Below are positions 1 through 64,000 of a DNA stretch of 64,000 nt, in pieces. The DNA is taken from positions 62,001 through 126,000 of IMG/VR virus record IMGVR_UViG_3300018080_000112; one strand, 5' to 3'. Below the pieces are notes generated by a model. The model was not told where the DNA came from. It made no database searches and saw only the letters and a list, made by a program, of their open reading frames with translations. This DNA is from a virus. Both the position numbers and the translations under genes were made by a program. Each line of letters starts with the position of its first letter. Positions within the stretch are counted from its first letter, which is position 1.

Positions 1-106
1 CTTGGCGTTGCTTGCTATGCTCATCCAGTAGCTCGTTGGCGGTCTTGTGATGCTCGACAAGCATCTTCGCTTCGCCCGGTTTCAGTCCATCCCAGAAATT
101 GCTCAT
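1..106 (-). CDS. Unknown protein, 5' part only
   Basis: The start of a gene that runs off the left edge. The visible 35 residues begin MSNFWDGLKPGEAKMLVEHH and are helical and charged, with no family recognised. The ATG is preceded by a strong GGAGG ribosome site in the leader GGAGGATTGGACA, almost the same leader as the genes starting at 1839 and 2440. A class A element lies about 40 bases upstream. The shared leader and promoter suggest early expression. Confidence 0.6.
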   Translation of the reverse strand, partial: MSNFWDGLKPGEAKMLVEHHKTANELLDEHSKQRQ

Positions 107-146
107 TGTCCAATCCTCCAATCCGCAAAGGGTTACACTAGATCAA

Positions 147-167
147 GGGCAAGCCTTTTTTCTGACT
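147..167 (-). promoter_or_regulatory. Class A element, copy 1
   Basis: Minus-strand core GTCAGAAAAAAG followed by CTTGCCC, with one change (GGCTTG for GTCTTG). It sits 41 bases before the ATG at 106. Two AGTC words lie 11 bases apart in the other copies; here the second is altered. Confidence 0.55.
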
Positions 168-684
168 ACTCTTCAAGCTCTTGCCACTGCAGCACACAAG
201 GTCCGCCGCGCTCGAAAACAGGTCGCGGAATGGTCGCAAAGATCTTTTCCTGGAACATCATCTCGTCTACTTTGCGCGGACCAGGATCAAGGGTCAGTGA
301 GTACATCCCGATCATAAAGACCTCGTTGGGGTAACGGGTCTCGAAGATCTGAACAGTCTCCGCCCCGCTTGTGACGTACCCAAACCGGCGGATATCCTCA
401 AAGGCAATCGAGGGATAATAGCCACGCGGCTCTTTGGCGTAGTTCAGCTTGCCGGGGTCCGGGCTATCCAATAACAGCCTTGCACATTCCTTGAAGTACA
501 ACCGCCGCTGGATCTGTTTCGCCGCTACGTACCCTTCATCTGTCAAGGTCCCGTGGGAGTCCAGCAAGCCACGGTTCTGAAGTGCTTGGACCTTTTGCTT
601 GTGGAAGGACGGCTTGACCTTCCAGCCCTTCGAGCGGAGCACCAGCACCGCAAACAACTCTTGTCCCCTGTTCAGCTTTTTCAT
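166..684 (-). CDS. Unknown 172-residue protein, possible winged-helix N-terminus
   Basis: Not recognised. The first 55 residues alternate short helices with a QALQNRGLLDSHGTLTDEG stretch, a pattern common in winged-helix proteins where a helix is followed by a small beta wing. The rest is mixed alpha/beta with many aromatic residues and no catalytic motif. Its ATG overlaps the stop of the upstream gene (ATGA), so the two are probably translationally coupled. The DNA-binding idea rests only on the look of the N-terminus. Confidence 0.65.
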   Translation of the reverse strand: MKKLNRGQELFAVLVLRSKGWKVKPSFHKQKVQALQNRGLLDSHGTLTDEGYVAAKQIQRRLYFKECARLLLDSPDPGKLNYAKEPRGYYPSIAFEDIRRFGYVTSGAETVQIFETRYPNEVFMIGMYSLTLDPGPRKVDEMMFQEKIFATIPRPVFERGGPCVLQWQELEE

Positions 685-1046
685 GTATCTGTTCCTTTCG
701 CCGGGTTCGTGATATCCCGGTAGATCTCGAAAGCTTTCCGAACCACTTCGGATTGGTCGCCCGGTACGGCTCGCACAACGGTCTCAAACAGCGCATCACT
801 GTCGTCTTCATCATCACACTCAAAGATATCTTGATCGTGCTCATAGGACCAGTGACGCCCCGTGTTGTGGTCATAGATGTTGATCGTATGACACTTGCCA
901 GGGAGTTCCAGATCATAGACGTAATCCGTAACATCTGCAAAGGTCTCGAAACCATGAAGGACGGCGTCAGCCTTCAGAGCGCCGTTCACAAATTCGGTGT
1001 TGCCTGTGCTGAAAAGGTACAAAGTAAACCCTTGAAGCTTCGTCAT
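681..1046 (-). CDS. Unknown acidic protein
   Basis: About 121 residues beginning MTKLQGFTLYLFSTGN. This start was chosen because GGGAG lies just upstream; a longer frame to 1115 has no comparable site. The middle is rich in acidic residues (DQDIFECDDEDDSDALFE), and a CHTINIYDHNTGRHW stretch could bind metal, but no family is recognised. It overlaps the next gene by four bases. Small acidic early phage proteins often inhibit host enzymes or mimic DNA; that is only a general possibility here. Confidence 0.65.
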   Translation of the reverse strand: MTKLQGFTLYLFSTGNTEFVNGALKADAVLHGFETFADVTDYVYDLELPGKCHTINIYDHNTGRHWSYEHDQDIFECDDEDDSDALFETVVRAVPGDQSEVVRKAFEIYRDITNPAKGTDT

Positions 1047-1115
1047 TTTACCATCTCCCGTTGTCTGTTTGTCTGTCCTACTTAGCAAGACGTTAGCCGT
1101 TTCGAGATCTGACAA

Positions 1116-1221
1116 GGTTTCTGAAAAAGTTAGAAGCGAAGCACCTAAATAGTTAGAAGCGAAGCGCTGAAATAGTTAGGACCTACCCTTTTGGTCCGAT
1201 CTTCGCCAATCCTAACCAATC
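1116..1221. repeat. Direct repeat TAGTTAGAAGCGAAGC in intergenic gap
   Basis: Two near-identical copies of GTTAGAAGCGAAGC follow each other about 24 bases apart at roughly 1127 and 1151, just before a degenerate class C palindrome. They are not in coding sequence. They may be operator sites for the gene starting at 1046. Confidence 0.5.
1175..1187. promoter_or_regulatory. Class C palindrome, site 1 (degenerate)
   Basis: GTTAGGACCTACC: the right arm has one changed base relative to GTTAGGACCTAACC. It lies between the stop at 1222 and the start at 1046. Confidence 0.4.
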
Positions 1222-1548
1222 CTAGTCTTCCAGCAAGGGAAGCTTTTCGATGAATGCAACGGTCTCCGGAAGCGCTGTAAGCCACTTGCGCCGATAGTAG
1301 ACCTTCCAGCCCAAAGTGAGATCTTCAAGGGCACAGAAGGACGCTACAAAGGAACCGTACCAGCGAACATGTTCGGCGGTCTTGTGCTTCGGGTCCGCCT
1401 GATAAATAACCGGGTTGCCGGTACACTGCGACCGGACCTTCTTCAAGTTGTCCAATCCCGTAATCATATCGTGGGCGCGGGTCGCTTCGTGAATGAGTTC
1501 CGGAACAAATTGGGTCTTGCCTTGTTTCTGGTTCGCTTGCAATTTCAT
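1222..1548 (-). CDS. Unknown protein
   Basis: About 108 residues starting MKLQANQKQGKTQFVPELI. AGGAGCGGGATCG precedes this ATG, which is why it is preferred over an upstream GTG-type start. The protein has an HEATRAHDMITGLDNLKKV helix, then a region rich in Trp and Tyr (VRWYGSFVASF, LGWKVYYRRKW). No family is recognised. A class B promoter-like element ends about 35 bases upstream, so this gene may be transcribed separately from the gene before it. Confidence 0.65.
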   Translation of the reverse strand: MKLQANQKQGKTQFVPELIHEATRAHDMITGLDNLKKVRSQCTGNPVIYQADPKHKTAEHVRWYGSFVASFCALEDLTLGWKVYYRRKWLTALPETVAFIEKLPLLED

Positions 1549-1582
1549 CGATCCCGCTCCTACTTCGTTAGGGTCCTGTTGG

Positions 1583-1612
1583 TAGAGACACACTTTCTAG
1601 CAAAGTGCATCC
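1583..1612 (-). promoter_or_regulatory. Class B promoter-like element, copy 1
   Basis: Minus strand carries the conserved GTGTGTCTCTA block, with a diverged upstream block. It overlaps the stop codon of the preceding gene and lies 35 bases before the ATG at 1548. Confidence 0.5.
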
Positions 1613-1839
1613 AGGTAGCTCAGAGAAAACTGTTGTCCGTCCACCACAATCTGATCAATATCAAACGGCGCATGGTACACAACACAGCCACGGCGGACCA
1701 GCTTAGCCAGATTACGAAGCTTCGTTGTGGGCTTGCGCTGGTAGTTCACACAAACGTTCGCCGTGAATCCCAATCCCGCCGCGTTCAACTCCTGAACCAA
1801 TTCCGCCTTCGAAGATGCCTTGCGTCGTTGCCTTGCCAT
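1597..1839 (-). CDS. Small basic protein of unknown function
   Basis: About 80 residues from MARQRRKASSKAELVQELN. The start is set by the leader GGAGGATTGGAACA, shared with two other genes of this region. It is strongly basic at the N-terminus (RQRRK, YQRKPTTKLRNLAKLVRRG), compatible with nucleic acid binding, and ends in a hydrophobic IDQIVVDGQQFSLSYLDALC tail. No family is recognised. Confidence 0.65.
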   Translation of the reverse strand: MARQRRKASSKAELVQELNAAGLGFTANVCVNYQRKPTTKLRNLAKLVRRGCVVYHAPFDIDQIVVDGQQFSLSYLDALC

Positions 1840-1930
1840 TGTTCCAATCCTCCGCTTGTCTGGGGTCACCTTTCGGCTCCTCCGGGTCTATTGTTGTCTG
1901 TTTGTGTTTCCGTGTCTTGTCGTGGCTCTC

Positions 1931-2440
1931 TCAGCCATTGATTGCTTCCAGAATGCGAACCTTCAAAGAGAGGTCATACCAGATCTCGTAACCGAACCAG
2001 TAAGCTTTTCCGCAGTAGCTGAGATAGTGATCCTTGATGATCTCTTGAACTTCTTCGACCTTGTCCGCCGGGATCAAAAGCGCGGACTCTTTGATTGTTC
2101 TTGTATCGACCTGGTAGCCGCTCTTGTGGAAGGTCAAACCGTTTTTGAAAATGTCCGGGTGACACACCGTGGTCTGTTTCGCGCCACTGCGACCGACCTT
2201 CATCAAACCGTGGCAATACAAGAGAACATCGCCAGCCTTCAGCTTGCGCGTGATGTTGGTCGGACAACCGGCGTGCTTCCAAGAAAAGAACGTGGTGTCA
2301 AAACGAAGAGGTTCGCTACCGTAGCGCGGCGACAATCGCGGGGTCACTCCGAGCTTGACGCATGCGGTGTCAAAGAGACGCTTGTGAGTGTATCGAGCGA
2401 TCTCATAATCTTCGGTCGTTTCCAGCTTAGCTTTTTCCAT
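1931..2440 (-). CDS. Unknown 169-residue protein
   Basis: The start has GGAGGATTGGATCG before the ATG and a class A element 48 bases upstream. The protein is mixed alpha/beta: an N-terminal helix, a CHGLMKVGRSGAKQ segment, then a helical C-terminus (ADKVEEVQEIIKDHYLSYCGK). It has five cysteines, but they are not arranged as a clear zinc site. No family is recognised. Its leader and promoter place it with the other probable early genes. Confidence 0.7.
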   Translation of the reverse strand: MEKAKLETTEDYEIARYTHKRLFDTACVKLGVTPRLSPRYGSEPLRFDTTFFSWKHAGCPTNITRKLKAGDVLLYCHGLMKVGRSGAKQTTVCHPDIFKNGLTFHKSGYQVDTRTIKESALLIPADKVEEVQEIIKDHYLSYCGKAYWFGYEIWYDLSLKVRILEAING

Positions 2441-2487
2441 CGATCCAATCCTCCATGAGGGAAAAGGGGTTGCACTTACATAAACAA

Positions 2488-2508
2488 GGTCAAGACTTTT
2501 TTCTGACT
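2488..2508 (-). promoter_or_regulatory. Class A element, copy 2
   Basis: Reads GTCAGAAAAAAGTCTTGACC on the minus strand, so the usual TTGCCC is TTGACC here. It is followed by TTGTTTATGTAAGTGCA, nearly the same as after copy 3. Confidence 0.6.
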
Positions 2509-2551
2509 CTGCGCCGGTCAGAAGATCAGCGGAAAAGGGACGGAGAAGAGA

Positions 2552-2577
2552 GGGACGGGCTTTTTCTGACCCGTCCC
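2552..2577 (-). terminator. Hairpin terminator after the SF1 helicase gene
   Basis: GGGACGGG pairs perfectly with CCCGTCCC across a 10-base loop, directly after the helicase stop codon at 2590. The minus-strand RNA then continues with a pyrimidine-rich UCUCUUCUC stretch. Confidence 0.6.
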
Positions 2578-2589
2578 CCCCGCCGGTCT

Positions 2590-4143
2590 CTACCAGCCGT
2601 TGCGAGCCTTGCGGACCACGATGGCGCTTTTGACGGCGCGAGTAAGAGCGGTGTAACTCCAGCGGTAAACTTGATCCGCTTCGTTCTCTGCGATGAAGTC
2701 AACCATGTCCGCGACAACAATGATTTCAGCGTACTGAGAACCTTGCGCGGCGTGGCAAGTGATGGCGTAACCACTGTCAAGGCTTGCCAGGTAGTGTTTG
2801 AGGTAAAGAGCGTGTGCGCCGTGTTTCCGTGCTTCCTGAGCGGTCCAGATAGCGACTAACCAGTTGGCGGCTTCTTCGTCCTTGCGAGCTTTCCAAGCGT
2901 CCTGTTTCTCGGCGACCTTGGCATAAATCTTTTCGCCGTGCTTGGCGATATCTTCCGCGATGAACTCTTCCATGTTCTTCTGGATGGAGTAGGGAACCAG
3001 ACCGCGATGTTTGGGCTGACAGTTACCATCCCAAGTTGCGCGGAGAACTGCGACCTCTCGTTCACGACCGTTGGCGACTCTCAAGACCCATCCGTCACCG
3101 AAGTTGGGACCGAAGTCAGCATGCTCAACTGATTTGACAGTGACCACATCGGAGTTGTTGAGACCGCCACCCTTGGCGCGACAGATGAGGCGCTCGCCTA
3201 CTTGCGGACCTTCGTTGCGGCGTGGCATGCCGAGAAAGTAGCGAGTTGCGTCATTCAATTCGGTGCGGGTTGCGTGGGTGCCTACGATTGCAGCGGCGTC
3301 ACCGTTGTTGGCGCGGAACATGTTCGCCAGAGTCTCGCCAGCTTGTCCACTGTCCATCCAGGGGCTACGAACACCGGCGCGGTCCAGAATCGCTTGACCC
3401 GCTTTGAAATCGGCTACGCGGCTGTAGGTGAAGGGGACCTTGCGGTTGCGAATGTTGGTTGCAGCGTTCAGGACCGGGGAAGCTTCCGCTTGGCGGTAGA
3501 CCTTGGAGAGAGTCACGGTTGCTTCGTGCAAGGGGAATCCGGCTTCTTCTTTGACCGGCGGAAGTTGGTGGGGGTCGCCGACCGCGATGATTTTTGTGGT
3601 CTCGGGAAGAGCGTTCCAGATATCGGCGGCGAACTCTTTGCCGACCATTGAAGCTTCGTCAATCACCAGGATGTTGCCGACCTTGGCGGTTCCAGGCTCG
3701 CGGCGATTGAAAGCAAGCTCATCACCGAATTCGGCGACCTTGACGACCTCGTTACCATCTTCGTCAAGCTCAACCTCTTCTTCGCGAATCTCTTCAGCAC
3801 CGGCGTAAACGATGGAGTGGGCGGTGACCACTTTCTTGTCTGCGAAGTCAGCGCCAAGGGCTTCTTGAAAACGACCCGCCGCCTTGTGGGTCGGTGCGGC
3901 GTTGGTGACGGTGTTGCGACAGTCGGTGAGAACCTGAAGGAGAAGCTTGAGAGTGGTGGTTTTGCCAGTGCCTGCAGCGCCGGGGAAGAGACAGAGACGC
4001 TCGCCAGCGGCGATTTGGCGGAGAGTGTGGGCGATGAGGTCACGTTGCTCGCGACCCGGCTCAAAATCAAGATTGTAGATGGAACAAAGAAGAGTTGTAC
4101 TTTCGAAAAGGTCGATTGCGGTTTGAAGGTCGGTCGGTCTCAT
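2590..4143 (-). CDS. dda: SF1 DNA helicase, Dda/RecD-like
   Basis: A 517-residue ATP-dependent 5'-3' type helicase resembling phage T4 Dda. Visible motifs: Walker A GAAGTGKT at residues 55-62; Walker B IDEAS near 161-165; motif III GDPHQLPPV at 189-197; a Q-containing CHAAQGS near 463; and YTALTRA (motif VI) near 497. An acidic insert (EEVELDEDGNEVV) lies between motifs I and II. Dda-type enzymes act early in replication initiation and in moving proteins off DNA. AAGGAG precedes the ATG, and class A copy 3 lies upstream, so it is probably an early gene. Confidence 0.88.
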   Translation of the reverse strand: MRPTDLQTAIDLFESTTLLCSIYNLDFEPGREQRDLIAHTLRQIAAGERLCLFPGAAGTGKTTTLKLLLQVLTDCRNTVTNAAPTHKAAGRFQEALGADFADKKVVTAHSIVYAGAEEIREEEVELDEDGNEVVKVAEFGDELAFNRREPGTAKVGNILVIDEASMVGKEFAADIWNALPETTKIIAVGDPHQLPPVKEEAGFPLHEATVTLSKVYRQAEASPVLNAATNIRNRKVPFTYSRVADFKAGQAILDRAGVRSPWMDSGQAGETLANMFRANNGDAAAIVGTHATRTELNDATRYFLGMPRRNEGPQVGERLICRAKGGGLNNSDVVTVKSVEHADFGPNFGDGWVLRVANGREREVAVLRATWDGNCQPKHRGLVPYSIQKNMEEFIAEDIAKHGEKIYAKVAEKQDAWKARKDEEAANWLVAIWTAQEARKHGAHALYLKHYLASLDSGYAITCHAAQGSQYAEIIVVADMVDFIAENEADQVYRWSYTALTRAVKSAIVVRKARNGW

Positions 4144-4196
4144 TGTCTGGCTCCTTGTTGCCGTTTGAGAAAAAATCAGTGCGCTTACAAAAACAA

Positions 4197-4217
4197 GGGC
4201 AAGACTTTTTTCTGACT
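4197..4217 (-). promoter_or_regulatory. Class A element, copy 3
   Basis: Exact consensus copy on the minus strand, 54 bases before the helicase ATG. It is followed by TTGTTTTTGTAAGCGCA. Confidence 0.65.
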
Positions 4218-4617
4218 CTGATCTTTTTCAGGATCACCAAAGAGGATCACCATGAAATAGGATCACGATCTGGGATTGGAGATCACCAAGGGGGATCAAG
4301 AGCGCCCAAGGGGGTCGGTACAAGCGACACCCTTTCTCTGGGGGTCCTTTTGTTGACCTATAGGTCACAGACAACGAGAAGGGGTCTGGCGAGCCTTTTA
4401 AGGCGTTTTGTGGTTTGCGAGACTTCTGGTATTCATCCCGGTCTCTTTGTGCGTTGTAGGGGTGTTTCTGTGATCCACTTTTGGCGGGTTCCTGGCTCTG
4501 ATCAGAAGGGTTAGGTCCTAACCTTGTTGTGTGGGATTGGAGCGGATTGGAGCGGAGTAGATCGGGTTGTGTGGGATTGATTAGGATCTGTTGGGATTGG
4601 AGCGGAGTGAATCGGAA
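4218..4617. repeat. 400-base non-coding gap with two short repeat families
   Basis: No convincing gene. Between about 4230 and 4300 the words GGATCACCA, GGATCACGA and AGATCACCA recur four times. Between about 4530 and 4615 GGATTGGAGCGGA occurs in three imperfect copies, with GTGTGGGATTG twice. A perfect class C palindrome lies between the two groups. The repeats could be operator sites or leftovers of duplication. Confidence 0.5.
4509..4523. promoter_or_regulatory. Class C palindrome, site 2
   Basis: Perfect GGTTAGGTCCTAACC, about 95 bases beyond the ardA stop codon. Confidence 0.6.
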
Positions 4618-5166
4618 CTATTCGGCGCGGTGCAAAAAGACGTGGACCTCATTCCCATCTTCGACAAAATCAACATCCCCATTGGTCTCGCGGTCGTCTG
4701 CATACTCTTCATAATCGAAGTACAGAGCCAGCTTGCGTTGTGCCTCTTTTGGAAGGGTGCTGAACTCCATCTCAAGAACTTCTTCCGCCCAATGACGCTT
4801 GGAGGGGTAGGTTCCAGCGTAGCGGTCAAGGTATGCTTCCGCTTCATCCAGGTAGTACACACCGCCGCCGTAGTTCAGCGCCGCCGATACTTTTTCAAGA
4901 CCGTGCTCTTGAATCATCTCAGCAAGGCGAACGGCGGAATCAAGACCCGAGTACTCACCTAGCCAGCCGCCGAAACCTTCATGATCGTGAATCGCGATTT
5001 CTTCGGCGAACTCCACCGGCGATCTTGCGAGCAAACCAGCGACCGCCTCTTGTGCAGAGTCAAGGTCATGTTCCGAGAGATCCAGCCAGCAACCATTGTG
5101 ACGACCGGCATTGTAAGCGGCGAGATCAGCAACGTAGATTTTCGGGGTGTCGGTGTTCATGTTCAT
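4618..5166 (-). CDS. ardA: Antirestriction protein ArdA
   Basis: A 182-residue ArdA-family DNA mimic. Known members bind and block type I restriction enzymes (EcoKI class) as an entering genome is expressed. The recognisable order is PKIYVADLAAYNAGRHNGCW near residues 8-27, an acidic helix, IAIHDHEGFGG near 57-67, and LGEYSGLDSAVRLAEMIQEHG. The C-terminal third is very acidic (DYEEYADDRETNGDVDFVEDGNE), as expected for a DNA mimic. The length matches the family. The leader AAGGAGCCGAACA resembles that of both neighbours. Its place with the helicase and SWIM gene, behind class A copy 4, fits immediate-early expression. Confidence 0.92.
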   Translation of the reverse strand: MNMNTDTPKIYVADLAAYNAGRHNGCWLDLSEHDLDSAQEAVAGLLARSPVEFAEEIAIHDHEGFGGWLGEYSGLDSAVRLAEMIQEHGLEKVSAALNYGGGVYYLDEAEAYLDRYAGTYPSKRHWAEEVLEMEFSTLPKEAQRKLALYFDYEEYADDRETNGDVDFVEDGNEVHVFLHRAE

Positions 5167-5191
5167 TGTTCGGCTCCTTCAAGCGTATTTG

Positions 5192-5518
5192 TTATCGGTT
5201 GTTGGCGGCGGAAGCAATCACGGCGGCGGCGAGTGCAAGGCGATGCTTGCAGAGAAATCCGTTCTTGCTATCGACACATTGACAGACACAAGAACCATCT
5301 TCGCGGAGAGTGGGGCTGTAGGTCTCACCACGCGAACCTTTGAGAGTGATCCAGGCGACCTCACCGAACGCGAACAAGCGGCGATTGTCCATCACCATTT
5401 TGAAGATATCTTTGGCGCGGCGAACGCGGCGACCGTTGGAAGGGTTATTGTCAGCGGCTTGACGCCCACGGTTGCGGATTGTGATGGCGGCTTGTTTAAG
5501 GTCGGTTGAGATGTTCAT
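5192..5518 (-). CDS. Small SWIM-type zinc finger protein
   Basis: A 108-residue protein whose C-terminal half carries CVCQC followed 11 residues later by CKHR, the CxC(n)CxH signature of SWIM zinc fingers, which bind DNA or protein partners. The N-terminal half is basic and helical (KQAAITIRNRGRQAADNN, GRRVRRAKDIFKMV). AGGAGCCAGACC precedes the ATG, followed by ardA 25 bases downstream, so the two probably share a transcript from class A copy 4. No enzyme domain is present. Confidence 0.72.
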   Translation of the reverse strand: MNISTDLKQAAITIRNRGRQAADNNPSNGRRVRRAKDIFKMVMDNRRLFAFGEVAWITLKGSRGETYSPTLREDGSCVCQCVDSKNGFLCKHRLALAAAVIASAANNR

Positions 5519-5591
5519 GGTCTGGCTCCTGTTTCACGTTGCCGTGCGGCTCCTTGTGCCGGTTAAAAAAACAATTCCCTTGAAATAGTGA

Positions 5592-5612
5592 GGGCAAGAC
5601 TTTTTTCTGACT
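5592..5612 (-). promoter_or_regulatory. Class A element, copy 4
   Basis: Exact consensus copy, 74 bases before the SWIM protein start and heading the SWIM-ardA unit. Confidence 0.62.
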
Positions 5613-5977
5613 CTGATCAGATCACCCTTTTTCTGTGTGTTCAGTATAGGATTGGGGGATTGGCGGGTTCTGTCTTACAAAAACAGTGGGATCGCCCGTT
5701 CTAATAATTTCAGGTATTTGGATATCCAAAAGTGCGCCGGTCTCCCAAGGCGAAACACCAGCCGGGGGCTGTTCAGGTTCGTACAAGATTTGTAGGAGTG
5801 ACGGCTACAAGATTCGACCAAAAACCACTGAACAAAACCACGAAAATAGGTCTCTCCAGCGGGATCGGCGGAGAAGGGTAGTCAAAAACTGTTGACAGGG
5901 GTGCAGGATCTTATAATATACGAAGTGTCATTGAACGTTTCTAGTTCGATCTGTCTGTATTCCCATGAAGCTTCGAA

Positions 5978-6020
5978 AAAGTCCTTGGCTGGTTGCTCCT
6001 CCCCTGGTGACCAGCCAAGG
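5978..6020 (-). terminator. Strong hairpin terminator
   Basis: CCTTGGCTGGT (5983-5993) pairs perfectly with ACCAGCCAAGG (6010-6020): 11 bp with a 16-base loop. On the minus strand the stem is followed by ACUUUUUCG, giving an intrinsic terminator for the unit ending with the deoxynucleoside kinase gene. Confidence 0.68.
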
Positions 6021-6057
6021 CACCCCTTTATCTAGCTGATATCATTAGATCCACACT

Positions 6058-6072
6058 GGTTAGGTCCTAACC
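6058..6072. promoter_or_regulatory. Class C palindrome, site 3
   Basis: Perfect GGTTAGGTCCTAACC between the terminator hairpin and the CCGTATNATA cluster. Confidence 0.6.
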
Positions 6073-6095
6073 TTTTGGGTACAGCGACAAAACGC

Positions 6096-6303
6096 CCGTA
6101 TTATAAAGGGCATATCATAACGACCTACCTGTAAAATCACCGTATTATATGAGCCGTATCATAATGACCGTATTGTTCGGCGGCGACTCTCATACAGCGC
6201 CGTATGATACGACTGTTTTATCAGGAACTCCTTTATGATATGACGCTTGTCATACAGGACGTTTTACCAGATAGGTCCGTATAATATGAGCTTTATAATA
6301 CGG
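6096..6303. repeat. Cluster of CCGTATNATANGA repeats, possible replication origin
   Basis: Within 210 bases about nine copies or near-copies of an AT-rich 13-mer occur in both orientations: CCGTATTATAAAG, CATATCATAACGA, CCGTATTATATGA, CCGTATCATAATGA, CCGTATGATACGA, TTTATGATATGA, CCGTATAATATGA and an inverted CTTTATAATACGG. Spacing is irregular. Clustered short AT-rich repeats in a gene-free gap next to a strand-composition change suggest an origin or regulator-binding region. No replication initiator gene was recognised to support this. Confidence 0.45.
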
Positions 6304-6445
6304 TCACTTTGGCGGAACCACGGGCGCGGCGAACTACACTTGCAGAGTCGTCACTTCGGCGGCTAAGCGTGCGCGGCGAATAAAAAATACAGAGGTTGTG
6401 CGAGCGGGGGTGCCGGGGGTCTGGACGGGGGGCACCGTCTTTTTT

Positions 6446-6500
6446 GTCGTTTAGTGGTCTTTTTGGGTTAGTTTTTGTCGTTTAGTGGTCGTTTAGTGGT
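6446..6500. repeat. Tandem TCGTTTAGTGGTC repeats
   Basis: Three copies of GTCGTTTAGTGGTC or its core: two separated by a short T-rich stretch and the last two directly adjacent, in strongly GT-rich plus-strand sequence just past the kinase stop codon. Confidence 0.55.
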
Positions 6501-6574
6501 CATTTAGGTTGGGTCATTTTTGGTTGGTTTTGGTTGTTTGTTGTGTATTGGGTTAGTCATTGTGTACGTATCTA

Positions 6575-7312
6575 TCAGTGTTTAAGGAGCACCTTTTCGA
6601 ATCGTGAGTGGTTAGAGTGTTGATAGAAGGCGAGAACTTGTTCCCATACGTTAGAGGCTGGTTGAAATTGATCCCATGGAATAGAGACGGTAGCGGAGAA
6701 AGCTGAGATAGCTTGGAGGAATTGTTGGTAAGCTCTTTCGAGAAGGTAGAGGTATTGGTTATTGGGTTCCAGTAGTTGTTGTTCGAAGGGTCTATTTCTT
6801 TGTTGAATCCTTTCTTTCAGAACGTGTACAGGAACATCTAAGTAGATAATGAGATCGGGGTATGGTCTGATAGATTTCATGATGTTAAAAGTGCGTAGGT
6901 AGAGTTGATAGAGAGTCTTTGACATGTTACCGATTTGGTAATTCAGGAAGGCAAAGACGGAGTCTCCATCGGTGGATCTGTCAGTGATAGCTCCTGGTAT
7001 TTCGTTAGTAGCGATTTGTGTGGTAGCGGATCTTTCGAGTTCGAGTCTGATGGTAAGCATTTGAATTTGCATTGGGAAGGAGAAGGCTTTTTGGTCTCTA
7101 TAGAAATCTTCGAGTAGAGGGTTTTTATGTTTGGAGGTAGGTTCTTCGAAGCATTTGTATTCGAGTAGAGAGGCGAGTTGATTGGCGAAGGTAGTTTTTC
7201 CTGCGCCGATAGGACCTTCAACGGCGATATATTTGGGGAAAGGTTTATTGGGTTCATCCATCCACGAGTGAGTTTGAAGGTCACTGAGGTTATGAAGTGG
7301 TTGTGTAGTCAT
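6575..7312 (-). CDS. Deoxynucleoside kinase
   Basis: A 245-residue member of the dNK/dGK family, which phosphorylates deoxynucleosides for dNTP supply. The P-loop GPIGAGKT is at residues 33-40, EEPTS follows near 56, the TDRSTDGDSVFA (DRS) motif is mid-protein, and the lid arginines appear as QRNRPFEQ. The region LERSATTQIA and a conserved YLDVP strand also fit. AAGGAAA precedes the ATG. With NrdJ at 21.6 kb it implies the phage boosts precursor synthesis. Substrate preference cannot be read from the sequence. Codon and base use differ from most of the window. Confidence 0.88.
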   Translation of the reverse strand: MTTQPLHNLSDLQTHSWMDEPNKPFPKYIAVEGPIGAGKTTFANQLASLLEYKCFEEPTSKHKNPLLEDFYRDQKAFSFPMQIQMLTIRLELERSATTQIATNEIPGAITDRSTDGDSVFAFLNYQIGNMSKTLYQLYLRTFNIMKSIRPYPDLIIYLDVPVHVLKERIQQRNRPFEQQLLEPNNQYLYLLERAYQQFLQAISAFSATVSIPWDQFQPASNVWEQVLAFYQHSNHSRFEKVLLKH

Positions 7313-7653
7313 TGAGTGAGTTTCCTTTGTGTGTGGTTGTGATTTTGGTGGTGTAATCCTTGTGTTTGGTGGTGTCTTAGATCATAGCTTGTTTTGTAGT
7401 TTGTGGGCAAGCGGATAAGTAATTTTGTGGTAATTTTGTGGTGGTTGGAGTCGTGGTGTTGAGTATGTTCGGAGCGGGGCGGCTATGGTTAGAGGCGGGA
7501 CGCTGATGGGGTTAGGAGGTGGAACACCGATAGGGTTAGGACCTAACAATTTGGTGTTTCCCATCTAATCTTTCGGTGTTCCACCTCTATGATTTTAGGT
7601 GTTTCAAATGTGTTTTGTGTTCATTTTATCGATTTAGTGGCGTGGTGCTGTAT
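7313..7653. other. Gap with inverted repeat around a class C palindrome
   Basis: GAGGTGGAACACCGA (7516-7530) and its perfect complement TCGGTGTTCCACCTC (7573-7587) enclose a 42-base segment containing the class C site at 7534. A 60-codon minus-strand frame crosses the gap but has no ribosome site and is very proline-rich, so it is not called. Confidence 0.5.
7534..7547. promoter_or_regulatory. Class C palindrome, site 4
   Basis: GGTTAGGACCTAAC; the last outer base is missing. It is enclosed by a perfect 15-bp inverted repeat. Confidence 0.55.
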
Positions 7654-8235
7654 TTACTGCGGGGGAGTTAGATCGTCTTGTGTAGGTGCGGTGGAGGTAT
7701 CTGGCGGTTCATCTGTTTCTGTTTGTTCGGTGGTTTGGTCTTTTGCATATAGGAGTCGATTTGGTGTAAGTAGATAGAGAGTCAATTTGGCGAGAGTTTC
7801 TGGGGTCATATGTGAAGCTGGTATGACGTTGGTTTTGGATTCAATCTGAGCTTTGGAGGGTATTAGCGATTCAGCGTGATCGGGTGTAAACCAGAGAATG
7901 ATGTTGGGTGATATTTGTGTAATTTTGGCGAAGAAGTCTTTGGTGTAATCATCGAGCGGGTGGTAATCTTGGCCGATCATAATGGTCAGATTCGCTTGTG
8001 ATGCGAGTTGAATTTGGTGATTGTAATGGAGGTGTCTGAGTCCATAGATTCGTATCAATTCAGTGGGGAAGAATTGGAGGTCAGAGGGTAGTGAGGAGCG
8101 TAGGAAAGAGAAGGTCAGATCGTGATCTGGCGCGAGTGTATTGTCGATAAATTGTTTAAGCTGGTAGCGAAGTTTTTCGAACCAGTGGTTTGTTTGCGCG
8201 TCACCGAGACACGCAATTTTGAGGGGTTGTTTCAT
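7654..8235 (-). CDS. Unknown 193-residue protein
   Basis: Not recognised. It begins with a Rossmann-like strand (KIACLGDAQTN), has a second hydrophobic strand with a polar turn (LASQANLTIMIGQDYHPLDD) and a third (NIILWFTPDHAE), suggesting an alpha/beta fold such as a nucleotide-modifying or deoxyribosyltransferase-like enzyme. No catalytic set can be confirmed. The C-terminal 25 residues are a disordered Thr/Pro/Asp/Glu tail. GGAG lies about 10 bases before the ATG. Confidence 0.65.
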   Translation of the reverse strand: MKQPLKIACLGDAQTNHWFEKLRYQLKQFIDNTLAPDHDLTFSFLRSSLPSDLQFFPTELIRIYGLRHLHYNHQIQLASQANLTIMIGQDYHPLDDYTKDFFAKITQISPNIILWFTPDHAESLIPSKAQIESKTNVIPASHMTPETLAKLTLYLLTPNRLLYAKDQTTEQTETDEPPDTSTAPTQDDLTPPQ

Positions 8236-8271
8236 GGGGTTGATCTCCGGGTCATTGTGAAGGTTGTCTGT

Positions 8272-8664
8272 TTACTTTGTGGGTATTGTTTCTGTTGGGG
8301 GTGGTAGCGGGAACATTTCTTGTTGCGAGATAGCGGGTGCAGCTTGGATGTGATTCGGGGCTTGAGACGGGATGTTTGTGGGTATTTCAGGAAGGCTCAT
8401 TTTCTGTTCTTCGGGGTTCTTTGTGTAGTGATGTTTGAGTTCTTGTCTTCTCCAGGTCATCATTTGAGGGATCAGCATGATGGAGTGTTCGACCGCTTCG
8501 ATGGGTGCGTCAAGAGCGGACGCAATTTCATCTGGTGAGAATCCTCTTGTGATATAGGGTAGAAGTTGTTCGGGGTAGAGTTCTCTTTCGATGGGTTCTC
8601 CGTCGTGAGTGAATCCATCCCATACGGCGCAGAAGGGGCATTTCTTATCTACTAAAGGGGGCAT
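8272..8664 (-). CDS. Unknown protein with CxxC and proline-rich tail
   Basis: A 130-residue protein. KKCPFCAVWDGFTHDG at residues 7-22 looks like half of a zinc knuckle. A helical segment (GFSPDEIASALDAPIEAVEHSI) resembles a helix-turn-helix, and the last 45 residues are Pro/Gln-rich and disordered. A short DNA-binding adaptor would fit, but no family is recognised. AGGAG is well placed before the ATG. The first gene after the large 31-bp repeat array, it may be driven by class B copy 2, 234 bases upstream. Confidence 0.65.
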   Translation of the reverse strand: MPPLVDKKCPFCAVWDGFTHDGEPIERELYPEQLLPYITRGFSPDEIASALDAPIEAVEHSIMLIPQMMTWRRQELKHHYTKNPEEQKMSLPEIPTNIPSQAPNHIQAAPAISQQEMFPLPPPTETIPTK

Positions 8665-8724
8665 GTTGTTCGTGGCTCCTGTTCAATGTGTTCCATTCGT
8701 TGTTGGGGGTCCGCTGTTCCATTT

Positions 8725-9327
8725 CAAGGCTATTGATCTTGGTTGTAACATCCTGGTTCGAGGTTGTTGATCATTTACACTTCAAGCCGCAAGGTTGTTG
8801 ACTGAAAACGTTGATCTTCGTTCAAGGTTGTTGACTATATGTTATACCAAATCGCAAGGCTGTTTCCCCTATCTCGGGAGTAGTGCAAGGCTATTAATAG
8901 AGACACATGTTTTGTCAAAAGCGTACCGTTTTCGGGTACAAAAGTTTGCAAAGCTGTTGACCATGCGGAACTTCGCTGCAAGGCTGTTGATCGATGTTCC
9001 CGCCATAAACAAGGCTGTTTCCTTCTCGTAGCACCAAGCGAAGGCTGTTGACCGTTCGGAATGCTCTTCAAGGCTGTTGACCATTCGGAATGCTCTTCAA
9101 GGCTGTTGACCATGCGGAACTCCGCTTCAAGGCTGTTAATGATGCGGTTGTAGTTCAAGGCTACTGACTCCAATTGAGGAGCGGTTCAAGGCTTGTTGAC
9201 CGTAATCCTACCCGTGGTCAAGGCTGATGATGATGCTCTCACTTCTTTATCAAGGCTGTTTTCGTTACAGTTCCTTTCCGTCAAAGGCTGTTAACTCCGT
9301 TTGAGGGGCATTTGCAAGGCTATTGAC
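8725..9327. repeat. Array of 19 CAAGGCTGTTGAC repeats in ~31-bp register
   Basis: Copies of CAAGGCTGTTGAC or close variants start near 8725, 8759, 8790, 8823, 8855, 8886, 8949, 8979, 9010, 9040, 9069, 9098, 9128, 9156, 9187, 9219, 9251, 9282 and 9315. Steps are 28-34 bases, mean about 31, except one 63-base step that spans a class B element; that element's own CAAAAGCGTACCG begins at 8916, in register. Intervening sequences are mostly unrelated. Spacing of three helical turns puts every copy on one DNA face. Confidence 0.9.
8898..8928 (-). promoter_or_regulatory. Class B promoter-like element, copy 2
   Basis: Minus strand reads CGGTACGCTTTTGAC, then AAAACAT, then GTGTCTCTATTAAT. It is embedded in the 31-bp repeat array and replaces one repeat without breaking the register. 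Confidence 0.65.
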
Positions 9328-9335
9328 GAAGGGTG

Positions 9336-9647
9336 CTAGGGGTCGTCTTCACATTCCACGCCATAATGTACATAAGGGAGAAGCGCGGCTCTTGTGAACT
9401 GGTCAGAGTTGACCAGATCAAGCTGTATCTGGTGTTTGCACCGGGGGCATTCAAGGATTACTTGACTCAAGGGAAAGGGTTGACCGTGTTGTTTCTGGAA
9501 CGCTTTCACGTAGATTTGTTGCATGAATGTTCCGCAACAAAGGACACGGAACAGGGTGCGATTGACCATCGCTTTGGCGGTGACCTTTGGGGGTGTAGCA
9601 AGGAGTTTACTACCGTGGCGCGGTGGTTTCAGAATGGTCTCTTTCAT
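9336..9647 (-). CDS. Unknown small zinc-like protein
   Basis: About 103 residues from MKETILKPPRHGSKL. This ATG is preferred because AGGTAA precedes it; a TTG start at 9671 would add eight residues. A CC pair in the middle (FRVLCCGTFM) and ECPRCKH near the C-terminal third are compatible with one metal site. The end is acidic (GVECEDDP). No family is recognised. It sits between the terminase gene and the repeat array, so the array probably regulates the genes beyond it. Confidence 0.55.
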   Translation of the reverse strand: MKETILKPPRHGSKLLATPPKVTAKAMVNRTLFRVLCCGTFMQQIYVKAFQKQHGQPFPLSQVILECPRCKHQIQLDLVNSDQFTRAALLPYVHYGVECEDDP

Positions 9648-9730
9648 GATCTTACCTATGATTTCAGACAAAACGTTTGGGGGCGTTTGTCAAACGGGTT
9701 GTTACTTAGGAGTAAGCTAAGTAAGCTAAA

Positions 9731-9750
9731 CCGATTCTAATAAAATCGGC
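9731..9750 (-). terminator. Weak hairpin after the terminase gene
   Basis: CCGATT and AATCGG form a 6-bp stem around an A/T loop, followed on the minus strand by a GTTTAG stretch. AAGTAAGCTAA words flank it on both sides, four in all. Confidence 0.35.
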
Positions 9751-9788
9751 ATGTTATTGGAAAAAACAAGCTAAAAAGTAAGCTAAAA

Positions 9789-9802
9789 GTTAGGACCTAA
9801 CC
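9789..9802. promoter_or_regulatory. Class C palindrome, site 5
   Basis: GTTAGGACCTAACC about 50 bases beyond the terminase stop codon. Confidence 0.58.
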
Positions 9803-9850
9803 AATTTTAGTTTACTCTGTGAGCTTATCAGAATGAGCTTGCGAGTCTCC

Positions 9851-11602
9851 TTAGAACGAGAATGAGAAACCGCCGCCCTTTCTTTCAGATGCAAACACGG
9901 CGAAATTGAGCGCGTCAAGGCTGTGGGGGTCCATTCCGACCATGTTCCATCTCATTCTATAGCGCCCGGTCTCTTCTTCGACCTCGACCTTCTCACGAAC
10001 AGGACAAGCGAAGTGTGGATATGCGTGGGTTCGCATGATCGGATAGTTGTCTTTGCGACCGCCGCCGTAGGGGTGACACTCTTGTACTTGCTTGTCTGGA
10101 TCAGGCCAAACCATCTTCTTTTTGACAATCAGATTAATGGTGTAGCCAATGGATTTGTAGAGATCCAGGTACACTCGGCGTTTGGCGACTGTTTCCGGGC
10201 GAGCTTTCTTGTGCTTCTTTTTGGTCTTGCCTTCTTCCCACGAGACCATATCGTTGTATTCGTTTGAGTAGGCAAGGATCACCTTTCTGGGATAGTCGTT
10301 GGCGAAGTTCAGCGCGTCGTTACTGTGGGGCATAGCGTCCACCACACAGACCTCAACATCAAACTTTTCTAACAGTTCGCCAGTGCGTTTCCAGGGGTGA
10401 GAATCTTCGATGATCTCGAACCAAACGATCCGCCGCTTGTCGCCTTGTCTGTTTATGATAAACACGTAGTTCATGTTCATCATTTGGTCAACACCCATAT
10501 AGTTCACGCCGATATAATCGCCCCAAACAGCGAGAGGATCAACGTTGTTGTCAAGGTCTTCCTCTTCAATCGGCTTGTTTGTTTTGTCTACAAAGGGGAT
10601 GCCAAGCATATGGTTGTAGAACTCTTTCATGTCCGTGGTGTTCTCGTATTCGAACATGATTTCATCTGGCGTTGTCTTGCTACTGATCAGTTGGCTGATC
10701 TGGAATCCGGAGTTCGCATGTCCGGGGTTGTGTGCGATGTAGCGACCGCGTTGTGTGTTGACCAGTTCCGTTTTGCACTTCTTACACTGGATATAGTACT
10801 GACCTTTCTTCGGTCCCTTGGTGTGTCTCGCCATGCAATTCGGGAATTCCGTTGCCAGTATTTGTTCGCAATTGCAAGCGTGACAACGGGTGTAGAACCA
10901 CTTCTGATCCGTGTTTAGAAAGAGCTTATGAATATCGCCATTGGGATAACCAGCGGTAGAAACGTGATGTTTGTAGCGGTAGGGGACTGACGCAAGCACG
11001 CGAGCGTAGGCTTGAAAGATCTCGCTGATTTTGACAAGGCGGACCTCATCAAAGAAGAGCGCGTTCATGGGGACGGAGTCTTTGGTGGACTGACCACCCA
11101 TGTAGAGGAAATAGAGAGACGATTTCCCCACGGGGCGGAGATCTTGACGCTGTTCCTTGGAGTAGGGGCGTAGGTCGTTGCAAGATTTCATCAGGGGGAC
11201 CACGCGATCCTTGACCACGCGCCCGATACCTTTGGAGTCCGGGAAGTAGAAACCGATCTTGATCGGGTGGTCAAATCCCCACGAAGCGTGAAAGAGAGAC
11301 ATGTGGAAGGCTTTTAGCATCATGTAGATGGTTGCACCCATCTGCGCCGCCTTCATCAGCACAACGTACTCTGAGCGGTCAGAGAAGAGCGGGTACAAAT
11401 AAGCGTGACCGGCAAAAGAGAACGGGTTCTCATCGACCTCCACGCCGCTATGTTCCGCCCACAAGGGGAGTCGTCTCTTCATGTAGGCTTGCATCAGCTT
11501 TGGAGGGATCTGGCTTGCCGTCAAGACCTTCTGTGTCTGTTCTGTTGTTGGTTGTACCACCGGGCTTGCAACCGGTTGAATGAGGGGTGCAGAAGCGGAC
11601 AT
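9851..11602 (-). CDS. terL: Terminase large subunit, GpA-like
   Basis: The 583-residue DNA-packaging motor and nuclease. The ATPase half has a variant P-loop region (KAAQMGATIYMMLK, where GpA-type enzymes have a similar non-classical loop), FYFPDSKGIG and a Walker B-like LFFDEV. A four-cysteine zinc insert follows (CHACN and CKKCK). The RNase H-like nuclease half shows MGVDQMMN, CVVDAMPHSN and the C-terminal MDPHSLDALNFA, which supply the expected acidic residues. It acts at the portal to cut and pump concatemeric DNA. GGAG and AAGG precede the ATG. No obvious small terminase subunit is next to it. Confidence 0.88.
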   Translation of the reverse strand: MSASAPLIQPVASPVVQPTTEQTQKVLTASQIPPKLMQAYMKRRLPLWAEHSGVEVDENPFSFAGHAYLYPLFSDRSEYVVLMKAAQMGATIYMMLKAFHMSLFHASWGFDHPIKIGFYFPDSKGIGRVVKDRVVPLMKSCNDLRPYSKEQRQDLRPVGKSSLYFLYMGGQSTKDSVPMNALFFDEVRLVKISEIFQAYARVLASVPYRYKHHVSTAGYPNGDIHKLFLNTDQKWFYTRCHACNCEQILATEFPNCMARHTKGPKKGQYYIQCKKCKTELVNTQRGRYIAHNPGHANSGFQISQLISSKTTPDEIMFEYENTTDMKEFYNHMLGIPFVDKTNKPIEEEDLDNNVDPLAVWGDYIGVNYMGVDQMMNMNYVFIINRQGDKRRIVWFEIIEDSHPWKRTGELLEKFDVEVCVVDAMPHSNDALNFANDYPRKVILAYSNEYNDMVSWEEGKTKKKHKKARPETVAKRRVYLDLYKSIGYTINLIVKKKMVWPDPDKQVQECHPYGGGRKDNYPIMRTHAYPHFACPVREKVEVEEETGRYRMRWNMVGMDPHSLDALNFAVFASERKGGGFSFSF

Positions 11603-11634
11603 GAGGACCTTGCTCCATCAGCCGTTGGGGGCTG

Positions 11635-12192
11635 TCATTTAAGTAGCCAAGCGTCTTGTATGAGGACCTGATTGACCACGCCGGGTTCAAACAGACCTTC
11701 AAACGTGACAAGGGACATTTCCTTTTTCCAAACCGTTAGCTGTTCAATCAAGGGGGCGAGTCTTTTGTTTCCAGTGACCAGCATAATGTGATCAATGGTT
11801 GGCGCTATGTTTATGATGTGCATGGTGATGAACATGTCTTGTTTGCCATGTTCCACGACCTCCACTTCATAGCCAAAAGAGCGTAGCGCAGTAATCAGCG
11901 GACCATAGACCTTCTCGCTCCCTTGTTGAACAACAAAGGCTTTCTTTAAAGTATAATCGCCAGTAATGGAGCAATTTTCAAGGGCAAGAGAGGGAAGACG
12001 CAAGAAATCCAGGCGGGATTTTCTTCCGTAGAGTCGGCGTATGCCGTAGGAAAGTGATTGTGCGTCAATAAACAATCCGATTCGTTGTAATTCGCCGGGT
12101 CGTTGGGTCCTTTGTGGTTTTCCGGCTCTTACTTTTTCAGATTGTTGTGTTGACACTTGCACTGTGTCATTAGGTTTTTGCATGTTGGACAC
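11635..12192 (-). CDS. NYN/LabA-like domain protein, active site degenerate
   Basis: About 185 residues; the first 35 are disordered. From residue 38 the fold resembles NYN (PIN-like) nucleases: RIGLFIDAQSLSYG carries the first Asp, KQDMFITMHII matches the KxxD helix, and LVTGNKRLAPLI stands where active members have a GDSDF-type loop. Two or three acidic residues usual in the family are therefore missing, so it may bind rather than cut nucleic acid. The start is uncertain: GTG at 12192 or ATG at 12183, neither with a strong ribosome site. It overlaps the next gene upstream. Confidence 0.65.
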   Translation of the reverse strand: MSNMQKPNDTVQVSTQQSEKVRAGKPQRTQRPGELQRIGLFIDAQSLSYGIRRLYGRKSRLDFLRLPSLALENCSITGDYTLKKAFVVQQGSEKVYGPLITALRSFGYEVEVVEHGKQDMFITMHIINIAPTIDHIMLVTGNKRLAPLIEQLTVWKKEMSLVTFEGLFEPGVVNQVLIQDAWLLK

Positions 12193-12284
12193 GTTGGAAT
12201 AATTGGATCGTCCTTGTACATATCACCGCCGGGTTGAGTTGCCGGGGGTGCCGTTGTTTCTGGTTTCTGGTTGTCGTTGTTCAT
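12129..12284 (-). CDS. Small 51-residue zinc-ribbon-like protein
   Basis: Begins MNNDNQKPETTAPPATQPGG (disordered) and ends with CPTCKNLMTQCKCQHNN, a compact CxxC...CxC metal-binding pattern. GGGAG lies about 10 bases upstream. The 3' end overlaps the start of the NYN-like gene by about 64 bases in another frame; if that gene starts later, the overlap shrinks. No family is recognised. Confidence 0.45.
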   Translation of the reverse strand: MNNDNQKPETTAPPATQPGGDMYKDDPIIPTCPTCKNLMTQCKCQHNNLKK

Positions 12285-12835
12285 TCCTTTGTTTCTCCCA
12301 TCCCGAACTGACCAGCCAGTTCTGGGTTCTGGATAATCATATCCATTTTGAGCCAATTTTGTTCGAGTTCTTCACCCCACGCATCACACAGATATTCCGG
12401 CGGGGGTCCGGCGGGTCTCACATAGATACAGATCCGGGGGTAGCTTCCATGTTCTGCGATAAATTTGCGCGTGCGAACCGCCACAATTTGTTTGTCGTCT
12501 TCCCAGAGTGTGCCGTTTAAGCCGTCAAAGACCGCCTTCACAAGGTTGTCAATGTCTTCTCCGATACCGCGCCAGAGAATGTTCTTTCCGTGCTTTGCAG
12601 GGTGCTCTTCCATATCCTTCGGACGCTTGAAAACGAAGTCCAGATCAACCGCCAACGTTTCGCTCAAGATAAAAACGGGGTAATCTTCGCCATAGCCGAG
12701 AGTCCGCTCTATTTCCTTCTTGATCTCTTTCTCGAAGTTGTCCGTTCTTGCGGGTGTATAGGTCGTTCCTGTCTTGCGATTGAAGCGGGGTCGCCCTTTT
12801 GCAACCGGTGCGAGTCGTAGTTCAAATCGAAACAT
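12281..12835 (-). CDS. rusA: RusA-type Holliday junction resolvase
   Basis: About 184 residues from MFRFELRLAPVAKGRPRFNR. RusA-like enzymes cut four-way DNA junctions so branched replication DNA can be packaged. The start matches the family (short beta strand, KGRPR, YTPARTDNFE), and the catalytic aspartates lie in EDIDNLVKAVFDGLNG and WEDDKQI. Residues 125-184 are an extra C-terminal tail relative to the usual ~120-residue length. GAGGGG precedes this ATG; the frame stays open upstream only because it shadows the glutamine-rich neighbour. It lies next to terminase, a natural partner. Confidence 0.85.
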   Translation of the reverse strand: MFRFELRLAPVAKGRPRFNRKTGTTYTPARTDNFEKEIKKEIERTLGYGEDYPVFILSETLAVDLDFVFKRPKDMEEHPAKHGKNILWRGIGEDIDNLVKAVFDGLNGTLWEDDKQIVAVRTRKFIAEHGSYPRICIYVRPAGPPPEYLCDAWGEELEQNWLKMDMIIQNPELAGQFGMGETKE

Positions 12836-12837
12836 GG

Positions 12838-13761
12838 TTATCCCCTCTTTCGACGCACTAGAGTCGGAAGAGAAGAGCGCCTTTGTTGCGTTTGTTGTTG
12901 TGGTTGTGGTGCCGGTTGATTGTCTTGCGGCTGATGGCTGATTCCCATGTTGGGATCTTGCGCTTGTTGTTGTGCCTGTTGTTGCTGAATAAGCGCCGGT
13001 GGTGTGTTGCCCCACGCATCTTGCAAGCGACCGTATTGATCGCGACCTTGCCAGCGGTCCTGATAATCTGAGCGCCGATATCCGCCGCGCTTTCCCTGTA
13101 CAGGTTGTCCGGTGTTCGGGTCTATTGTGATCTCTCCGGTAGGATCTCCAGGAGCACCGGCGTTGAGATCTTCCATCCAGTTTTGTTGTGTGATGTTCTG
13201 CGCCGCCACTTGTGGGTTCCACACTTGCACCGGTTGTGCTTGTTGTATCGGGGTTGTGATGCTCTTTGTCACTTGATCAAAAGGCATACCAGATTGCTGG
13301 TTCGCCATCATGTGCTGGTCAATAGGAGAGTTCTGAACAATCTGGTTATTTTGTCCGCTTCGTGGTCGTGGGTCGAAATTGGCAAAGTGCGGCTTTCCGC
13401 CCTCCTGTACTATCTTTTCTGAACCTCTTTCGAAGCGGTCACGGGGTCTCTCGTTGAGCTTGGCTTGCAGTTCTGGGGGAATAGGGGGACGCGCATGTTG
13501 TTCGCCGTAGGGGTCTTGATAGGCTCGCTGTTGGGTCTGTTGTTGCGATACCTGGTCACGTCTTGCACTACGAGAGAGCGCCCTTCCTTGAACAATCTTC
13601 ATCTTGACCTTGGTTTGTCCGCCGCCTTGCCCGAGTATTTTCTCGACAGCACCGACAGAACCGGGCGCAAAATGTGATTCAGGAAGGTTGAATTGTTCCC
13701 CGATAAACGTAACACCGGGAATTGGTATGATAACCCTTCCTTCTCGGATTATGATGCTCAT
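12838..13761 (-). CDS. Gln/Pro-rich disordered protein
   Basis: About 308 residues from MSIIIREGRVIIPIPGVTFI; AAGGAG lies upstream of this ATG. Residues 1-60 look folded, with beta strands and a small domain. The rest is low complexity: QQQTQQRAY, IQQQQAQQQAQ, PAPQPQQQTQQRR and a basic end LVRRKRG. A TGEITIDPNTGQPVQ motif sits in the middle. It may be a virion or scaffolding-type protein because it lies between the SbcC-like gene and packaging genes, but no family is recognised. Confidence 0.65.
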   Translation of the reverse strand: MSIIIREGRVIIPIPGVTFIGEQFNLPESHFAPGSVGAVEKILGQGGGQTKVKMKIVQGRALSRSARRDQVSQQQTQQRAYQDPYGEQHARPPIPPELQAKLNERPRDRFERGSEKIVQEGGKPHFANFDPRPRSGQNNQIVQNSPIDQHMMANQQSGMPFDQVTKSITTPIQQAQPVQVWNPQVAAQNITQQNWMEDLNAGAPGDPTGEITIDPNTGQPVQGKRGGYRRSDYQDRWQGRDQYGRLQDAWGNTPPALIQQQQAQQQAQDPNMGISHQPQDNQPAPQPQQQTQQRRSSLPTLVRRKRG

Positions 13762-13844
13762 AGCTCTTTCTCTCCTTCCGGAGATCGTAGCACATCTCTT
13801 TTGCGGGGTAACAATTTTTGTTGTTTTAGGGTCCAAACGTGATT

Positions 13845-13858
13845 GTTAGGACCTAACC
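13845..13858. promoter_or_regulatory. Class C palindrome, site 6
   Basis: GTTAGGACCTAACC in the gap between the SbcC-like gene and the Gln-rich protein gene. Confidence 0.58.
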
Positions 13859-13919
13859 TTTGGATGGCAATTGCGCCAAATAATCTTTGTCGCATGGAAA
13901 AAACCTCCATTTCTATCCC

Positions 13920-13980
13920 TTGGTGTGTAAAAGATTAGCGAAACAAAAGAAGTGATGGGAGTTTGTAACCTACACACCAA
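13920..13980. repeat. Inverted repeat spanning the sbcC-like stop codon
   Basis: TTGGTGTGTA (13920-13929) and TACACACCAA (13971-13980) are perfect complements 41 bases apart; the right arm covers the end of the SbcC-like gene. The long loop and lack of a U tract make it a weak terminator at best. Confidence 0.35.
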
Positions 13981-15979
13981 AACAGCAAGATGATCCGTTC
14001 ACATCTCGTTCAACCACTATACCGTGATTAAATCGCTGATTCAACTGTTCATTGTGGGTGACTACAATTGTGGTGTTGATCCCTTTTCTCTTTGAGACAC
14101 AATGAAGCAACTCCATCATGTTCTCAACTCCCGCCTCATCGACGTTTTCGAACACTTCGTCCAGTAGACTCAAGCCGAGACCTTGACCACGCGCCAAGCT
14201 GAGATCTTGCAACGCCAGCGCAAGGGGAACATCCAGCCGCCGCTGTTCGCCACTACTACAGCTTTCATAACGCACGTTCTCACCGGTCTTTGTCTGCACT
14301 ATGATGCTGATCTTTTCCCGCTTCTCACCCTTGGCGGTCTCGCTCTGAATGGACAACTGCGCCACAAGCTCGCCGCTGGTCATAATGTCGGCATACTCGA
14401 ACAGTCTCTCGTTCACCTCTGGAAGTAGATTTTCCAGGAGAAAAGAGCGGATTCCTTTGGTCCCGAACACATTCACAAGCACGTTCAGCTTTTTGATCTC
14501 CTGGTCAACTGCGTCTCTCTCTTTGCGGGTCTCTTCTTCCTTCCGAACGTGCTGTTCAAGCTCTTTTCTCTCGCTCGCCAATAGCTCTTCAAAGGGGGAT
14601 ATTTCTTCTCGTGTTTGCTGTACACGCTCTTTCAGCGCATCAATTTCGTGTTGTTTATGCTCCTGTTTAAAAGCCCATTGGTCATAGTTGATCTTTCCCT
14701 TGTACAGGGTGTCATGTTGCTGATCCAGTTCCCAATAACGCTTGGAGAAGCGCTCTTTCTCCGCCTCTATTTCCCTCTCAATATTGCGCTTATTCACCGG
14801 GAGTGTTTGACAAACGGTGTACTGTTTGGATTGTTGGTCAACCAAAGAATCTATTTGTTCGTTTAGTTCCGTAGAACCGGGAAAAACAGCATCATCCACC
14901 GTTTGTCCACAAGTAGGACACGAACCGCTATCAATGAGCTTTGACCGGCGATTCACTTCCTTCTCTAGCCCACTTCGTTCCGCTGTTATTCGAGCGTACT
15001 CTTTATCAGCGTCGCGGATCTGTTTTTCCAACGGGGGGATCTTCTCTTGTAGCTCTTTGATTGTCTCCTGATGGTTATCATTCTCCGCCGCCAATTGTTT
15101 CTTCGCTGCATCGATTTGCTCTTGTGTCACACACGGCGGCTCCTTCTCCGTCGTTCTTTCCAGGTCTCGGATCTGGTTGCCAAGCGCTTCAAACTTGGCG
15201 CTTCTGTCACGGGTCCACTGGTCTTGTCGTTGTACCAGGTCAATCAACCGGCTCCTCTTTTGGTCGATAATCTCCAATTGTTGGATTCGCTTGTTTGCCA
15301 GTACCCTGAGTTCTTCCTTCTCCTCTTTGCGCCGATCCTTGGCGATCTTTTCCGCCTTCGTGTAGAGATGAATCTGCAAAATCTCTTCCAGTAGCTGTTT
15401 TTTTGCGGTGTCAGATAGCCCGGAAAAGCACGGCATTCCGCCTTTACCGAACAAGGTCACTTGACGGAACATGTCACGAGACAAGCCGATCAGCTTGATA
15501 ATCTTCCGCTGTGTTTCGTCCTTGTCTGCGCCGCGTAGATCTTGAGCCACTAGGGTGGGTTTATCCATCAGCGCAATCGGCTCCTCTGTGAGTTCTGGCG
15601 CGTCCGGGTCATTGTACAGCCACAAGAACAGTTCGTTCTTGAGCTTTGGATGGGAGTGGAAGCGTTCAACCTGGTAGATCTCTTTTGTCTGGGAGTTGAC
15701 AAAGGAGACAATCGAGAATGTCCCTTTTGTCTTCTCGCCAGCTTGCTCCAGGATTGACGCTCGTGTGGGTATTTCCTTCGAAAGGATGTTCCGAAGCATC
15801 TTTCCATAGAGCGCGAAATAAAGCGCCTCAAACAACGCGGATTTGCCAGCACCGTTATTGTTCTGACTGGTAGATCGGTGGTTGATACCGTACAAGCTTA
15901 TCAGCCCAAGATCTAACAGGTCCAATTGCATCTTTATGAAGCACAAGAAATTCTGTGCAAGGACACGAATAATGTACAT
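13970..15979 (-). CDS. sbcC: Rad50/SbcC-like recombination ATPase (T4 gp46-like)
   Basis: A 669-residue SMC-type ATPase. Walker A is NNNGAGKSAL near residues 41-50. Two long coiled coils flank a zinc hook SCPTCGQ at residues 353-359. The C-terminal lobe has the signature SSGEQRRLDVPLAL and Walker B LLDEVFENVD, then VVTHNE. It partners with the Mre11-like nuclease encoded at 32442; together such complexes resect double-strand ends to make 3' tails for RecA. In T4 the equivalent genes 46 and 47 are adjacent; here they are 16 kb apart. GGAGAA precedes the ATG. Confidence 0.92.
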   Translation of the reverse strand: MYIIRVLAQNFLCFIKMQLDLLDLGLISLYGINHRSTSQNNNGAGKSALFEALYFALYGKMLRNILSKEIPTRASILEQAGEKTKGTFSIVSFVNSQTKEIYQVERFHSHPKLKNELFLWLYNDPDAPELTEEPIALMDKPTLVAQDLRGADKDETQRKIIKLIGLSRDMFRQVTLFGKGGMPCFSGLSDTAKKQLLEEILQIHLYTKAEKIAKDRRKEEKEELRVLANKRIQQLEIIDQKRSRLIDLVQRQDQWTRDRSAKFEALGNQIRDLERTTEKEPPCVTQEQIDAAKKQLAAENDNHQETIKELQEKIPPLEKQIRDADKEYARITAERSGLEKEVNRRSKLIDSGSCPTCGQTVDDAVFPGSTELNEQIDSLVDQQSKQYTVCQTLPVNKRNIEREIEAEKERFSKRYWELDQQHDTLYKGKINYDQWAFKQEHKQHEIDALKERVQQTREEISPFEELLASERKELEQHVRKEEETRKERDAVDQEIKKLNVLVNVFGTKGIRSFLLENLLPEVNERLFEYADIMTSGELVAQLSIQSETAKGEKREKISIIVQTKTGENVRYESCSSGEQRRLDVPLALALQDLSLARGQGLGLSLLDEVFENVDEAGVENMMELLHCVSKRKGINTTIVVTHNEQLNQRFNHGIVVERDVNGSSCCFGV

Positions 15980-16038
15980 GATTTGTTCTCCGAATTAGAT
16001 CAGGTGAGTGTGGTAGCAAGAAAGGATAGAGACCGTTG

Positions 16039-17769
16039 TTAGAGCGCTTCCGGCTCTTGATACAGGAACCAGTTAGCGGTGATACCACGCTCCTTTTGTT
16101 CCTTTGTTGGAGGGGGGCTTGTCAGTACATACCAGCCGGTCATGTTGCGACCTACGCCAGTTTTCCACGCCTTTGCTCTGTGGATTGCCTTGGCGATATC
16201 CTCTATATCACCGGTTGCTTTGTACCATTCATCTTGTTTCCGCAAGTTGTTGACCAACTCCGGGTCCGCTGGAAAGAGTTGCAGGGGGTAATCGATCCCT
16301 TTGACCTCCAGGAAGAGACCAAACTGAGAATCATCCCCAGAAGAGACCATGGACTTCTCTTTTTCATCGATCTGAGCGGGTTCTGTGGTGGAAGACAAGA
16401 GGATTGGCGAGAACTCCATCTCTTTGTTCGGGTCAATCTCTTCCTCCATCAGAAGCGTACAAGAGGGACACCTGATGTAGTTCGGATCGTCCTTGTCTTG
16501 TGCGCCGCCGATCTTTGCAGCGTTGAGACCCAACATTTGACACCGGGCGTTGAACTCAATACAGCACGGGGGACGTTGTTGTTCAATCCCGCTATAGACC
16601 GCTTGAAAGACCACATAACGCGGGTCAGATAAGACGCCAAGAACATCAATTTGCATCTCTTGAAGCTCTTCCATGGTCTTGTTTGCAAGTTCGTCAAGCA
16701 TCGCTTTCTTCTGTTCTTTGGTGAGAATCTTCGAGGTATCTGGAACCTCTTGTGCTTCCGCTTCTGCGGGGGGTGCAGGTTCTGGATCATCATCCCCTTC
16801 CGCCAGCTTTGCAATCTCGGGGCTGAAAATGGTGTTCCAAATCTTGTTGACTTCTTCGTTCTCACCGCCGACTTCGTCAATGAGGAAATCAGCCAGTTCT
16901 TGCAGCATAAGTTTCCCGGTTTCCGGTGCGGCGAAACTAACAGATTGCCAGATCTTGTTCAACTGTTTCGCTGCATCTTTCGGGACATGTTCAGATGCTT
17001 TCTCGCAAAACTCTGCAATCTTCTCCAGCAAGGTCGGCTTGTTCTCTGGTAGTTCGCCACGGGTCACCGTCATGCTCGACATCTTCGGGATCTCATCTTC
17101 CTCAAAAGACTCCTCCAGATATTCGATCTTCAATTCTTCACCAGGGTCTGAACCGACCTTATCCAGCGTAACGCCGTCCTCTCGTGCGTGACCTTCTGCA
17201 ACCAGCCGCTGGACCTCTTTCGCCTGTTTTGCAAGATCTTCGGGGGAGTCGCCCACAAAGAAATTGGCGGAGTCTTCATACTCTTGTTGTAACCGCGCTT
17301 CTGTTGCAGCGCTCTCCTTCTGTGCGTCCTTCACAACCTGGTTGTCTTTGGGGCGCAAAAAGATATCCGCCGGGATCTCCGTCTCTTGCTTCACCGGCTC
17401 TTCAGGCATAAAACCACCGCCGTACACTGGAACAGGCTTTTCTTTCTCTGGGGGCGGAACTTCATCACTTTTCAGTGCTGTTTTGAGCTTTTCATGTTCC
17501 GGGGTGGTCTCTTCTTTGGGCTTGATCTTCGATGGGATCTCAGACGGCGTCATGGTGTGGAATTGCGTATCGCTTGCGCCGCGTTCATCCACAATCCCGC
17601 CGTGATTGTTTAACCAGCGAATGAGGTCATTCATGTCCTTGTCAGAGGTAGAACCGAGCATAATCATCCACGGCTCGCTGGTTCCAATCCTGTTCATCCC
17701 CAACAAGGAAAGGGTGGATTTCCCTTGCTCCACAAACTTCAACTCTGGGGGTCCTTTTTTCTTCTTCAT
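16039..17769 (-). CDS. Large acidic unknown protein
   Basis: About 576 residues from MKKKKGPPELKFVEQGKS; AAGGAGAAC decides this start over an upstream one at 17832. The N-terminal 75 residues look folded (STSDKDMNDLIRWLNNHGG). A long acidic, Glu/Pro/Lys-rich linker follows, then helical segments. Near residue 440 CCIEFNARCQ and CPSC could form one zinc site. The C-terminus is a small folded piece with TGWYVLTSPPPTKEQ. No family is recognised. Length and composition suggest a structural or multi-partner protein. Confidence 0.68.
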   Translation of the reverse strand: MKKKKGPPELKFVEQGKSTLSLLGMNRIGTSEPWMIMLGSTSDKDMNDLIRWLNNHGGIVDERGASDTQFHTMTPSEIPSKIKPKEETTPEHEKLKTALKSDEVPPPEKEKPVPVYGGGFMPEEPVKQETEIPADIFLRPKDNQVVKDAQKESAATEARLQQEYEDSANFFVGDSPEDLAKQAKEVQRLVAEGHAREDGVTLDKVGSDPGEELKIEYLEESFEEDEIPKMSSMTVTRGELPENKPTLLEKIAEFCEKASEHVPKDAAKQLNKIWQSVSFAAPETGKLMLQELADFLIDEVGGENEEVNKIWNTIFSPEIAKLAEGDDDPEPAPPAEAEAQEVPDTSKILTKEQKKAMLDELANKTMEELQEMQIDVLGVLSDPRYVVFQAVYSGIEQQRPPCCIEFNARCQMLGLNAAKIGGAQDKDDPNYIRCPSCTLLMEEEIDPNKEMEFSPILLSSTTEPAQIDEKEKSMVSSGDDSQFGLFLEVKGIDYPLQLFPADPELVNNLRKQDEWYKATGDIEDIAKAIHRAKAWKTGVGRNMTGWYVLTSPPPTKEQKERGITANWFLYQEPEAL

Positions 17770-17812
17770 CTCTCTGTGTTCTCCTTCTGTGTTCGCCGTG
17801 TTATCGGCTCGC

Positions 17813-18352
17813 TTATTGATGCATCTTCGCAAGCTCTTCGTATGTTCTTTCGATCAGTTCCACGAGATAAGCCACCGCTTCCTTGAAGTAATCCTGTCCA
17901 AATATCATGGGGAGTTCTTGTGTGTCTGGTAACACATACCACGGGTGTACATGGAAACAGTAATCGGCGGGGGCTAATCGAGGGACATCAACTCTGTGCA
18001 GTCGCCGATCTGGTACAATCTCGACACTCCCGATTGGCAACATTCCGCCGTCTTCTTGCTTCGGATTTGTCCAGTACACAAGGAAAGAACTGGCGCAGTT
18101 CCCCATGTAGACTATGACTGCATTCAGTTCTTCTCCGAAGTATTGCCCCAATTTCAGTGACCCCTGGACCGCTTGTTGAAGGTAATGATCATCTGTGGAT
18201 TGACCAGCCATAGGCTCGATTTCAGGAGCCGTTGTTTCACCGTCCGCAACTACTTTGTTCCATTTTTCCTTGAACACATCTAGTTGTTCTGGTGTTAGGT
18301 CTCCTTTTACATTCAACATCCCCTTGACTGTCCCGTCCTCTTTCTTTTCCAT
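17813..18352 (-). CDS. Unknown 179-residue protein
   Basis: The N-terminal 45 residues are charged and mobile. The middle is beta-rich (LNAVIVYMGNCASSFLVYW, IGSVEIVPDRRLHRVDV) with a DYCFHVHPWYVLP stretch whose histidines could bind metal, and the C-terminus is a helix (AVAYLVELIERTYEELAK). No family is recognised. GGAGAGGAT precedes the ATG, and class B copy 3 with its repeat array lies 60 bases upstream, so this gene likely begins a transcript running toward 16 kb. Confidence 0.68.
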   Translation of the reverse strand: MEKKEDGTVKGMLNVKGDLTPEQLDVFKEKWNKVVADGETTAPEIEPMAGQSTDDHYLQQAVQGSLKLGQYFGEELNAVIVYMGNCASSFLVYWTNPKQEDGGMLPIGSVEIVPDRRLHRVDVPRLAPADYCFHVHPWYVLPDTQELPMIFGQDYFKEAVAYLVELIERTYEELAKMHQ

Positions 18353-18369
18353 TCTATCCTCTCCATGTT

Positions 18370-18653
18370 CAAAGCTATCGAAAATTGTTCTTTACGCCAT
18401 AACCATGTTTATAGAGACACACCTTTTGTCAAAAGCGTACCGTTTCACAATAAAAAAGTTTTCAAGGTTGTTGACTAGGGGTGGTTCAAGACTGTTGACT
18501 AGTGTGACTTACAAGGTCAAGGCTATTGACCGAGTCAGAATCTAAGTTCAAGGCTGTTGATATCGGTCGGATACGGTTTCAAGGCTGTTGATATCGAGCC
18601 GCATACAGGTCAAGACTGTTAACAAAATGCGGATTGGGTTCGTAGCTGTTGAC
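18370..18653. repeat. Second 31-bp-register repeat array
   Basis: CAAGGCTGTTGAC-like copies start near 18370, 18463, 18487, 18518, 18549, 18580, 18611 and 18641. From 18487 on the steps are 31, 31, 31, 31 and 30. The first gap is 93 bases, three register steps, and contains class B copy 3, whose CAAAAGCGTACCG begins at 18430. The copy at 18463 is the only one out of phase with its neighbour (24 bases). Confidence 0.88.
18412..18442 (-). promoter_or_regulatory. Class B promoter-like element, copy 3
   Basis: Minus strand reads CGGTACGCTTTTGAC, AAAAG, GTGTGTCTCTATAAAC. A clean match, 60 bases before the start at 18352, with the repeat array immediately upstream. Confidence 0.68.
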
Positions 18654-18667
18654 CTTCTCGAAAAGAG

Positions 18668-19153
18668 TCACGGTTTCGCCATTATCTTTTTGATCTTACG
18701 CATAAGGACAGGTGTCTTCATGCGCATGGGGCGTCTCTTCCGGGCTGGTGGAAAAGGCATGTTTTTGACTACCTTGTTTGCGAATCGTTTATCCGGTAGA
18801 CCTGCGGCGGATTTGTTTGCTTCAGCAAAGAGGCGAAACAACCGCATTGTCTTCTCTTCAGAACTGACCTTGTGGTACTTTTCAATAAGAGATTTTATCT
18901 TGTCGTAGTTCTTTCCATAAACGCGCATCCCCAACAAATCAACCTTTTGGTCAATGGCAATCATCTGGTTCTGTTGTGACCGCAACAAACGGAATGCTGC
19001 AACTGACATTTTGTGTTGCTTCTTCATGTTGTCAGAGACTACTTTCACGTAATATCCGACCATTGTGACAACCAGGAAACCGATAATACTGAAAGCTGTT
19101 GTTGCCCAAAACTTCCAGGACGGACCTCGTTTTGTGGTCTCTTCATCGCTCAT
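18668..19153 (-). CDS. Membrane-anchored basic protein
   Basis: A 161-residue protein with one N-terminal transmembrane segment (about residues 14-36, WATTAFSIIGFLVVTMVGYY). A charged helical region follows, and the very basic tail (PARKRRPMRMKTPVLMRKIKKIMAKP) could bind nucleic acid or phospholipid. One arrangement would place the tail outside or inside the membrane; the flanking charges do not settle it. AAGGAGAACAAG precedes the ATG. No family is recognised; a holin or spanin cannot be argued from this alone. Confidence 0.65.
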   Translation of the reverse strand: MSDEETTKRGPSWKFWATTAFSIIGFLVVTMVGYYVKVVSDNMKKQHKMSVAAFRLLRSQQNQMIAIDQKVDLLGMRVYGKNYDKIKSLIEKYHKVSSEEKTMRLFRLFAEANKSAAGLPDKRFANKVVKNMPFPPARKRRPMRMKTPVLMRKIKKIMAKP

Positions 19154-19166
19154 CTTGTTCTCCTTT

Positions 19167-19210
19167 CAAGGCTATTAATATAATACGCATCACATTTCAA
19201 AACTGTTGAC
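19167..19210. repeat. Two CAAGGCTGTTGAC-like repeats 31 bases apart
   Basis: Variants CAAGGCTATTAAT (19167) and CAAAACTGTTGAC (19198). No class B element is nearby. Confidence 0.6.
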
Positions 19211-19224
19211 TGGATCGCCTAAAG

Positions 19225-20583
19225 TTACCCGATAAAGAACTTGATCAACGATTCTACATTGACGCCGAACTGATTGCCAAGGGACTGCGCCAGCCGGAAC
19301 ACGACACCCTTTCCGATTCCTTTGCCGACCGCCGCCGCCAACTTTATCGCGATCTGCATCTTGCTCATGCCATGCAGAACAGGCATCACTTCAGTTTGTT
19401 CCAGCGCCTCCATCTCTTCCATGACCTCTGGGGTCTGTTCCTTGTTCTCAAGCTCGTCAAGGCGCTTCAAGACCTGTTCAAAGCTCATGTTAAGCGTGGC
19501 GGTCTGTTGCGCGTTCTCGGCAAGCTCTTGTTGAAGCGCTTCGTTCTCCGCCTTCATGCGCCGAAGTTGTTCCTCTTGTTCCTCTCTCTCCTTCTCCTTC
19601 TTTGCCTGTTCTTGCTCCTCCTGGTAGTTTTGCAGAACATGAAGATACTCTGATAACGGTATCCGCGACAACTTACGATAGTCGATTTCTTCCAGCGGAT
19701 AATTTAAGTTGTCTGGACTCACTTCATCCACAAGGTCAACCGAAGGGGGAATATCAGCGCAAACCTTCCAGTCTACACGAACAATGACCGCACCCGGCTC
19801 CTGGTCTTGTAAGACAACGCCGTACCAGTCCGGGAAATGAAGCGGCGAATAAACGGGATCTCCAACCTTGAAATCCTCATTTTTCACCTTGTTGTGTTCT
19901 TCTAAGAGAGACAAATACTCTGTTAAGGGGACACGTTCAAGCTGGTTCGAATCAATGTATATAAGCGGATATGCTGCAGACTCGATAATTTTCCAATCCA
20001 CGTTCACAAAGGTGTCATATTCGGCTTGATCGTCCTGTATAACGCCGTAACTTCCGGGATAGTAGTTGGGAGAACAAACAGGATCTCCCTTTTTGTAGGG
20101 GGTATTCTCTGGCGTGCCGTTCTTCTGCATCGCGATAACAAATTCGTGAAGCGGCGCTCTTTCCAGGTTATAAGTTTGTTCGCAATCCGAAGGGTAATAA
20201 AGAGGATCTTTTGCACACCAGTCAATGGTCACATTAAACTGGTCTTGCATCATCGTGACCACACCCATGCTGGTTCCGTAGGATGTGAACTTATGGCGGA
20301 CCACGTCACCGACAGAGAGGTTTTGACCTTCTGTCTTTTCATACCTCTCTTGTTCCTTTTGCTGTTCTAGTCGCTCTTGTTGCTGTTCCAGGTCTCGGAT
20401 CTTCAAGAGCACTTCATCAGAGACCACATCTTTCAGCGCGTTTAGTTGCGCCACGACTTCCGCCGTTTTGTCTACTGATCCGGTCACCTCGTGTTTTTGG
20501 CTATCAGAAGCAACCAAGTCTACGTATTCTTGTCCTGTTAGGTGTCCATCTTTGTCATATGTGTATGCTTTTGTTGTTGCCAT
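19225..20583 (-). CDS. Protein with three SH3-like repeats and a coiled coil
   Basis: About 452 residues from MATTKAYTYDKDGHLTG; GGGAG nine bases upstream supports this ATG. After an N-terminal coiled segment come three homologous repeats of 65-85 residues, each with GDxVxSPxxxPxxYGVVxxDQ, a VxVDWK strand and LxRxPLxEYLxxLxxx. They start near residues 90, 165 and 240. The pattern GD-V-x-G-V suggests SH3-like or KOW-like barrels. A coiled coil (residues 330-400) and an amphipathic Gly/Ala-rich end (KLAAAVGKGIGKGVVF) follow. Function is not recognised; it may be a virion or assembly protein. Confidence 0.68.
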   Translation of the reverse strand: MATTKAYTYDKDGHLTGQEYVDLVASDSQKHEVTGSVDKTAEVVAQLNALKDVVSDEVLLKIRDLEQQQERLEQQKEQERYEKTEGQNLSVGDVVRHKFTSYGTSMGVVTMMQDQFNVTIDWCAKDPLYYPSDCEQTYNLERAPLHEFVIAMQKNGTPENTPYKKGDPVCSPNYYPGSYGVIQDDQAEYDTFVNVDWKIIESAAYPLIYIDSNQLERVPLTEYLSLLEEHNKVKNEDFKVGDPVYSPLHFPDWYGVVLQDQEPGAVIVRVDWKVCADIPPSVDLVDEVSPDNLNYPLEEIDYRKLSRIPLSEYLHVLQNYQEEQEQAKKEKEREEQEEQLRRMKAENEALQQELAENAQQTATLNMSFEQVLKRLDELENKEQTPEVMEEMEALEQTEVMPVLHGMSKMQIAIKLAAAVGKGIGKGVVFRLAQSLGNQFGVNVESLIKFFIG

Positions 20584-20652
20584 GTTCTTCATCTCCCCTG
20601 ATGAATAAAACCGGTCAATATTGTAACGGCGCTCCTCTTGTGCGCCTTTTAA

Positions 20653-20928
20653 TCAGTCAACACCATCTCTGACCTTGTTCGCCTCAAGGAACGCCTTCAC
20701 GTCTTCCGGATTGGCTCTGGCGCGGTCTCGCATGGTCTCGAACTCATGATCTGTCATAAGCAACACTTCTTCTTCCCCGGTGCTGGTGTCTTTGATCGCC
20801 TTTCCATCATGTTCTACTTGCACCACGAGATAGTTCTGATCGGACCCAAAACGGCGCTCTTTGTTATCGATACGCATCACACGACCCAAAAGACCCAACG
20901 ACTGACCCATAAAATTCCAAAAACCCAT
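20653..20928 (-). CDS. Small unknown protein
   Basis: A 91-residue protein. The first 17 residues are hydrophobic with glycines (MGFWNFMGQSLGLLGRV) and could be a membrane-active helix; the rest is soluble and acidic with a short beta hairpin (YLVVQVEHDGKAI) and a C-terminal helix (RARANPEDVKAFLEANK). AAAGGATC precedes the ATG. It lies 26 bases after the next small gene, probably in the same transcript. Confidence 0.6.
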   Translation of the reverse strand: MGFWNFMGQSLGLLGRVMRIDNKERRFGSDQNYLVVQVEHDGKAIKDTSTGEEEVLLMTDHEFETMRDRARANPEDVKAFLEANKVRDGVD

Positions 20929-20954
20929 TGTCTTGATCCTTTCGGCTGTTCAGG

Positions 20955-21161
20955 TTATTTTTGTTCCTTTTCCATGGTGATTCTTGCAGATCGTTTGTTC
21001 TCTCCAGGAACAACTTCGCGAATTGTGCGCTCCACTTCCTTCTCCTGGATGTAATTCAAGCCACACCCAAGCTCGATACCGACCACACTGAAAAAATCCT
21101 TCAGGTCTTCACGAGAAGAACCGTCCGGAACATCGATCTCACCGTATATTCTGACCTTCAT
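20955..21161 (-). CDS. Small unknown protein
   Basis: A 68-residue protein starting with a beta strand (MKVRIYGEIDVPDG), then an SSREDLKDFFSVVGIELGCG helix and a second strand: a ferredoxin-like half. AAAAGGAGTTGTT sets the start. First gene behind class B copy 4, divergent from nrdJ. Confidence 0.6.
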   Translation of the reverse strand: MKVRIYGEIDVPDGSSREDLKDFFSVVGIELGCGLNYIQEKEVERTIREVVPGENKRSARITMEKEQK

Positions 21162-21181
21162 AACAACTCCTTTTGTTGTTT

Positions 21182-21227
21182 CAAGACTGTTAACTGATGC
21201 TCGTTTCTGGGGTGCAAGGCTGTTGAA
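21182..21227. repeat. Two CAAGGCTGTTGAC-like repeats 33 bases apart
   Basis: CAAGACTGTTAAC (21182) and CAAGGCTGTTGAA (21215), between class B copy 4 and the gene starting at 21161. Confidence 0.6.
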
Positions 21228-21254
21228 GATTGTTGTCTCCTGACACCCGGAAAA

Positions 21255-21268
21255 GGTTAGGACCTAAC
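21255..21268. promoter_or_regulatory. Class C palindrome, site 7
   Basis: GGTTAGGACCTAAC, in the divergent region between the two class B elements and the 31-bp repeats. Confidence 0.58.
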
Positions 21269-21307
21269 TATCAGCACGCGAGCATGAAAACAAACAGCGT
21301 TACCTAT

Positions 21308-21338
21308 TAGAGACACATTTTTATCCGAAAACGAACCG
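21308..21338 (-). promoter_or_regulatory. Class B promoter-like element, copy 4
   Basis: Minus strand has AACGGTTCGTTTTCGG, then AAAAATGTGTCTCTAATAGG. It faces away from nrdJ, toward the gene starting at 21161. Confidence 0.58.
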
Positions 21339-21469
21339 TTTTCCAGTGAAATAAAACCACCTTTTGACAACTACGACCTGAAACCCCAACAAAATCAAGG
21401 AAAAAGGTCCGCTCACAAAAGAGTAACCAGAAGCACCCCATAAAAAGCACCAAGAAATCAAACACAAAT

Positions 21470-21502
21470 GGTTGCATTTCTACATTTTTCTTGTCTCTAT
21501 TA
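21470..21502 (+). promoter_or_regulatory. Class B promoter-like element on the plus strand, before nrdJ
   Basis: Plus strand reads GGTTGCATTTCTACA, then TTTTTCTTGTCTCTATTAA. The only forward copy seen, lying before the only long forward gene. About 145 bases separate it from the nrdJ ATG, leaving a leader with a GGTAG-CTACC hairpin and two ACAGACCGA words. Confidence 0.55.
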
Positions 21503-21647
21503 AAGAAAGCATCTAAAATGTAAGACCACCTCGCACAGTGGGCGGTAGCGTCTACCGAACAGACGACAGACCGAATACAGACCGATGATAGGGGATACAA
21601 GATAGGACAGTTTTTTTCGCCTCAAAACCATAGGAGAAGAACGTTCA

Positions 21648-23528
21648 ATGACAACACACACCAACCTTTCAACCCAAACCATGGCGCGGCTCATCCATCA
21701 CATGAAGTACGCCAAATACCTACCAGACCAGCAAAGAAGGGAAGAGTACAAAGAAACCGTTAGCCGGAACTTGATGATGCATGTCAAGAAATTTCCCCGG
21801 CTCGCACAAGAGATCTCAGAGGCTTACAAGTACGTTTTTGACCGAAAAGTACTCCCCGCGATGCGATCAATGCAGTTTGCAGGGGAAGCAATCGAGCGCA
21901 ACAACTGCAGGCTGTACAACTGTTCTTTTACCCACATCGACCATCCAGACGTGTTTCAAGAGATTATGTTCCTCTTGTTGTCTGGTTGCGGCGTTGGGTA
22001 CAGCGTGCAACAACAACACGTGGCGAAGCTTCCAAAGATACAAAAGCCAGACGAACCCTTCACGTACAAAGTACCTGATTCAATCGAGGGATGGTCCCTT
22101 GCTGTGGGGAAGTTGATCGATGCTTTTTTGCGGGGTAAGCGCTTTCCAATCTTCGATTTTAGCGGAGTCAGACCAGCCGGATCACCAATCGTTACCAGCG
22201 GGGGGATCGCGCCTGGTCCTGGTCCTTTAAGCACTGCGCTTGTTGAGATACAGAACATACTGGTGAACAAGGCTCCTGGTTCGAAATTATCAACACTGGA
22301 GTGTCACGACATTCTTTGTCACCTTGCGCACGCCGTTCTCTCTGGCGGTGTCCGTCGTTCCTCTTATATCGCCCTTTTCAGCATTGACGACAAAGAGATG
22401 TTGGAGTGTAAGAGCGGCGAATGGTGGAAAGACAACCTCCAGCGCTCGCTTGCAAACAACTCCGCCGTGGTCTTGCGCAGTGAACTCCACGACCGAAGAG
22501 ATCAAGTCAATGCAATCTGGGATCTCTTGGAAAACTCCCTAAGCGGCGAACCGAACATTTTCTTGACGAATGATCTTGATTGGGGTTGCAACCCTTGTGG
22601 TGAAATTGGCGGACCTAGCAACTTCTTTTGCAACCTGGATGAGATCAACGCGAGCAACGTCAAGAACCAGACAGACCTCGACCAGCGAGCGCTGATTGCT
22701 TCAAGGCTGGCGACCATTCAAGGCACATACACAGACTTCCCCTTCCTTCGCCCCATCTGGAAAGAAAGAGCCGAGCAAGCGGGTCTTATTGGCGTGGGAA
22801 TGACCGGTATTTCTCGCGGGAACATTTTGGGTCTCAACCTCAAACGCGCCGCAAAAATTGTGCTGGCTGAAAATAAGCGTCTGGCGAAGCTTCTCGGCAT
22901 TACAAAAGCGGAACGGTCCACAACCATTAAGCCATCTGGAACGTCCTCTCTTGCCCTCTCAAATGGTCTTGTCGTGTCTTCTGGCATCCACCCCTACCAC
23001 AGTCCCTTCTGGAAACGACGGATCACCGTCACACACACCGAACCAGTCTACCAATATTTGATGAATGAACACCCCTGGCTTGTTGAGCCGTCCGCGTATC
23101 GACCAGAGAGGGAATCTGTGATTACTCTCCCGCAAGCCGCGCCAGATGGTGCAATCATGCGTGATGAGGGAGCCATGGCTCTTTTAGAGCGCGTCAAGTA
23201 CTTCTATGACAACTGGATCTCCCCCGGTCACGTCACCGGAAAGAACACAAACAACATAAGCTGTACCGTATCTGTCAAAAAACATGAATGGCAAATGGTT
23301 CGGGATTGGTGGTGGAACAACACAGACTCTTTTGTGTCTCTCACCTTCATGAACTATGACGGCGGTGTCTACAAGCAAATGCCAATGGAAGAATGCAGCG
23401 AGAAAGAGTACAAGCGACTCGTCAAACAACTCCGACCCATGGATTTAAGAAGTGTGGTAGAGGAAAAGGATACAACGACAAGATCTCAAACTGTGGCTTG
23501 TGCTGGCGGTGCTTGCGAGCTAGTCTAA
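21648..23528 (+). CDS. nrdJ: Class II (adenosylcobalamin) ribonucleotide reductase
   Basis: A 626-residue monomer-type reductase that makes deoxynucleotides with a coenzyme B12 radical. It has MRSMQFAGEAIERNNCRLYNCSF near residues 72-95 with the first redox Cys, NPCGEI near 315-320 with the probable thiyl-radical Cys, FFCNL near 326-330 with the second redox Cys, KPSGTSS near 430, and a C-terminal CAGGACEL swinging-arm pair. It is about 110 residues shorter than the Lactobacillus enzyme. It runs opposite to nearly all its neighbours, has its own class B element, and its end overlaps the 3' end of the convergent zinc-repeat gene by four bases. Confidence 0.9.
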   Translation: MTTHTNLSTQTMARLIHHMKYAKYLPDQQRREEYKETVSRNLMMHVKKFPRLAQEISEAYKYVFDRKVLPAMRSMQFAGEAIERNNCRLYNCSFTHIDHPDVFQEIMFLLLSGCGVGYSVQQQHVAKLPKIQKPDEPFTYKVPDSIEGWSLAVGKLIDAFLRGKRFPIFDFSGVRPAGSPIVTSGGIAPGPGPLSTALVEIQNILVNKAPGSKLSTLECHDILCHLAHAVLSGGVRRSSYIALFSIDDKEMLECKSGEWWKDNLQRSLANNSAVVLRSELHDRRDQVNAIWDLLENSLSGEPNIFLTNDLDWGCNPCGEIGGPSNFFCNLDEINASNVKNQTDLDQRALIASRLATIQGTYTDFPFLRPIWKERAEQAGLIGVGMTGISRGNILGLNLKRAAKIVLAENKRLAKLLGITKAERSTTIKPSGTSSLALSNGLVVSSGIHPYHSPFWKRRITVTHTEPVYQYLMNEHPWLVEPSAYRPERESVITLPQAAPDGAIMRDEGAMALLERVKYFYDNWISPGHVTGKNTNNISCTVSVKKHEWQMVRDWWWNNTDSFVSLTFMNYDGGVYKQMPMEECSEKEYKRLVKQLRPMDLRSVVEEKDTTTRSQTVACAGGACELV

Positions 23529-26500
23529 CCCTTCTTACTTCCGAATCTCCCCTTCATATACTCTTCATACGGAACAGAACCAACTTGCTCTTCTATCTCT
23601 TGTCTCTTTGCTGATTCTATCGCCGCCTTGTGGGATGCCTTTGACCGCTCCACCGGACTCATAGACTCTTCCGCCGCAATCTGTTCTCTCCTCTTTGCCT
23701 GATACTCTTCGACCTCTTTTTGTGTAATATCAGAGAGACTCTTCAACGTGATACCAGTCGATACACTAGCGGGAATCCCAATACCTGTTCCGCTCAAAAT
23801 AGCGCTCAAACCTGATAGGAATCCCTCTATATCACCTGTCCACGTCGTTTTCCCCCGCAGTGGTGAGAGAATACCATCCAGGAAAACACGCAAACGAGAG
23901 GTTGGCTCAAGATCCGCACTCGGTAGCCGTTCCCTCACTTTCGTCATGATCTGTTCGTAAATGTCTGGCTCTTCCTCTGGCTCTTCCCGTTCAGAGAAAC
24001 CTTCTCCCTTCGTTGTCTCTGTCGGTGGTGGAAACGTACCTTCTGAGACAAACGCGCCACCCGCTGCGCTGAGTTCTTGACTGGCTGTAGAAAACGGCAC
24101 TTCTTCTTTCACCATGCTTGTGCTCGTTCGCTCTACTTGTATCCGACAATCAATCCCAAATTCACTCATAAACATTCGAGGTAGCTCACCAGACACCACA
24201 AAGTGACTCACAATCTTAAAGGACCGCCTTGAATAGGTGTTCGCACAAGTAAACCCAAGGCGAAGTTTCTGGGGTGCTACTTCCTCAACAATAGCGTATG
24301 TAAGAGCGTTCCCAAGCTGTTCATTTCTGATCTGAACACGAGAAACAATGTTGCTCCAGTCATAACCCCACATCGTTGCTGTTTGACTCTCCAGATGAAC
24401 CCACGTCGGCGGTACTTGCAGCGTTGTAGGGTCCGGCTCCTCGATTGTCTCCGCCGGTACTACAACAACGGGAACAGGCTCCTTTGTACCCGTCTTTTTG
24501 ATCACAGACTCCCGCAACAAAAACGCATTAGTTGAACACGCCTCCAACCGTGGTGAGTTTTCCAGTTCAGGACACGCCTGAACATCCTTGATGATATCGT
24601 CACAGATCTCCACCGTTCGCTCTTGACTCACCGCCTGGATGCACTGCGCCGCATTTAAGAGACACTCTTGCTGTTGGATGATGGTATCGTTGAGACGGTG
24701 CATTCGAGCCGCTTCAATGTAACAAGCATACGCCATCACCTGGTTACACTCGTCACGGTACTTCTTACCAAAATTCGACAGATGGATTCCCATCATAAAC
24801 GGGTCAAGCTGAGCGCGTAACTGGTCTGTAATCACTTTCGCCTTTAGGTCAGACACAAGACCGGAAACGGATTGCTCTTCTCGGATATATGGTTTCTTGA
24901 GACCCCAAAGGTCATTCTCCAGCGTCTTGAGAACATCTTGAACCACAAACGACTCCGTCTCTTGTCGTTCTCGCAACTTCTTTGTCCAGTCCTCCAGCGG
25001 TTCACTCCAGGCTTGTTCTTCCTGGTCTTGTTCAAGCTGAATGATCCAATCCCGCAACCGCACCCGTTCCTGCAATAGGTCACGAAAACACTGCGAAACG
25101 CCCGTAAAAGCTTGCCCTATGAACACCCGCTGAAGAGAGATGATACCAGCCCCTACAAGCTTCACCTCCATCGAATGTTCTGCACCCGATGATTTCACCG
25201 TCACAGACTGCGCCGTTACTTGTTCCAGTCCCGAGAGGATCTTTGCTGTTCTCGCTTCTGTCTTTGATAGTTTCTTTGTGTCCAGCGGCACAGCTTTCTC
25301 AGACCAGATCGGCGGGACCTCTTTCGGGATCTCTTTCGGCTCTTCTTTCTTTAGTGGTTCCTTAGCTAACTCCGCTCTGTTTCGGTCCCTTATCAGCCGC
25401 TTGAACGCCTCCAATGTTTTCGCATCTTTGGGAACATTAGAGAACAACACCCGAAAAATCTCGGTTTCATCTGGCGTCATTTCAACGTAGCCGTCTTCTG
25501 TTGGGAAAGAGACCGAGAAAGGTTTTGGCTCCTCCACTACAGGACTCGCTTCGAAGGGGATCTTCCCCACTCCGCCGCATGTCTTACATTGTTCCTCGCC
25601 AAACAAAGAATAACCTCTCCCTTGACAGTCGTGACAAGGAACCAGCGGCTCTTCTTTGACTGGTTCTCTTTCCTTCCAGCCCTCGCCATCACAAGAGTTA
25701 CAATCGATCCCCATATCATCTGTACCGACTCCGTCACACCAGGAACAAAGCACGACGTTTGGTTTTGTAGGTATGACACCATAGCCGCGACACCGCGAAC
25801 ATGTGATGTGTACGCCTACTTCGGTTGTTTCCCCGTTACCCGCGCAAATAGGACACTCTTTGGTCAACCCTTCTTCTGGTTCTTCTTCCACGTAATGCCA
25901 GCCCATTCCGTCACAATCTGGGCACTTATAAGGACTCCCCGCATAACTTGTTTCACCCGTCCCCTTGCACCGAACACACCACTCTGTTTCTCTTTTTGTT
26001 ATCTCTGGCTCTTCTTTTGCTGCAAAAGGAGAGAAGACAGTTCCTTCTCCCTGGCAAGAAGGACAAACACCAGTAACAGCGCCGCGCTTCTCCACGACTC
26101 TACCAAACCCTTGGCAGTACTCGCACTCTTCCACATACCACCACCCCAAACCGCCACATGTTGAACACTCTTCTGTGTATGTTTTTGCGCTCTGTACGTG
26201 ACCAATCCCATCACAATCAGGACACTCTTTCTTCCGCTTTCCGTACTTCTCTGCATCCACAGAGCCAGTTCCCAAGCAACCATTACAATCAATCTCGTGA
26301 CCAGAGACGGACAAAACACCCGTACCACCACAATCTGGACAATCCTTCTGTGCTTTCTTCTCTGGTTCTCTCGCCTTTACCTTTTTGGGGTACTTCACTT
26401 CCTTGGTGCGCGTCCCTTTCCCCAAACACGGGACACAAAAGAGCGAACTATCATGCGCCGCTCTTCCAGTCCCTTTACAAGCGGAACACTCCACGGATTC

Positions 26501-26542
26501 AAAAACAGGCTGTTTTCTCTTTTCTATTCCTTTCCACGCCAT
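23525..26542 (-). CDS. Giant protein with 16 DnaJ-type CxxCxGxG zinc motifs
   Basis: A 1005-residue protein. Residues 19-326 hold 16 CxxCxGxG motifs (for example CSACKGTG, CPDCGGTG, CPDCDGMG, CKTCGGVG). DnaJ itself has four, forming two zinc sites, so this could form about eight. No J domain is present. The remaining ~680 residues include helical stretches, coiled coils and a C-terminal region (DIYEQIMTKVRERLPSADLE) without recognised family. In DnaJ these modules bind unfolded protein or aid disulfide chemistry. A separate J-domain protein is encoded at 53525. AGGGGAACAAG precedes the ATG. Confidence 0.85.
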   Translation of the reverse strand: MAWKGIEKRKQPVFESVECSACKGTGRAAHDSSLFCVPCLGKGTRTKEVKYPKKVKAREPEKKAQKDCPDCGGTGVLSVSGHEIDCNGCLGTGSVDAEKYGKRKKECPDCDGIGHVQSAKTYTEECSTCGGLGWWYVEECEYCQGFGRVVEKRGAVTGVCPSCQGEGTVFSPFAAKEEPEITKRETEWCVRCKGTGETSYAGSPYKCPDCDGMGWHYVEEEPEEGLTKECPICAGNGETTEVGVHITCSRCRGYGVIPTKPNVVLCSWCDGVGTDDMGIDCNSCDGEGWKEREPVKEEPLVPCHDCQGRGYSLFGEEQCKTCGGVGKIPFEASPVVEEPKPFSVSFPTEDGYVEMTPDETEIFRVLFSNVPKDAKTLEAFKRLIRDRNRAELAKEPLKKEEPKEIPKEVPPIWSEKAVPLDTKKLSKTEARTAKILSGLEQVTAQSVTVKSSGAEHSMEVKLVGAGIISLQRVFIGQAFTGVSQCFRDLLQERVRLRDWIIQLEQDQEEQAWSEPLEDWTKKLRERQETESFVVQDVLKTLENDLWGLKKPYIREEQSVSGLVSDLKAKVITDQLRAQLDPFMMGIHLSNFGKKYRDECNQVMAYACYIEAARMHRLNDTIIQQQECLLNAAQCIQAVSQERTVEICDDIIKDVQACPELENSPRLEACSTNAFLLRESVIKKTGTKEPVPVVVVPAETIEEPDPTTLQVPPTWVHLESQTATMWGYDWSNIVSRVQIRNEQLGNALTYAIVEEVAPQKLRLGFTCANTYSRRSFKIVSHFVVSGELPRMFMSEFGIDCRIQVERTSTSMVKEEVPFSTASQELSAAGGAFVSEGTFPPPTETTKGEGFSEREEPEEEPDIYEQIMTKVRERLPSADLEPTSRLRVFLDGILSPLRGKTTWTGDIEGFLSGLSAILSGTGIGIPASVSTGITLKSLSDITQKEVEEYQAKRREQIAAEESMSPVERSKASHKAAIESAKRQEIEEQVGSVPYEEYMKGRFGSKKG

Positions 26543-26556
26543 CTTGTTCCCCTAAT

Positions 26557-26570
26557 GTTAGGACCTAACC
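26557..26570. promoter_or_regulatory. Class C palindrome, site 8
   Basis: GTTAGGACCTAACC containing the TAG stop codon (26565-26567) of the following minus-strand gene and lying just before the start of the zinc-repeat gene. Confidence 0.6.
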
Positions 26571-27383
26571 TTGATCAAAGGCTGTCAATTTCTCTACAAA
26601 TGAGTGACCTGGTTTCTCGTCATTCAGTTCGATTTCCACTTCTTTTAGCGGCTTACCTATCAGCGGTGTCAGCTTTGTAGGGTCCGGCGGTCTCACCGGT
26701 GCCTTTTGGCGCTTCCTTCGCGGCTTACCGTTCTGTTTCGCTGCAATCATTGGCGGAGTTGGGGCTTGCCGTGGTCTTGAAGCGGTCACATCTTCTTCTT
26801 TCAGTGGTTCATTCTGGTAGCGCTTTCCAGTGGGGTCCTTTTGTTGCGCCTTGATCTCTTCGGTCAAGACCTCCAGATAATGATCCGCCGTCTCTTTTGA
26901 TACCCCTAACTGTTCCGCAGACACTTCCGCCTTGAACTCTTGTGGGGGTCGTGGCTTGCCTTGTGGCTTGCCAACCGTCACTGGCACACTTTCCTCTTGC
27001 GCCGGTTGTGGTTTGCCTACAGGAGCGCTCTCGGGTGCCTTCTCGGGTGCCTCTTGTGGTTTTGTTGTGTCGTGTGGCTCAACATCTGGTTCACCTGGAT
27101 TCCGCCGGTATCGACCAGAACAGTACGCCGCAAAATGCATAATCGTGAACTGATCTGATTTGTGCAACTGGTTGAGATGGTGTTTCACATCTTCGTCTTG
27201 GCGTTCTGGATATCGGTAAAAATAGCACGCACCGAGAACACCCAACATCCGGAACGTGAGAATTTTCTGGTCATACGCTTTGAACAGGTCACACATGGAG
27301 TATTTGATCTCCACTGTCCCTTCGTAATCTTCGCCGTCCATTGTCTTGAAGGCAATAGCGATCTCATCTTTGTTCGGTTTCAT
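26565..27383 (-). CDS. Unknown protein with GKP-rich disordered middle
   Basis: About 272 residues from MKPNKDEIAIAFKTMDG. AGAGGAG lies eight bases before this ATG; a GTG nine bases earlier would overlap it. The N-terminal 100 residues look folded, with a helical hydrophobic stretch (MLGVLGACYFYRYPE). The middle is proline-rich with four GKP words (GKPQPA, GKPQGKPRPP), and near residue 155 a small helical domain (AEQLGVSKETADHYLEVL) occurs. The stop codon lies inside a class C palindrome. No family is recognised. Confidence 0.65.
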   Translation of the reverse strand: MKPNKDEIAIAFKTMDGEDYEGTVEIKYSMCDLFKAYDQKILTFRMLGVLGACYFYRYPERQDEDVKHHLNQLHKSDQFTIMHFAAYCSGRYRRNPGEPDVEPHDTTKPQEAPEKAPESAPVGKPQPAQEESVPVTVGKPQGKPRPPQEFKAEVSAEQLGVSKETADHYLEVLTEEIKAQQKDPTGKRYQNEPLKEEDVTASRPRQAPTPPMIAAKQNGKPRRKRQKAPVRPPDPTKLTPLIGKPLKEVEIELNDEKPGHSFVEKLTAFDQG

Positions 27384-27426
27384 CCGCCGCACTCCTCTTT
27401 TGTGTCATTGTGAAACGGTCTACTAA

Positions 27427-27458
27427 TAGAGTCACACTTTGAAGGGAAACGTAACCGG
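27427..27458 (-). promoter_or_regulatory. Class B promoter-like element, copy 5
   Basis: Minus strand has ACCGGTTACGTTTCC and AAAGTGTGACTCTATTAG; one base differs in the conserved block (GTGTGACTCTA). 44 bases before the ATG at 27383. Confidence 0.52.
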
Positions 27459-27471
27459 TAGAAGGAAGAAA

Positions 27472-28326
27472 TCAGGAAGGAGAAGACTCAGTTTGTTGTT
27501 TCTCTTGCGCATCTTCAGCGGCGATATAAAGCTGAACAAACTTCTTCAAAGCAAAGTACTGGTGAAGAAGTTGAGAGTTCCAATCCGAACAATCGATCCC
27601 TTCTGTGTCCTTGTACACATCGAAATATGCCTCATACCAGGCTTGTTCCGCCGGACAATAGCCGCCGCATAACCGACTCTCGTACTCATCCCACAACTCT
27701 CGCCAGCGGGTCCGCAGTCCCTTGATCTTCTCCAGTGCTGCAAGCGCTTCTTCCGCCTGCAGATCGATATCTTCTTCCTCCAGAAGCAACTCAAAGTTCT
27801 TGTCCTTGAGTTCTGCAATCTGGTTGTCAAGCTCAATTACGTCCGGTGATTCGTCCGTCTCGCCTTGCTTGAAAAGAACATCGATCCCGCACGAAAGGTC
27901 ATGCATTTTCTCCTGCACTTCCTGGATCGCTTTTTGGGTCTCCATCACCACTTCGTGATCTTCTCGCAAGTGTTCGAGATGCAACTCCGCCTCTTTGATC
28001 AAAAACGTCTTCTGTCTGTGAACCGGCGTCACCTTCTCCATGAAATAATCAAGGTGATCGTGCTTGCTGTTCAGCGTGCTCAGGAGCCACGAGAGCGCAT
28101 CCGGACCACTCGGGACAACGCAGAGGTCTTGCAGATCTCCATGGAAGAGTATCGTGTTCGCAGACACTACCACGCGAAAGCTGTACATGCTGGTTCCTGG
28201 TTTCTGACAATACCAGCGTCCTTCCCCCTCTTTGATCAGAATATGATCCTTGAGAGAGGGATCTGAGAGCGCCTTCATATGCGCTCGCCACTCTTTCGAG
28301 TTATATTTTTCCTCATACTGTGACAT
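27472..28326 (-). CDS. Unknown protein with central coiled coil
   Basis: A 284-residue protein. The first 100 residues are a small alpha/beta domain (WYCQKPGTSMYSFRVVVSANTILFHGDL). Residues 105-215 are almost all helical with heptad-like Leu/Glu spacing and an acidic stretch. The last part is helical with CGGYCPAEQAWYEAYFDVYKD. GGGGAAG precedes the ATG. It overlaps the upstream gene by 14 bases, so these genes form an operon. No family is recognised. Confidence 0.65.
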   Translation of the reverse strand: MSQYEEKYNSKEWRAHMKALSDPSLKDHILIKEGEGRWYCQKPGTSMYSFRVVVSANTILFHGDLQDLCVVPSGPDALSWLLSTLNSKHDHLDYFMEKVTPVHRQKTFLIKEAELHLEHLREDHEVVMETQKAIQEVQEKMHDLSCGIDVLFKQGETDESPDVIELDNQIAELKDKNFELLLEEEDIDLQAEEALAALEKIKGLRTRWRELWDEYESRLCGGYCPAEQAWYEAYFDVYKDTEGIDCSDWNSQLLHQYFALKKFVQLYIAAEDAQEKQQTESSPS

Positions 28327-28822
28327 GCAATTCTTCCCCTGTCTTTTGTTCGATGGTTGTCAACATCTTCCGCGCCGCATCTGTAAGACGCCACTTCTTT
28401 TGTCCTGAACAGTCGCCGCACACCTCGATCAGTCCCTTTGTGACCAATGAGGGAAGAGAACCCGCCCCTCTCTTTTGGGATACCGTTGCAGGTTCCTCCT
28501 TGCACTTCAGGAAAATGAGCGCCTTTTGTTCTCCCATTGTCAAATCAATCCAGCGGTATCGCTTCGTGACCTTCGCCTTCTTTGTTCCCTTCTCGATACA
28601 AGAGGGACACAACGCCTTTGGAAAGGGTGTGAGACCTTTACAGCCCGGACACTTCATTGGAGTAACGGAAGGACCATTCAACGACCAGCCAGAGCCAGCC
28701 GGATAATGACGCGCCCAACCAGCCGCGCCGCAAAGCTCACATACATAATAGCCGTTAGAAGGGTCTTGTTTCCATTTGTGATCTTTTCGGTCCTTGCAAG
28801 GATTCCAATCCGCCACGTTCAT
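28313..28822 (-). CDS. Multi-zinc-ribbon protein with winged-helix-like end
   Basis: A 169-residue protein. Cysteine pairs include CELCG near 28-32, CPGC and CPSC (a compact knuckle pair) near 58-73, and CGDC further on. The C-terminal half (LTMGEQKALIFLKCKEEP... LVTKGLIEVC... WRLTDAARKMLTTIE) has the helix-turn-strand layout of winged-helix DNA-binding domains. Likely nucleic acid binding, perhaps a regulator. It shares an ATGA overlap with the upstream gene. Confidence 0.65.
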   Translation of the reverse strand: MNVADWNPCKDRKDHKWKQDPSNGYYVCELCGAAGWARHYPAGSGWSLNGPSVTPMKCPGCKGLTPFPKALCPSCIEKGTKKAKVTKRYRWIDLTMGEQKALIFLKCKEEPATVSQKRGAGSLPSLVTKGLIEVCGDCSGQKKWRLTDAARKMLTTIEQKTGEELHVTV

Positions 28823-29211
28823 CGTGCTTGCTCCACTTGTTGTTCCTGACTTCGCTTCTGGTGCTCTTCAATCTCCGCCATGTTCAGATGGATCTTTTTG
28901 GCGTGGTCTTGTGTCACATAACCCGGTGTTGCATCTTCCCCATAAGACTCACACCAGCGACAAGACGCCTCTTTGCTTCCTGTCTGTGCGTCTTCAGAGA
29001 CTCCGGTCCCTTTGCAGATCGGACAAGGAACCCGCATCATATCTCCGCCCACAACCGCCATTTTGACCGTCTTTGCGATCAAAAATAGGTCCTTGGGGAC
29101 ACGCGGACCCGCCTTCTTCAAACAAGCAAACAATGCATTCGCATGCTTTGCAGCTTGCACCAATTCCATCGCTTCATTCGTCACCTTTTCAGTCTGTTCT
29201 GTCTGTTCCAT
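28819..29211 (-). CDS. Small protein with one DnaJ-type zinc unit
   Basis: A 130-residue protein. PCPICKGTG near residue 62 is an exact CxxCxGxG motif, and CRWCESYG about 20 residues on is a near match, giving one zinc site like those repeated in the 1005-residue protein nearby. Helices flank it on both sides, the last one Gln/Glu-rich. It may act with that protein or be a single-module paralogue. Confidence 0.65.
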   Translation of the reverse strand: MEQTEQTEKVTNEAMELVQAAKHANALFACLKKAGPRVPKDLFLIAKTVKMAVVGGDMMRVPCPICKGTGVSEDAQTGSKEASCRWCESYGEDATPGYVTQDHAKKIHLNMAEIEEHQKRSQEQQVEQAR

Positions 29212-29245
29212 CTGTCTTCTCCTTTGTCCCGTTATTACGGTGTGT

Positions 29246-29695
29246 TTACAACTCCATAACCTCTAAATGTGCCTCACATAAACCATACTCGACACAGTCC
29301 GGATTGGCGGTCTCCACAAGCGCATGACACTCATGACAACGCAACCCATCATCCAACTGACGGTGAAACCGGTCCAAACAATACTGACCAAACTCCCCAA
29401 TGGTCAGATCTTCGACCTGGCTTGTATCCACCTCCATACCGCCGACCTCGACAGACTCACCCGCCGCCTTGCACAACTTACCAAAAAGCTCTTCATCCGC
29501 CTCGTGAAGGTTCTCAAGGTAGTACATGACACAGAGCGCCCCGAAAGCAGTCAACGGGTCAGTCTTTTCTTCTGAATCGTCCGCACTTGGCGCAAAATAC
29601 CCATCATCGAACAAGGAAACCAGGTTCTGAAAATCAACCATTTCGTAATCAATGGTGACCTGTTTTCCGTTATCACCTTCCATGTCCATCTTCAT
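29246..29695 (-). CDS. Unknown acidic protein with C-terminal zinc pattern
   Basis: A 149-residue acidic protein. The first 110 residues contain helices and a hydrophobic core (DPLTAFGALCVMYYLENLHEA). The end carries CHECHALVETANPDCVEYGLC, a CxxC and Cx6C set that could bind one zinc. GGAGAGC precedes the start at 29695, with an alternative ATG at residue 3. No family is recognised. Confidence 0.6.
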   Translation of the reverse strand: MKMDMEGDNGKQVTIDYEMVDFQNLVSLFDDGYFAPSADDSEEKTDPLTAFGALCVMYYLENLHEADEELFGKLCKAAGESVEVGGMEVDTSQVEDLTIGEFGQYCLDRFHRQLDDGLRCHECHALVETANPDCVEYGLCEAHLEVMEL

Positions 29696-29714
29696 CGTAT
29701 GCTCTCCCTTATAT

Positions 29715-30620
29715 TTACCACTCTGTTTTCTCTTCTCTCCGTCGCATGGACTCTTTCAACTTGCGTCGCTTCTCTTCCCGCTCTTGTTCTTCCTCTGACA
29801 ACGTCATACCGTCCACAGCTAACGGACCATCATGGAAACCTGGAATCCCGCCGGAAACTAGGGAAGCACTGTCAAACTCCGCATCATCGATCCTTGTGAA
29901 ATCTTCCAGCACGGACGTGAATTCAGGATTGATCTCATGAGAATCATCCCTTGGACAGTGTTGCGGGGGTCCATCCGCTGTTTCCCCGATAACCTCGAAG
30001 AATCGCTGTTCCGTAACACAGAAGACCTCATATTTGGTCATTTCTGTGCTTTTCTTGATCCTGCCAGACATGCCGACCCCAACACCCGGCGACCCCAGAG
30101 AAAAATCGGGTGGTCTGGATGGGTCAGATGTACCTGATTTTATCGTTACAGCGCCTGTTGTACCGCCTCCGAAGTGACCACCACGACCCGCACTGGCTCG
30201 CAGTGCGCTACTTGTTTCAAAGTTAGGAAGAGACGTTTTTGGTGCTGGTATGTGCGATTCCTCCAGCCCCTGTTCTCCCACTTTAGTCCACTTGCCTTTG
30301 GCGAAAATATACAAGAGACCCGCACTTGTATCCATGCACAAAGACCCTTCTTCGGCATCATCAGGGAACTCTCCTGTACCTTTTGCAATCTCCACAGACA
30401 CACGGCGTGTTCCTAGTGGTGCAAATGGTCTCGCTTCCGGGTCAAAAAGCGCGTCCTCATCTTCCTCTTCATCAAAAGGAAATCCGCGCTCTTCATCCAC
30501 CATAACGACCTGGATGGCTCTTCTCTCCTCTTTCGCCCTTTTCTCTCGTTCTTTTCGTCTCTTCATGATTCTCTCAATTGTAGCTTGCGCAAACGGATTT
30601 GGTTTCTTTCCTGTGCTCAC
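29715..30620 (-). CDS. Unknown protein ending in the RREExxEW tag
   Basis: About 301 residues beginning at GTG 30620, which overlaps the upstream TGA (GTGA). The N-terminus is a basic helix (FAQATIERIMKRRKEREKRAKEERR). Around residues 85-120 GSLCMDTSAGLLYIFAKGKWTKVG resembles small beta modules of phage virion proteins. A glycine-rich segment is central, with CVTEQRFFEVIG...CPRDDSH after it. The last 15 residues, KLKESMRRREEKTEW, match the ends of three other proteins in this window. Confidence 0.65.
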   Translation of the reverse strand: MSTGKKPNPFAQATIERIMKRRKEREKRAKEERRAIQVVMVDEERGFPFDEEEDEDALFDPEARPFAPLGTRRVSVEIAKGTGEFPDDAEEGSLCMDTSAGLLYIFAKGKWTKVGEQGLEESHIPAPKTSLPNFETSSALRASAGRGGHFGGGTTGAVTIKSGTSDPSRPPDFSLGSPGVGVGMSGRIKKSTEMTKYEVFCVTEQRFFEVIGETADGPPQHCPRDDSHEINPEFTSVLEDFTRIDDAEFDSASLVSGGIPGFHDGPLAVDGMTLSEEEQEREEKRRKLKESMRRREEKTEW

Positions 30621-32449
30621 CACTCTGAATCTTCTTCGCGTCGCTTAATTGACGCCTTCAACAAGCGCTTCTTCTTTTGTTCCTCTGTCTCTTGTGTAGA
30701 CCAGTCAACACCGACGTGAGCTTGACTCCCGTCTATCATACGAACAAGGTCCGTCATATCAGCAAGCGGAACATCAAAGGAGTTGTTTTTGATCGGCGGT
30801 AACCCTTCCGCTTCCCGAATCTCGTTGATCGTTCGAACATCTTGACCATATCTGTCCATGTATTGCCCCCACAGAACTTCGTCTTGTTGTGTTGGAGCGG
30901 GAACTGTAACAAATGCTTCGCCATACCTCTCCTGTTGTTTCTCGTGCTTCTCCAGTATTTTCATCTGTTCAGGAGTAAAAAACGACGCTGGTACAATAGG
31001 TTTTTTCTCTTCTTCCTTGCGCAAACCAGAGGTCTCTTTCGCCTGTTCTGGAGTAAAAAAGGATTCCGAGCCACTGTGTAAAATATCTCCCCACACATCT
31101 ACAATAGGCTTTTCACTACTTGGTGTCAGTCCCCCCACAACGGGGTCAAGGCGCACAAAATCACGAACAACTTGATTCAACCGGTCTAATTCTTGCGCCG
31201 ACAAATCACCAGAGAACACAACTTCCATCCTTCCGGTGGTCTCATATACACGAATCAAAACAGGCTTAGGAACACCAGCCTCCACAATCTTTTTTCGCAA
31301 AAGCGCTTGATCAATGATTGTGCTTCGAGGAACCTTATAGTCATAAGAGCGCCTTCTCACCGGGCTTTCTTCCTTGAAAGCATCAAGAAATTTTTCCGCT
31401 TCCGGCGTCTCAAAGAAATCACGTGCTTCTTCTATTGTCTTGAAGACACGAACCTCACCCGGCTTGCCAAGCTGCACTGCGCTTCCTGCAGCAACTGGAA
31501 CTCTGGTTCCATCCTCTTGCTCAATGGTCATCGTTACCGGGTCAAACGAACCCGGTATCACCTCAGAACTCATCACGGACTCACCGGGATTCAAGGACTC
31601 AGAAACCCGTATAGGTCCCGTGGGATGTGTCGGAGAATGTCGCCAAGGATCGTCTGGTCCCACTGTACTATCCTCCTGGTTTGGGTCTCCCGCGTTGGTT
31701 CGATCATCATCCTCAAAGAAAACAGGACGACCTTGAACCTCTGACTGGAACTCTGGTTCGGAAGAATGCGCACGTTTCCGCATGCCGGTCACCATTTCCG
31801 CGTGTCTCTCATTCGGTGACTCTGTCTTGATCATACTGGACTGGATTGCAAAAGCTTGCGCCATAGCCGCGTGGTCAATCTCCATGTGATCGATGTTCAA
31901 TTGACCCTTGTAACCGGGCGGAACAAACTCAAGAGCCTCTGCACGTGGAAAAGAAATCGGGTGTATGAACTCTTTTTGTGTTCCGAGAAATTTGACCGTT
32001 TGGGTGGTCTTCTCTTTTCTCCGCTCCATTCGTGACTTTACTGCGTTCTTTACAGCGGGAACAGCGTGCTTCATATCCACCCACCCAAAGACAGCGTCCT
32101 TCGTCCACATCGTTTCTGTGTTCTCATCGAAGTACTGTGTGCCTTGCGGAGCATCTGACGGCACTTGCTCCCGTCCCTCGAACCCTCGACCTATGTAGAA
32201 CGGACTCTCGTCTTTTGTGCCACTTATCAGCGCTCCTGGAAGAGCTTTTGTCTCCGTCATTTCCTTGATCAAATTGTCCACCTTGGAAACATCCTCTGAC
32301 GAATCTGTGGGCGCAACCCCCACGCCACGAGACTCAAAGTGTTTACTCGTGGGGATCTCCGGGCTGTCTTGTTTTCTCCTCTTCTTCATGGGAAGCAACT
32401 CCTTTGCCTTCGCCAGTAACATCCGCAGTGCGACACTTACATCAGCCAT
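30617..32449 (-). CDS. Unknown 610-residue protein, portal-like segment, C-terminal tag
   Basis: Mostly charged and probably partly disordered. The N-terminus is a basic amphipathic helix (LLAKAKELLPMKKRRK). Two copies of SFFTPEQ lie about 45 residues apart near residue 480. Near residue 560 YGQDVRTINEIREAEGLPPI resembles the C-terminal segment of many phage portal proteins, yet no portal core is visible. The end LLKASIKRREEDSEW is the shared tag. It overlaps the SbcD-like gene upstream by eight bases. It may be a virion-associated or scaffold-like protein. Confidence 0.65.
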   Translation of the reverse strand: MADVSVALRMLLAKAKELLPMKKRRKQDSPEIPTSKHFESRGVGVAPTDSSEDVSKVDNLIKEMTETKALPGALISGTKDESPFYIGRGFEGREQVPSDAPQGTQYFDENTETMWTKDAVFGWVDMKHAVPAVKNAVKSRMERRKEKTTQTVKFLGTQKEFIHPISFPRAEALEFVPPGYKGQLNIDHMEIDHAAMAQAFAIQSSMIKTESPNERHAEMVTGMRKRAHSSEPEFQSEVQGRPVFFEDDDRTNAGDPNQEDSTVGPDDPWRHSPTHPTGPIRVSESLNPGESVMSSEVIPGSFDPVTMTIEQEDGTRVPVAAGSAVQLGKPGEVRVFKTIEEARDFFETPEAEKFLDAFKEESPVRRRSYDYKVPRSTIIDQALLRKKIVEAGVPKPVLIRVYETTGRMEVVFSGDLSAQELDRLNQVVRDFVRLDPVVGGLTPSSEKPIVDVWGDILHSGSESFFTPEQAKETSGLRKEEEKKPIVPASFFTPEQMKILEKHEKQQERYGEAFVTVPAPTQQDEVLWGQYMDRYGQDVRTINEIREAEGLPPIKNNSFDVPLADMTDLVRMIDGSQAHVGVDWSTQETEEQKKKRLLKASIKRREEDSEW

Positions 32450-33710
32450 CTTTGATCCCGGATTGTTGTGCTTCCACTAGAATCTCTTTTCCTAGCGGAA
32501 CAAGGTCTTTCGGCTCGAACCCATCTAAGGAAACAAAACCCGAACACAAAACAGAATCCAGTATCTCTTCAGGAGATTGCTCGGAAGATAGTTGTACCCG
32601 AACAGGAGTAGACGAAAAGCGATCTGTATCCTTATCAGGCGATAGTAGCTCAACATATACGGCTCCTTTCTGGTAGAAGGCATCCATGGCTCTGTTTATA
32701 GCCGACCGGAGCACCTTCACAGAGTCTGGTTGCACCAGCACAATATTACCTGATGCACGAGCCGCCATTGATTCAATTGTTGGATCTTGTATGCTGTCAA
32801 CGTATCTCAGATTCCCATCGATACCGATCCGATACTTCACAAAAACGGGCGATGTTGGTAAGTAGTAGAACTCCAGGTCAACCGCTTTTTTCGTCTCTGT
32901 ACTTGCTGCAGATTTGCTTGTTGGCGCTGTCTTAATCGACACCGTCCAGACACCGCGTTGTTGTTTGATCTCGTGGGGGTGTTGTTGCCACGGTTGTCCC
33001 GGTATCAAGACCTTTGTTCCAGATACATAGGTGATTTGTGGCATGTGTATGTGACCGGAGATCACCAGGTCAAAACCACGGACCCACTTCTTTGAGATAA
33101 TCGAGCTTTCTCGAATCACGATCCCCTCGTGATCTACAAGCTCATCCTTGGCGAGACTATCCACCGGAACATTGTGCTCATTGAGAACAGAGCCAGACAC
33201 CATTCCATGCGTCACACAGATGGTTGGTTGACCTTCTGTAAGCGCATAAGGCTTGAACCATTCTTTCTTGAACTGGTCTCGATAGGGAACGGCACACACC
33301 GAAATCTTTTGACCATCCGCCAGCCGCCAATCAATCACTTCCGGTTCATGGGCAACCTGGAAACCAGGAAGGTCTGCAAAAATCTGAAGCGCATGCTGTT
33401 CGCCAGAGCGGACCACAAAATCGTGGTTACCCGGTACGAGTAACACATTCAAGCCAGCATCTGACCACTTCCGAAACTCTGCATAAACCGCATTGAACAC
33501 ATTGATTGTCACCTTGCTCTTTGCATCAAATACGTCACCCGAGATCACTACATTCTTGATCCTGAGTTGTTCAGAGAGTTGGAGGACCCCGTCAAGGCTA
33601 TCAAGAGCCGTTTTAAGGCGCGAATTAATTCCGTTGATAAGACGACCATACCGCTTATGGTTGTGTGCGTGTATATCGCTGATAACGATAAATTCAACCG
33701 ATGTTGTCAT
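32442..33710 (-). CDS. sbcD: Mre11/SbcD-like nuclease (T4 gp47-like)
   Basis: A 422-residue metallophosphoesterase. All five phosphodiesterase motifs appear in order: SDIHAH near residues 11-16, SGDVFD near 57-62, PGNHDF near 93-98, VTHGM and SGHIHMP. It forms the end-resection complex with the Rad50-like ATPase encoded at 13970. The C-terminal third, after a Ser/Ala/Lys linker, is likely the ATPase-binding part. It is in an operon with the two tagged proteins downstream, an unusual link between recombination and possible virion genes. Confidence 0.9.
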   Translation of the reverse strand: MTTSVEFIVISDIHAHNHKRYGRLINGINSRLKTALDSLDGVLQLSEQLRIKNVVISGDVFDAKSKVTINVFNAVYAEFRKWSDAGLNVLLVPGNHDFVVRSGEQHALQIFADLPGFQVAHEPEVIDWRLADGQKISVCAVPYRDQFKKEWFKPYALTEGQPTICVTHGMVSGSVLNEHNVPVDSLAKDELVDHEGIVIRESSIISKKWVRGFDLVISGHIHMPQITYVSGTKVLIPGQPWQQHPHEIKQQRGVWTVSIKTAPTSKSAASTETKKAVDLEFYYLPTSPVFVKYRIGIDGNLRYVDSIQDPTIESMAARASGNIVLVQPDSVKVLRSAINRAMDAFYQKGAVYVELLSPDKDTDRFSSTPVRVQLSSEQSPEEILDSVLCSGFVSLDGFEPKDLVPLGKEILVEAQQSGIKDG

Positions 33711-34227
33711 GTTCGTCTCCCAGATATTTCAAGGATTCTTCTGTTACCAGATAATTCCAGCGCTTTGATGGGATCTGTTGAGAGGGGTCGTCAAGAACAA
33801 GGACCTCCGCCGGATAACCAGCATACCGACACTTCCAGTCAAGTAACTCCTTCAAAAAGAATTCAACAATCGAACCCTTGTTATAAGCGACCACTATCTT
33901 ATCCAGAGTAACCAGCGGATCATTCTTGAGAAAGAGACCCACACCGATCTGACAAATGGATTGTTTTGGGAAAGCAAGCCCGGATCGAATCAACCGAAAC
34001 AGATACACAGCGGCTCTCTCAATATCCGTACTCGGTTCATTCTCTTGTAGCTCTCGCCAGCCGTGCGAGATATCCGATTTCCGCTTTGCAAGATCTTCCG
34101 CATCTCGACCAATTTCATACCGAGACGTTCCTTTTGGATAAACCTTGACCTGTTCAACATAGGTTCTGTGCCCCACGTCAACCCCCGTTGTGCTCCTGTT
34201 CCAGCTTGCATATAATAGAACTCTCAT
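33694..34227 (-). CDS. Unknown 177-residue protein
   Basis: Starts MRVLLYASWNRSTTGVDV, chosen because AAGGAGAAACGA precedes it. A helical middle (IERAAVYLFRLIRSGLAFPKQ) recalls part of D12-class DNA adenine methylases, and an EVLVLDDPSQQIPSKRW stretch stands where a DPPY motif would be expected. There is no SAM-binding FxGxG and the catalytic motif is not intact, so a methylase is not claimed. It overlaps the SbcD-like gene by 17 bases. Class B copy 6 lies 34 bases upstream and probably drives this whole operon. Confidence 0.6.
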   Translation of the reverse strand: MRVLLYASWNRSTTGVDVGHRTYVEQVKVYPKGTSRYEIGRDAEDLAKRKSDISHGWRELQENEPSTDIERAAVYLFRLIRSGLAFPKQSICQIGVGLFLKNDPLVTLDKIVVAYNKGSIVEFFLKELLDWKCRYAGYPAEVLVLDDPSQQIPSKRWNYLVTEESLKYLGDEHDNIG

Positions 34228-34260
34228 TCGTTTCTCCTTTTGCCTCTTACCACTCCCTAC

Positions 34261-34291
34261 TAGAGACACACTTTTTGTCAAAAGCGTACCA
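34261..34291 (-). promoter_or_regulatory. Class B promoter-like element, copy 6
   Basis: Minus strand reads AGTGGTACGCTTTTGAC, AAAAA, GTGTGTCTCTAGTAGG. 34 bases before the ATG at 34227, with 31-bp-type repeats directly upstream. Confidence 0.68.
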
Positions 34292-34315
34292 CTAGAGAAA
34301 AGAAAAGTATCAAAT

Positions 34316-34391
34316 CAAGACTGTTGACTCTTTCCGATCACTTCTTTTTCAAGGCTGTTGACTTAGAGATGGTTTGAGAGGGGCTGTTGAC
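34316..34391. repeat. CAAGGCTGTTGAC repeats behind class B copy 6
   Basis: Copies at 34316 (CAAGACTGTTGAC), 34350 (exact) and about 34379 (GAGGGGCTGTTGAC), steps 34 and 29. One more step lands at 34409 on CAAGTGTTAGG, which runs into a class C palindrome. Confidence 0.75.
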
Positions 34392-34413
34392 TGGAATGAT
34401 AATCAGGTCAAGT

Positions 34414-34427
34414 GTTAGGTCCTAACC
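34414..34427. promoter_or_regulatory. Class C palindrome, site 9
   Basis: GTTAGGTCCTAACC overlapping the TAG stop codon of recA (34422-34424). Confidence 0.6.
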
Positions 34428-35564
34428 TTTCTTTTTCTTCTTTCCCGTCTCTTTCGGGTCTGGTGCTTGCGGGATCTTGTCACTTCCAGGAAGTTCCGGC
34501 ATCGTGGGTTTGGGCTTGCCTGCAGGGATCACTTGTGTCGCCCGTTGTTCCTCCATCTTTCGCAGAACGTCCGCCTTCAACGCCTCGAATCGTTCCTCAT
34601 TCTCTCGAAGTTCAATGACAACATTATCTTTGCCTTGACCCAATGCTTTCGCGCCATACTGATACCAGGACCCTTTCTTTTCGATGATACCGAAATCCAC
34701 GGCACAATCCATGATTTCGCGGTAAGGGTCAAAACCACGACCAAAAATCAAGTCAATCTCCGCTTGCGCAAAGGGCGGAGCGAGCTTGTTCTTGACTACC
34801 TTCACCCGTACCGTGTTCCCAAGAACATCTTCGCCTTTCTTGAGTGTGGCGATACGCCGGATATCCAGCCGTACAGATGCATAAAACTTCAAAGCATTTC
34901 CGCCGGTAGTGGTCTCTGGATTTCCGAACATGACACCAATCTTCTGGCGAAGTTGGTTGATAAAGATCACCGTTGTCTTTGTCTTGCCTATGATGCTTGT
35001 CAGCTTCCGCAAAGCTTGACTCATCAGGCGAGCTTGTAGCCCCATGTGACTGTCGCCCATATCACCTTCGATCTCGGCTCGCGGAACGAGCGCCGCCACA
35101 GAATCAACCACAGCAAGATCAAATCCGCCGCTACTCACCACGATATCCAGGATCTCCAGCGCTTGTTCTCCATGGTCTGGTTGAGCCAGATACAAGGCAT
35201 CTGTGTCAACGCCAAGGTTCTGAGCATACGCCAGATCAAGCGCATGTTCCGCATCGATAAAAGCGCACGCGCCGCCACGTTTCTGAATCTCTGCGATTGC
35301 ATGCAGTGTCATTGTGGTCTTGCCACCGGACTCAGGTCCGTATATCTCGATTACCCGTCCCCTTGGATAACCACCGACACCCAACGCGATATCGAGCTTC
35401 ATGCTTCCCGTGGGGAATGTATCAACGACCTGAACGGGCGCATCACCCAATTGTTGAATCGCACCCTTTCCGTACTGTTTCTCGATTAGATTCACCGCCG
35501 CCTGACGAGCTTTTTCTCTCGGATCTTTTGGTTCCTCTTTCGGGTCTTTCGTCTCTTTTCCCAT
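34422..35564 (-). CDS. recA: Recombinase RecA
   Basis: A 380-residue full-length RecA of the cellular bacterial kind rather than UvsX. It forms filaments on single-stranded DNA and exchanges strands. Walker A is GPESGGKT at residues 76-83 (the GG form seen in Thermus and Deinococcus), [10 protein letters not shown] follows, then [16 protein letters not shown], loop L1 [38 protein letters not shown] with loop L2, and [11 protein letters not shown]. The tail has a [12 protein letters not shown] stretch and ends with lysines. AGGAGAAC precedes the ATG. It is adjacent to SSB and a probable UvsY-like mediator. Confidence 0.96.
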
Positions 35565-35585
35565 GGATCATGTTCTCCTAAAAAA

Positions 35586-35660
35586 AACCGATGCTCTCCC
35601 CTTCCTCCAATGACACACTACACAAGTCGATATGGTAAAGGAGAAAGAGAAAGGGGAGAG
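35586..35660 (-). terminator. Hairpin terminator after the SSB gene
   Basis: CTCTCCCCTT (35594-35603) pairs perfectly with AAGGGGAGAG (35651-35660); the minus-strand RNA then reads CAUCGGUUUUUUU. The loop is long (47 bases), but the U tract is strong. It separates SSB from recA. Confidence 0.55.
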
Positions 35661-35699
35661 AACCGGCGGGATTATGGTAGGTGGAAACTGGTGTGATTG

Positions 35700-36926
35700 T
35701 TAACCCTGTTCGGCTTGCTTCTCCAGGTATGCCTCGACATCATCGACACTTTTGGGTTTCTCTTCTGCAGGAGCCTCCGAAGCGGGTGCCGCTTGTGGTG
35801 CGGGTGTCGGCGCAGGTTTGCCGGGTGCAGGCTTACCAGGGGCTGGCTTACCGGGTGTAGGCGCGGTCTCCGCCTCCATAGCCGGACCCTTGAACCACTT
35901 GAGACCAGTCACGGCGCGGAACGTGGCCGCACAGTGCGGAACAAGCGCACAATCGAAACAGAATTGCTCTTTGGGATCTGGTTCCTGGCTGTAACACCAT
36001 GGAACATCATCCTCTTTGGTGAAACCAGCCACACCATTCTGAACAAGCTGTTCCTTGCTCATCACCGCGCCGCCAGTGATCAACTGTTCGAACGCCTCCG
36101 GGTTGAGTCCAGGGGCGGGAGGAGGCGCGGAGTGTTCCGGCAACGCACCAGCCGAAGGAGCCGAACCAGGAAGGCTATTCTGGGAGTTGGTGTCTTCGCC
36201 GTAGTAGAGCGCCCGTGTCTCATCATAGGTGTTGCTCTTCCACATGCGATGCTCATCCAGGTTCCCCTCACCACCCATGTACTTTTCCAGGGTCTCCATC
36301 TCGCTCTTCTCGGGAAAGACGGGACACTTTTCCGGGATAGGGAGGAAGCTGTACGTGGTGTTGAGACCTTCGCCGGTACGAGACATCTCCAGGTCATAAC
36401 CTTCGAAGGGGTCCGTCACATCACCCCAATGAGCGCTTGCGAACAGGTCCAGCATCTTCTCATGAGCCATCCAGCCGATAGACAAGAACTTGATCTTCGC
36501 TTCGCCGATCAACTCTTGCTTCTCCTGAACCTCTTTGTCAGTCGCCTTGAAGACAGGGTCATCACGGTCGATCACCTGGTACACAAAACGGCGGTTGGGT
36601 TTGAGCTTCTTCGAACGAGACGCATCATCAGGGTGACCCGTTTCAGCAAGCTGTTCGCGCTGTTCGCAGACAAAGCACTTGTCTTCTCGCAACTGCGCTG
36701 GACAGTTCGCCCGTTTGCCGCCGGTGAGGTCCCAATGCTGATACACCTTCTTATAAGGCAACTCCGCGTTTGGACCTTCAGCGGTCCAGGGGGGGAGAAT
36801 CCGGATACGGTAGGTGATACCGTTCTTGGGGGTCAAAAAGACCGCCGGAGTTCGCGACCCTTTGATAGGGGCGTCTGTGGTTTTCTGTTCTTTCGTCTTC
36901 TCTGTGTTTACTTTCACAAATCCCAT
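35700..36926 (-). CDS. Single-stranded DNA-binding protein, gp32-like
   Basis: About 408 residues from MGFVKVNTEKTKEQK; AAAGGAAAAC places this start. The core resembles phage SSBs of the gp32 type: beta-rich N-terminal strands (YRIRILPPW), a zinc pattern with HW and CPAQLREDKCFVCEQ near residues 65-90, then RFVYQVIDRDDP and KFLSIG strands. A second cluster, WCYSQEPDPKEQFCFDC then PHC, is unusual. A Pro/Ala linker with three GKPAP words leads to an acidic tail (KSVDDVEAYLEKQ), the usual partner-binding end of SSBs. It sits between recA and the probable mediator gene. Confidence 0.75.
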   Translation of the reverse strand: MGFVKVNTEKTKEQKTTDAPIKGSRTPAVFLTPKNGITYRIRILPPWTAEGPNAELPYKKVYQHWDLTGGKRANCPAQLREDKCFVCEQREQLAETGHPDDASRSKKLKPNRRFVYQVIDRDDPVFKATDKEVQEKQELIGEAKIKFLSIGWMAHEKMLDLFASAHWGDVTDPFEGYDLEMSRTGEGLNTTYSFLPIPEKCPVFPEKSEMETLEKYMGGEGNLDEHRMWKSNTYDETRALYYGEDTNSQNSLPGSAPSAGALPEHSAPPPAPGLNPEAFEQLITGGAVMSKEQLVQNGVAGFTKEDDVPWCYSQEPDPKEQFCFDCALVPHCAATFRAVTGLKWFKGPAMEAETAPTPGKPAPGKPAPGKPAPTPAPQAAPASEAPAEEKPKSVDDVEAYLEKQAEQG

Positions 36927-37053
36927 CGGTTTGTTTTCCTTTTGTTTCCCTAAAGGCAACGCCTTTTCGGTTCCTTTTGAGTTCCTTTTTACTTCCCGCG
37001 ATCAAAGTTGTTCTTGACCTATCATAGTTGTGGGGAACACGACTTTCCCACGA

Positions 37054-37695
37054 CTATCGCCGTGGTTTTCCTAATGGCAACGATCTTGTTTGGTGGTAGT
37101 CTGTCTCTTCCTGTGGGGTTTCACCTCCTTTTTGACTCTCTTTCCGCAATCTCAGCTTCTCGTTGTGAATATCCGAAAGTTTTCGAGACTGCGACGTTAG
37201 CTCTCTCAACTTTTGCTCTGACCTCTCTTCCATCTGGCGGATCATGGGATTCAAGTTACCGATCTCCGACCGCTCCTGAGCGCCGACCGAGATCAACATC
37301 TTAGATCGTTCGGAAAAGGATTCTGCTGCAACCCGACAAAGGTCCGCTTCCAGCTTAATGTCAAGAACAGCATCCCGCATCCCTTGAACACGGTCGTCCT
37401 CATCCACTTCCATCTCGATAACCTTCATCGCAACTTTGTCGCCCTGTTTCTTGTAACGGTTCTGGATCTCTCTGAAAATCTCCGCCTCCAGCTTTTTGAG
37501 TTCCATCTTCGCCTTCGCCAGCTTCTTCTTTGAGTAAGCTGAAATCGCGCCATAGTACGCGAACATTCCGGGCTGTTCACACATCTGGTGTGTGAGATTC
37601 TCAGAGTCAATCCCGCAAGCTTCGATCCACTCGTTTGCTTGTTGCACAAACGCCGTGAGATCCATTTCCATTTCGCCAGTGAGTTTGAGTTTCAT
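37054..37695 (-). CDS. Probable UvsY-like recombination mediator
   Basis: About 213 residues from MKLKLTGEMEMDLTAFVQQ, with a textbook AAGGAGGT before the ATG. It is almost all helical: residues 10-40 (DLTAFVQQANEWIEACGID), QMCEQPGMFAYYGAISAYSKKKLAKAKMELKKLEAEIFREI, then an AVLDIKLEADLCRVAAESFSERSKMLISVG helix. The order (bind, Tyr-rich helix, K/E-rich helix, later helices with SERSKML) resembles UvsY and its relatives, which load recombinase onto SSB-coated DNA. The neighbours SSB and RecA support this. The end is disordered and closes with LPLGKPRR. Similarity is by eye only. Confidence 0.55.
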   Translation of the reverse strand: MKLKLTGEMEMDLTAFVQQANEWIEACGIDSENLTHQMCEQPGMFAYYGAISAYSKKKLAKAKMELKKLEAEIFREIQNRYKKQGDKVAMKVIEMEVDEDDRVQGMRDAVLDIKLEADLCRVAAESFSERSKMLISVGAQERSEIGNLNPMIRQMEERSEQKLRELTSQSRKLSDIHNEKLRLRKESQKGGETPQEETDYHQTRSLPLGKPRR

Positions 37696-37793
37696 TTGAG
37701 ATAACCTCCTTTGGATTGGTCTTGTTAGACCGTCTACCAAACATTCCGGTTTTGGTGTGGCGCAACTTTTGTTTGTTGCGTTTGTTATGTATA

Positions 37794-37824
37794 TAGAGAC
37801 ACATCTTTTGGCGAAACCCTACCA
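37794..37824 (-). promoter_or_regulatory. Class B promoter-like element, copy 7
   Basis: Minus strand has GTGGTAGGGTTTCGCC, AAAAGAT, GTGTCTCTATATAC. 99 bases before the UvsY-like ATG, heading the mediator-SSB unit. Confidence 0.6.
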
Positions 37825-37850
37825 CTTTTTTTTCGCCAAAGTGAAAAAAG

Positions 37851-38273
37851 TTATTTCCCCTTTTCAGACGGGAGACTAGGTCGCCCCATGACGGTCGGAG
37901 TACCACTGTCGTCAAGACCTAGCTTCTCATTGTCCGCCTTCCACTTCTTCCAATCGTTTTTGTGCTCCTCTACCATCCCCTTCTTTGTCACCTTTGTTCT
38001 GGTCTTGTTATGCCACTCTTGGTTCGTATTCCGGAAGGTTTCATTCTCGCGGGGGTCCTGTCTGGACTCCATCATCTTTCTAGTGTGATTCATCGAACGC
38101 CGCTTCAACTGCATATCAGTCCGCTCTTTACTCTTGACCCATCCCTTGACCGCTGAGATGCACCGGCGTAACGGCTCACCACAACCACAAACCTGATTGT
38201 CTCGTGTGTCATTGTTCACAAGGCGATCTTCTTTCTTCCCGCAAGCATCGCACTCATATTCGAAAAGTTTCAT
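37851..38273 (-). CDS. FmdB-type zinc ribbon protein
   Basis: A 140-residue protein. The first 40 residues (MKLFEYECDACGKKEDRLV... VCGCGEPLRRCIS) are the FmdB regulatory zinc ribbon: an N-terminal strand, CxxC, and a CxC pair before a basic turn. The rest is a long Lys/Arg/Glu-rich helical tail with many charged residues and a proline-rich end. Often found in phages as a probable regulator; no partner is known here. Confidence 0.72.
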   Translation of the reverse strand: MKLFEYECDACGKKEDRLVNNDTRDNQVCGCGEPLRRCISAVKGWVKSKERTDMQLKRRSMNHTRKMMESRQDPRENETFRNTNQEWHNKTRTKVTKKGMVEEHKNDWKKWKADNEKLGLDDSGTPTVMGRPSLPSEKGK

Positions 38274-38297
38274 GATTGATCTCCATATTGTTGAAAA

Positions 38298-38311
38298 GTT
38301 AGGTCCTAACC
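38298..38311. promoter_or_regulatory. Class C palindrome, site 10
   Basis: GTTAGGTCCTAACC, directly adjacent to the TAA stop of the polymerase gene (38312). Confidence 0.6.
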
Positions 38312-41300
38312 TTATGCAGCTTTCGCCAACGTCTCTATGATCTCCGGTGTCAAATCCTTCTTGTCAGACCATGCCATATCTCCGCCAGCCACATACTCAA
38401 AATCCATCACAATGGGTGTTGAGCACCATGGTGCGGCGTCTTCCTCAAAAGCGACCTTAACGATCTGAGCCGACCTCTCCAGGTCCTCTTTGTGTACCAG
38501 GTATTGAATCTCGTCATGGATCGTGTTGATGCATTTAATTCGCAGACCTTCTCGCTTGAATCGTGCATAAGAAAGAGCCAGCCCTTTCTTGTACATATCC
38601 GCCGCCGATCCTTGAATCACGAAATTGGTCAGTTCTCGCTCTATTCCTTTGATGACCTTCATAGGGGTGTCTCGGTCCAGAAGTTCGTAGAACTCTCGTC
38701 TCCGTCCTTGTGCGTTAAGAATAACGCCGGTTCTTCTCGCGTCACGTCTGGTCTTTTCAATCCAGGAGATAACCATGGGTCGCGCCGTCATATATCGCTC
38801 AATGAAATCCTTGCATTCATCTTCTGAAGCATCGATCCCCGGCTCGAAACCGTCACCTTTGAACAGAATATCACTCAGCCCCTTTGGACCGACACCGTAC
38901 ACAATTGAGAAGTTCAACTGTTTTCCGATAGAACGGAGTGTTTTCCGCTCCTTTGCGTCCGCCCGATCCCATCTGTCCCCAAACATCGCCTCCGCAGTTG
39001 CTGCATGAATATCCAGCCCGTGTGCATACCCTTCAACAAGCGATGGCTCCTGACAGTAGTGGGTCAAGATGCGCACTTCGATCTGACTCAAATCAGCAAA
39101 TACCCACACCCAATCCTTTTGTAGTTCCGGCGGGATAATAAAGATACCCTTTACAAGATGCGCCAAACGACCGCGAGAGGGGAAATTCTGCATGTTGGGT
39201 CCGCCACTTGAATTGTGGTTGATAAAACCATGCGCTATGTAACTATGGTCTTCCTCAACCGCAATATCCCAAACATCCTCTATTCCGATTGACTCAATTC
39301 TTTGGATATAATGACCTCTATCTGGTCTAAAACATCCCCCAATGAGGTCAGAACTTCTTTGTCGGTCACACGCAAAAGAAGAAACCCCTTCTCCTGTATA
39401 ATCTTTTCTTTCTTTGCGTCTCGTTCCTTTGTTTTCTTGTCTTTGCGATGGTAATCGCCATCGACTTCCACAAGCAAATTTGCAGACGGAAGAAAGAAAT
39501 CGACCATGTAATTTCGATACAAAATAAACTGACGTTCGTGTGCTATGTTTCTCTCCAAAAGACCGAGTGAAAGAAACAATTCTCCTCGATTTGTTGACCA
39601 ACAAATATGGTCTCGTGGAACCTCGTTCTGTTCTCTTCGATAACGGTGACCATTTGCCAACTCTTTGATGAACCAAAGCTGTTCGTTTACCTTGATAAAT
39701 GCCAGATACAACAACTTGAAAAACTCGTGAGGTTTGTCGTAGTAATTTTTTGTTGCTTCCAGCAACCCTGGTGTCAAAACTTCCAGGCGTTCCAAGTAAA
39801 CCAGATCCGTATCCTGCAACTTGTAAGGGAGCACTCCCGTAGGTTTCTTCAACTCGTGAAATTGTATGTTCTGGCGAACAAACCACTCTGTTGTATCGAA
39901 CTTTCGCGCCAATTCCGAAAGAGACCAGCCATCTCTTAGAGATTTTTCTAACTCCTCCTTTGGAATTACTACCGCTGGTTGTTCCTTTTTTCCGCGCTGA
40001 TTTCCCATCATCGAACGGCGATAATTTAGCCGCTTTGATGACTTGATCAAATCGCCGTACTTTTCTTTGTAGTACTTCTTTGAAGTGTTGATGACGTGAC
40101 GGCTTACGCCGTATCGCCGAACCACTTCGGCATCTGTAATTCCTTCGTTCATTATCAGAACAAAGCTTTCTTCGTCGAATACCTTTCGGCGACCCCTTTC
40201 CACGGAATGTTCCAGAGTAATTACTCGGGGTACAAACTTCTCGTCCTTCTGCGAGTTCATCTAAACGCCTCCATCCCTTTGGCGTCAAAAAGCGATGCCC
40301 CGCTGTACACTTGATAAAAGAACCATTATCAAGTACAACCTTATACATCTCCTCCTGACCCTTATAATATTTATTCACGATTGGTCGATACCGACCTTTG
40401 TGGGTCAGGATAGATACATTCTGATTCTTTGTCAAATCAAGATCTGATATTCTAAATTTTCCCATATTTGTCTCAAGCACCGTGTCCCCCGCAACACACA
40501 GCCGACCGGACTCTGTTCCTACTTGCCGAAAAGAGGCATGAATACAATCGTCCTTCTCCGCTATTCGAGGCAACACGTTCAAGTATTTTGACTTCAGATC
40601 ACGAGCCTTTCGCCACTTGTGGATATGTCCCGCGATCTCGTAGCCTTTCTTGTTCAACCGCATCAGCGAATCACCATCCAGAGAAGGAATCTGTTGGCTA
40701 GGTGGTAACTTCTTTGTTGCTTCTGTCGCCTTGATAATCGGGATCTTCATCTCTTTAAAGAGCGCCGCAACCTGGTCACCACTCCCCAGATTAATATCCC
40801 GCTGGATCATTTCGAAGATCTTCTCTTCCATCTCCTTCATGAGACCGTCAAGCTCAAGGCTGTTCGCGTCAACGCGCTCCCGGCTCACATACAGCCCTTC
40901 TCGCTCCATTTCATACAAGGGGTCAAGCAAGATGTGCTCTGTGATTGCCAGGTCTAACAAAGCTGGTACAGCCGCCACACGAGCCAAATAGTGCGCGGTA
41001 GCAATCCAGGTGAAGAACGTATCTCGTGCAGCATACGCCGCCATAATACTTGTCGTGATGTATTCGTAGTAAGCACGCCCAACCGGGTCTCGATCAGATG
41101 GCTTCTTCCACCGGTTCATGCGACACAACACGGTCACATAGATCTCAAGCAACTTTTCAGCGGTAGCCGCTTCTGGATCTATATCTTCCGCTGCAACAAT
41201 CTTCAAACCAGCCAGCTTGTCCGCGTAGATCAATCGCCGGAGAATCATCCCGTCAAGTGTCGGGTGCGGAGCAATCAGACCGTCATTTGCTCCCATGTGC

Positions 41301-41782
41301 CAATCGTATTTAGGGTTCCAGAACGCCCACAGACAGTCTGTTCGTTCATAGATGGGTGCCAGAGCCTCCGAGACCTTTTGCGGGTCAAGACAGGACTCCC
41401 CCGTTCGATGTCGAACAGGAATATACACATTCCGCAACTGGTCATGCGCCACATTCGCCAGCGGACCCAAATCCTTCCGGTAAGAGAACGAATAGCCAAT
41501 GATGCGATGTCTCAGTTTGCCAAGACCTTCTGTTTCTGTATCAGCCGAGATTGCTTTCGCGACTCGCAGATCTTCACAAACTTGGAGAAAAGCATCCCAT
41601 GTGTTGATCAACTCGAACTGTTCATCCGCCTCCAATATACCAGGAAATTCTTTCTCCTTTTGTAGGTCCACCTCAGAGGGGAGAACAACATCATCATCAT
41701 CATAAACGCGGATGTTCTCGCCATTCAGGTCCCTCACAAACGTCTGTTGTTTAGAGAACAAACCTAGCTGTTGTTTCGCCAT
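38312..41782 (-). CDS. polA: Family A DNA polymerase with intein
   Basis: 1156 residues including a 429-residue intein, leaving a 727-residue polymerase. The 3'-5' proofreading domain shows Exo I ADTETEG, Exo II NPKYDW and Exo III YAARDTF. Polymerase motif A (DLSQIEVRIL), motif B (RSIGKQLNFSIVYG, with the Phe type of fingers) and motif C (NTIHDEIQ) are intact. The intein splits TESGRL from SSGGPNMQNFP, close to motif A. Start MAKQQLG is set by GGGGAGTGAG. The upstream Cys-rich gene ends with TGAGATG overlap. It is the replicative polymerase together with primase and DnaB-like helicase. Confidence 0.93.
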   Translation of the reverse strand: MAKQQLGLFSKQQTFVRDLNGENIRVYDDDDVVLPSEVDLQKEKEFPGILEADEQFELINTWDAFLQVCEDLRVAKAISADTETEGLGKLRHRIIGYSFSYRKDLGPLANVAHDQLRNVYIPVRHRTGESCLDPQKVSEALAPIYERTDCLWAFWNPKYDWHMGANDGLIAPHPTLDGMILRRLIYADKLAGLKIVAAEDIDPEAATAEKLLEIYVTVLCRMNRWKKPSDRDPVGRAYYEYITTSIMAAYAARDTFFTWIATAHYLARVAAVPALLDLAITEHILLDPLYEMEREGLYVSRERVDANSLELDGLMKEMEEKIFEMIQRDINLGSGDQVAALFKEMKIPIIKATEATKKLPPSQQIPSLDGDSLMRLNKKGYEIAGHIHKWRKARDLKSKYLNVLPRIAEKDDCIHASFRQVGTESGRLCVAGDTVLETNMGKFRISDLDLTKNQNVSILTHKGRYRPIVNKYYKGQEEMYKVVLDNGSFIKCTAGHRFLTPKGWRRLDELAEGREVCTPSNYSGTFRGKGSPKGIRRRKLCSDNERRNYRCRSGSAIRRKPSRHQHFKEVLQRKVRRFDQVIKAAKLSPFDDGKSARKKGTTSGSNSKGGVRKISKRWLVSFGIGAKVRYNRVVCSPEHTISRVEETYGSAPLQVAGYGSGLLGTPGSFDTRVAGSNKKLLRQTSRVFQVVVSGIYQGKRTALVHQRVGKWSPLSKRTERGSTRPYLLVNKSRRIVSFTRSFGEKHSTRTSVYFVSKLHGRFLSSVCKFACGSRWRLPSQRQENKGTRRKERKDYTGEGVSSFACDRQRSSDLIGGCFRPDRGHYIQRIESIGIEDVWDIAVEEDHSYIAHGFINHNSSGGPNMQNFPSRGRLAHLVKGIFIIPPELQKDWVWVFADLSQIEVRILTHYCQEPSLVEGYAHGLDIHAATAEAMFGDRWDRADAKERKTLRSIGKQLNFSIVYGVGPKGLSDILFKGDGFEPGIDASEDECKDFIERYMTARPMVISWIEKTRRDARRTGVILNAQGRRREFYELLDRDTPMKVIKGIERELTNFVIQGSAADMYKKGLALSYARFKREGLRIKCINTIHDEIQYLVHKEDLERSAQIVKVAFEEDAAPWCSTPIVMDFEYVAGGDMAWSDKKDLTPEIIETLAKAA
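39212..40498 (-). other. Intein in the DNA polymerase gene
   Basis: A 429-codon in-frame insert. The first residue is Cys (CVAGDTVLETNMGKF, block A), then TAGHRFLTPKGW (block B). The end is IEDVWDIAVEEDHSYIAHGFINHN (blocks F and G) with His-Asn, and Ser begins the C-extein. The middle ~325 codons are Ser/Arg/Lys-rich with no recognisable domain, unlike normal inteins; the endonuclease instead lies in another frame of the same DNA (39280-40260). Confidence 0.9.
39280..40260 (-). CDS. Homing endonuclease in a different frame inside the intein
   Basis: A 326-residue protein fully overlapping the intein coding sequence in another frame. It has its own ribosome site: GGAGG seven bases before the ATG. 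Two helix-turn-helix-like segments (GITDAEVVRRYGVSRHVINTS and GWSLSELARKFDTTEWFV) precede a C-terminal DUF559/Vsr-like nuclease: YMVDFFLPSANLLVEVDGDYH, then RD and GFLLLRVTDKEV, which fit a PD-(D/E)xK active site. Its stop lies inside intein block F. It likely cuts intein-free polymerase alleles and spreads the intein. Confidence 0.82.
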   Translation of the reverse strand: MNSQKDEKFVPRVITLEHSVERGRRKVFDEESFVLIMNEGITDAEVVRRYGVSRHVINTSKKYYKEKYGDLIKSSKRLNYRRSMMGNQRGKKEQPAVVIPKEELEKSLRDGWSLSELARKFDTTEWFVRQNIQFHELKKPTGVLPYKLQDTDLVYLERLEVLTPGLLEATKNYYDKPHEFFKLLYLAFIKVNEQLWFIKELANGHRYRREQNEVPRDHICWSTNRGELFLSLGLLERNIAHERQFILYRNYMVDFFLPSANLLVEVDGDYHRKDKKTKERDAKKEKIIQEKGFLLLRVTDKEVLTSLGDVLDQIEVIISKELSQSE

Positions 41783-41783
41783 C

Positions 41784-42341
41784 TCACTCCCCTTCACTAT
41801 CTGTTTTCAAGTAGCCAAACCACACATAAAATCCGTCACCCAAGTACTCAATATCCTCTCTCTTTCGCATCTTCCGCTTCAGTAGTATATACTCAGGATC
41901 TTTGTTCACAGTGTAATTACCACCCGTCATACACTCCAAGATCGGACCTAGATCATACACATGCATGATTCGACCAGCAAGGCGCAAGATCCTACTGCAA
42001 ATGTACATATAATCATTGGGTCTCGTCGGACCACGAGAAGACTCTTCCCATGCCCACCGGATCATTTTCGCATCTGTGAATTGAAGGAGACAGGCTTGAT
42101 TCAGATTACAGCGGTCGGTACAAAGAAAGTTACCAGCATCATACGAGTTACCAAAGCAACTTGGTGGATCAATCTCTCCTTTGTCTTGTAGTTCATGGAC
42201 AACACAACGAGCGCACAACATCTTCTGGAGACTAAAACGACCAATGTGCGCCTCTTCCTCCAACACAACAAGACCACACTCTTGACAAACAAGCTGACTA
42301 GGTTGCTTGTCCTTTTTCTTTCGTGTTCTCTTCGCACTCAT
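41784..42341 (-). CDS. Cysteine-rich protein of unknown function
   Basis: A 185-residue protein. A basic N-terminus is followed by CQECGLVVLEEE and CARC near 19-46, a plausible zinc site. Residues 60-85 carry SCFGNSYDAGNFLCTDRCNLNQAC, a spaced CxnCxxxCxxxxxC group that could bind a second metal. The rest is alpha/beta. It is in an operon with the sigma-like factor upstream (ATGA overlap) and polymerase downstream (TGAGATG). Confidence 0.65.
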   Translation of the reverse strand: MSAKRTRKKKDKQPSQLVCQECGLVVLEEEAHIGRFSLQKMLCARCVVHELQDKGEIDPPSCFGNSYDAGNFLCTDRCNLNQACLLQFTDAKMIRWAWEESSRGPTRPNDYMYICSRILRLAGRIMHVYDLGPILECMTGGNYTVNKDPEYILLKRKMRKREDIEYLGDGFYVWFGYLKTDSEGE

Positions 42342-43051
42342 TCATCATCATCATCCAACTCTAGGCGTGTCGCAATTTTTGCGATTGCTGTTCGAACAGA
42401 GCGCCATCCACAACCCACATACTCTTGGATGGTATCACGACCGCACACCTCGAAACCGACAGCACCGGCATTGATTGTCTTGCTTCGCCGGTTCTTGATA
42501 TCTGTTTGTGCTTCCCGCTCATTGGCGAAATTAAGAAGAGCTTGTGGAGGACGAACCAGCGACCGAATCACCCATTTGTAAATCTTACCCTTCTGGGTAT
42601 TGGGGAACTTGTCAGCTTCATCATACGCCTTCTGTAAGAGGTCCCGCGCTACAAGCCGTTCTTCCTCCGATTGTGGGTTCATTTGGAGAGGCAACCCGTT
42701 TCTCTTGCACGAGAAATTCCGCAAGTGCATCACTTCATGTAACGTTTTGGTGTCCTCTTTCTCGCTGTGTATGCCGCGATCAAGCGAAACATGAACGTAT
42801 GAGTTATCGCCACGAATCAGATTCAAAGAGCGCCGCCGCAGTGACGCCAGCATATACTTCTCTGGATTGTCTGCGCTCTCATATCCATCCGACCTTGCGA
42901 CCTCCCAAGCGATAATCAGCAACTCCTGATAAAGGTCTTCTTGGTCGTGGTCCCGGCAAGAACAGGACAAACCATAAGCTAACTTTTTCAAGAATGGTTG
43001 GTATTTGGTAGTGAATGCATGGAATGATTGTTCGCCCTTATTGCGGGTCAT
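42338..43051 (-). CDS. Sigma-70-family-like transcription factor
   Basis: About 237 residues from MTRNKGEQSFHAFTTKYQP; GGAGGAAGAAGAG precedes it. Residues 12-80 (FLKKLAYGLSCSCRDHDQEDLYQELLIIAWEVA... YMLASLRRRSLNLIRGD) match sigma region 2, which contacts RNA polymerase and melts the -10 box. The C-terminal RDTIQEYVGCGWRSVRTAIAKIATRLE resembles a region 4 helix-turn-helix. Between them lies a linker longer than in small ECF factors. It could redirect host polymerase to class B elements, though that link is inference. Confidence 0.8.
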   Translation of the reverse strand: MTRNKGEQSFHAFTTKYQPFLKKLAYGLSCSCRDHDQEDLYQELLIIAWEVARSDGYESADNPEKYMLASLRRRSLNLIRGDNSYVHVSLDRGIHSEKEDTKTLHEVMHLRNFSCKRNGLPLQMNPQSEEERLVARDLLQKAYDEADKFPNTQKGKIYKWVIRSLVRPPQALLNFANEREAQTDIKNRRSKTINAGAVGFEVCGRDTIQEYVGCGWRSVRTAIAKIATRLELDDDDE

Positions 43052-43069
43052 CTCTTCTTCCTCCAGCAC

Positions 43070-43258
43070 CAGTATTCCTGGTGCAAAACAAGTTCCTTTT
43101 GGGTTCCTTTGTGCTTCCTTTTGGGTTCCTTTGTGCTTCCTTTTTTCAAGGCGTCTAACCTTGAGCGTCCTATTATAGATCGACCTCCTTTAAACAGCAA
43201 GCGCTAAAATACAAAGTAAGCTGTACCCGGACCTTTAACCGGGTACAAGCCCACTTTC
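43070..43258. other. Gap with tandem repeat and hairpin
   Basis: GGGTTCCTTTGTGCTTCCTTTT occurs twice in tandem with a further partial copy (about 43088-43145), upstream of the sigma gene. A single CAAGGCGTCTAAC at 43146 resembles the 31-bp repeats. Past it, TGTACCCGG/CCGGGTACA (43222-43247) forms a 9-bp stem. Confidence 0.5.
43222..43247 (-). terminator. Hairpin after the VWA protein gene
   Basis: TGTACCCGG and CCGGGTACA pair perfectly around an 8-base loop, just beyond the stop at 43259. No long U tract follows (GCUUACUUUGU), so termination may be partial. Confidence 0.5.
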
Positions 43259-45148
43259 CTACGCGGTGACCTCTTTCCGTTTCCGTGTTTGCCGTCGTTG
43301 TTGAACCAGGTACTCTTTGAGCTTTTGCAACTCCGTCCGGCTCAGATCCGCCGCATTTCTCAAGACCACGTGATCCGGGTAGTAATGAGAGACCGCATCT
43401 GAACAGATCCCGATCCCGATCAACTCGATTCCCGCATCCATTGATTGAGTGACCACCCGGCGAAGGTACTCTTGACCGTTCACCTGGAACTCGCCAAATT
43501 CTTGCTCTGGGTAGCCATCAGAGAACACAAACAGGATGCGCCGCTCTCCGGGCTTAGAAGAAAGCTGAAGGCGTCTCACGGCAACGGCAACCGCTTCTCC
43601 GTCATAGTTGTGACACTGCGCTTTCATGGTCATGATACGAGGAGCAACCCGCTTCCACTGTTCGTGAAATTCCTTGTAGATTTCGATCTTCAACTCACCC
43701 CATCGTGTAAAGGTATCATGGGCTGGTGTGCCTCTTGTTTTCGCCCTGTTCTCTCGCTCTGTGTGGAATGCGACAGAGGTAAACCCCAGAATCTCAAACG
43801 GCACTCGAATCGAATGACAGAACTCACCAAACGCAATAACGGCTTTCCGGGCTTCTTGAACCTTCCGTCCCCCCATGCTACCAGAGAGGTCAACTAGCAA
43901 CGAAACACGAGCGGACGTAGTCTCTGCATAGGTCTTGCGACGGAACACACGGGGGTCACCAGTCAGCAAGAACCGAGGAATATCTACAGGACTCAACTCA
44001 CCCCACAGCTTTCCTCTGGAGATCTCACAGCGCTTGACGCTTGCCATCGCCATCCGGAGTTGACGAATCATCACACCTACGCTCTTTCGTACTTCCGCCA
44101 GAGCCTTTTGATACTCCGCCTTGTGCTTGGCGTTTGCCTTCATCACCTTGACCACATCATCCTTTGTGGTATAGGGAGCATAGAAGGACTTTCCTTTTGC
44201 CTTGTAGTGCTTGTACAAGCCAGCCGCTTCGTGTTCGATGGTCTCCGATTTCTCCAGAGCCTTCAAGACCTCTTCCGCCTTTTCCTTGGCGACTTCCGGG
44301 TCAATCTCGTGCTCCTTCATCACCCCTTCCATTTCTTCCTTCAATGCTTCGGTGATTGCTTCCGTCACCTCTTTTATAGAAGGTTCACCCTTTCCGCTTC
44401 CCGGCATAGGCATTCCAGCACGACCCGCCGCGCCAGCCGACATCATCGTTTCCATGATCTCTTCCAGCATCTCTTCCATCGCCGCCATAGACGTACCAGA
44501 AGGAGGTACAAAATCGAGACCGAACGCTTCCATCAGATACTTCGCCAGTGCAAGGCTATGGTCGCTTGTGGGGAGATCTTTGATCACATCCAGAACCGGT
44601 TGGAGTGGTTCGAGATCTTCGAGAAGAGACGGTTTTGGGAACTCATCAATCATCTCTTCGTCACCAGACGCCATCACCAGGATTCCTTCTGCAAGCTGGT
44701 GAATCGCCTCAAGCTCATCAAAACGAGGATAGATCTTGTCTCGGCTGATAATTCGGGCGCTGTCATCCATATTGCGCTTTGAGCCTCGCCACATCTGAAC
44801 CATCTTTGACTCTGATCGAATATCTTCAGTGACCCCAAGGAAAAGCTTTGTCAAAGGGTCCTTGACCTTTCGGAGCGTCGTGAAATCACTGAATAAGAGA
44901 TGAGACACTTCGTGGTCAACGTGCCCCTCCATCAGTGTAATCACCTTGTCAAGCTTCTCCTCGAACGCCGTCAGCTTGGCGGGATCTTCTTCGATGTCTG
45001 GGAAATCTGGGAGGGATGGGAGATAGATTGTCTTGCCGTCTGTCTTGCACTCGCCACCTTCAAAGACAACATCAATAAAGTAGCGATCCGAAAGAATACG
45101 CGCCAAGCGCTGTATCTTTCCTTCTAATAGTTCCTTGGTCGTTCTCAT
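43259..45148 (-). CDS. cobT: CobT-like protein: HExxH metallopeptidase motif plus VWA domain
   Basis: A 629-residue protein. HEVSH at residues 79-83 is a zincin-type motif. A long charged middle follows (EAITEALKEEMEGVMKEHEI). The C-terminal VWA domain has a MIDAS site LLVDLSGSMGG, then HNYDGEAVA and FVFSDGYPEQE. The layout matches CobT-like VWA proteins that pair with CobS/MoxR AAA+ ATPases; the partner gene is just upstream, from a separate class A element. In bacteria CobS/CobT insert cobalt into the cobalamin precursor; in phages the role is unclear, and a remodelling or protease function is equally possible. Confidence 0.82.
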   Translation of the reverse strand: MRTTKELLEGKIQRLARILSDRYFIDVVFEGGECKTDGKTIYLPSLPDFPDIEEDPAKLTAFEEKLDKVITLMEGHVDHEVSHLLFSDFTTLRKVKDPLTKLFLGVTEDIRSESKMVQMWRGSKRNMDDSARIISRDKIYPRFDELEAIHQLAEGILVMASGDEEMIDEFPKPSLLEDLEPLQPVLDVIKDLPTSDHSLALAKYLMEAFGLDFVPPSGTSMAAMEEMLEEIMETMMSAGAAGRAGMPMPGSGKGEPSIKEVTEAITEALKEEMEGVMKEHEIDPEVAKEKAEEVLKALEKSETIEHEAAGLYKHYKAKGKSFYAPYTTKDDVVKVMKANAKHKAEYQKALAEVRKSVGVMIRQLRMAMASVKRCEISRGKLWGELSPVDIPRFLLTGDPRVFRRKTYAETTSARVSLLVDLSGSMGGRKVQEARKAVIAFGEFCHSIRVPFEILGFTSVAFHTERENRAKTRGTPAHDTFTRWGELKIEIYKEFHEQWKRVAPRIMTMKAQCHNYDGEAVAVAVRRLQLSSKPGERRILFVFSDGYPEQEFGEFQVNGQEYLRRVVTQSMDAGIELIGIGICSDAVSHYYPDHVVLRNAADLSRTELQKLKEYLVQQRRQTRKRKEVTA

Positions 45149-45214
45149 TGTTCTGTTCCCCTGTCTATATCAGTTTATGTTCGTTGTCTGTCACATCGTG
45201 ACACAAAAGGTAAG

Positions 45215-45235
45215 GGAGTGACTTTTTTCTGACTG
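45215..45235 (-). promoter_or_regulatory. Class A element, copy 5
   Basis: Reads GTCAGAAAAAAGTCACTCCC, with ACT replacing TTG. 67 bases before the CobT-like ATG and directly after the terminator of the CobS-like gene. Confidence 0.5.
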
Positions 45236-45242
45236 CGCCAGA

Positions 45243-45290
45243 AAAAGGCAACTTGGAGCGGCTGAAGAGTTCAAGGAACCGCCCCAAGTT
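45243..45290 (-). terminator. Intrinsic terminator after the CobS-like gene
   Basis: AACTTGGAGCGG (45250-45261) and CCGCCCCAAGTT (45279-45290) form a 12-bp stem. On the minus-strand RNA the single mismatch becomes a G-U pair, and GCCUUUUUCUGG follows. Confidence 0.72.
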
Positions 45291-45303
45291 ACCGGCGCGA
45301 CAA

Positions 45304-46566
45304 TCAATCAAAAGCGCGTTGAACCAATCCTTCCAGCGTCCCCCGCTCCTCTTGTGGAGAGCGATTGATAAAACAGAACTTGGCGGACTTCTGAGGGTTA
45401 CCCCAGATACAGAACTTTTCCGCCCAATTGATCGCATCCCGTGTTGAGAGAGGAGCGGACAACTGACCGTTGACAAACGCTTCACGAACCGCATTGATCG
45501 CCTTGATGATTGCTTCCGCTTCCCATTCTTCAATGTCGCCACCGAAACGGTTCATCAGGATCTTTTGCTCTTGTTTTGCATCCAGGTAATCGAGAATGAC
45601 GGTCATAGCGAACCGGTTGATCTGTGCGTAGTTTTGGATACGAGTCCCTTGCGAGTAGAGACCCGTATCGTCCCCCATTCCGGCGGTGTTCGCCGTAGCG
45701 ATGATGGTGTTCTCAGGATGTAAAGAGATCAGCTTTTCGCCTTCTTCCATGATAAGGAGTTGGCTGTTCTTCTCCAGCGGTCGCTGTAGAACAAAGCTCA
45801 CCTCTTCGCCAATCGTGTCCCACTCATCCAGGAGAACCACCGTGCCAGGGAGAGCCATCGCTCTCGGCAAGATACCATAACAGAACTCCATTTCACGCTT
45901 CTCGCCTTCACCCTTGACCACATAGTGACCGATCAAATCAGCCCGTGTGATAGCTGAATCGAAGTTGATACGGACAAAGTTAAGGTTGAGACGAGCACAG
46001 ATTTGTTCGATGATGCTGGTCTTTCCGCTCCCTGTTGGACCGTAGACCAAGACCTTGTCCTTCAGATGCAGACCGAGAAGCACGACCTGTGTCGCTTCCG
46101 GGTCGAACACGTAATCAGGATCAATGGGAGGAGTCAGAGGACCCGGTGTCTTGTAGCCGGTGACCATCTTGTCTCGCTTCTCCGCCTTTTTCGCCTTGGG
46201 GTTCCACAAGAAATCGAAGGTTTTCTTGACGGAGAACAGCTTTTTCTCGCGCTCCTCATAGACAAGAGAGCCGACCGAACCAGAGTTGACACCCTTGACC
46301 GGGAAACCGGGAAAACGGGTCTCGTAATCCTCCGCAGTGGTCTTGTGCTCCTTCTTTAGATGATCTGTGAGATCACGAAAAGCTTGACCACAGAGCCGAC
46401 AGATGGCTTGACCCGCGCTGTTATACTTTGCTTCCAGCCCGGAGATTTTGAGACCCTTGATCTGTAGTTCGTCAACGCTGCCTGTTGGTTCGGTTGATTC
46501 TTCCGCCGTCAACTCCAGAACAGGTTCGGTGGTGGTTTCGGTGGTAGGTTCTTCTTTTGTGGACAT
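45304..46566 (-). CDS. cobS: MoxR/CobS-like AAA+ ATPase
   Basis: About 420 residues from MSTKEEPTTETTTEP; AAGGAG nine bases before this ATG. A disordered acidic N-terminus leads to a C2H2-like finger (ICRLCGQAFRDLTDHLKKEH). Walker A is GPTGSGKTS, Walker B VVLLDEWD, sensor IIATANTAG, and a conserved arginine near NRFAMTV. The family assembles ring-shaped ATPases that work on a VWA partner, here the CobT-like protein. With NrdJ needing B12, a cobalt-linked role is possible but not shown. It is behind tandem class A and class B elements. Confidence 0.85.
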   Translation of the reverse strand: MSTKEEPTTETTTEPVLELTAEESTEPTGSVDELQIKGLKISGLEAKYNSAGQAICRLCGQAFRDLTDHLKKEHKTTAEDYETRFPGFPVKGVNSGSVGSLVYEEREKKLFSVKKTFDFLWNPKAKKAEKRDKMVTGYKTPGPLTPPIDPDYVFDPEATQVVLLGLHLKDKVLVYGPTGSGKTSIIEQICARLNLNFVRINFDSAITRADLIGHYVVKGEGEKREMEFCYGILPRAMALPGTVVLLDEWDTIGEEVSFVLQRPLEKNSQLLIMEEGEKLISLHPENTIIATANTAGMGDDTGLYSQGTRIQNYAQINRFAMTVILDYLDAKQEQKILMNRFGGDIEEWEAEAIIKAINAVREAFVNGQLSAPLSTRDAINWAEKFCIWGNPQKSAKFCFINRSPQEERGTLEGLVQRAFD

Positions 46567-46645
46567 GGCAAAAACTCCTTGCTTTCGTTTAACATGCAAC
46601 CGAGAACTCTCTCAGCGCACAAATAAAATCTCTCGAAAAAAGTGA

Positions 46646-46666
46646 GGGCTAGACTTTTTTCTGACT
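46646..46666 (-). promoter_or_regulatory. Class A element, copy 6
   Basis: Reads GTCAGAAAAAAGTCTAGCCC (TAG for TTG). 80 bases before the CobS-like ATG and next to a class B element. Confidence 0.55.
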
Positions 46667-46675
46667 CACTTCTTT

Positions 46676-46705
46676 TAGGGACACACATTAGACCAAAGTG
46701 ACACC
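46676..46705 (-). promoter_or_regulatory. Class B promoter-like element, copy 8
   Basis: Minus strand has GGTGTCACTTTGGTC, TAAT, GTGTGTCCCTA; one base differs in the conserved block. In tandem with class A copy 6. Confidence 0.5.
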
Positions 46706-46739
46706 ATTTTTTCTTTCGCTTGTTGAAAAAAAGAACACA

Positions 46740-47177
46740 TTACTTGCGCCCACTGCGAGAAAACAAGCCAAGAACATCACTGAATCCTATCGTGTCTGAC
46801 TCCGCCGCTTCTTTCTCTTTCTGTTCCTGATACTCTTCCATAGCCTCTTGCATCTTCTGTATATCCTGCAAGCGCTTTTTGAGCCGGTCCAGATAATCCA
46901 TGCGATGAATCAACTCCACACGGAGCGGGTCGCCCTTTCTCATCTCCCGGATGTTCTGTCGTAGCTCATCCATGGTAATTCCGCTCCAGTGATCATCAAT
47001 CAACTGGTGCAACTTTTCATCCATTCGAATCGCAAGCGTCTCCAGATCCGCCTTGCTCATACCACAGAAACACCGATTAATCTGGTCAGAATGCAGATTG
47101 CACATATCCACAGAACGCAAACGAAACGCCGCTTGTTGCATGTAAGCCGCACCGCATATCGGACATATTGTAACCAT
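46740..47177 (-). CDS. Zinc-binding coiled-coil protein
   Basis: A 145-residue protein. CPICG at residues 5-9 and CFCG near 36 bracket an RSVDMCNLHSD stretch, giving a probable zinc ribbon. Residues 45-125 are a long charged helix, likely a coiled coil, ending in a short Ser/Gly tail. No family is recognised. A DNA-binding adaptor is one possibility. It ends before the class B element of the CobS-like gene. Confidence 0.62.
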   Translation of the reverse strand: MVTICPICGAAYMQQAAFRLRSVDMCNLHSDQINRCFCGMSKADLETLAIRMDEKLHQLIDDHWSGITMDELRQNIREMRKGDPLRVELIHRMDYLDRLKKRLQDIQKMQEAMEEYQEQKEKEAAESDTIGFSDVLGLFSRSGRK

Positions 47178-47178
47178 C

Positions 47179-47496
47179 TTACTTCTCCGTTCCCCTGAAC
47201 TTTTCCGCCTCCTGTGGTGTCTTAGGAAACCCCAACAAAAGAAGGTTCACTTCCTCCTTTGTCTCGATTGTCAACAAGTGGTCCCTTATCCGCTGCAGCA
47301 AATCAAACCAGGAAGGAAGGTCGAGCGAAGCTGTTACTGTAATGGTCAAAAGAAGGATGTTCATCACCGTGGGGTGGTCTTCTGGTTTGTGGCTCTTCAA
47401 GATATCATCCACCACAGAGAAGGAGCCAGCCAAGAGTAGCTCATCTACGGCGTCAAACACTTCGTCAATTTCGTCATCTGTGACGGTCATACTCAT
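47179..47496 (-). CDS. Small acidic helical protein
   Basis: A 105-residue acidic protein, two or three helices (DDEIDEVFDAVDELLLAG; VMNILLLTITVTASLDLPSWFDLLQRIRDHL) around a hydrophobic core. GGAG lies in the end of the upstream gene, which it overlaps by four bases (ATGA). No family is recognised. Confidence 0.6.
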   Translation of the reverse strand: MSMTVTDDEIDEVFDAVDELLLAGSFSVVDDILKSHKPEDHPTVMNILLLTITVTASLDLPSWFDLLQRIRDHLLTIETKEEVNLLLLGFPKTPQEAEKFRGTEK

Positions 47497-47741
47497 GGTG
47501 TTGACTCCACCGCATCTTTTTTCTTGTTGTGTTTCTCTCGAAGCTTTGCAGTGTGCTCGCGGTTTCTTTGTGCTACCGCTTCACTAAGCTCGAAACTGAT
47601 TGACCGAATCTCTTCCCAGAGCGCCGTATCATCCAGAATTTCCTTCCTATCCATCCCCTTGTAACCAGGGGAAGCGGAACAATAACCGGCATGCAAAAAC
47701 GACGATAGATCCCCATGTGCGGCGGCGCTAATAATTCTCAT
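47493..47741 (-). CDS. Small unknown protein
   Basis: An 82-residue protein. It begins MRIISAAAHGDLSSFLHAGYC and ends with a charged helix (AVAQRNREHTAKLREKHNKKKD). TTGGAGAAG precedes the ATG, which lies just past a class C palindrome. Coupled to the following small gene. Confidence 0.6.
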   Translation of the reverse strand: MRIISAAAHGDLSSFLHAGYCSASPGYKGMDRKEILDDTALWEEIRSISFELSEAVAQRNREHTAKLREKHNKKKDAVESTP

Positions 47742-47756
47742 TGAACTTCTCCAAAA

Positions 47757-47771
47757 GGTTAGGTCCTAACC
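47757..47771. promoter_or_regulatory. Class C palindrome, site 11
   Basis: Perfect GGTTAGGTCCTAACC; in the primase frame the minus strand reads Val-Arg-Thr-stop, so it forms the very end of the coding sequence. Confidence 0.6.
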
Positions 47772-48844
47772 GTACTGTATCCCGAAATCCGAACGTTGAT
47801 CAAGAGAGCAACTTCCTCTTTACTCTCTACATACACCGATTCATCGATGTAGTTACGAGTCTTCTCTGTTCCAATCTCATCCGGGTCTCCACCAGAGAGA
47901 CAAGCAATCTTCACAGAGTCGAAACGTCCTAGCAAATAACTTGCGGCGGTCAAAAGGGGAGGTCTCCCATAACCACCCGTCTTCTTGCCCCCGAACCGAC
48001 CTTTCGCCTCCAACCGCTTCTTTACAGGGTTGGGGACCTTCCAGCTATCCGGGTCATAACACAAGACCACCTTGCGAACACCGTACTCTTTCAACAAATT
48101 AATCTGAGCTTGGCTGATCTTGTTTCCGAATGTAGCCACGGCATCTTCACCCGTTTTCAGCGCAGAAAAGACACCTTCGCAGATGATAACCTCATCGAAA
48201 GAAGACGCCTTGTCAATGTTGAACAAACAATTGGCTCCTGAATAGCCAGCCGGGGTCAAGTAGCGGAGTTGGTGTGTTCCACTTGTGTCTCTTGCTTGCC
48301 AGAATACCAGCTTGTTACGTTGCCAAACAGGGAGAATAAGGCGACCGGAGTACTTTCCGAATACACAACCACCAAATTTCATCTCCAGCATGGTATTCCA
48401 GTTTATACCGCGATTAAGAGCATATCGGTTCACCGTGGGTATCCGGGGGTCTCCTAGTGGGATGAAGTTTTCTGGTAATTCCAACGCTTTCTTGCTCACC
48501 TGAATTCGACCGTGACTCGTGCGTACAAAGGTTTGAGTACCGTCCATCAGCGCAAGCTGTTTCTTAACGTAATCCTCAAAGGAATCATCCCCTGGTATCG
48601 CGTTGTATTCCCCCATCACCTTGAACAACTTCATTCCCCGAACACCCGTCAGATATTGCAACAACTCCTCTCTGTCGGGTGACCACTGACAACGATGACA
48701 GTAGTACAGATCGTCCGTTACGGTAATCCACAACTTTTCATATCCGCCACAGTACGGACAATCAATCTTGATTTGCTTATCATCGACCGTAACCGCCTTG
48801 TAACCGATCTTTCTTTCATGGAGGAACCGCAACATGTCAAACAT
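47759..48844 (-). CDS. dnaG: DnaG-type primase
   Basis: A 361-residue primase that lays RNA primers for replication. The zinc-binding domain has CPYCGGYEKLW and CHRCQ near residues 30-55. The TOPRIM domain has IICEGVFSAL and, further on, CYDPDSW. The region between carries RPYALNRGINW-like primase core strands. It is shorter than cellular DnaG, as usual for phage primases, and lacks an obvious helicase-binding C-terminus. The helicase gene follows two genes upstream in the same orientation, so the two are probably co-expressed. Confidence 0.87.
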   Translation of the reverse strand: MFDMLRFLHERKIGYKAVTVDDKQIKIDCPYCGGYEKLWITVTDDLYYCHRCQWSPDREELLQYLTGVRGMKLFKVMGEYNAIPGDDSFEDYVKKQLALMDGTQTFVRTSHGRIQVSKKALELPENFIPLGDPRIPTVNRYALNRGINWNTMLEMKFGGCVFGKYSGRLILPVWQRNKLVFWQARDTSGTHQLRYLTPAGYSGANCLFNIDKASSFDEVIICEGVFSALKTGEDAVATFGNKISQAQINLLKEYGVRKVVLCYDPDSWKVPNPVKKRLEAKGRFGGKKTGGYGRPPLLTAASYLLGRFDSVKIACLSGGDPDEIGTEKTRNYIDESVYVESKEEVALLINVRISGYSTVRT

Positions 48845-48853
48845 AGGTCCCCC

Positions 48854-49324
48854 TCACCAGCTATCCGCTGTTCGTTCCAAACCGACCTTGTTCAAATCTT
48901 CCTCCGAAAAAGCTCGAAGCGGCGTGCGCCCTGAAATAACCAGAATCCCCACATCCATCTTGTGGCGGTCACAAACCGCTTTGATGAAATCTCGAAACCC
49001 TTCCCGTTCTACAGGGTCCATATTCGTGTCCAGAACATTAATCGCGATCACTTTTGTACCTTCCGGAACAGTTGTCACTTCATGTTCCAGGTCCCGAACC
49101 TTCTCCGCCAGCTTGGGATCAATAATCTCCCCCTTGAAAGACAACTGCGCTGACTTTCTCTCCTTCAACAACTTGATCTCCAACTGAAGAGCCGCCAATT
49201 CAGATGCTGCGTTACGAACCAGCGTTCGCCAACTCTTGCGCACCGGTTCTGTGGAGACCTCCTCAAAGCGCTTGTCTGACAACATACGCTCACAAGCTCG
49301 AATCAATCCTTTTATTCCCATCAT
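48854..49324 (-). CDS. Unknown protein between primase and helicase genes
   Basis: A 156-residue protein. The N-terminal 100 residues are helical and charged (ELAALQLEIKLLKERKSAQLSF), then an alpha/beta part appears (TKVIAINVLDTNMDPVEREGFRDFIKAV... VGILVISGRTPLRAFSEEDL), like a small Rossmann half. AGGGGATCAGC precedes the ATG. Its position suggests a replication role, perhaps helicase loading, without sequence support. Confidence 0.62.
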   Translation of the reverse strand: MMGIKGLIRACERMLSDKRFEEVSTEPVRKSWRTLVRNAASELAALQLEIKLLKERKSAQLSFKGEIIDPKLAEKVRDLEHEVTTVPEGTKVIAINVLDTNMDPVEREGFRDFIKAVCDRHKMDVGILVISGRTPLRAFSEEDLNKVGLERTADSW

Positions 49325-49333
49325 GCTGATCCC

Positions 49334-50659
49334 CTATCCCGCGAGCGGATGGCGAACAAGACACATCTTCGCCATGTCCGTCTTCAACGGTCCAATCGTC
49401 ACCTTCGCAATACCATCCCTGTTCTTGTCCACCCGCAAAATGACCTCGTGCTTCTCTCGTAACTCATCATTCATCGTAATCGTGATGATGTAGTCACAAA
49501 TCCCCAGAGAATCCCAAGAACCCGCTACATGGGTTCCAGTCACCACCTTTGCAGTCGCGCCCTTCTTATTCGTCTGTGACGCCGTCCATCCAACTGCGTT
49601 CTTGTCCACACACAACCCACGAAACTCTTCCAGGATCTCTTGAAGTTCAATGTGTCGTTGTTCTCGTGGTGTGGTCGGTTTAACAATCGCCGCATAGTCC
49701 AGGACAATCAGGTTCGGTCGCCAGCGCTCCTTTCGCTCTAACAGGTCAAGAGACGCTCGCATATCATCAATTGTGGCTCCTTTTGTTGGATAGCGCTTGA
49801 TCCATAACCGGCGACCAAATCGCCGCGCCATCTTCTGCATCTCACCCAAAACAAGATCTGTTTTCGGTCTCAGATGGCTCATATCAGTTCCAGTGAAACC
49901 AGCATCCATCCGATCCGCATTCTTCTCCGCACTCATCTCAAACGAAAAAAGGGCTGTGTTTGCACCAGACCAGATCCCGCGCCTTGCAATCTGACCTAGC
50001 GCCACAGATTTCCCGCCGTTTGTCGGAGCGATGAACAGACCAATCTCACCCGGACACACACCGCCGTATCGTAAGAGCCGATCAAGCTCAGGAATGCCAG
50101 TAGGGAGAACACCCGTCAAATCATCATCATCATCCGCTCTACGGCGTATCCTCTCGTCAACCGTCTCAAAGTACCAAAGACCACCCGCTTCTGTCGTGGT
50201 GATGACAGAATCCGCCTTCTTGACGATCTTTGAGATCTCCAGAAACTTCCCTTGTTGAATCCGGGGAAGGATCTCTGTGACCGCCTCGCGCCACCCTTGA
50301 GCTTGCGCGAAACCAGCCACCACATCGGTTGTGTATTCTTTGCTGTATGGAATCTCATCGAAAGAGCTATTTACAAGCTCAGCCAGCGAGGTTTCGATAC
50401 CGCTTCCACTCCACACCTTCTCTACTTCGTTAAGTACTTGTGCTTTGCGTGGTAGAAGCTTGTAGGTCGAAAAAAAGCGGAGGACGATACTGGAAAGCGC
50501 TCGTTTCTCTGGGGTCGCAAAATACCCCGGCTTGACCCAACGAACAGCCGCATCTGCAAAATCATGATCTTGCACCATCAGGCGCAAAATATCCTCTTGC
50601 GTCTCATTATCAAATGTGTACTTAGGTTCTGGTTTCTCTTCCTTCGGTTTGCCCGTCAT
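49334..50659 (-). CDS. dnaB: Replicative DNA helicase, DnaB-like
   Basis: About 442 residues from MTGKPKEEKPEPKYTF; AGGGGAGAACAAAG places this start. The N-terminal helical domain (DILRLMVQDHDFADAAVRW) and a RecA-like core are present. GVLPTGIPELDRLLRYGG leads to Walker A APTNGGKSVALG, Walker B LIVLDYAAIVKP, and a GTHVAGSWDSLGICDYIITI strand set with RVDKNRDG. It unwinds the fork 5'-3' and works with the primase encoded downstream. Helicase loader not recognised. Confidence 0.9.
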   Translation of the reverse strand: MTGKPKEEKPEPKYTFDNETQEDILRLMVQDHDFADAAVRWVKPGYFATPEKRALSSIVLRFFSTYKLLPRKAQVLNEVEKVWSGSGIETSLAELVNSSFDEIPYSKEYTTDVVAGFAQAQGWREAVTEILPRIQQGKFLEISKIVKKADSVITTTEAGGLWYFETVDERIRRRADDDDDLTGVLPTGIPELDRLLRYGGVCPGEIGLFIAPTNGGKSVALGQIARRGIWSGANTALFSFEMSAEKNADRMDAGFTGTDMSHLRPKTDLVLGEMQKMARRFGRRLWIKRYPTKGATIDDMRASLDLLERKERWRPNLIVLDYAAIVKPTTPREQRHIELQEILEEFRGLCVDKNAVGWTASQTNKKGATAKVVTGTHVAGSWDSLGICDYIITITMNDELREKHEVILRVDKNRDGIAKVTIGPLKTDMAKMCLVRHPLAG

Positions 50660-50891
50660 CTTTGTTCTCCCCTGAACAAGTTGAAAGTTTGTCTGATTGT
50701 CTCTTGTTGTACCAGCACACAAAAAACCACCAAACAGGAAAGGTCAACACGCCGATAGAAAACAAGCTCATCGCCGCTGTTTTCTTTGTCATATCAAAAA
50801 GGGTTGACCAAAATAGTTTTCCGCACCGAACAACTTGCCGCGACAGCGGTCGTTCCTTGGCGGTGTTTCTCTGCGAATAAAAAGAGTACAT
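50622..50891 (-). CDS. Small membrane protein
   Basis: An 89-residue protein with a single hydrophobic segment near residues 38-62 (KTAAMSLFSIGVLTFPVWWFFVCW). The N-terminal part is basic and the end polar and charged, consistent with a short inner-membrane protein. AGGGGAGTGACGA precedes the ATG. Its 3' end overlaps the DnaB-like gene by 38 bases in another frame, typical of tight coupling. No family is recognised. Confidence 0.6.
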   Translation of the reverse strand: MYSFYSQRNTAKERPLSRQVVRCGKLFWSTLFDMTKKTAAMSLFSIGVLTFPVWWFFVCWYNKRQSDKLSTCSGENKDDGQTEGRETRT

Positions 50892-50914
50892 TCGTCACTC
50901 CCCTGACCTGTACT

Positions 50915-51124
50915 TCACCAGTCGGAATTCTCTTCTCGCTTCTTGATCGAAGAATGCAAGCGCTTCCGTTTGCTGTTTCCTCGAATCTGATTCGGTGGAA
51001 TTCCCAAAAGCTGACACGCGGTGTCTCTATCCAACACACCCAAACGCTTCAACTCCAGAATCTTGTCTTCATCGAACTCAAGATCATTCGCGAACCGTTT
51101 TGTTTGCAACTCATAAAAAACCAT
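50915..51124 (-). CDS. Small protein ending in the RREExxEW-type tag
   Basis: A 69-residue protein. Residues 15-50 (LEFDEDKILELKRLGVLDRDTACQLLGIPPN) resemble the short helical end of phage portal proteins where a helix is followed by a turn and LGIP. The last 16 residues, KRLHSSIKKREENSDW, match the tag of three larger proteins. AAGGACAG precedes the ATG, with class B copy 9 directly upstream. It may be a stand-alone carrier of the tag or a remnant of a larger protein. Confidence 0.65.
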   Translation of the reverse strand: MVFYELQTKRFANDLEFDEDKILELKRLGVLDRDTACQLLGIPPNQIRGNSKRKRLHSSIKKREENSDW

Positions 51125-51172
51125 TTGTTTACTGTCCTTCTATTACTCAAAACTACTATCTATAGAGACACA

Positions 51173-51203
51173 CATTTCTCCAAAAATACACCAGTAGAAG
51201 ATA
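51173..51203 (-). promoter_or_regulatory. Class B promoter-like element, copy 9
   Basis: Minus strand has ACTGGTGTATTTTTGG, AGAAAT, GTGTGTCTCTATAGAT. 49 bases before the ATG at 51124. Confidence 0.62.
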
Positions 51204-51246
51204 AACAATCAAACAATTAAAAGAAATGAGTAAGGAAAAGGAGGGA

Positions 51247-51582
51247 TTATCGACCGGCGCAGATACGGTAAGAAGTGCCCAGAATCATCTCCATATCACA
51301 ACGGTCACAACCATGCGACCGTACCGTATTTCCAGGATAATGAAGCGCGTCATGAGACCACCCTTGGAGTGTCGCCAACCTCTTTGCGGAACTCGTAGAC
51401 GAAAGAGATACAATATCCGGCTCAACCACTGCGATGTGTTTATATCCGACCATGCTCCGATACAACAACTCTATCGTAATTCTCTCGTGCTTTGTAAGAT
51501 CATCCACTTCGTACTTCTCTCCCTCTGTAAAGACAAAGAGAGTTTGACGCATAAGCTCTCGGGTCCACTTTGGAGGAGACAT
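51247..51582 (-). CDS. Small unknown protein
   Basis: About 111 residues from MSPPKWTRELMRQTLFVF; AGGAGCCGAA before the ATG. Helices with a GEKYEVDDLTKHERITIELLYRSM stretch and a late HGCDRCDMEM pair that could bind zinc. No family is recognised. Confidence 0.58.
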   Translation of the reverse strand: MSPPKWTRELMRQTLFVFTEGEKYEVDDLTKHERITIELLYRSMVGYKHIAVVEPDIVSLSSTSSAKRLATLQGWSHDALHYPGNTVRSHGCDRCDMEMILGTSYRICAGR

Positions 51583-51590
51583 TTCGGCTC

Positions 51591-52352
51591 CTATAAGCTT
51601 CGAAGATCCGCTTTGATCGCCATGTTGCCAGGTTGTTGCTCTCCGATCACCTTCACTGTGAGTTCGTAGCCCCACCAACGCACGGTCCCGTGGGGAAACA
51701 TTGTACGACGCATCTCCGCCGCTGCCTTGTCATCCTGAACATACACGTACAGCGCACCCGGTTCATTGGGCTTGTCCGCAACACCGACCGTGAAAGAACC
51801 AGGGGACCATCCCTTTTCTGTTTCGATGTACTGATGAAGGTCCACACACGCATCTGATAACCCCGTGTTTTCCACAGGTTGTGATACAGGAGCGGACTTC
51901 ACTTGAAGCATGAGATCACCGAACATATCAACGGCTTGACCCAAAACATCCGCGACCTCTTCCTGTTCCGCCCCCTCCCGGACCATCTTCAAGGCTTGTT
52001 GCAGTGTGTAATCCACGTCCGCCTCGTTAGGAGCCGCAAAGGAGAGAAATTCATGAATCCAGTACTCCGCAGACTCGTGGTCCGCTGCAACCTCAGAAGC
52101 AAAGTTGACCAACGCCCACTTGAGTGTCTTCATCCACCGCACAGCGGTCTTGATAAACTCCGCCGCTGCAGGGGAGTTCGAACACGTGGTTGGTAGCTTC
52201 GAGACAATATCTTGCGCTTCGTACTCACAAGCCTTCAAAAAAGCGACAGCACTATCCGGGCTGAGCAATTCATTGGACAGATCTCCAGCTTGTGTTTGAG
52301 GCTCATCCTGTGATTCCATTTCTCTTTTCGCGTCCGTTGCCATATCTGACAT
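51591..52352 (-). CDS. Unknown acidic protein
   Basis: About 253 residues from MSDMATDAKREMESQDEPQ; AAGGAGACAC before this ATG. Mostly helical and acidic (AAEFIKTAVRWMKTLKWALVNF; ADVDYTLQQALKMVREGAEQEEVADVLGQAVDMFGDL). The C-terminal part is a small alpha/beta domain (GSFTVGVADKPNEPGALYVYVQDDKAAAEMRRTMF, RWWGYELTVKVIGE). No family is recognised. Confidence 0.65.
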   Translation of the reverse strand: MSDMATDAKREMESQDEPQTQAGDLSNELLSPDSAVAFLKACEYEAQDIVSKLPTTCSNSPAAAEFIKTAVRWMKTLKWALVNFASEVAADHESAEYWIHEFLSFAAPNEADVDYTLQQALKMVREGAEQEEVADVLGQAVDMFGDLMLQVKSAPVSQPVENTGLSDACVDLHQYIETEKGWSPGSFTVGVADKPNEPGALYVYVQDDKAAAEMRRTMFPHGTVRWWGYELTVKVIGEQQPGNMAIKADLRSL

Positions 52353-52408
52353 TTTTGTGTCTCCTTCTTTCAGTGGCACAGTGCGCCACAAACGAATGTG
52401 AAAGTGTT

Positions 52409-53122
52409 TCATGTCTGGTACATATTGCGCCAGACTTCCCTTGTTTTCTTGAACTCCAATGAGAACGCTTCACTATCATCCGGGTCACCACAAAGAGACC
52501 ACACCTCTTCTTCGCTTCCCAGATTCTTAATCATTTGCTTGAGTAGCTTCCCGTCATACTCCAGCAAAAACTCTCGGTCACTCTCCGTGGGATCGATGCG
52601 CTTGTCACAAGCACCAGGATGAACAGAAAACGCAGGTTCATCCCCTTCCTCCTTCATCTTCTTCCACCACGTATAACGACGCACCGCCCACATGCTTGCA
52701 AGCTGGCTGAAGGTAGGAGCCTCTTGTTTATGGTCATTGATCCAGTAGAACTGTGCCTCCAGATAGTCTTGAAAGGTCGCGTCAACCATCTCAGCTTGCG
52801 CCACAGCACGACAAAGACAACCCATGATCGATTTGTTTGTTTCCATCTTTCGGCGCATATTCATCTCGTAGGGTCTGCGATAATAGCGAGCGTACAACTT
52901 CGCATAAATCGAACCCATCTGATCAGCCTTCTGGTACTTCACCCGGCTGGCATCATCAAGGGGCAAAAGACGCTTGCCACAGACCTGGCGAACCATTTCC
53001 TCTCTGTCCTGAGAACGACCGCGCCGCGCCTTCTTACTGCGCCGATAATGCTTCTCCTGGTCTCGCTTGACAACCACCATTGGTTCAGGAGCCTGTCGCG
53101 GTGGTTTGCCGACATTACTCAT
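52409..53122 (-). CDS. Unknown basic protein
   Basis: About 238 residues from MSNVGKPPRQAPEPMVVVK. The ATG overlaps the stop of the preceding gene and AGAGGCGG lies upstream; an adjacent ATG at 53125 is an alternative. A very basic N-terminal third (DQEKHYRRSKKARRGRSQDREE), a Tyr/Arg-rich helix (YAKLYARYYRRPYEMNMRRKM) and an aromatic stretch (FYWINDHKQEAPTFSQLASMWAVRRYTWWKKMK). It could bind nucleic acid. No family is recognised. Confidence 0.62.
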   Translation of the reverse strand: MSNVGKPPRQAPEPMVVVKRDQEKHYRRSKKARRGRSQDREEMVRQVCGKRLLPLDDASRVKYQKADQMGSIYAKLYARYYRRPYEMNMRRKMETNKSIMGCLCRAVAQAEMVDATFQDYLEAQFYWINDHKQEAPTFSQLASMWAVRRYTWWKKMKEEGDEPAFSVHPGACDKRIDPTESDREFLLEYDGKLLKQMIKNLGSEEEVWSLCGDPDDSEAFSLEFKKTREVWRNMYQT

Positions 53123-53525
53123 CATTCGCCGCCGCCTCTTTCTCTTTGTCAGTAGACAGCGCCTCTCGGTCATACAGTTCCTCTTGTAGCGGAACCATAA
53201 AGTGAGGCATCGCCAGCAAAAAGAACTCCACATCATCAATCTGGATAAAGAACCCGTACATGGAACAACGAAACTGTTCGACACCGGCGGTCTCATACCA
53301 GTACGGGTCCTCTTTCAAGCGCTTCATACCGCGAAGAAGACCAGACTGCGAGACCATCATCTTCGCCACAAACGCCGCCATTCCGAACTCCCCAAGAGCG
53401 TCTGCGCCGGACCTCATAATCTCTTTGACGCCTTCTTCTGTCTCCAGCTTCCGTTTTAGCTCTTCCTCTGTCATGGTCGAATCCTTCAACTCGATGTTAG
53501 GACCTAACCCTTCTTTTTCAGCCAT
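53115..53525 (-). CDS. Small protein with a palindrome at its 5' end
   Basis: About 136 residues from MAEKEGLGPNIELKDSTM. It starts at a TGATG overlap with the J-domain gene, preceded by GGAAAGGGG. The class C palindrome lies within codons 7-11 (Gly-Leu-Gly-Pro-Asn). An alternative ATG at 53474 with AAGGA would put the palindrome in its leader. Helical, with a central ADALGEFGMAAFVAKMMVSQSGLL and an aromatic middle (YWYETAGVEQFRCSMYGFFIQIDD). No family is recognised. Confidence 0.6.
   Translation of the reverse strand: MAEKEGLGPNIELKDSTMTEEELKRKLETEEGVKEIMRSGADALGEFGMAAFVAKMMVSQSGLLRGMKRLKEDPYWYETAGVEQFRCSMYGFFIQIDDVEFFLLAMPHFMVPLQEELYDREALSTDKEKEAAANDE
53496..53509. promoter_or_regulatory. 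Class C palindrome, site 12
   Basis: GTTAGGACCTAACC, the one copy apparently inside a coding region, near its 5' end. Confidence 0.55.
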
Positions 53526-54001
53526 CACCATCCCCTTTCCTGAAATATTGCATCCCTTGCTTCTGTCAGCTTTTTCGCCGTTTCTTCATCACCACCGTGG
53601 TCCGGGTGATGTTTGCGCATCAGCGCGGTGTACGCCGCCTTAATCACCTCTTTTGGCGCGTCCTGGTTCACATACAAAACAGAATAAAAGTCATCAGAGA
53701 CAGATGGAATTGACACACCGGGAGAACGAAAACTCGGGTCTTGCTGGTGTGGTTTCCCTTGCGCACGGTCAAAAGGAGACTCATATCGAACAGCCCACGA
53801 AGCATAAATGAATCGAGACTCAATTTCCCTTTTCAACGACCGGTGAAAATACCACAGCTTCAACTCCGAGTCATACCGTCTCTTTTTCGGTTCTTGTCGG
53901 AGCGCCCACGAGGACCAAATCGGTGCGCCTGGTATCGGGACTGACACAGCCAACCACCCCGCTTTACCAGGAGCATCCCAGATGTAACCGATCAAGCTCA
54001 C
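53525..54001 (-). CDS. J-domain co-chaperone-like protein
   Basis: A 158-residue protein. Residues about 105-155 form a J domain: DDFYSVLYVNQDAPKEVIKAAYTALMRKHHPDHGGDEE has helix II, the HPD triad and the following charged loop, which in DnaJ stimulate Hsp70 (DnaK). The first 90 residues are a different domain rich in Trp and Tyr (MSLIGYIWDAPGKAGWLAVSVPIPG... KLWYFHRSLKREIES). Phages use J proteins for assembly or replication. Zinc-finger halves of DnaJ-like proteins are encoded separately at 23525 and 28819. Confidence 0.82.
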   Translation of the reverse strand: MSLIGYIWDAPGKAGWLAVSVPIPGAPIWSSWALRQEPKKRRYDSELKLWYFHRSLKREIESRFIYASWAVRYESPFDRAQGKPHQQDPSFRSPGVSIPSVSDDFYSVLYVNQDAPKEVIKAAYTALMRKHHPDHGGDEETAKKLTEARDAIFQERGW

Positions 54002-54004
54002 CGC

Positions 54005-54712
54005 TTACTCTCCTTCTTTGTCATGCACCTGAATTGTACCGCCGTGACCAACCGTCAGAGTCCGGCGAACACCAGCGTCTGCGTTCTGTTGTGGTGGTCC
54101 CTCTTGTGGGGGTGCCCCTTGCGGCGATTCGATCAAGGACATCTGATTCTCCGGAGTTTGACTCTCTTGTTCTGTGGTCGCCACGGGCGCTCTTGCTGGT
54201 GTGCGGTCTGCAATCTTCGGTGTAGCCGCCTTCTTCGTGGACTTCTTTGGAGACTTTCGTTTCTTTGCGGGTGCCTTCACTGGTTCCGGTGGTGGTTCTT
54301 GACGCAACACCACACCCGCCGGAAGATTAATCCGCTTCAAGAACAAGCTTCCATCCTCCAGCATGCGACAAATGAAGGTCTCAGGTACTTCAAAAGAGAT
54401 ATCACCGGTCTCTTTCAGAAAGTGTAACGTGTCAACCCATCCATCAACCATCCGTTGTGCTTCGGCTTGTGGGATCTCGATCAAACCACCAAATCCGGGG
54501 TTCAACACAGCGCGATCAACAGCCGCAAACAAGTTGGTCAACTCGTTGCCTATGCCTGTCCTGACTTGGTCGTCTATCGCCTCCGTGGACGCTCTGAGCA
54601 TAGAAGAAAGATCCGCTGAGACCTCTTCCAAAGCTTCCGCATTTTCCTCATCAAACATTTGGGTCTGTTTTTCGTTCGCCGTTCTATGATTGTTGTCACT
54701 ACCCTTGGTCAT
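54005..54712 (-). CDS. Unknown protein with a histone H1-like lysine patch
   Basis: A 235-residue protein. The first 125 residues are helical and acidic with a small folded part (ETFICRMLEDGSLFLKRINLPAGVV). A Lys/Pro/Ala stretch (KAPAKKRKSPKKSTKKAATPK) resembles histone H1 tails and may bind DNA. The end is disordered and Gln/Pro-rich, with a small terminal beta piece (TVGHGGTIQVHDK). GGAG lies nine bases before the ATG. It just precedes the J-domain gene. Confidence 0.62.
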   Translation of the reverse strand: MTKGSDNNHRTANEKQTQMFDEENAEALEEVSADLSSMLRASTEAIDDQVRTGIGNELTNLFAAVDRAVLNPGFGGLIEIPQAEAQRMVDGWVDTLHFLKETGDISFEVPETFICRMLEDGSLFLKRINLPAGVVLRQEPPPEPVKAPAKKRKSPKKSTKKAATPKIADRTPARAPVATTEQESQTPENQMSLIESPQGAPPQEGPPQQNADAGVRRTLTVGHGGTIQVHDKEGE

Positions 54713-54724
54713 CCTCTGAACTCC

Positions 54725-56290
54725 CTATCCTGGAATGATGTTAAAACAGTTCTGTTCCTTATAGATCTTCAACCGAATCAAGGAATGTTTCGCCAGCGTT
54801 CTGTGTTGACCATCTGCAAAATCCACAAGGACAAGGTCATCACCACGGAGACCACGCCCAAACCGCTGCAAGACTCCGATCACGGATTTACCAGCCGCTG
54901 CATTGATCACCACGTCAATATCCGGCAAATCAACACCTTGCTGGAAGATATCACTTGCCAACAAAACACGCAACTTTCCTTCTCTAAAAGAAGATAACGC
55001 TTCCTCTCGTTCCTCCAAGCTCGACTCACCATCCAACTTTGTATGAGCTATGAAGGTCTCTTCTTCATCCTTGTCTTTCTCGGTCCACAACATAGTGGAG
55101 AGACGATCCCCGTGGGGAATACTCTTAAACAACACAAGGATCTTTTTCCCTTGCTCATAATAGTCCTGAACAAGGCGAGTAATACGGCGGTTTCGTGGCT
55201 CATACCAAACAATCCCGCGATCATACACATCATTCCAATTGCGGGGGTCACCGCCAGATGATCCGCCGATTTGAATGAGCATGATAGTTGCTTCTGGAAT
55301 AACACCCGCCTCCACCATCTCTTTGTTTGTAGACCGGTGAACAATGTCACCGAATCCAGCTATAACCTTGAGATTAGAAGCGTCCGGTCGGTCCAAGGGT
55401 GTACCACTCATACAGACCCGATAATACGACGGACAAGACATGATGAGATTGTACGCTCCTTTTGCGGCGGACCCGTGACCTTCATCGAAAATGAACAGTT
55501 CAACCTTGTCCAGAAAAGCGAGCAAATCTTTGTGGTTCTGGTGAGCTTTTTTCTTGAGAATATTGGTCATTGTGGTAAGACCAGCCACCGTGATGAAACC
55601 CGTCCGGAAATCCCCCTCAACGCAATCTTGAACTGTCAATGAGTGCTCGTCTAGCCAAGGACCCAAACGGGTCTCAAAACGCTTCTTTGTCTGTTTAACG
55701 AGCGAATTTCCGTACACCACAAAGAGAGTCCGCATCCCCATCCGACCAATCAGACCAGCCGCCGCCTCTGTCTTACCGCTTCCTGTCGCCGCCCACCAAA
55801 TACCTGTACCAGGAACACGATAGGAGGAAACACGACCAACACGCGCCGTTAGATGCTCCCGGTCTTCCTCAGAAAGAGTCAGCAAAGGGAAATCAACCGT
55901 ATCCTCTACAGATCGCCGAATGGAAGCAACCATGTCCTCCTGATAATCACGCAACGCTTCAATACCTGAAAGAGTCTCTGTGGGGGGATATCGTGACTCT
56001 GGCTTGTCCCGGAGATCAATCACCACATACAGCGCCTTGATCACATTCAGCGTTGACACAACATGGGGAACCAGACCCGTGGGGAAGATGAACTCTTTGT
56101 TGTAATCTTGACTCTGACCCAACCGCTCGTAACCATCCCATTTTCCTCTGATATAGGCGTCTGTAAAAGCATAACCATCCTTACGGAAAGAGGTCGCCAT
56201 CTTCAGCGCTTCATAAACGTGTGGTGGGAATTGTTGGCGAGGGGAGTGATAGATTCGACTATAGTGATTCAAGATGTCTATAATAAACAT
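54725..56290 (-). CDS. uvsW: SF2 DNA helicase, UvsW-like
   Basis: A 521-residue helicase. The N-terminal ~120 residues are a small domain ending LRDYQEDMVASI (Q-motif-like). Walker A is WWAATGSGKTEAAAG, then FDEGHGSA (DExH), SGTPLD, a helicase C lobe with ILVLFKSIPHG, LLASDIFQQGVDLPDID and QRFGRGLRG with arginine fingers. T4 UvsW drives branch migration and handles R-loops and stalled forks. GAGGAGATAC precedes the ATG, just past a strong hairpin. Confidence 0.85.
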   Translation of the reverse strand: MFIIDILNHYSRIYHSPRQQFPPHVYEALKMATSFRKDGYAFTDAYIRGKWDGYERLGQSQDYNKEFIFPTGLVPHVVSTLNVIKALYVVIDLRDKPESRYPPTETLSGIEALRDYQEDMVASIRRSVEDTVDFPLLTLSEEDREHLTARVGRVSSYRVPGTGIWWAATGSGKTEAAAGLIGRMGMRTLFVVYGNSLVKQTKKRFETRLGPWLDEHSLTVQDCVEGDFRTGFITVAGLTTMTNILKKKAHQNHKDLLAFLDKVELFIFDEGHGSAAKGAYNLIMSCPSYYRVCMSGTPLDRPDASNLKVIAGFGDIVHRSTNKEMVEAGVIPEATIMLIQIGGSSGGDPRNWNDVYDRGIVWYEPRNRRITRLVQDYYEQGKKILVLFKSIPHGDRLSTMLWTEKDKDEEETFIAHTKLDGESSLEEREEALSSFREGKLRVLLASDIFQQGVDLPDIDVVINAAAGKSVIGVLQRFGRGLRGDDLVLVDFADGQHRTLAKHSLIRLKIYKEQNCFNIIPG

Positions 56291-56308
56291 GTATCTCCTC
56301 GAATAAAG

Positions 56309-56375
56309 GAAAATTCAAGAGCCGGTGCGAAGATAACTTATTAGTGGGGAGCAGCGCACCGACTCCTGAATTTTC
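56309..56375 (-). terminator. Hairpin between two transcription units
   Basis: Arms at 56309-56329 and 56355-56375 are 21 bp long with two mismatches on the plus strand; on minus-strand RNA both become G-U pairs, so the stem is continuous. The loop is 25 bases. It lies just after the tagged protein gene and just before the UvsW-like ribosome site, without a U tract. Confidence 0.6.
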
Positions 56376-56382
56376 GTGAACA

Positions 56383-57243
56383 TTACCAGTCAGATTCCTC
56401 TTCTCGCCGCCGCATGGACTCCTTCAACTTTTGCTTCTTTTCCTCTTTCGTCAAGCGACCTTTACGCGCCTTTTTCATTGAAGCTTTCGACTTCGCCTTG
56501 ACCTCTTCCTGTGCTGGTGTGAGTTCCGGTTTGGGCTGAGCCGCCGGTTTCGGTGTAGGCTCTGGTGTCGGTTCTGGTTCTGGCTCTGACGCCAGACTGG
56601 TTGTGTGCTTCCTTGGCTTACCCACGGTCTTTGGTTTCGGCTTACCCGCCTTTGGTGCAGACGGCGGTGACACGGTGTGTCCCAATCCCGTCAAGATCTC
56701 TTCAAGACCCGCCACACTACTGATCTTCGGCATGTGAAGATCTTCCGGCAACGGAAGCGAACCAGGTAACTCCGGAAGCGTCTCCGCCACATCTAACATC
56801 ACATTGGCAAGAACACACTCTTCTGTGTACTTCTGGCGCACCTTGCTCTGCGTCCGCAAGTCAAAAATCTCTGTGATATCTTCCTCTTTATCCGAATAGG
56901 AAGACACAATCGCAGATGTACCGTGAACGTTAGTCCAACCAGTCAGCAACGCAAACAGGTCTTTCTTGATATGTGACGCCAGCTTTACAACGGCAACCCA
57001 CCACTCTGCAGACCACTTTTTCATCCCCTTGAAAGCAACTATCTCCACCGGCTTGTGTGTCTTTAGTGCTTCTATTACCATTCGAGCTTGTTCGCTTCGT
57101 TCGTGCCCCTTAATAGAATTGATAGTGAACGCCAGATCCATCTCCGGCAATTCATTCTCAACGCAAGCCTCCAAAATAAAGTGAGCTTGCGACATTAGGT
57201 TCTTGATTGCTTCTTCCTCATATTTTAACTGTGTCCTGATCAT
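56383..57243 (-). CDS. Unknown protein ending in the RREExxDW tag
   Basis: About 286 residues from MIRTQLKYEEEAIKNLMSQ; AGGAGAAAACGGA supports this start over one at 57264. An N-terminal alpha/beta domain (EIVAFKGMKKWSAEWWVAVVKLASHI... HGTSAIVSSYSDKEED) is followed from residue 195 by a disordered Pro/Glu/Lys linker with AGKPKPKTVGKPRK and PEPEPTPEPTPKP. The end, KLKESMRRREEESDW, is the shared tag. Class A and class B elements lie in tandem upstream. Confidence 0.68.
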   Translation of the reverse strand: MIRTQLKYEEEAIKNLMSQAHFILEACVENELPEMDLAFTINSIKGHERSEQARMVIEALKTHKPVEIVAFKGMKKWSAEWWVAVVKLASHIKKDLFALLTGWTNVHGTSAIVSSYSDKEEDITEIFDLRTQSKVRQKYTEECVLANVMLDVAETLPELPGSLPLPEDLHMPKISSVAGLEEILTGLGHTVSPPSAPKAGKPKPKTVGKPRKHTTSLASEPEPEPTPEPTPKPAAQPKPELTPAQEEVKAKSKASMKKARKGRLTKEEKKQKLKESMRRREEESDW

Positions 57244-57283
57244 TCCGTTTTCTCCTGCTCCCATGATTCTTACCTCACAGTGT

Positions 57284-57314
57284 TAGAGACACACTTTTTT
57301 CCAAAAACACACCA
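57284..57314 (-). promoter_or_regulatory. Class B promoter-like element, copy 10
   Basis: Minus strand has TAGTGGTGTGTTTTTGG, AAAAA, GTGTGTCTCTAACAC. 41 bases before the ATG at 57243. Confidence 0.65.
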
Positions 57315-57390
57315 CTAAACAACAAAAAAGTTTTAATGTCGTTGCCCCGTGGGTGATTCCAGACATTACGAAGGAACCACAAAAAAATGA

Positions 57391-57411
57391 GGGCAAGACT
57401 TTTTTCTGACT
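57391..57411 (-). promoter_or_regulatory. Class A element, copy 7
   Basis: Exact consensus copy, just beyond the stop at 57448 and 77 bases before class B copy 10, so the tagged gene has both element types. Confidence 0.6.
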
Positions 57412-57447
57412 GTTGCGTTTTCAGAAATGAGGAAAATCAAACATGAA

Positions 57448-57918
57448 TCAGAGGATAGACGAAAGGTCACACCGGATCGGTTCTGCGCCTTGCATCACCA
57501 AATTCAGACCATCATAATTGACCCGCAAAAGTCGCAACCGATAATCATCCGGAACATGAATCGCCATAATTCGAGGGACGGTAGTCTTCACCTCTTTCAC
57601 ACCGGCGCTCTGAAGGATCTCTTTCTTCGGCATACGCCGAACAAGGTCCTTCTCTTCCCGCCGAAACAGGATAAATATCTGCGTCAGCTTTCGTTGCGAA
57701 AAGAGTGCATGACACCGCTGAGCCAGCTTAATCATACAACCATAGTTGCATGTACAAGTTCGCTCTTCCTCCAAACAAATCATCGCGGGAGTCTGGGGGT
57801 GGTCTTTTCGCCAGAGGAGATCTTCTGGCAAAATATCTTTGAGACCCACAAGTAACGTATGATTCTTTATGATGTGACAGGGGATTTGACCCAATTGGGC
57901 GACCTCAATTCGAGGCAT
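57448..57918 (-). CDS. Unknown protein with CxCxxxC
   Basis: A 156-residue protein. The first 40 residues are beta-rich (VAQLGQIPCHIIKNHTLLVGLKDIL). CTCNYGC near residue 55 could bind metal. The rest mixes a basic helix (FSQRKLTQIFILFRREEKDLVRRM) with late strands. CAAGGAGGAAAT precedes the ATG. It stands alone between the tail spike gene and the class A element. Confidence 0.62.
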   Translation of the reverse strand: MPRIEVAQLGQIPCHIIKNHTLLVGLKDILPEDLLWRKDHPQTPAMICLEEERTCTCNYGCMIKLAQRCHALFSQRKLTQIFILFRREEKDLVRRMPKKEILQSAGVKEVKTTVPRIMAIHVPDDYRLRLLRVNYDGLNLVMQGAEPIRCDLSSIL

Positions 57919-57950
57919 GATTTCCTCCTTGCAGACCTACCAAAAAGAAA

Positions 57951-57964
57951 GGTTAGGTCCTAAC
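57951..57964. promoter_or_regulatory. Class C palindrome, site 13
   Basis: GGTTAGGTCCTAAC in the gap between the tail spike stop and the next gene. Confidence 0.58.
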
Positions 57965-57979
57965 AATCAACCGAAAAGA

Positions 57980-60817
57980 TTACCGGTTGTAGAGATACAC
58001 GTCATTGTCACTCAGACCATCATTCAAGTACAAACCGCCGACAGAGCCAGACGGCGCGGGTAACGTAACCGCCGGAGTCGCGCCAGCTAACATCTCTCGC
58101 ATACGTCCACCAGCGTTCCAGGAGCCGCCAGTGAGGTCGAAGATCGCAATTGACGGGAATCCTATCGGTGAAGTTGGACTGAACTTGTTCCCTGATACCA
58201 TGTTCTCTGTTGCGTTTCTCATATCATAGTGGCGCTCTTCCGATGCTGAAGACCGATTTCCGAGAAGCGAACTCCCCGTCATGCTCTGGAGGTCATAGCC
58301 CGTCTTGTTGTTGCGACAGATGTTATTGACAATCGTCGCATCCTCGCCATTGACCAATTGAAGACCGGTCTCTGTGTTTGTAGTGTAGTTCCCGCTGACC
58401 TTTGTTCCCCACGCACCCCGGATACTCATCCCGAATGACGTTGCAATTGAAGAAGAGACCCCTATCGCTTTATTGTTCTCAATTACCCCAGAACGACAAT
58501 AACCACCTCCCGCAAGCGACCCCAAAAGATAGGACTGGATCACATCTTCAACATAATTTCCAACGATGTTACAAGCCGCAAGGTCACGGAACCGGACCCC
58601 AATAGACTGATCAGAAGAAGGAACACCAGCGCTGTTGTTTTTCAGAAAACGATTATAAAGGAAGTTGAGTTGTGTCGCCGAACCTGGAACCCACATGCGA
58701 GCTTCCGCCGTGATCCCGATGCTGATCTCGTGTCGATTCGCAAAGTAAGCCCCCACAAAGGGATTATTGATCTTGACGCCGTATTCAGATGCAACCCCCA
58801 CAATCCGATTATCCACGATAAAGGAATTGTTTAAGGACTCGAACGCAAGTATGCGCTCGTGATGTGACATCGTGTCATCAATACAATTGATTCGAGACGA
58901 CTGAAAAACAGAGTTCTCAAAAGAATCAAAAGAGAGACCACGACCGGCTGTGATGAACTGACAATTTTCAATTGTCCAGCCCACTGCGGACCCGAAATTT
59001 GCAGTCAGAATATCAGAAGCAACGTAACGACCGTCCACTTTGCAGTTGATGAATTGCACCGTGGTACAACTGGAAAAGTTCAACAACTTACCAACACCAC
59101 GAATCGTCATATCACGGAAAGTGATGCTCGAACAACTAGACAAGCTGAAGATCTTGTGCTCATCAATTGTAGTATCTGACAAGCCGTAATCAAGGATCGT
59201 ATTGTCCAGACCTTCGCCCTGGAAAGTGAGACCATTCGCGCCAGAGATGGAGAACAACGTCAGAAGCGGAAGCATCGCATCAAAGGAATGCACACCTGTA
59301 CGGAACAGAATGATGCCACCACCCCGCACAGAAACAACACGCTGGATCGCCGTGCTGATCTCTCCGAATTGCGTTGTATATGTTGTGGGTCCGTCACTCT
59401 GTGGAACATCTGCGCTGACAGCGTGTGACGCCGCAATCGGTCGCACCGTCAGAGCCGGTCCTTTCCCGCCAGAAATTCGATTGGTGATGTTTGTGAAAGT
59501 CACGCCGCTGTGAACATCAATACGACCCGCCAACACCTCATCATCCAGAGCGTTCAACCCACGATAATCAGAGTTCGGTGTCGGTTTTCCTACCCAATTC
59601 GCTTGTCTGTGCTGGACAACACGACCTTGAGTGTTCGGCGCAAGACCTTCCTTCCACTCCGGATAATTGGACTGTTTGTTGAGATACAGCCGCGTGACGC
59701 CAGAAACATCTTCGGCGTCATTCCCCTTCACCTGTGCATAGAACCCACGCCAATTGTTGTTGTACACCTGGAAAGTAGTGTTGATAAGCTGGTCCGCTTC
59801 TGTGTTGAGATAAGCACCCGTCCAAGGCCAAGCGAGCAACTTGATATCCACCCATCGCCAGTCAGGATCAACCGCTGTAATCTCCCCAAAATGCCACTGA
59901 CCAAAATCACCATCGCCGGTTGTATTGTTTTCGTTTGCGCCGTGTTTAATCTGACCAATGGCATGCGCCAAATGGTCATACGCTGACTTCCAGTCACGAA
60001 CCCACAGGTCTGAAGAGGCGTCTCCCAGGACCTCATTGGTCGCGCCATACTCAAACAAGGGCAAGAGAGGTTCAAACATACGAGGTCGCTGGTCTGTGGT
60101 CTTACGACCAATCACCTTGACGTTTCCACTGTCATAGTGACGAGCCTCGCCATAACCGACCTTGTTCACATACTGTTCTGTTCCCGCCGCCGTCACAACA
60201 GACACCAGGTCATTTCCATAGAGATCCACATCAGGATTTCCAGAAACAATCTGACCAGATGTGTTCGTTCGGATGCAGTGCAAGGGAAGGATGTATGTGT
60301 CGTTGTCACTGAAACGAGCGGGGGCATACCCAGAACTGGACCGGAGTCCTACCGGATTGCTCCGCATAGGTTGCACAATTCTCCAGTACACTGTCTGGCG
60401 CGTGTAAACTTGCGGAATAGGAATCTCTTGTCCATCCGGCAACGGGTCTGGATTGTCAACAGTTGAGTCCCAAAAAGCACGCTGGTCCGCATCACTGTTC
60501 AATGCATAGAATTCAACCTCAAGCCAGTACTCTGTTTGATTGGCTCCTAGCTTGACCCGCTGAGCGCTTGTTCCAGTTTGACCATTGATGAATTGACCAT
60601 TCCAGTCATAACCGCGACCATTGAAGATATCGATCTGACCGACCTGAGATCCCACTTGCGGCAAAATGCGCACGTCGAACCCGTCCAGCACACCGACACC
60701 TGTCACCAAACGAGCGAGATCCTTTTGGAGATTCGATGGATACTCACGAGTTGCATAATCAACATCCGGCTTATCCATGCGTTCGGCATTATGCCAAACT
60801 GGTCTTTTTGCTGTCAT
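57980..60817 (-). CDS. Tail spike or fibre with right-handed beta-helix
   Basis: About 945 residues from MTAKRPVWHNAERMDKPD; TTGGAGAATCAG precedes this ATG. The N-terminal third (VGVLDGFDVRILPQVGSQVGQIDIFNG, NQTEYWLEVEFY, RQTVYWRIVQP) resembles the DUF4815-type head of phage fibres. From about residue 475 repeats of short strands (GLTFQGEGLDNTILDYG, ITFRDMTIRGVGKLLNFSSC, VQFINCKVDG, SVFQSSRINC, TGLQLVNGEDATIVNNICR) form a pectate-lyase-like beta-helix, often carrying receptor binding or polysaccharide cleavage. The catalytic residues of depolymerases cannot be assigned by eye. It is the only clear tail gene in the window. Confidence 0.85.
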   Translation of the reverse strand: MTAKRPVWHNAERMDKPDVDYATREYPSNLQKDLARLVTGVGVLDGFDVRILPQVGSQVGQIDIFNGRGYDWNGQFINGQTGTSAQRVKLGANQTEYWLEVEFYALNSDADQRAFWDSTVDNPDPLPDGQEIPIPQVYTRQTVYWRIVQPMRSNPVGLRSSSGYAPARFSDNDTYILPLHCIRTNTSGQIVSGNPDVDLYGNDLVSVVTAAGTEQYVNKVGYGEARHYDSGNVKVIGRKTTDQRPRMFEPLLPLFEYGATNEVLGDASSDLWVRDWKSAYDHLAHAIGQIKHGANENNTTGDGDFGQWHFGEITAVDPDWRWVDIKLLAWPWTGAYLNTEADQLINTTFQVYNNNWRGFYAQVKGNDAEDVSGVTRLYLNKQSNYPEWKEGLAPNTQGRVVQHRQANWVGKPTPNSDYRGLNALDDEVLAGRIDVHSGVTFTNITNRISGGKGPALTVRPIAASHAVSADVPQSDGPTTYTTQFGEISTAIQRVVSVRGGGIILFRTGVHSFDAMLPLLTLFSISGANGLTFQGEGLDNTILDYGLSDTTIDEHKIFSLSSCSSITFRDMTIRGVGKLLNFSSCTTVQFINCKVDGRYVASDILTANFGSAVGWTIENCQFITAGRGLSFDSFENSVFQSSRINCIDDTMSHHERILAFESLNNSFIVDNRIVGVASEYGVKINNPFVGAYFANRHEISIGITAEARMWVPGSATQLNFLYNRFLKNNSAGVPSSDQSIGVRFRDLAACNIVGNYVEDVIQSYLLGSLAGGGYCRSGVIENNKAIGVSSSIATSFGMSIRGAWGTKVSGNYTTNTETGLQLVNGEDATIVNNICRNNKTGYDLQSMTGSSLLGNRSSASEERHYDMRNATENMVSGNKFSPTSPIGFPSIAIFDLTGGSWNAGGRMREMLAGATPAVTLPAPSGSVGGLYLNDGLSDNDVYLYNR

Positions 60818-60854
60818 AACTGATTCTCCAACCGTCAAAAATATTTAAAAGATC

Positions 60855-61532
60855 TCACTGATCTTTCGAGTTCGTTACCATTCGATGAAGGTCTTCAACA
60901 AAGGGCAAGTGATTCTCCAATGTACCACCTTCTATCTGGTCGATCCACCACTGGAGTTCTTTTTCCACAACATCCTTGAAAGGGAACATCCAATAATACC
61001 AGCGACCCACAAATTGCTTTGTGATCCACACTGGCGGTTTCATCTTCTTTTCTGTTCCTTCGTTGTAGCGCCAATGGCTGATCGCCATTGTCATCCCGAA
61101 AGCTCGCATCTCGTACTTCTTTCGCCAGTACGCCGGGAGAGGCAACGCACACAACAAAAACAGAAGGGAGAACAACCAGCCTGCACTTCCCCAGATGGCT
61201 CCTAGCGCCAACAGACTCAACACAGCAAGGATCTGTGGAAAGAGATACAGAATTGCAAAGAGAGGACCCAACCGGCGCGAATCGTCCGCATGAATCATCT
61301 CATGGGGTAACACCTCCACAACCGTGTCATCTTCTTCGATCATCGACTTCGGAAAATAGACGGTGGACCCGATTGTTGTGATGTATCCGGTCATGAACTC
61401 CGGGTTGAAAAAGAGAATCTTGTTGATGATTTTCATCAAAAGAGACTCTTCCTTCACCTTGACGTGAACCCCACGAAAACTCGCGTACTCCTCTATCTTC
61501 TCTCGCAACTCTGATATATTGCTCATCTTCAT
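60855..61532 (-). CDS. Membrane zinc metallopeptidase-like protein
   Basis: A 225-residue protein. LPHEMIHADD (HExxH) near residue 77 is a zincin motif. Two adjacent hydrophobic segments follow (PLFAILYLFPQILAVLSLLALGAIWG and GWLFSLLFLLCALPLPAY, residues 89-135), then KKYEMRAFGMTMA, whose Glu may be the third zinc ligand (ExxA). The C-terminal third is soluble and acidic. It could act on membrane or virion proteins during lysis or entry. No family is named with certainty. Confidence 0.68.
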   Translation of the reverse strand: MKMSNISELREKIEEYASFRGVHVKVKEESLLMKIINKILFFNPEFMTGYITTIGSTVYFPKSMIEEDDTVVEVLPHEMIHADDSRRLGPLFAILYLFPQILAVLSLLALGAIWGSAGWLFSLLFLLCALPLPAYWRKKYEMRAFGMTMAISHWRYNEGTEKKMKPPVWITKQFVGRWYYWMFPFKDVVEKELQWWIDQIEGGTLENHLPFVEDLHRMVTNSKDQ

Positions 61533-61545
61533 TCCTTTTGTTGTC

Positions 61546-61560
61546 GGTTAGGACCTAACC
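61546..61560. promoter_or_regulatory. Class C palindrome, site 14
   Basis: Perfect GGTTAGGACCTAACC; contains the TAG stop of the methyltransferase gene (61555-61557). Confidence 0.6.
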
Positions 61561-63240
61561 TTTCTCGCCATCGCTGTTCATGAAATCGAAAATAGAGGTT
61601 TGACCCTTTCCCTCTTTCTTGATCTTAGTCTCGATCATTTTTCGAGCTTTATCCAGCGATCCAAGCTGATCAAACTCAATTTGTTGTTTCGCCGCCTCGA
61701 CTCGCTCTGTCGCAATCTCAATATAATCAGCGTTACACTCCACACCGAGGAATCTGAATCCTTCCATCAACGCAGCAACACCTGTGGTTCCACTTCCTGT
61801 AAATGGGTCTAATACAACCCCCTCCGGCGGCGTCACCAAACGAACCAGATAGCGCATAAGCTTGATCGGTTTGACTGTGGGGTGGATATTGGTTCTCTTT
61901 GTCTCTCCGCGTTGATACGGGGTGTCTATCGGTGTGCTTCGACCATTGGTGACCTTTTTGCCATTTCGTTCCTCTAGCCCCTCCTCTTTCTCAGATCGGG
62001 ACGCTTTCGGAATGTAGATGAACGGAGGAGCCGCTTCCAGGTTTAGAAAAAACCGCGCCGCTGTCCCCTCATCCTCATAACCTGTTCTCTCCACTGGTTT
62101 TGTGACCTTGCCACCCACATAACCATCGCTTTGCCAGCCAGCTTGACCGCCTTCGTGTCCTTTACTACTCCCGCTTTGTTCCCCGAGAAGACGAACAGGA
62201 CACTGTGGAACACACACATAGTCCTTCACTTCCTCTTTGCCGTCGTTGCTTACTTGACCATCCGTGTACTGAACAGAGCCAATCCCGAACATAGAGGCGT
62301 CACCGTCTCCCTTTGACGCCTTACCACTCCCGTTTGAAGGCTTGACTCTCTTTGTTCCTTTGCAGATGCAGTCCGGGTGATGCGTCAGCAACAAGTGACT
62401 AGGCCAGCGACCCTTCAATTCTCCCTCTGTAGTCTGTCTATATGTTTCCTCAGAGGTTCTAACTTGCCAGCTTCCTTCGTCCTCGTACTTGATCACCGTC
62501 TTTGATTTGCGCCGCGCCGCCGCTGTGGATTGTTCTCCCTGAAAAGAGATCCGACAAGCGTCAATATTCACCGCGCCTGTTCCGAACTGGAGAACAGTTT
62601 CAGCAACCGACCCGATCAACGGTTTGCGAGCCAACCACCAATCTTCTACTGATGGCTTGAGCGCGAGACCATATCCTTCATACGCTTGTGCTTCTGGTGT
62701 CGCCGGTCTCGTTATAAACGCTTCCACTTCATCTTCTTGTGGTTCTGCACGTCCGTAGTTGTCGCCCTTCATATCAAAGTGACGCCCGTCAAGATTCGGA
62801 TTTGAGCCTACCACTTCTCGAAATGTTCCCGCTTCGCGTTCCAGGCGTTCACGAAGCTCATCATGGACCGAAAGAAGTTTCTTGACCGCTTCTTTGTCTC
62901 CTTCTTTCTTTGCGTCTTGCACGGCTCGCTTGGCGTCATAAAGAGCCTGTTTCTCTTCCCCGTGTTCCTTGAGCCACAGATGGAACATGTGTTTGTCTAT
63001 CGCCTTCGACACATCCATGTTTTTCGGGAATCCTGAACCCACGACGTGCGCAATTCGGTCCCTGATCTCAAAACCAGCAGACTCGATAGCCCACGCAGTC
63101 CAATGGCTTGTTCGCGGAATAGCCCAACACAACATGTGTCCACCGGGCTTGAGAACACGCAAGCAAGCGGTCATCACGTCCGTCATCCACGAGACCCACG
63201 CATCCCGACCACCCTTGTCCGTATCCCAATCTTTGTTCAT
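61555..63240 (-). CDS. DNA methyltransferase, C-terminal main part
   Basis: A 561-codon frame from ATG 63240. It belongs to the beta-class N4-cytosine or N6-adenine methyltransferases, where the DPPY motif comes before the SAM-binding motif. LRVLKPGGHMLCWAI and SAGFEIRDRIAHV are the usual strands after DPPY, and HPTVKPIKLMRYLVRLV plus VLDPFTGSGTTGVAAL (FxGxG) and ECNADYIEIATERV close the protein. Between lies a long variable region. The DPPY motif itself sits upstream, interrupted by a TAG (63259-63261). If translation starts here the enzyme lacks its catalytic loop. The region after the stop is well conserved, so the change may be recent. Confidence 0.8.
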   Translation of the reverse strand: MNKDWDTDKGGRDAWVSWMTDVMTACLRVLKPGGHMLCWAIPRTSHWTAWAIESAGFEIRDRIAHVVGSGFPKNMDVSKAIDKHMFHLWLKEHGEEKQALYDAKRAVQDAKKEGDKEAVKKLLSVHDELRERLEREAGTFREVVGSNPNLDGRHFDMKGDNYGRAEPQEDEVEAFITRPATPEAQAYEGYGLALKPSVEDWWLARKPLIGSVAETVLQFGTGAVNIDACRISFQGEQSTAAARRKSKTVIKYEDEGSWQVRTSEETYRQTTEGELKGRWPSHLLLTHHPDCICKGTKRVKPSNGSGKASKGDGDASMFGIGSVQYTDGQVSNDGKEEVKDYVCVPQCPVRLLGEQSGSSKGHEGGQAGWQSDGYVGGKVTKPVERTGYEDEGTAARFFLNLEAAPPFIYIPKASRSEKEEGLEERNGKKVTNGRSTPIDTPYQRGETKRTNIHPTVKPIKLMRYLVRLVTPPEGVVLDPFTGSGTTGVAALMEGFRFLGVECNADYIEIATERVEAAKQQIEFDQLGSLDKARKMIETKIKKEGKGQTSIFDFMNSDGEKG

Positions 63241-63399
63241 GAATGCGATACCAGACGGCTACGGAGGGTCAGTCACGATTGCATCGCATGTGTTGTCCGG
63301 CAATTCCCGCAACACATCCAGGCAATCTCCCAGACGAAGCTGATATGACTCTTCGCCTAGAATTGACTGACCCAATTCTCCTTTTATTTGTTTACCCAC
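63241..63399 (-). pseudogene. N-terminal fragment of the methyltransferase, ends at DPP-stop
   Basis: In frame with the next part, from GTG 63399 (GGGGAG seven bases upstream), 46 codons lead through LGDCLDVLRELPDNTC and AIVTDPP to a TAG at 63259-63261, then PSGIAF before MNKDW. The normal motif is DPPY, so the TAG occupies the Tyr codon. One base change from TAT or TAC would restore it. It may be a real inactivating mutation, a read-through site, or a sequencing error. Confidence 0.75.
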
Positions 63400-63481
63400 G
63401 GATTACTCCCCTTGACACTCCTCGTCCCATCTCATATTCATAAAACATAAGAAACCATTTTCGCAACACAAAGGAAAAAAA

Positions 63482-64000
63482 ATGGGAAAGAAAATAGAAC
63501 GGACCTGTCCTATTTGTAAAAAAACATACACAGCCGACGAGACACGCCTCAAACACGGAAGAAATATAACATGCAGTTACTCTTGCGGAAGAAAACAAAC
63601 ACAGCAAAAAACAACCAAAAAAGTAAAACTTACGTGCCCTGTTTGCAATTCCACTTTTGAAAGGTCTCCCGGACATATCAAGAAAAACAAACATTCGTTC
63701 TGTTCCAGGGACTGTCAATACAAAGCAAGAACGATGGGAATATCCAAAAGAACCATAACCAAACCGTACACGTACACCCCCGAAAGCAAACAAGCTATGT
63801 TGGAAGCGTCCAGAAAACCAAAGGGGAAAAGAAAACACCACTGGATGATTTGCACAAACTGCGGCAAACGATTCGATGACCCCTCTTACGGAAGAAAACG
63901 AAAAAGCGGACAGACGTTCTGTTCTTTGGATTGTTGTAATGAGTTCAGAACAGGAGAAAACAACCCCGCATGGCGCGGCGGTCACCCCGCTTATTATGGA
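63482..64000 (+). CDS. Zinc-finger HNH-type endonuclease, partial
   Basis: 173 codons, open at the right edge. AAAGGA precedes the ATG MGKKIERTCPICKKTY. Three related zinc units follow: CPICKK...CSYSC, CPVCNSTFER...CSRDC, and CTNCGKRFDD...CSLDCC. The last visible residues, GENNPAWRGGHPAYYG, match the NPxWxGG...YYG opening of a phage HNH endonuclease family. These are usually mobile homing enzymes. It is divergent from the methyltransferase, and its A-rich codon use differs from the neighbours, which suits a mobile gene. The catalytic His/Asn part lies outside the window. Confidence 0.78.
   Translation, partial: MGKKIERTCPICKKTYTADETRLKHGRNITCSYSCGRKQTQQKTTKKVKLTCPVCNSTFERSPGHIKKNKHSFCSRDCQYKARTMGISKRTITKPYTYTPESKQAMLEASRKPKGKRKHHWMICTNCGKRFDDPSYGRKRKSGQTFCSLDCCNEFRTGENNPAWRGGHPAYYG

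Follow-up and report, generated by a model that had tools for sequence, protein, structure and literature searches.

Iteron arrays at plasmid and phage origins and centromeres of the ParR/TubR type consist of direct repeats in helical register, which serve cooperative protein binding. Among phages, those of the Cluster A mycobacteriophages, which are temperate and encode an immunity repressor, carry dispersed stoperators in up to ~30 copies per genome (PMC9283540, PMC6550527). The L5-type repressor is a monomer with two DNA-binding domains that reads an asymmetric 13-bp site, and its effect is lost when the site is reversed (PMC9283540). In TIGR, a different type of repeat system, edge repeats alternate with loop repeats, the spacers are 9 nt and the units 36 nt long, and the associated protein has a Nop domain (PMC12045711). 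The DNA compared here with these systems is a 64,000-nucleotide stretch (the window), which is part of a 143,941-base virus record. Sites in the whole record are given in G000 coordinates.

The main array occupies positions 8725..9327 of the window on the + strand and contains 19 recognizable CAAGGCTGTTGAC copies, with one additional slot held by another repeat, the class B element (8895..8930, − strand). The copies start at 8725, 8759, 8790, 8823, 8855, 8886, 8949, 8979, 9010, 9040, 9069, 9098, 9128, 9156, 9187, 9219, 9251, 9283, and 9315. The copy at 9187 is a one-base insertion variant, which explains its low score with an ungapped matrix. A preliminary description of this region had reported 19 motif copies that recur every 28–34 bases with a mean of ~31. 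Its coordinates, motif, and spacing hold; the measured steps have a mean of 31.05 bp (SD 1.5, range 28–34). The class B element, which had been said to fit the register, occupies the 8916 slot, and its 3′ end overlaps the motif copy at 8886. At lags 29–33, the main array has 14 same-sequence matches; 200 resamplings of this region by a first-order Markov model gave no more than two. The proposal that all copies lie on one DNA face holds roughly, but the main array is loose in this respect, with a resultant of 0.56 at 10.5 bp/turn that random 26–36-bp spacings reach in 0.24% of cases. By both SD and resultant it is among the loosest arrays, and others are tighter. A sub-block at 8949..9140 (+ strand) reflects recent unit duplication involving units 9040, 9069, and 9098, and unit 8949 matches 9098. 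Directly downstream of the main array in the direction of transcription is a 130-aa ORF (8272..8664, − strand) that contains a CPFC motif and, on visual inspection, perhaps an HTH; a family search with this ORF gave no match. The gene for the terminase large subunit (9851..11602, − strand; phrog_675, E 1.4e-76) is transcribed towards the main array.

The motif extends far beyond this locus. A 13-bp matrix, trained on the main array and then refined, identified 85 sites above 12.5 bits on the + strand of the whole record versus four on the − strand, and column-scrambled control matrices (reversed or complemented) found one or two sites per strand. The information content of the motif is 18.2 bits, spread roughly evenly across the 13 bp, and its 3′ end is TTGAC. 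Arrays of 2–19 copies are present in ~13 intergenic regions from 7 kb to 96 kb of the record (~90 kb), and none were found in the last ~45 kb. Nearly all arrays are intergenic, and five of the 85 sites fall inside predicted genes. In the window, a second array at 18463..18623 (+ strand; six copies with steps of 24, 31, 31, 31, and 31) lies in the gap between − strand genes at 18668-19153 and 17813-18352, immediately upstream of a class B element (18410..18450, − strand). Two copies at 19167..19210 (+ strand, step 31) fill a 71-bp gap between two − strand genes, leaving 13 and 14 nt free at the gap ends. Two further copies at 21182..21227 (+ strand, step 33) and the start codon of a − strand ORF (20955-21161) are 20 nt apart. 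An array of two strong copies and one weak copy at 34316..34391 (+ strand, steps 34 and 29) lies upstream of a class B element and the − strand ORF 33694-34281.

With arrays in ~13 intergenic regions, the sites cannot be a single centromere or enhancer. The earlier view of the main array as a single local scaffold, centromere, or enhancer is thus not supported, given the same motif arrayed over ~90 kb and no ParA or ParB homolog found. More generally, the arrays could be centromere-like sites for partition, packaging, or nucleoid organization. Centromeres typically have direct repeats in register, and the main array is near the terminase gene, but arrays occur in ~13 places, none lies within the final ~45 kb, and no ParA/ParB match was found in a record that may be incomplete, so this role is very unlikely. 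As for specific forms, a Par centromere was rejected because no adjacent genes were found in a search limited to the ParA and ParB types, and an iteron origin, which would be one locus beside an initiator gene and an AT-rich region, does not match the ~13 loci found here.

The pitch is well conserved across the record. Among 60 steps, 26 are 31 bp, 13 are 32 bp, and nine are 30 bp, such that 48 fall within 30–32 bp (mean 31.07, SD 1.12). An autocorrelation peak near 31 bases, which had been proposed as support, was found genome-wide, where lag 31 is the strongest repeat lag with 31 runs, compared with 13 or fewer for any lag in 20 resamplings. Phase coherence peaks at 10.4 bp/turn because this value corresponds to 31/3. 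Deviations of successive steps are not anti-correlated (r = +0.32), which suggests that the pitch is set between neighboring copies rather than by a global helical lattice. The spacers of the 60 adjacent units are mostly 17–19 nt long. As the preliminary description had it, the sequences between copies are unrelated; pairwise spacer similarity follows that of shuffled spacers, and the exceptions are a few recent duplicates (e.g., 9040/9069, 8949/9098, and G000:57166/58050). No conserved block was found inside the 18-nt spacer. The copies are therefore old, and their spacers have drifted while the 13 bp and the unit length were kept. The spacer comparison, the steps, and the lag counts also bear out the proposal that selection acts on the 13-bp motif and the ~three-turn pitch, and that a duplicated unit is not the target. 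A selfish or neutral repeat expansion without function, consistent with the few recent unit duplications, is highly improbable, since neutral decay would not give spacers mostly at the random level together with a fixed motif and pitch.

The layout of a 13-nt repeat with unrelated 18-nt spacers of constant length is also reminiscent of a CRISPR- or TIGR-like guide-RNA array, and the same phage has TnpB and CRISPR-like arrays elsewhere. As in TIGR, the array is phage-borne and tandem, with variable spacers that total ~18 nt per unit. However, the units are scattered over ~13 gaps without a common effector, the repeat is neither palindromic nor associated with an excess fold, and spacer matches to the phage's own genome are no better than those of random 18-mers, such that this origin is extremely unlikely. 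TIGR-Tas was rejected given a single 13-nt repeat rather than dual alternating repeats with ~9-nt spacers, and 36-nt units were also not found here. A search for the Nop-domain Tas protein (PF01798) gave no match, with a control that matched archaea only, so a divergent Tas could be missed. CRISPR arrays, which have repeats of ~23–50 nt, cas genes, and target-matching spacers, were rejected by the short repeat and the random level of own-genome spacer matches. The TnpB/Cas12f1-like gene itself (G000:C1:45672-46835, minus strand; locus 45320-47230) lies outside the window. On either side of it is a CRISPR-like array of four repeats; the two arrays have a 28-nt palindromic repeat (GGAATATCCCCATGTATATGGGGAATAC), a period of 61, and near-identical right flanks.

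For gene context, genes were called with a crude caller written for this analysis. Nearly all confident genes are on the − strand, opposite to the motif, so the orientation of the motif to transcription is constant and it reads RTCAACAGCCTTG in transcripts. In five gaps (G000:9005, 22713, 57851, 58994, and 81154), the array takes up the full length: no more than 32 nt remain on the start-codon side and no more than 22 nt on the other, and internal gaps do not exceed 19 nt. Filled from stop to start codon, these gaps have no room for a separate promoter. Arrays frequently end 11–20 nt ahead of a start codon. Such placement within transcribed gaps, together with the constant sense of the motif relative to mRNA, is compatible with an RNA-level element, of which a fixed orientation is equally expected. 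Under this explanation, the motif would act as GUCAACAGCCUUG in leader and intercistronic mRNA, where its partner would be a small RNA or a protein that binds RNA and its role would lie in antitermination, in control of translation or decay, or in acting as a sponge. Six arrays, folded as RNA for both strands, showed no excess over shuffles (z from −1.4 to +1.9, mostly above 0). Arrays that are unstructured as RNA would suit single-strand binding, and folding at the shuffled level also fits the protein binding that had been proposed initially. A pitch of 31 ± 1 nt with free spacers, however, lacks an obvious reason in unstructured RNA and equals three DNA turns, and no Rfam family matched the arrays in the loci checked. 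The RNA-level explanation as a whole appears unlikely, and the fixed three-turn pitch with free sequence between copies is better explained by cooperative DNA binding.

We favor the hypothesis that the arrays are asymmetric sites for a cooperative DNA-binding regulator at operon junctions, stoperator-like but arrayed, with a probability of roughly 0.47. The asymmetric 13-bp sites (TCAAGGCTGTTGAC) would be bound by a sequence-specific regulator, copies of which, at the ~three-helical-turn spacing, would touch their neighbors and bind cooperatively. The regulator may cover the sites where early or middle operons meet, and this coating may control transcription that enters or starts there. An even distribution of information over 13 bp is what one would expect if two recognition modules occupied neighboring major grooves.

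The candidate binder, more weakly inferred than binding itself, is a 393-aa phage protein (G000:C1:55389-56570, minus strand) suggested only by its domains and position. Domain matches place an N-terminal HTH at residues 14-71, a sigma70 region 4 at 128-177, and a second HTH at the C terminus (328-383); Cys pairs are also present. An HTH, a sigma70 region 4, a Cys-pair segment, and another HTH in one 393-aa phage protein represent an unusual fusion. A distance of 14 nt separates the array at G000:57166, which lies in the densest array cluster, from the start of the first gene in the operon of this protein; counting against this positional argument, by a rough estimate about one third of the genes are perhaps in an operon below some array. 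No full-length relative of the protein was found in a comparison that left out the L5 repressor, and a single-sequence structure model, made with no alignment, had a mean pLDDT of 40 and was unusable. The words normally recognized by sigma region 4 resemble TTGACA, and the combination of this domain in the 393-aa protein with a motif that ends in TTGAC is suggestive and no more. The phage also encodes a 73-aa HTH protein (G000:24039-24260).

As TTGAC is a −35-like word, the sites may alternatively belong to a host regulator or to host sigma factor/RNA polymerase, as a hijack or decoy. Some phage genomes are known to carry numerous sites for a host regulator, with CtrA as an example (PMC9437464). 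Such a function is quite improbable for the present arrays: there is no −10 partner, no sigma70-like promoter was seen inside the main array, and TTGAC points away from the genes. Returning to a phage-encoded regulator, no match to Phage_integrase, AAA_31, or ParB_N was found in the 144-kb record, which is possibly incomplete, in a search limited to these three families. With no integrase found in this search, a role as a lysogeny repressor is unsupported. A more specific and rather doubtful scenario is phage-wide control, in which a directional 13-bp site at a three-turn pitch would make up nearly whole intergenic regions and the regulator, possibly of HTH-sigma4-HTH composition, would polymerize over operon junctions and gate RNA polymerase one way, with the copy number per junction setting the strength of the gate.

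Some motif arrays adjoin or contain class B elements, which have 16 copies in the whole record with an invariant TGTGTCTCTA on the − strand. The − strand pattern is GG..CGCTTTTGACAAAA..TGTGTCTCTA, or roughly GTGGT..N..TTTG..AAA...TGTGTCTCTATA, and the elements lie at window positions 8898, 18412, 21308, 34261, 37794, 51163, 57284, and others. Class B elements are frequently 45–110 nt upstream of − strand start codons and are promoter-like, judging from position only. Six of the 16 are in array gaps, an association too weak to claim. Class C repeats (GAGGGCAAGACTTTTTTCTGACT; window positions 2491, 4200, 5595, 45220, 46652, 57394, and others) are mostly 50–64 nt upstream of − strand start codons and are likewise promoter-like by position. 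In addition, a perfect 13-bp palindrome, GTTAGG[AT]CCTAAC, has 28 copies in the whole record, mostly intergenic, including those at window positions 4510, 6059, 7535, 9789, 13845, 21256, 26557, 34414, 38298, 47758, 53496, 57952, and 61547. No variants were seen at its end or center positions, and its spacing of ~4.8 kb is unusually even (CV 0.45, compared with 0.95 at random; 0/5000). These palindromes look like a separate genome-wide site system. Other features include a tandem repeat at 43093-43144 of the window (period 22, TTCCTTTTGGGTTCCTTTGTGC, 2.4 perfect copies) and a tRNA-like Rfam match (G000:C1:17268-17377, minus strand) of ~110 nt, which is long for a tRNA.

No close relative of this phage was found, and it is considered an orphan. 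A phage DNA collection searched by DNA, viral contigs searched by two motif patterns and the class B pattern, viral contigs searched by TerL, RNR, the candidate regulator, DNA polymerase, and DnaB, and genome contigs searched by motif pattern all yielded no relative with the motif; the class B pattern had no match in IMG/VR. Motif-pattern matches elsewhere were rejected, being either isolated pairs or short tandem repeats that are apparently coding. RNR-bearing contigs (44–49% identity) were also rejected, having no match to the polymerase and terminase of this phage, and the lag-31 signal was absent at the loci read in them. A literature search for arrays of this form found nothing matching.

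With ~85 directional sites at a fixed pitch, the arrays of 2–19 copies between otherwise tightly packed genes provide a natural copy-number series, suited to tests of how transcription responds to oriented proteins bound cooperatively to DNA. In comparison with known systems, the arrays resemble iterons and centromeres in having directly repeated sites in helical register. Iterons normally occupy one locus or a few beside rep or par genes, whereas the present arrays have ~13 loci, unconserved 18-bp spacers, and a three-turn pitch. With L5 stoperators, they share asymmetric 13-bp sites in one orientation to transcription (85 versus 4 by strand) and tens of copies genome-wide, mainly in short intergenic gaps (~13 arrays; 5/85 in genes). 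Unlike L5 stoperators, the sites number ~85 and most are in 31-bp register arrays, in a phage without a detected integrase or an identified homologous repressor. The arrays may thus be seen as a stoperator-like design locked in register, for which there is a concrete candidate for the binder. L5-type stoperators are the nearest known analog; the phage arrays would work like a stoperator/operator system and are not claimed to be one.
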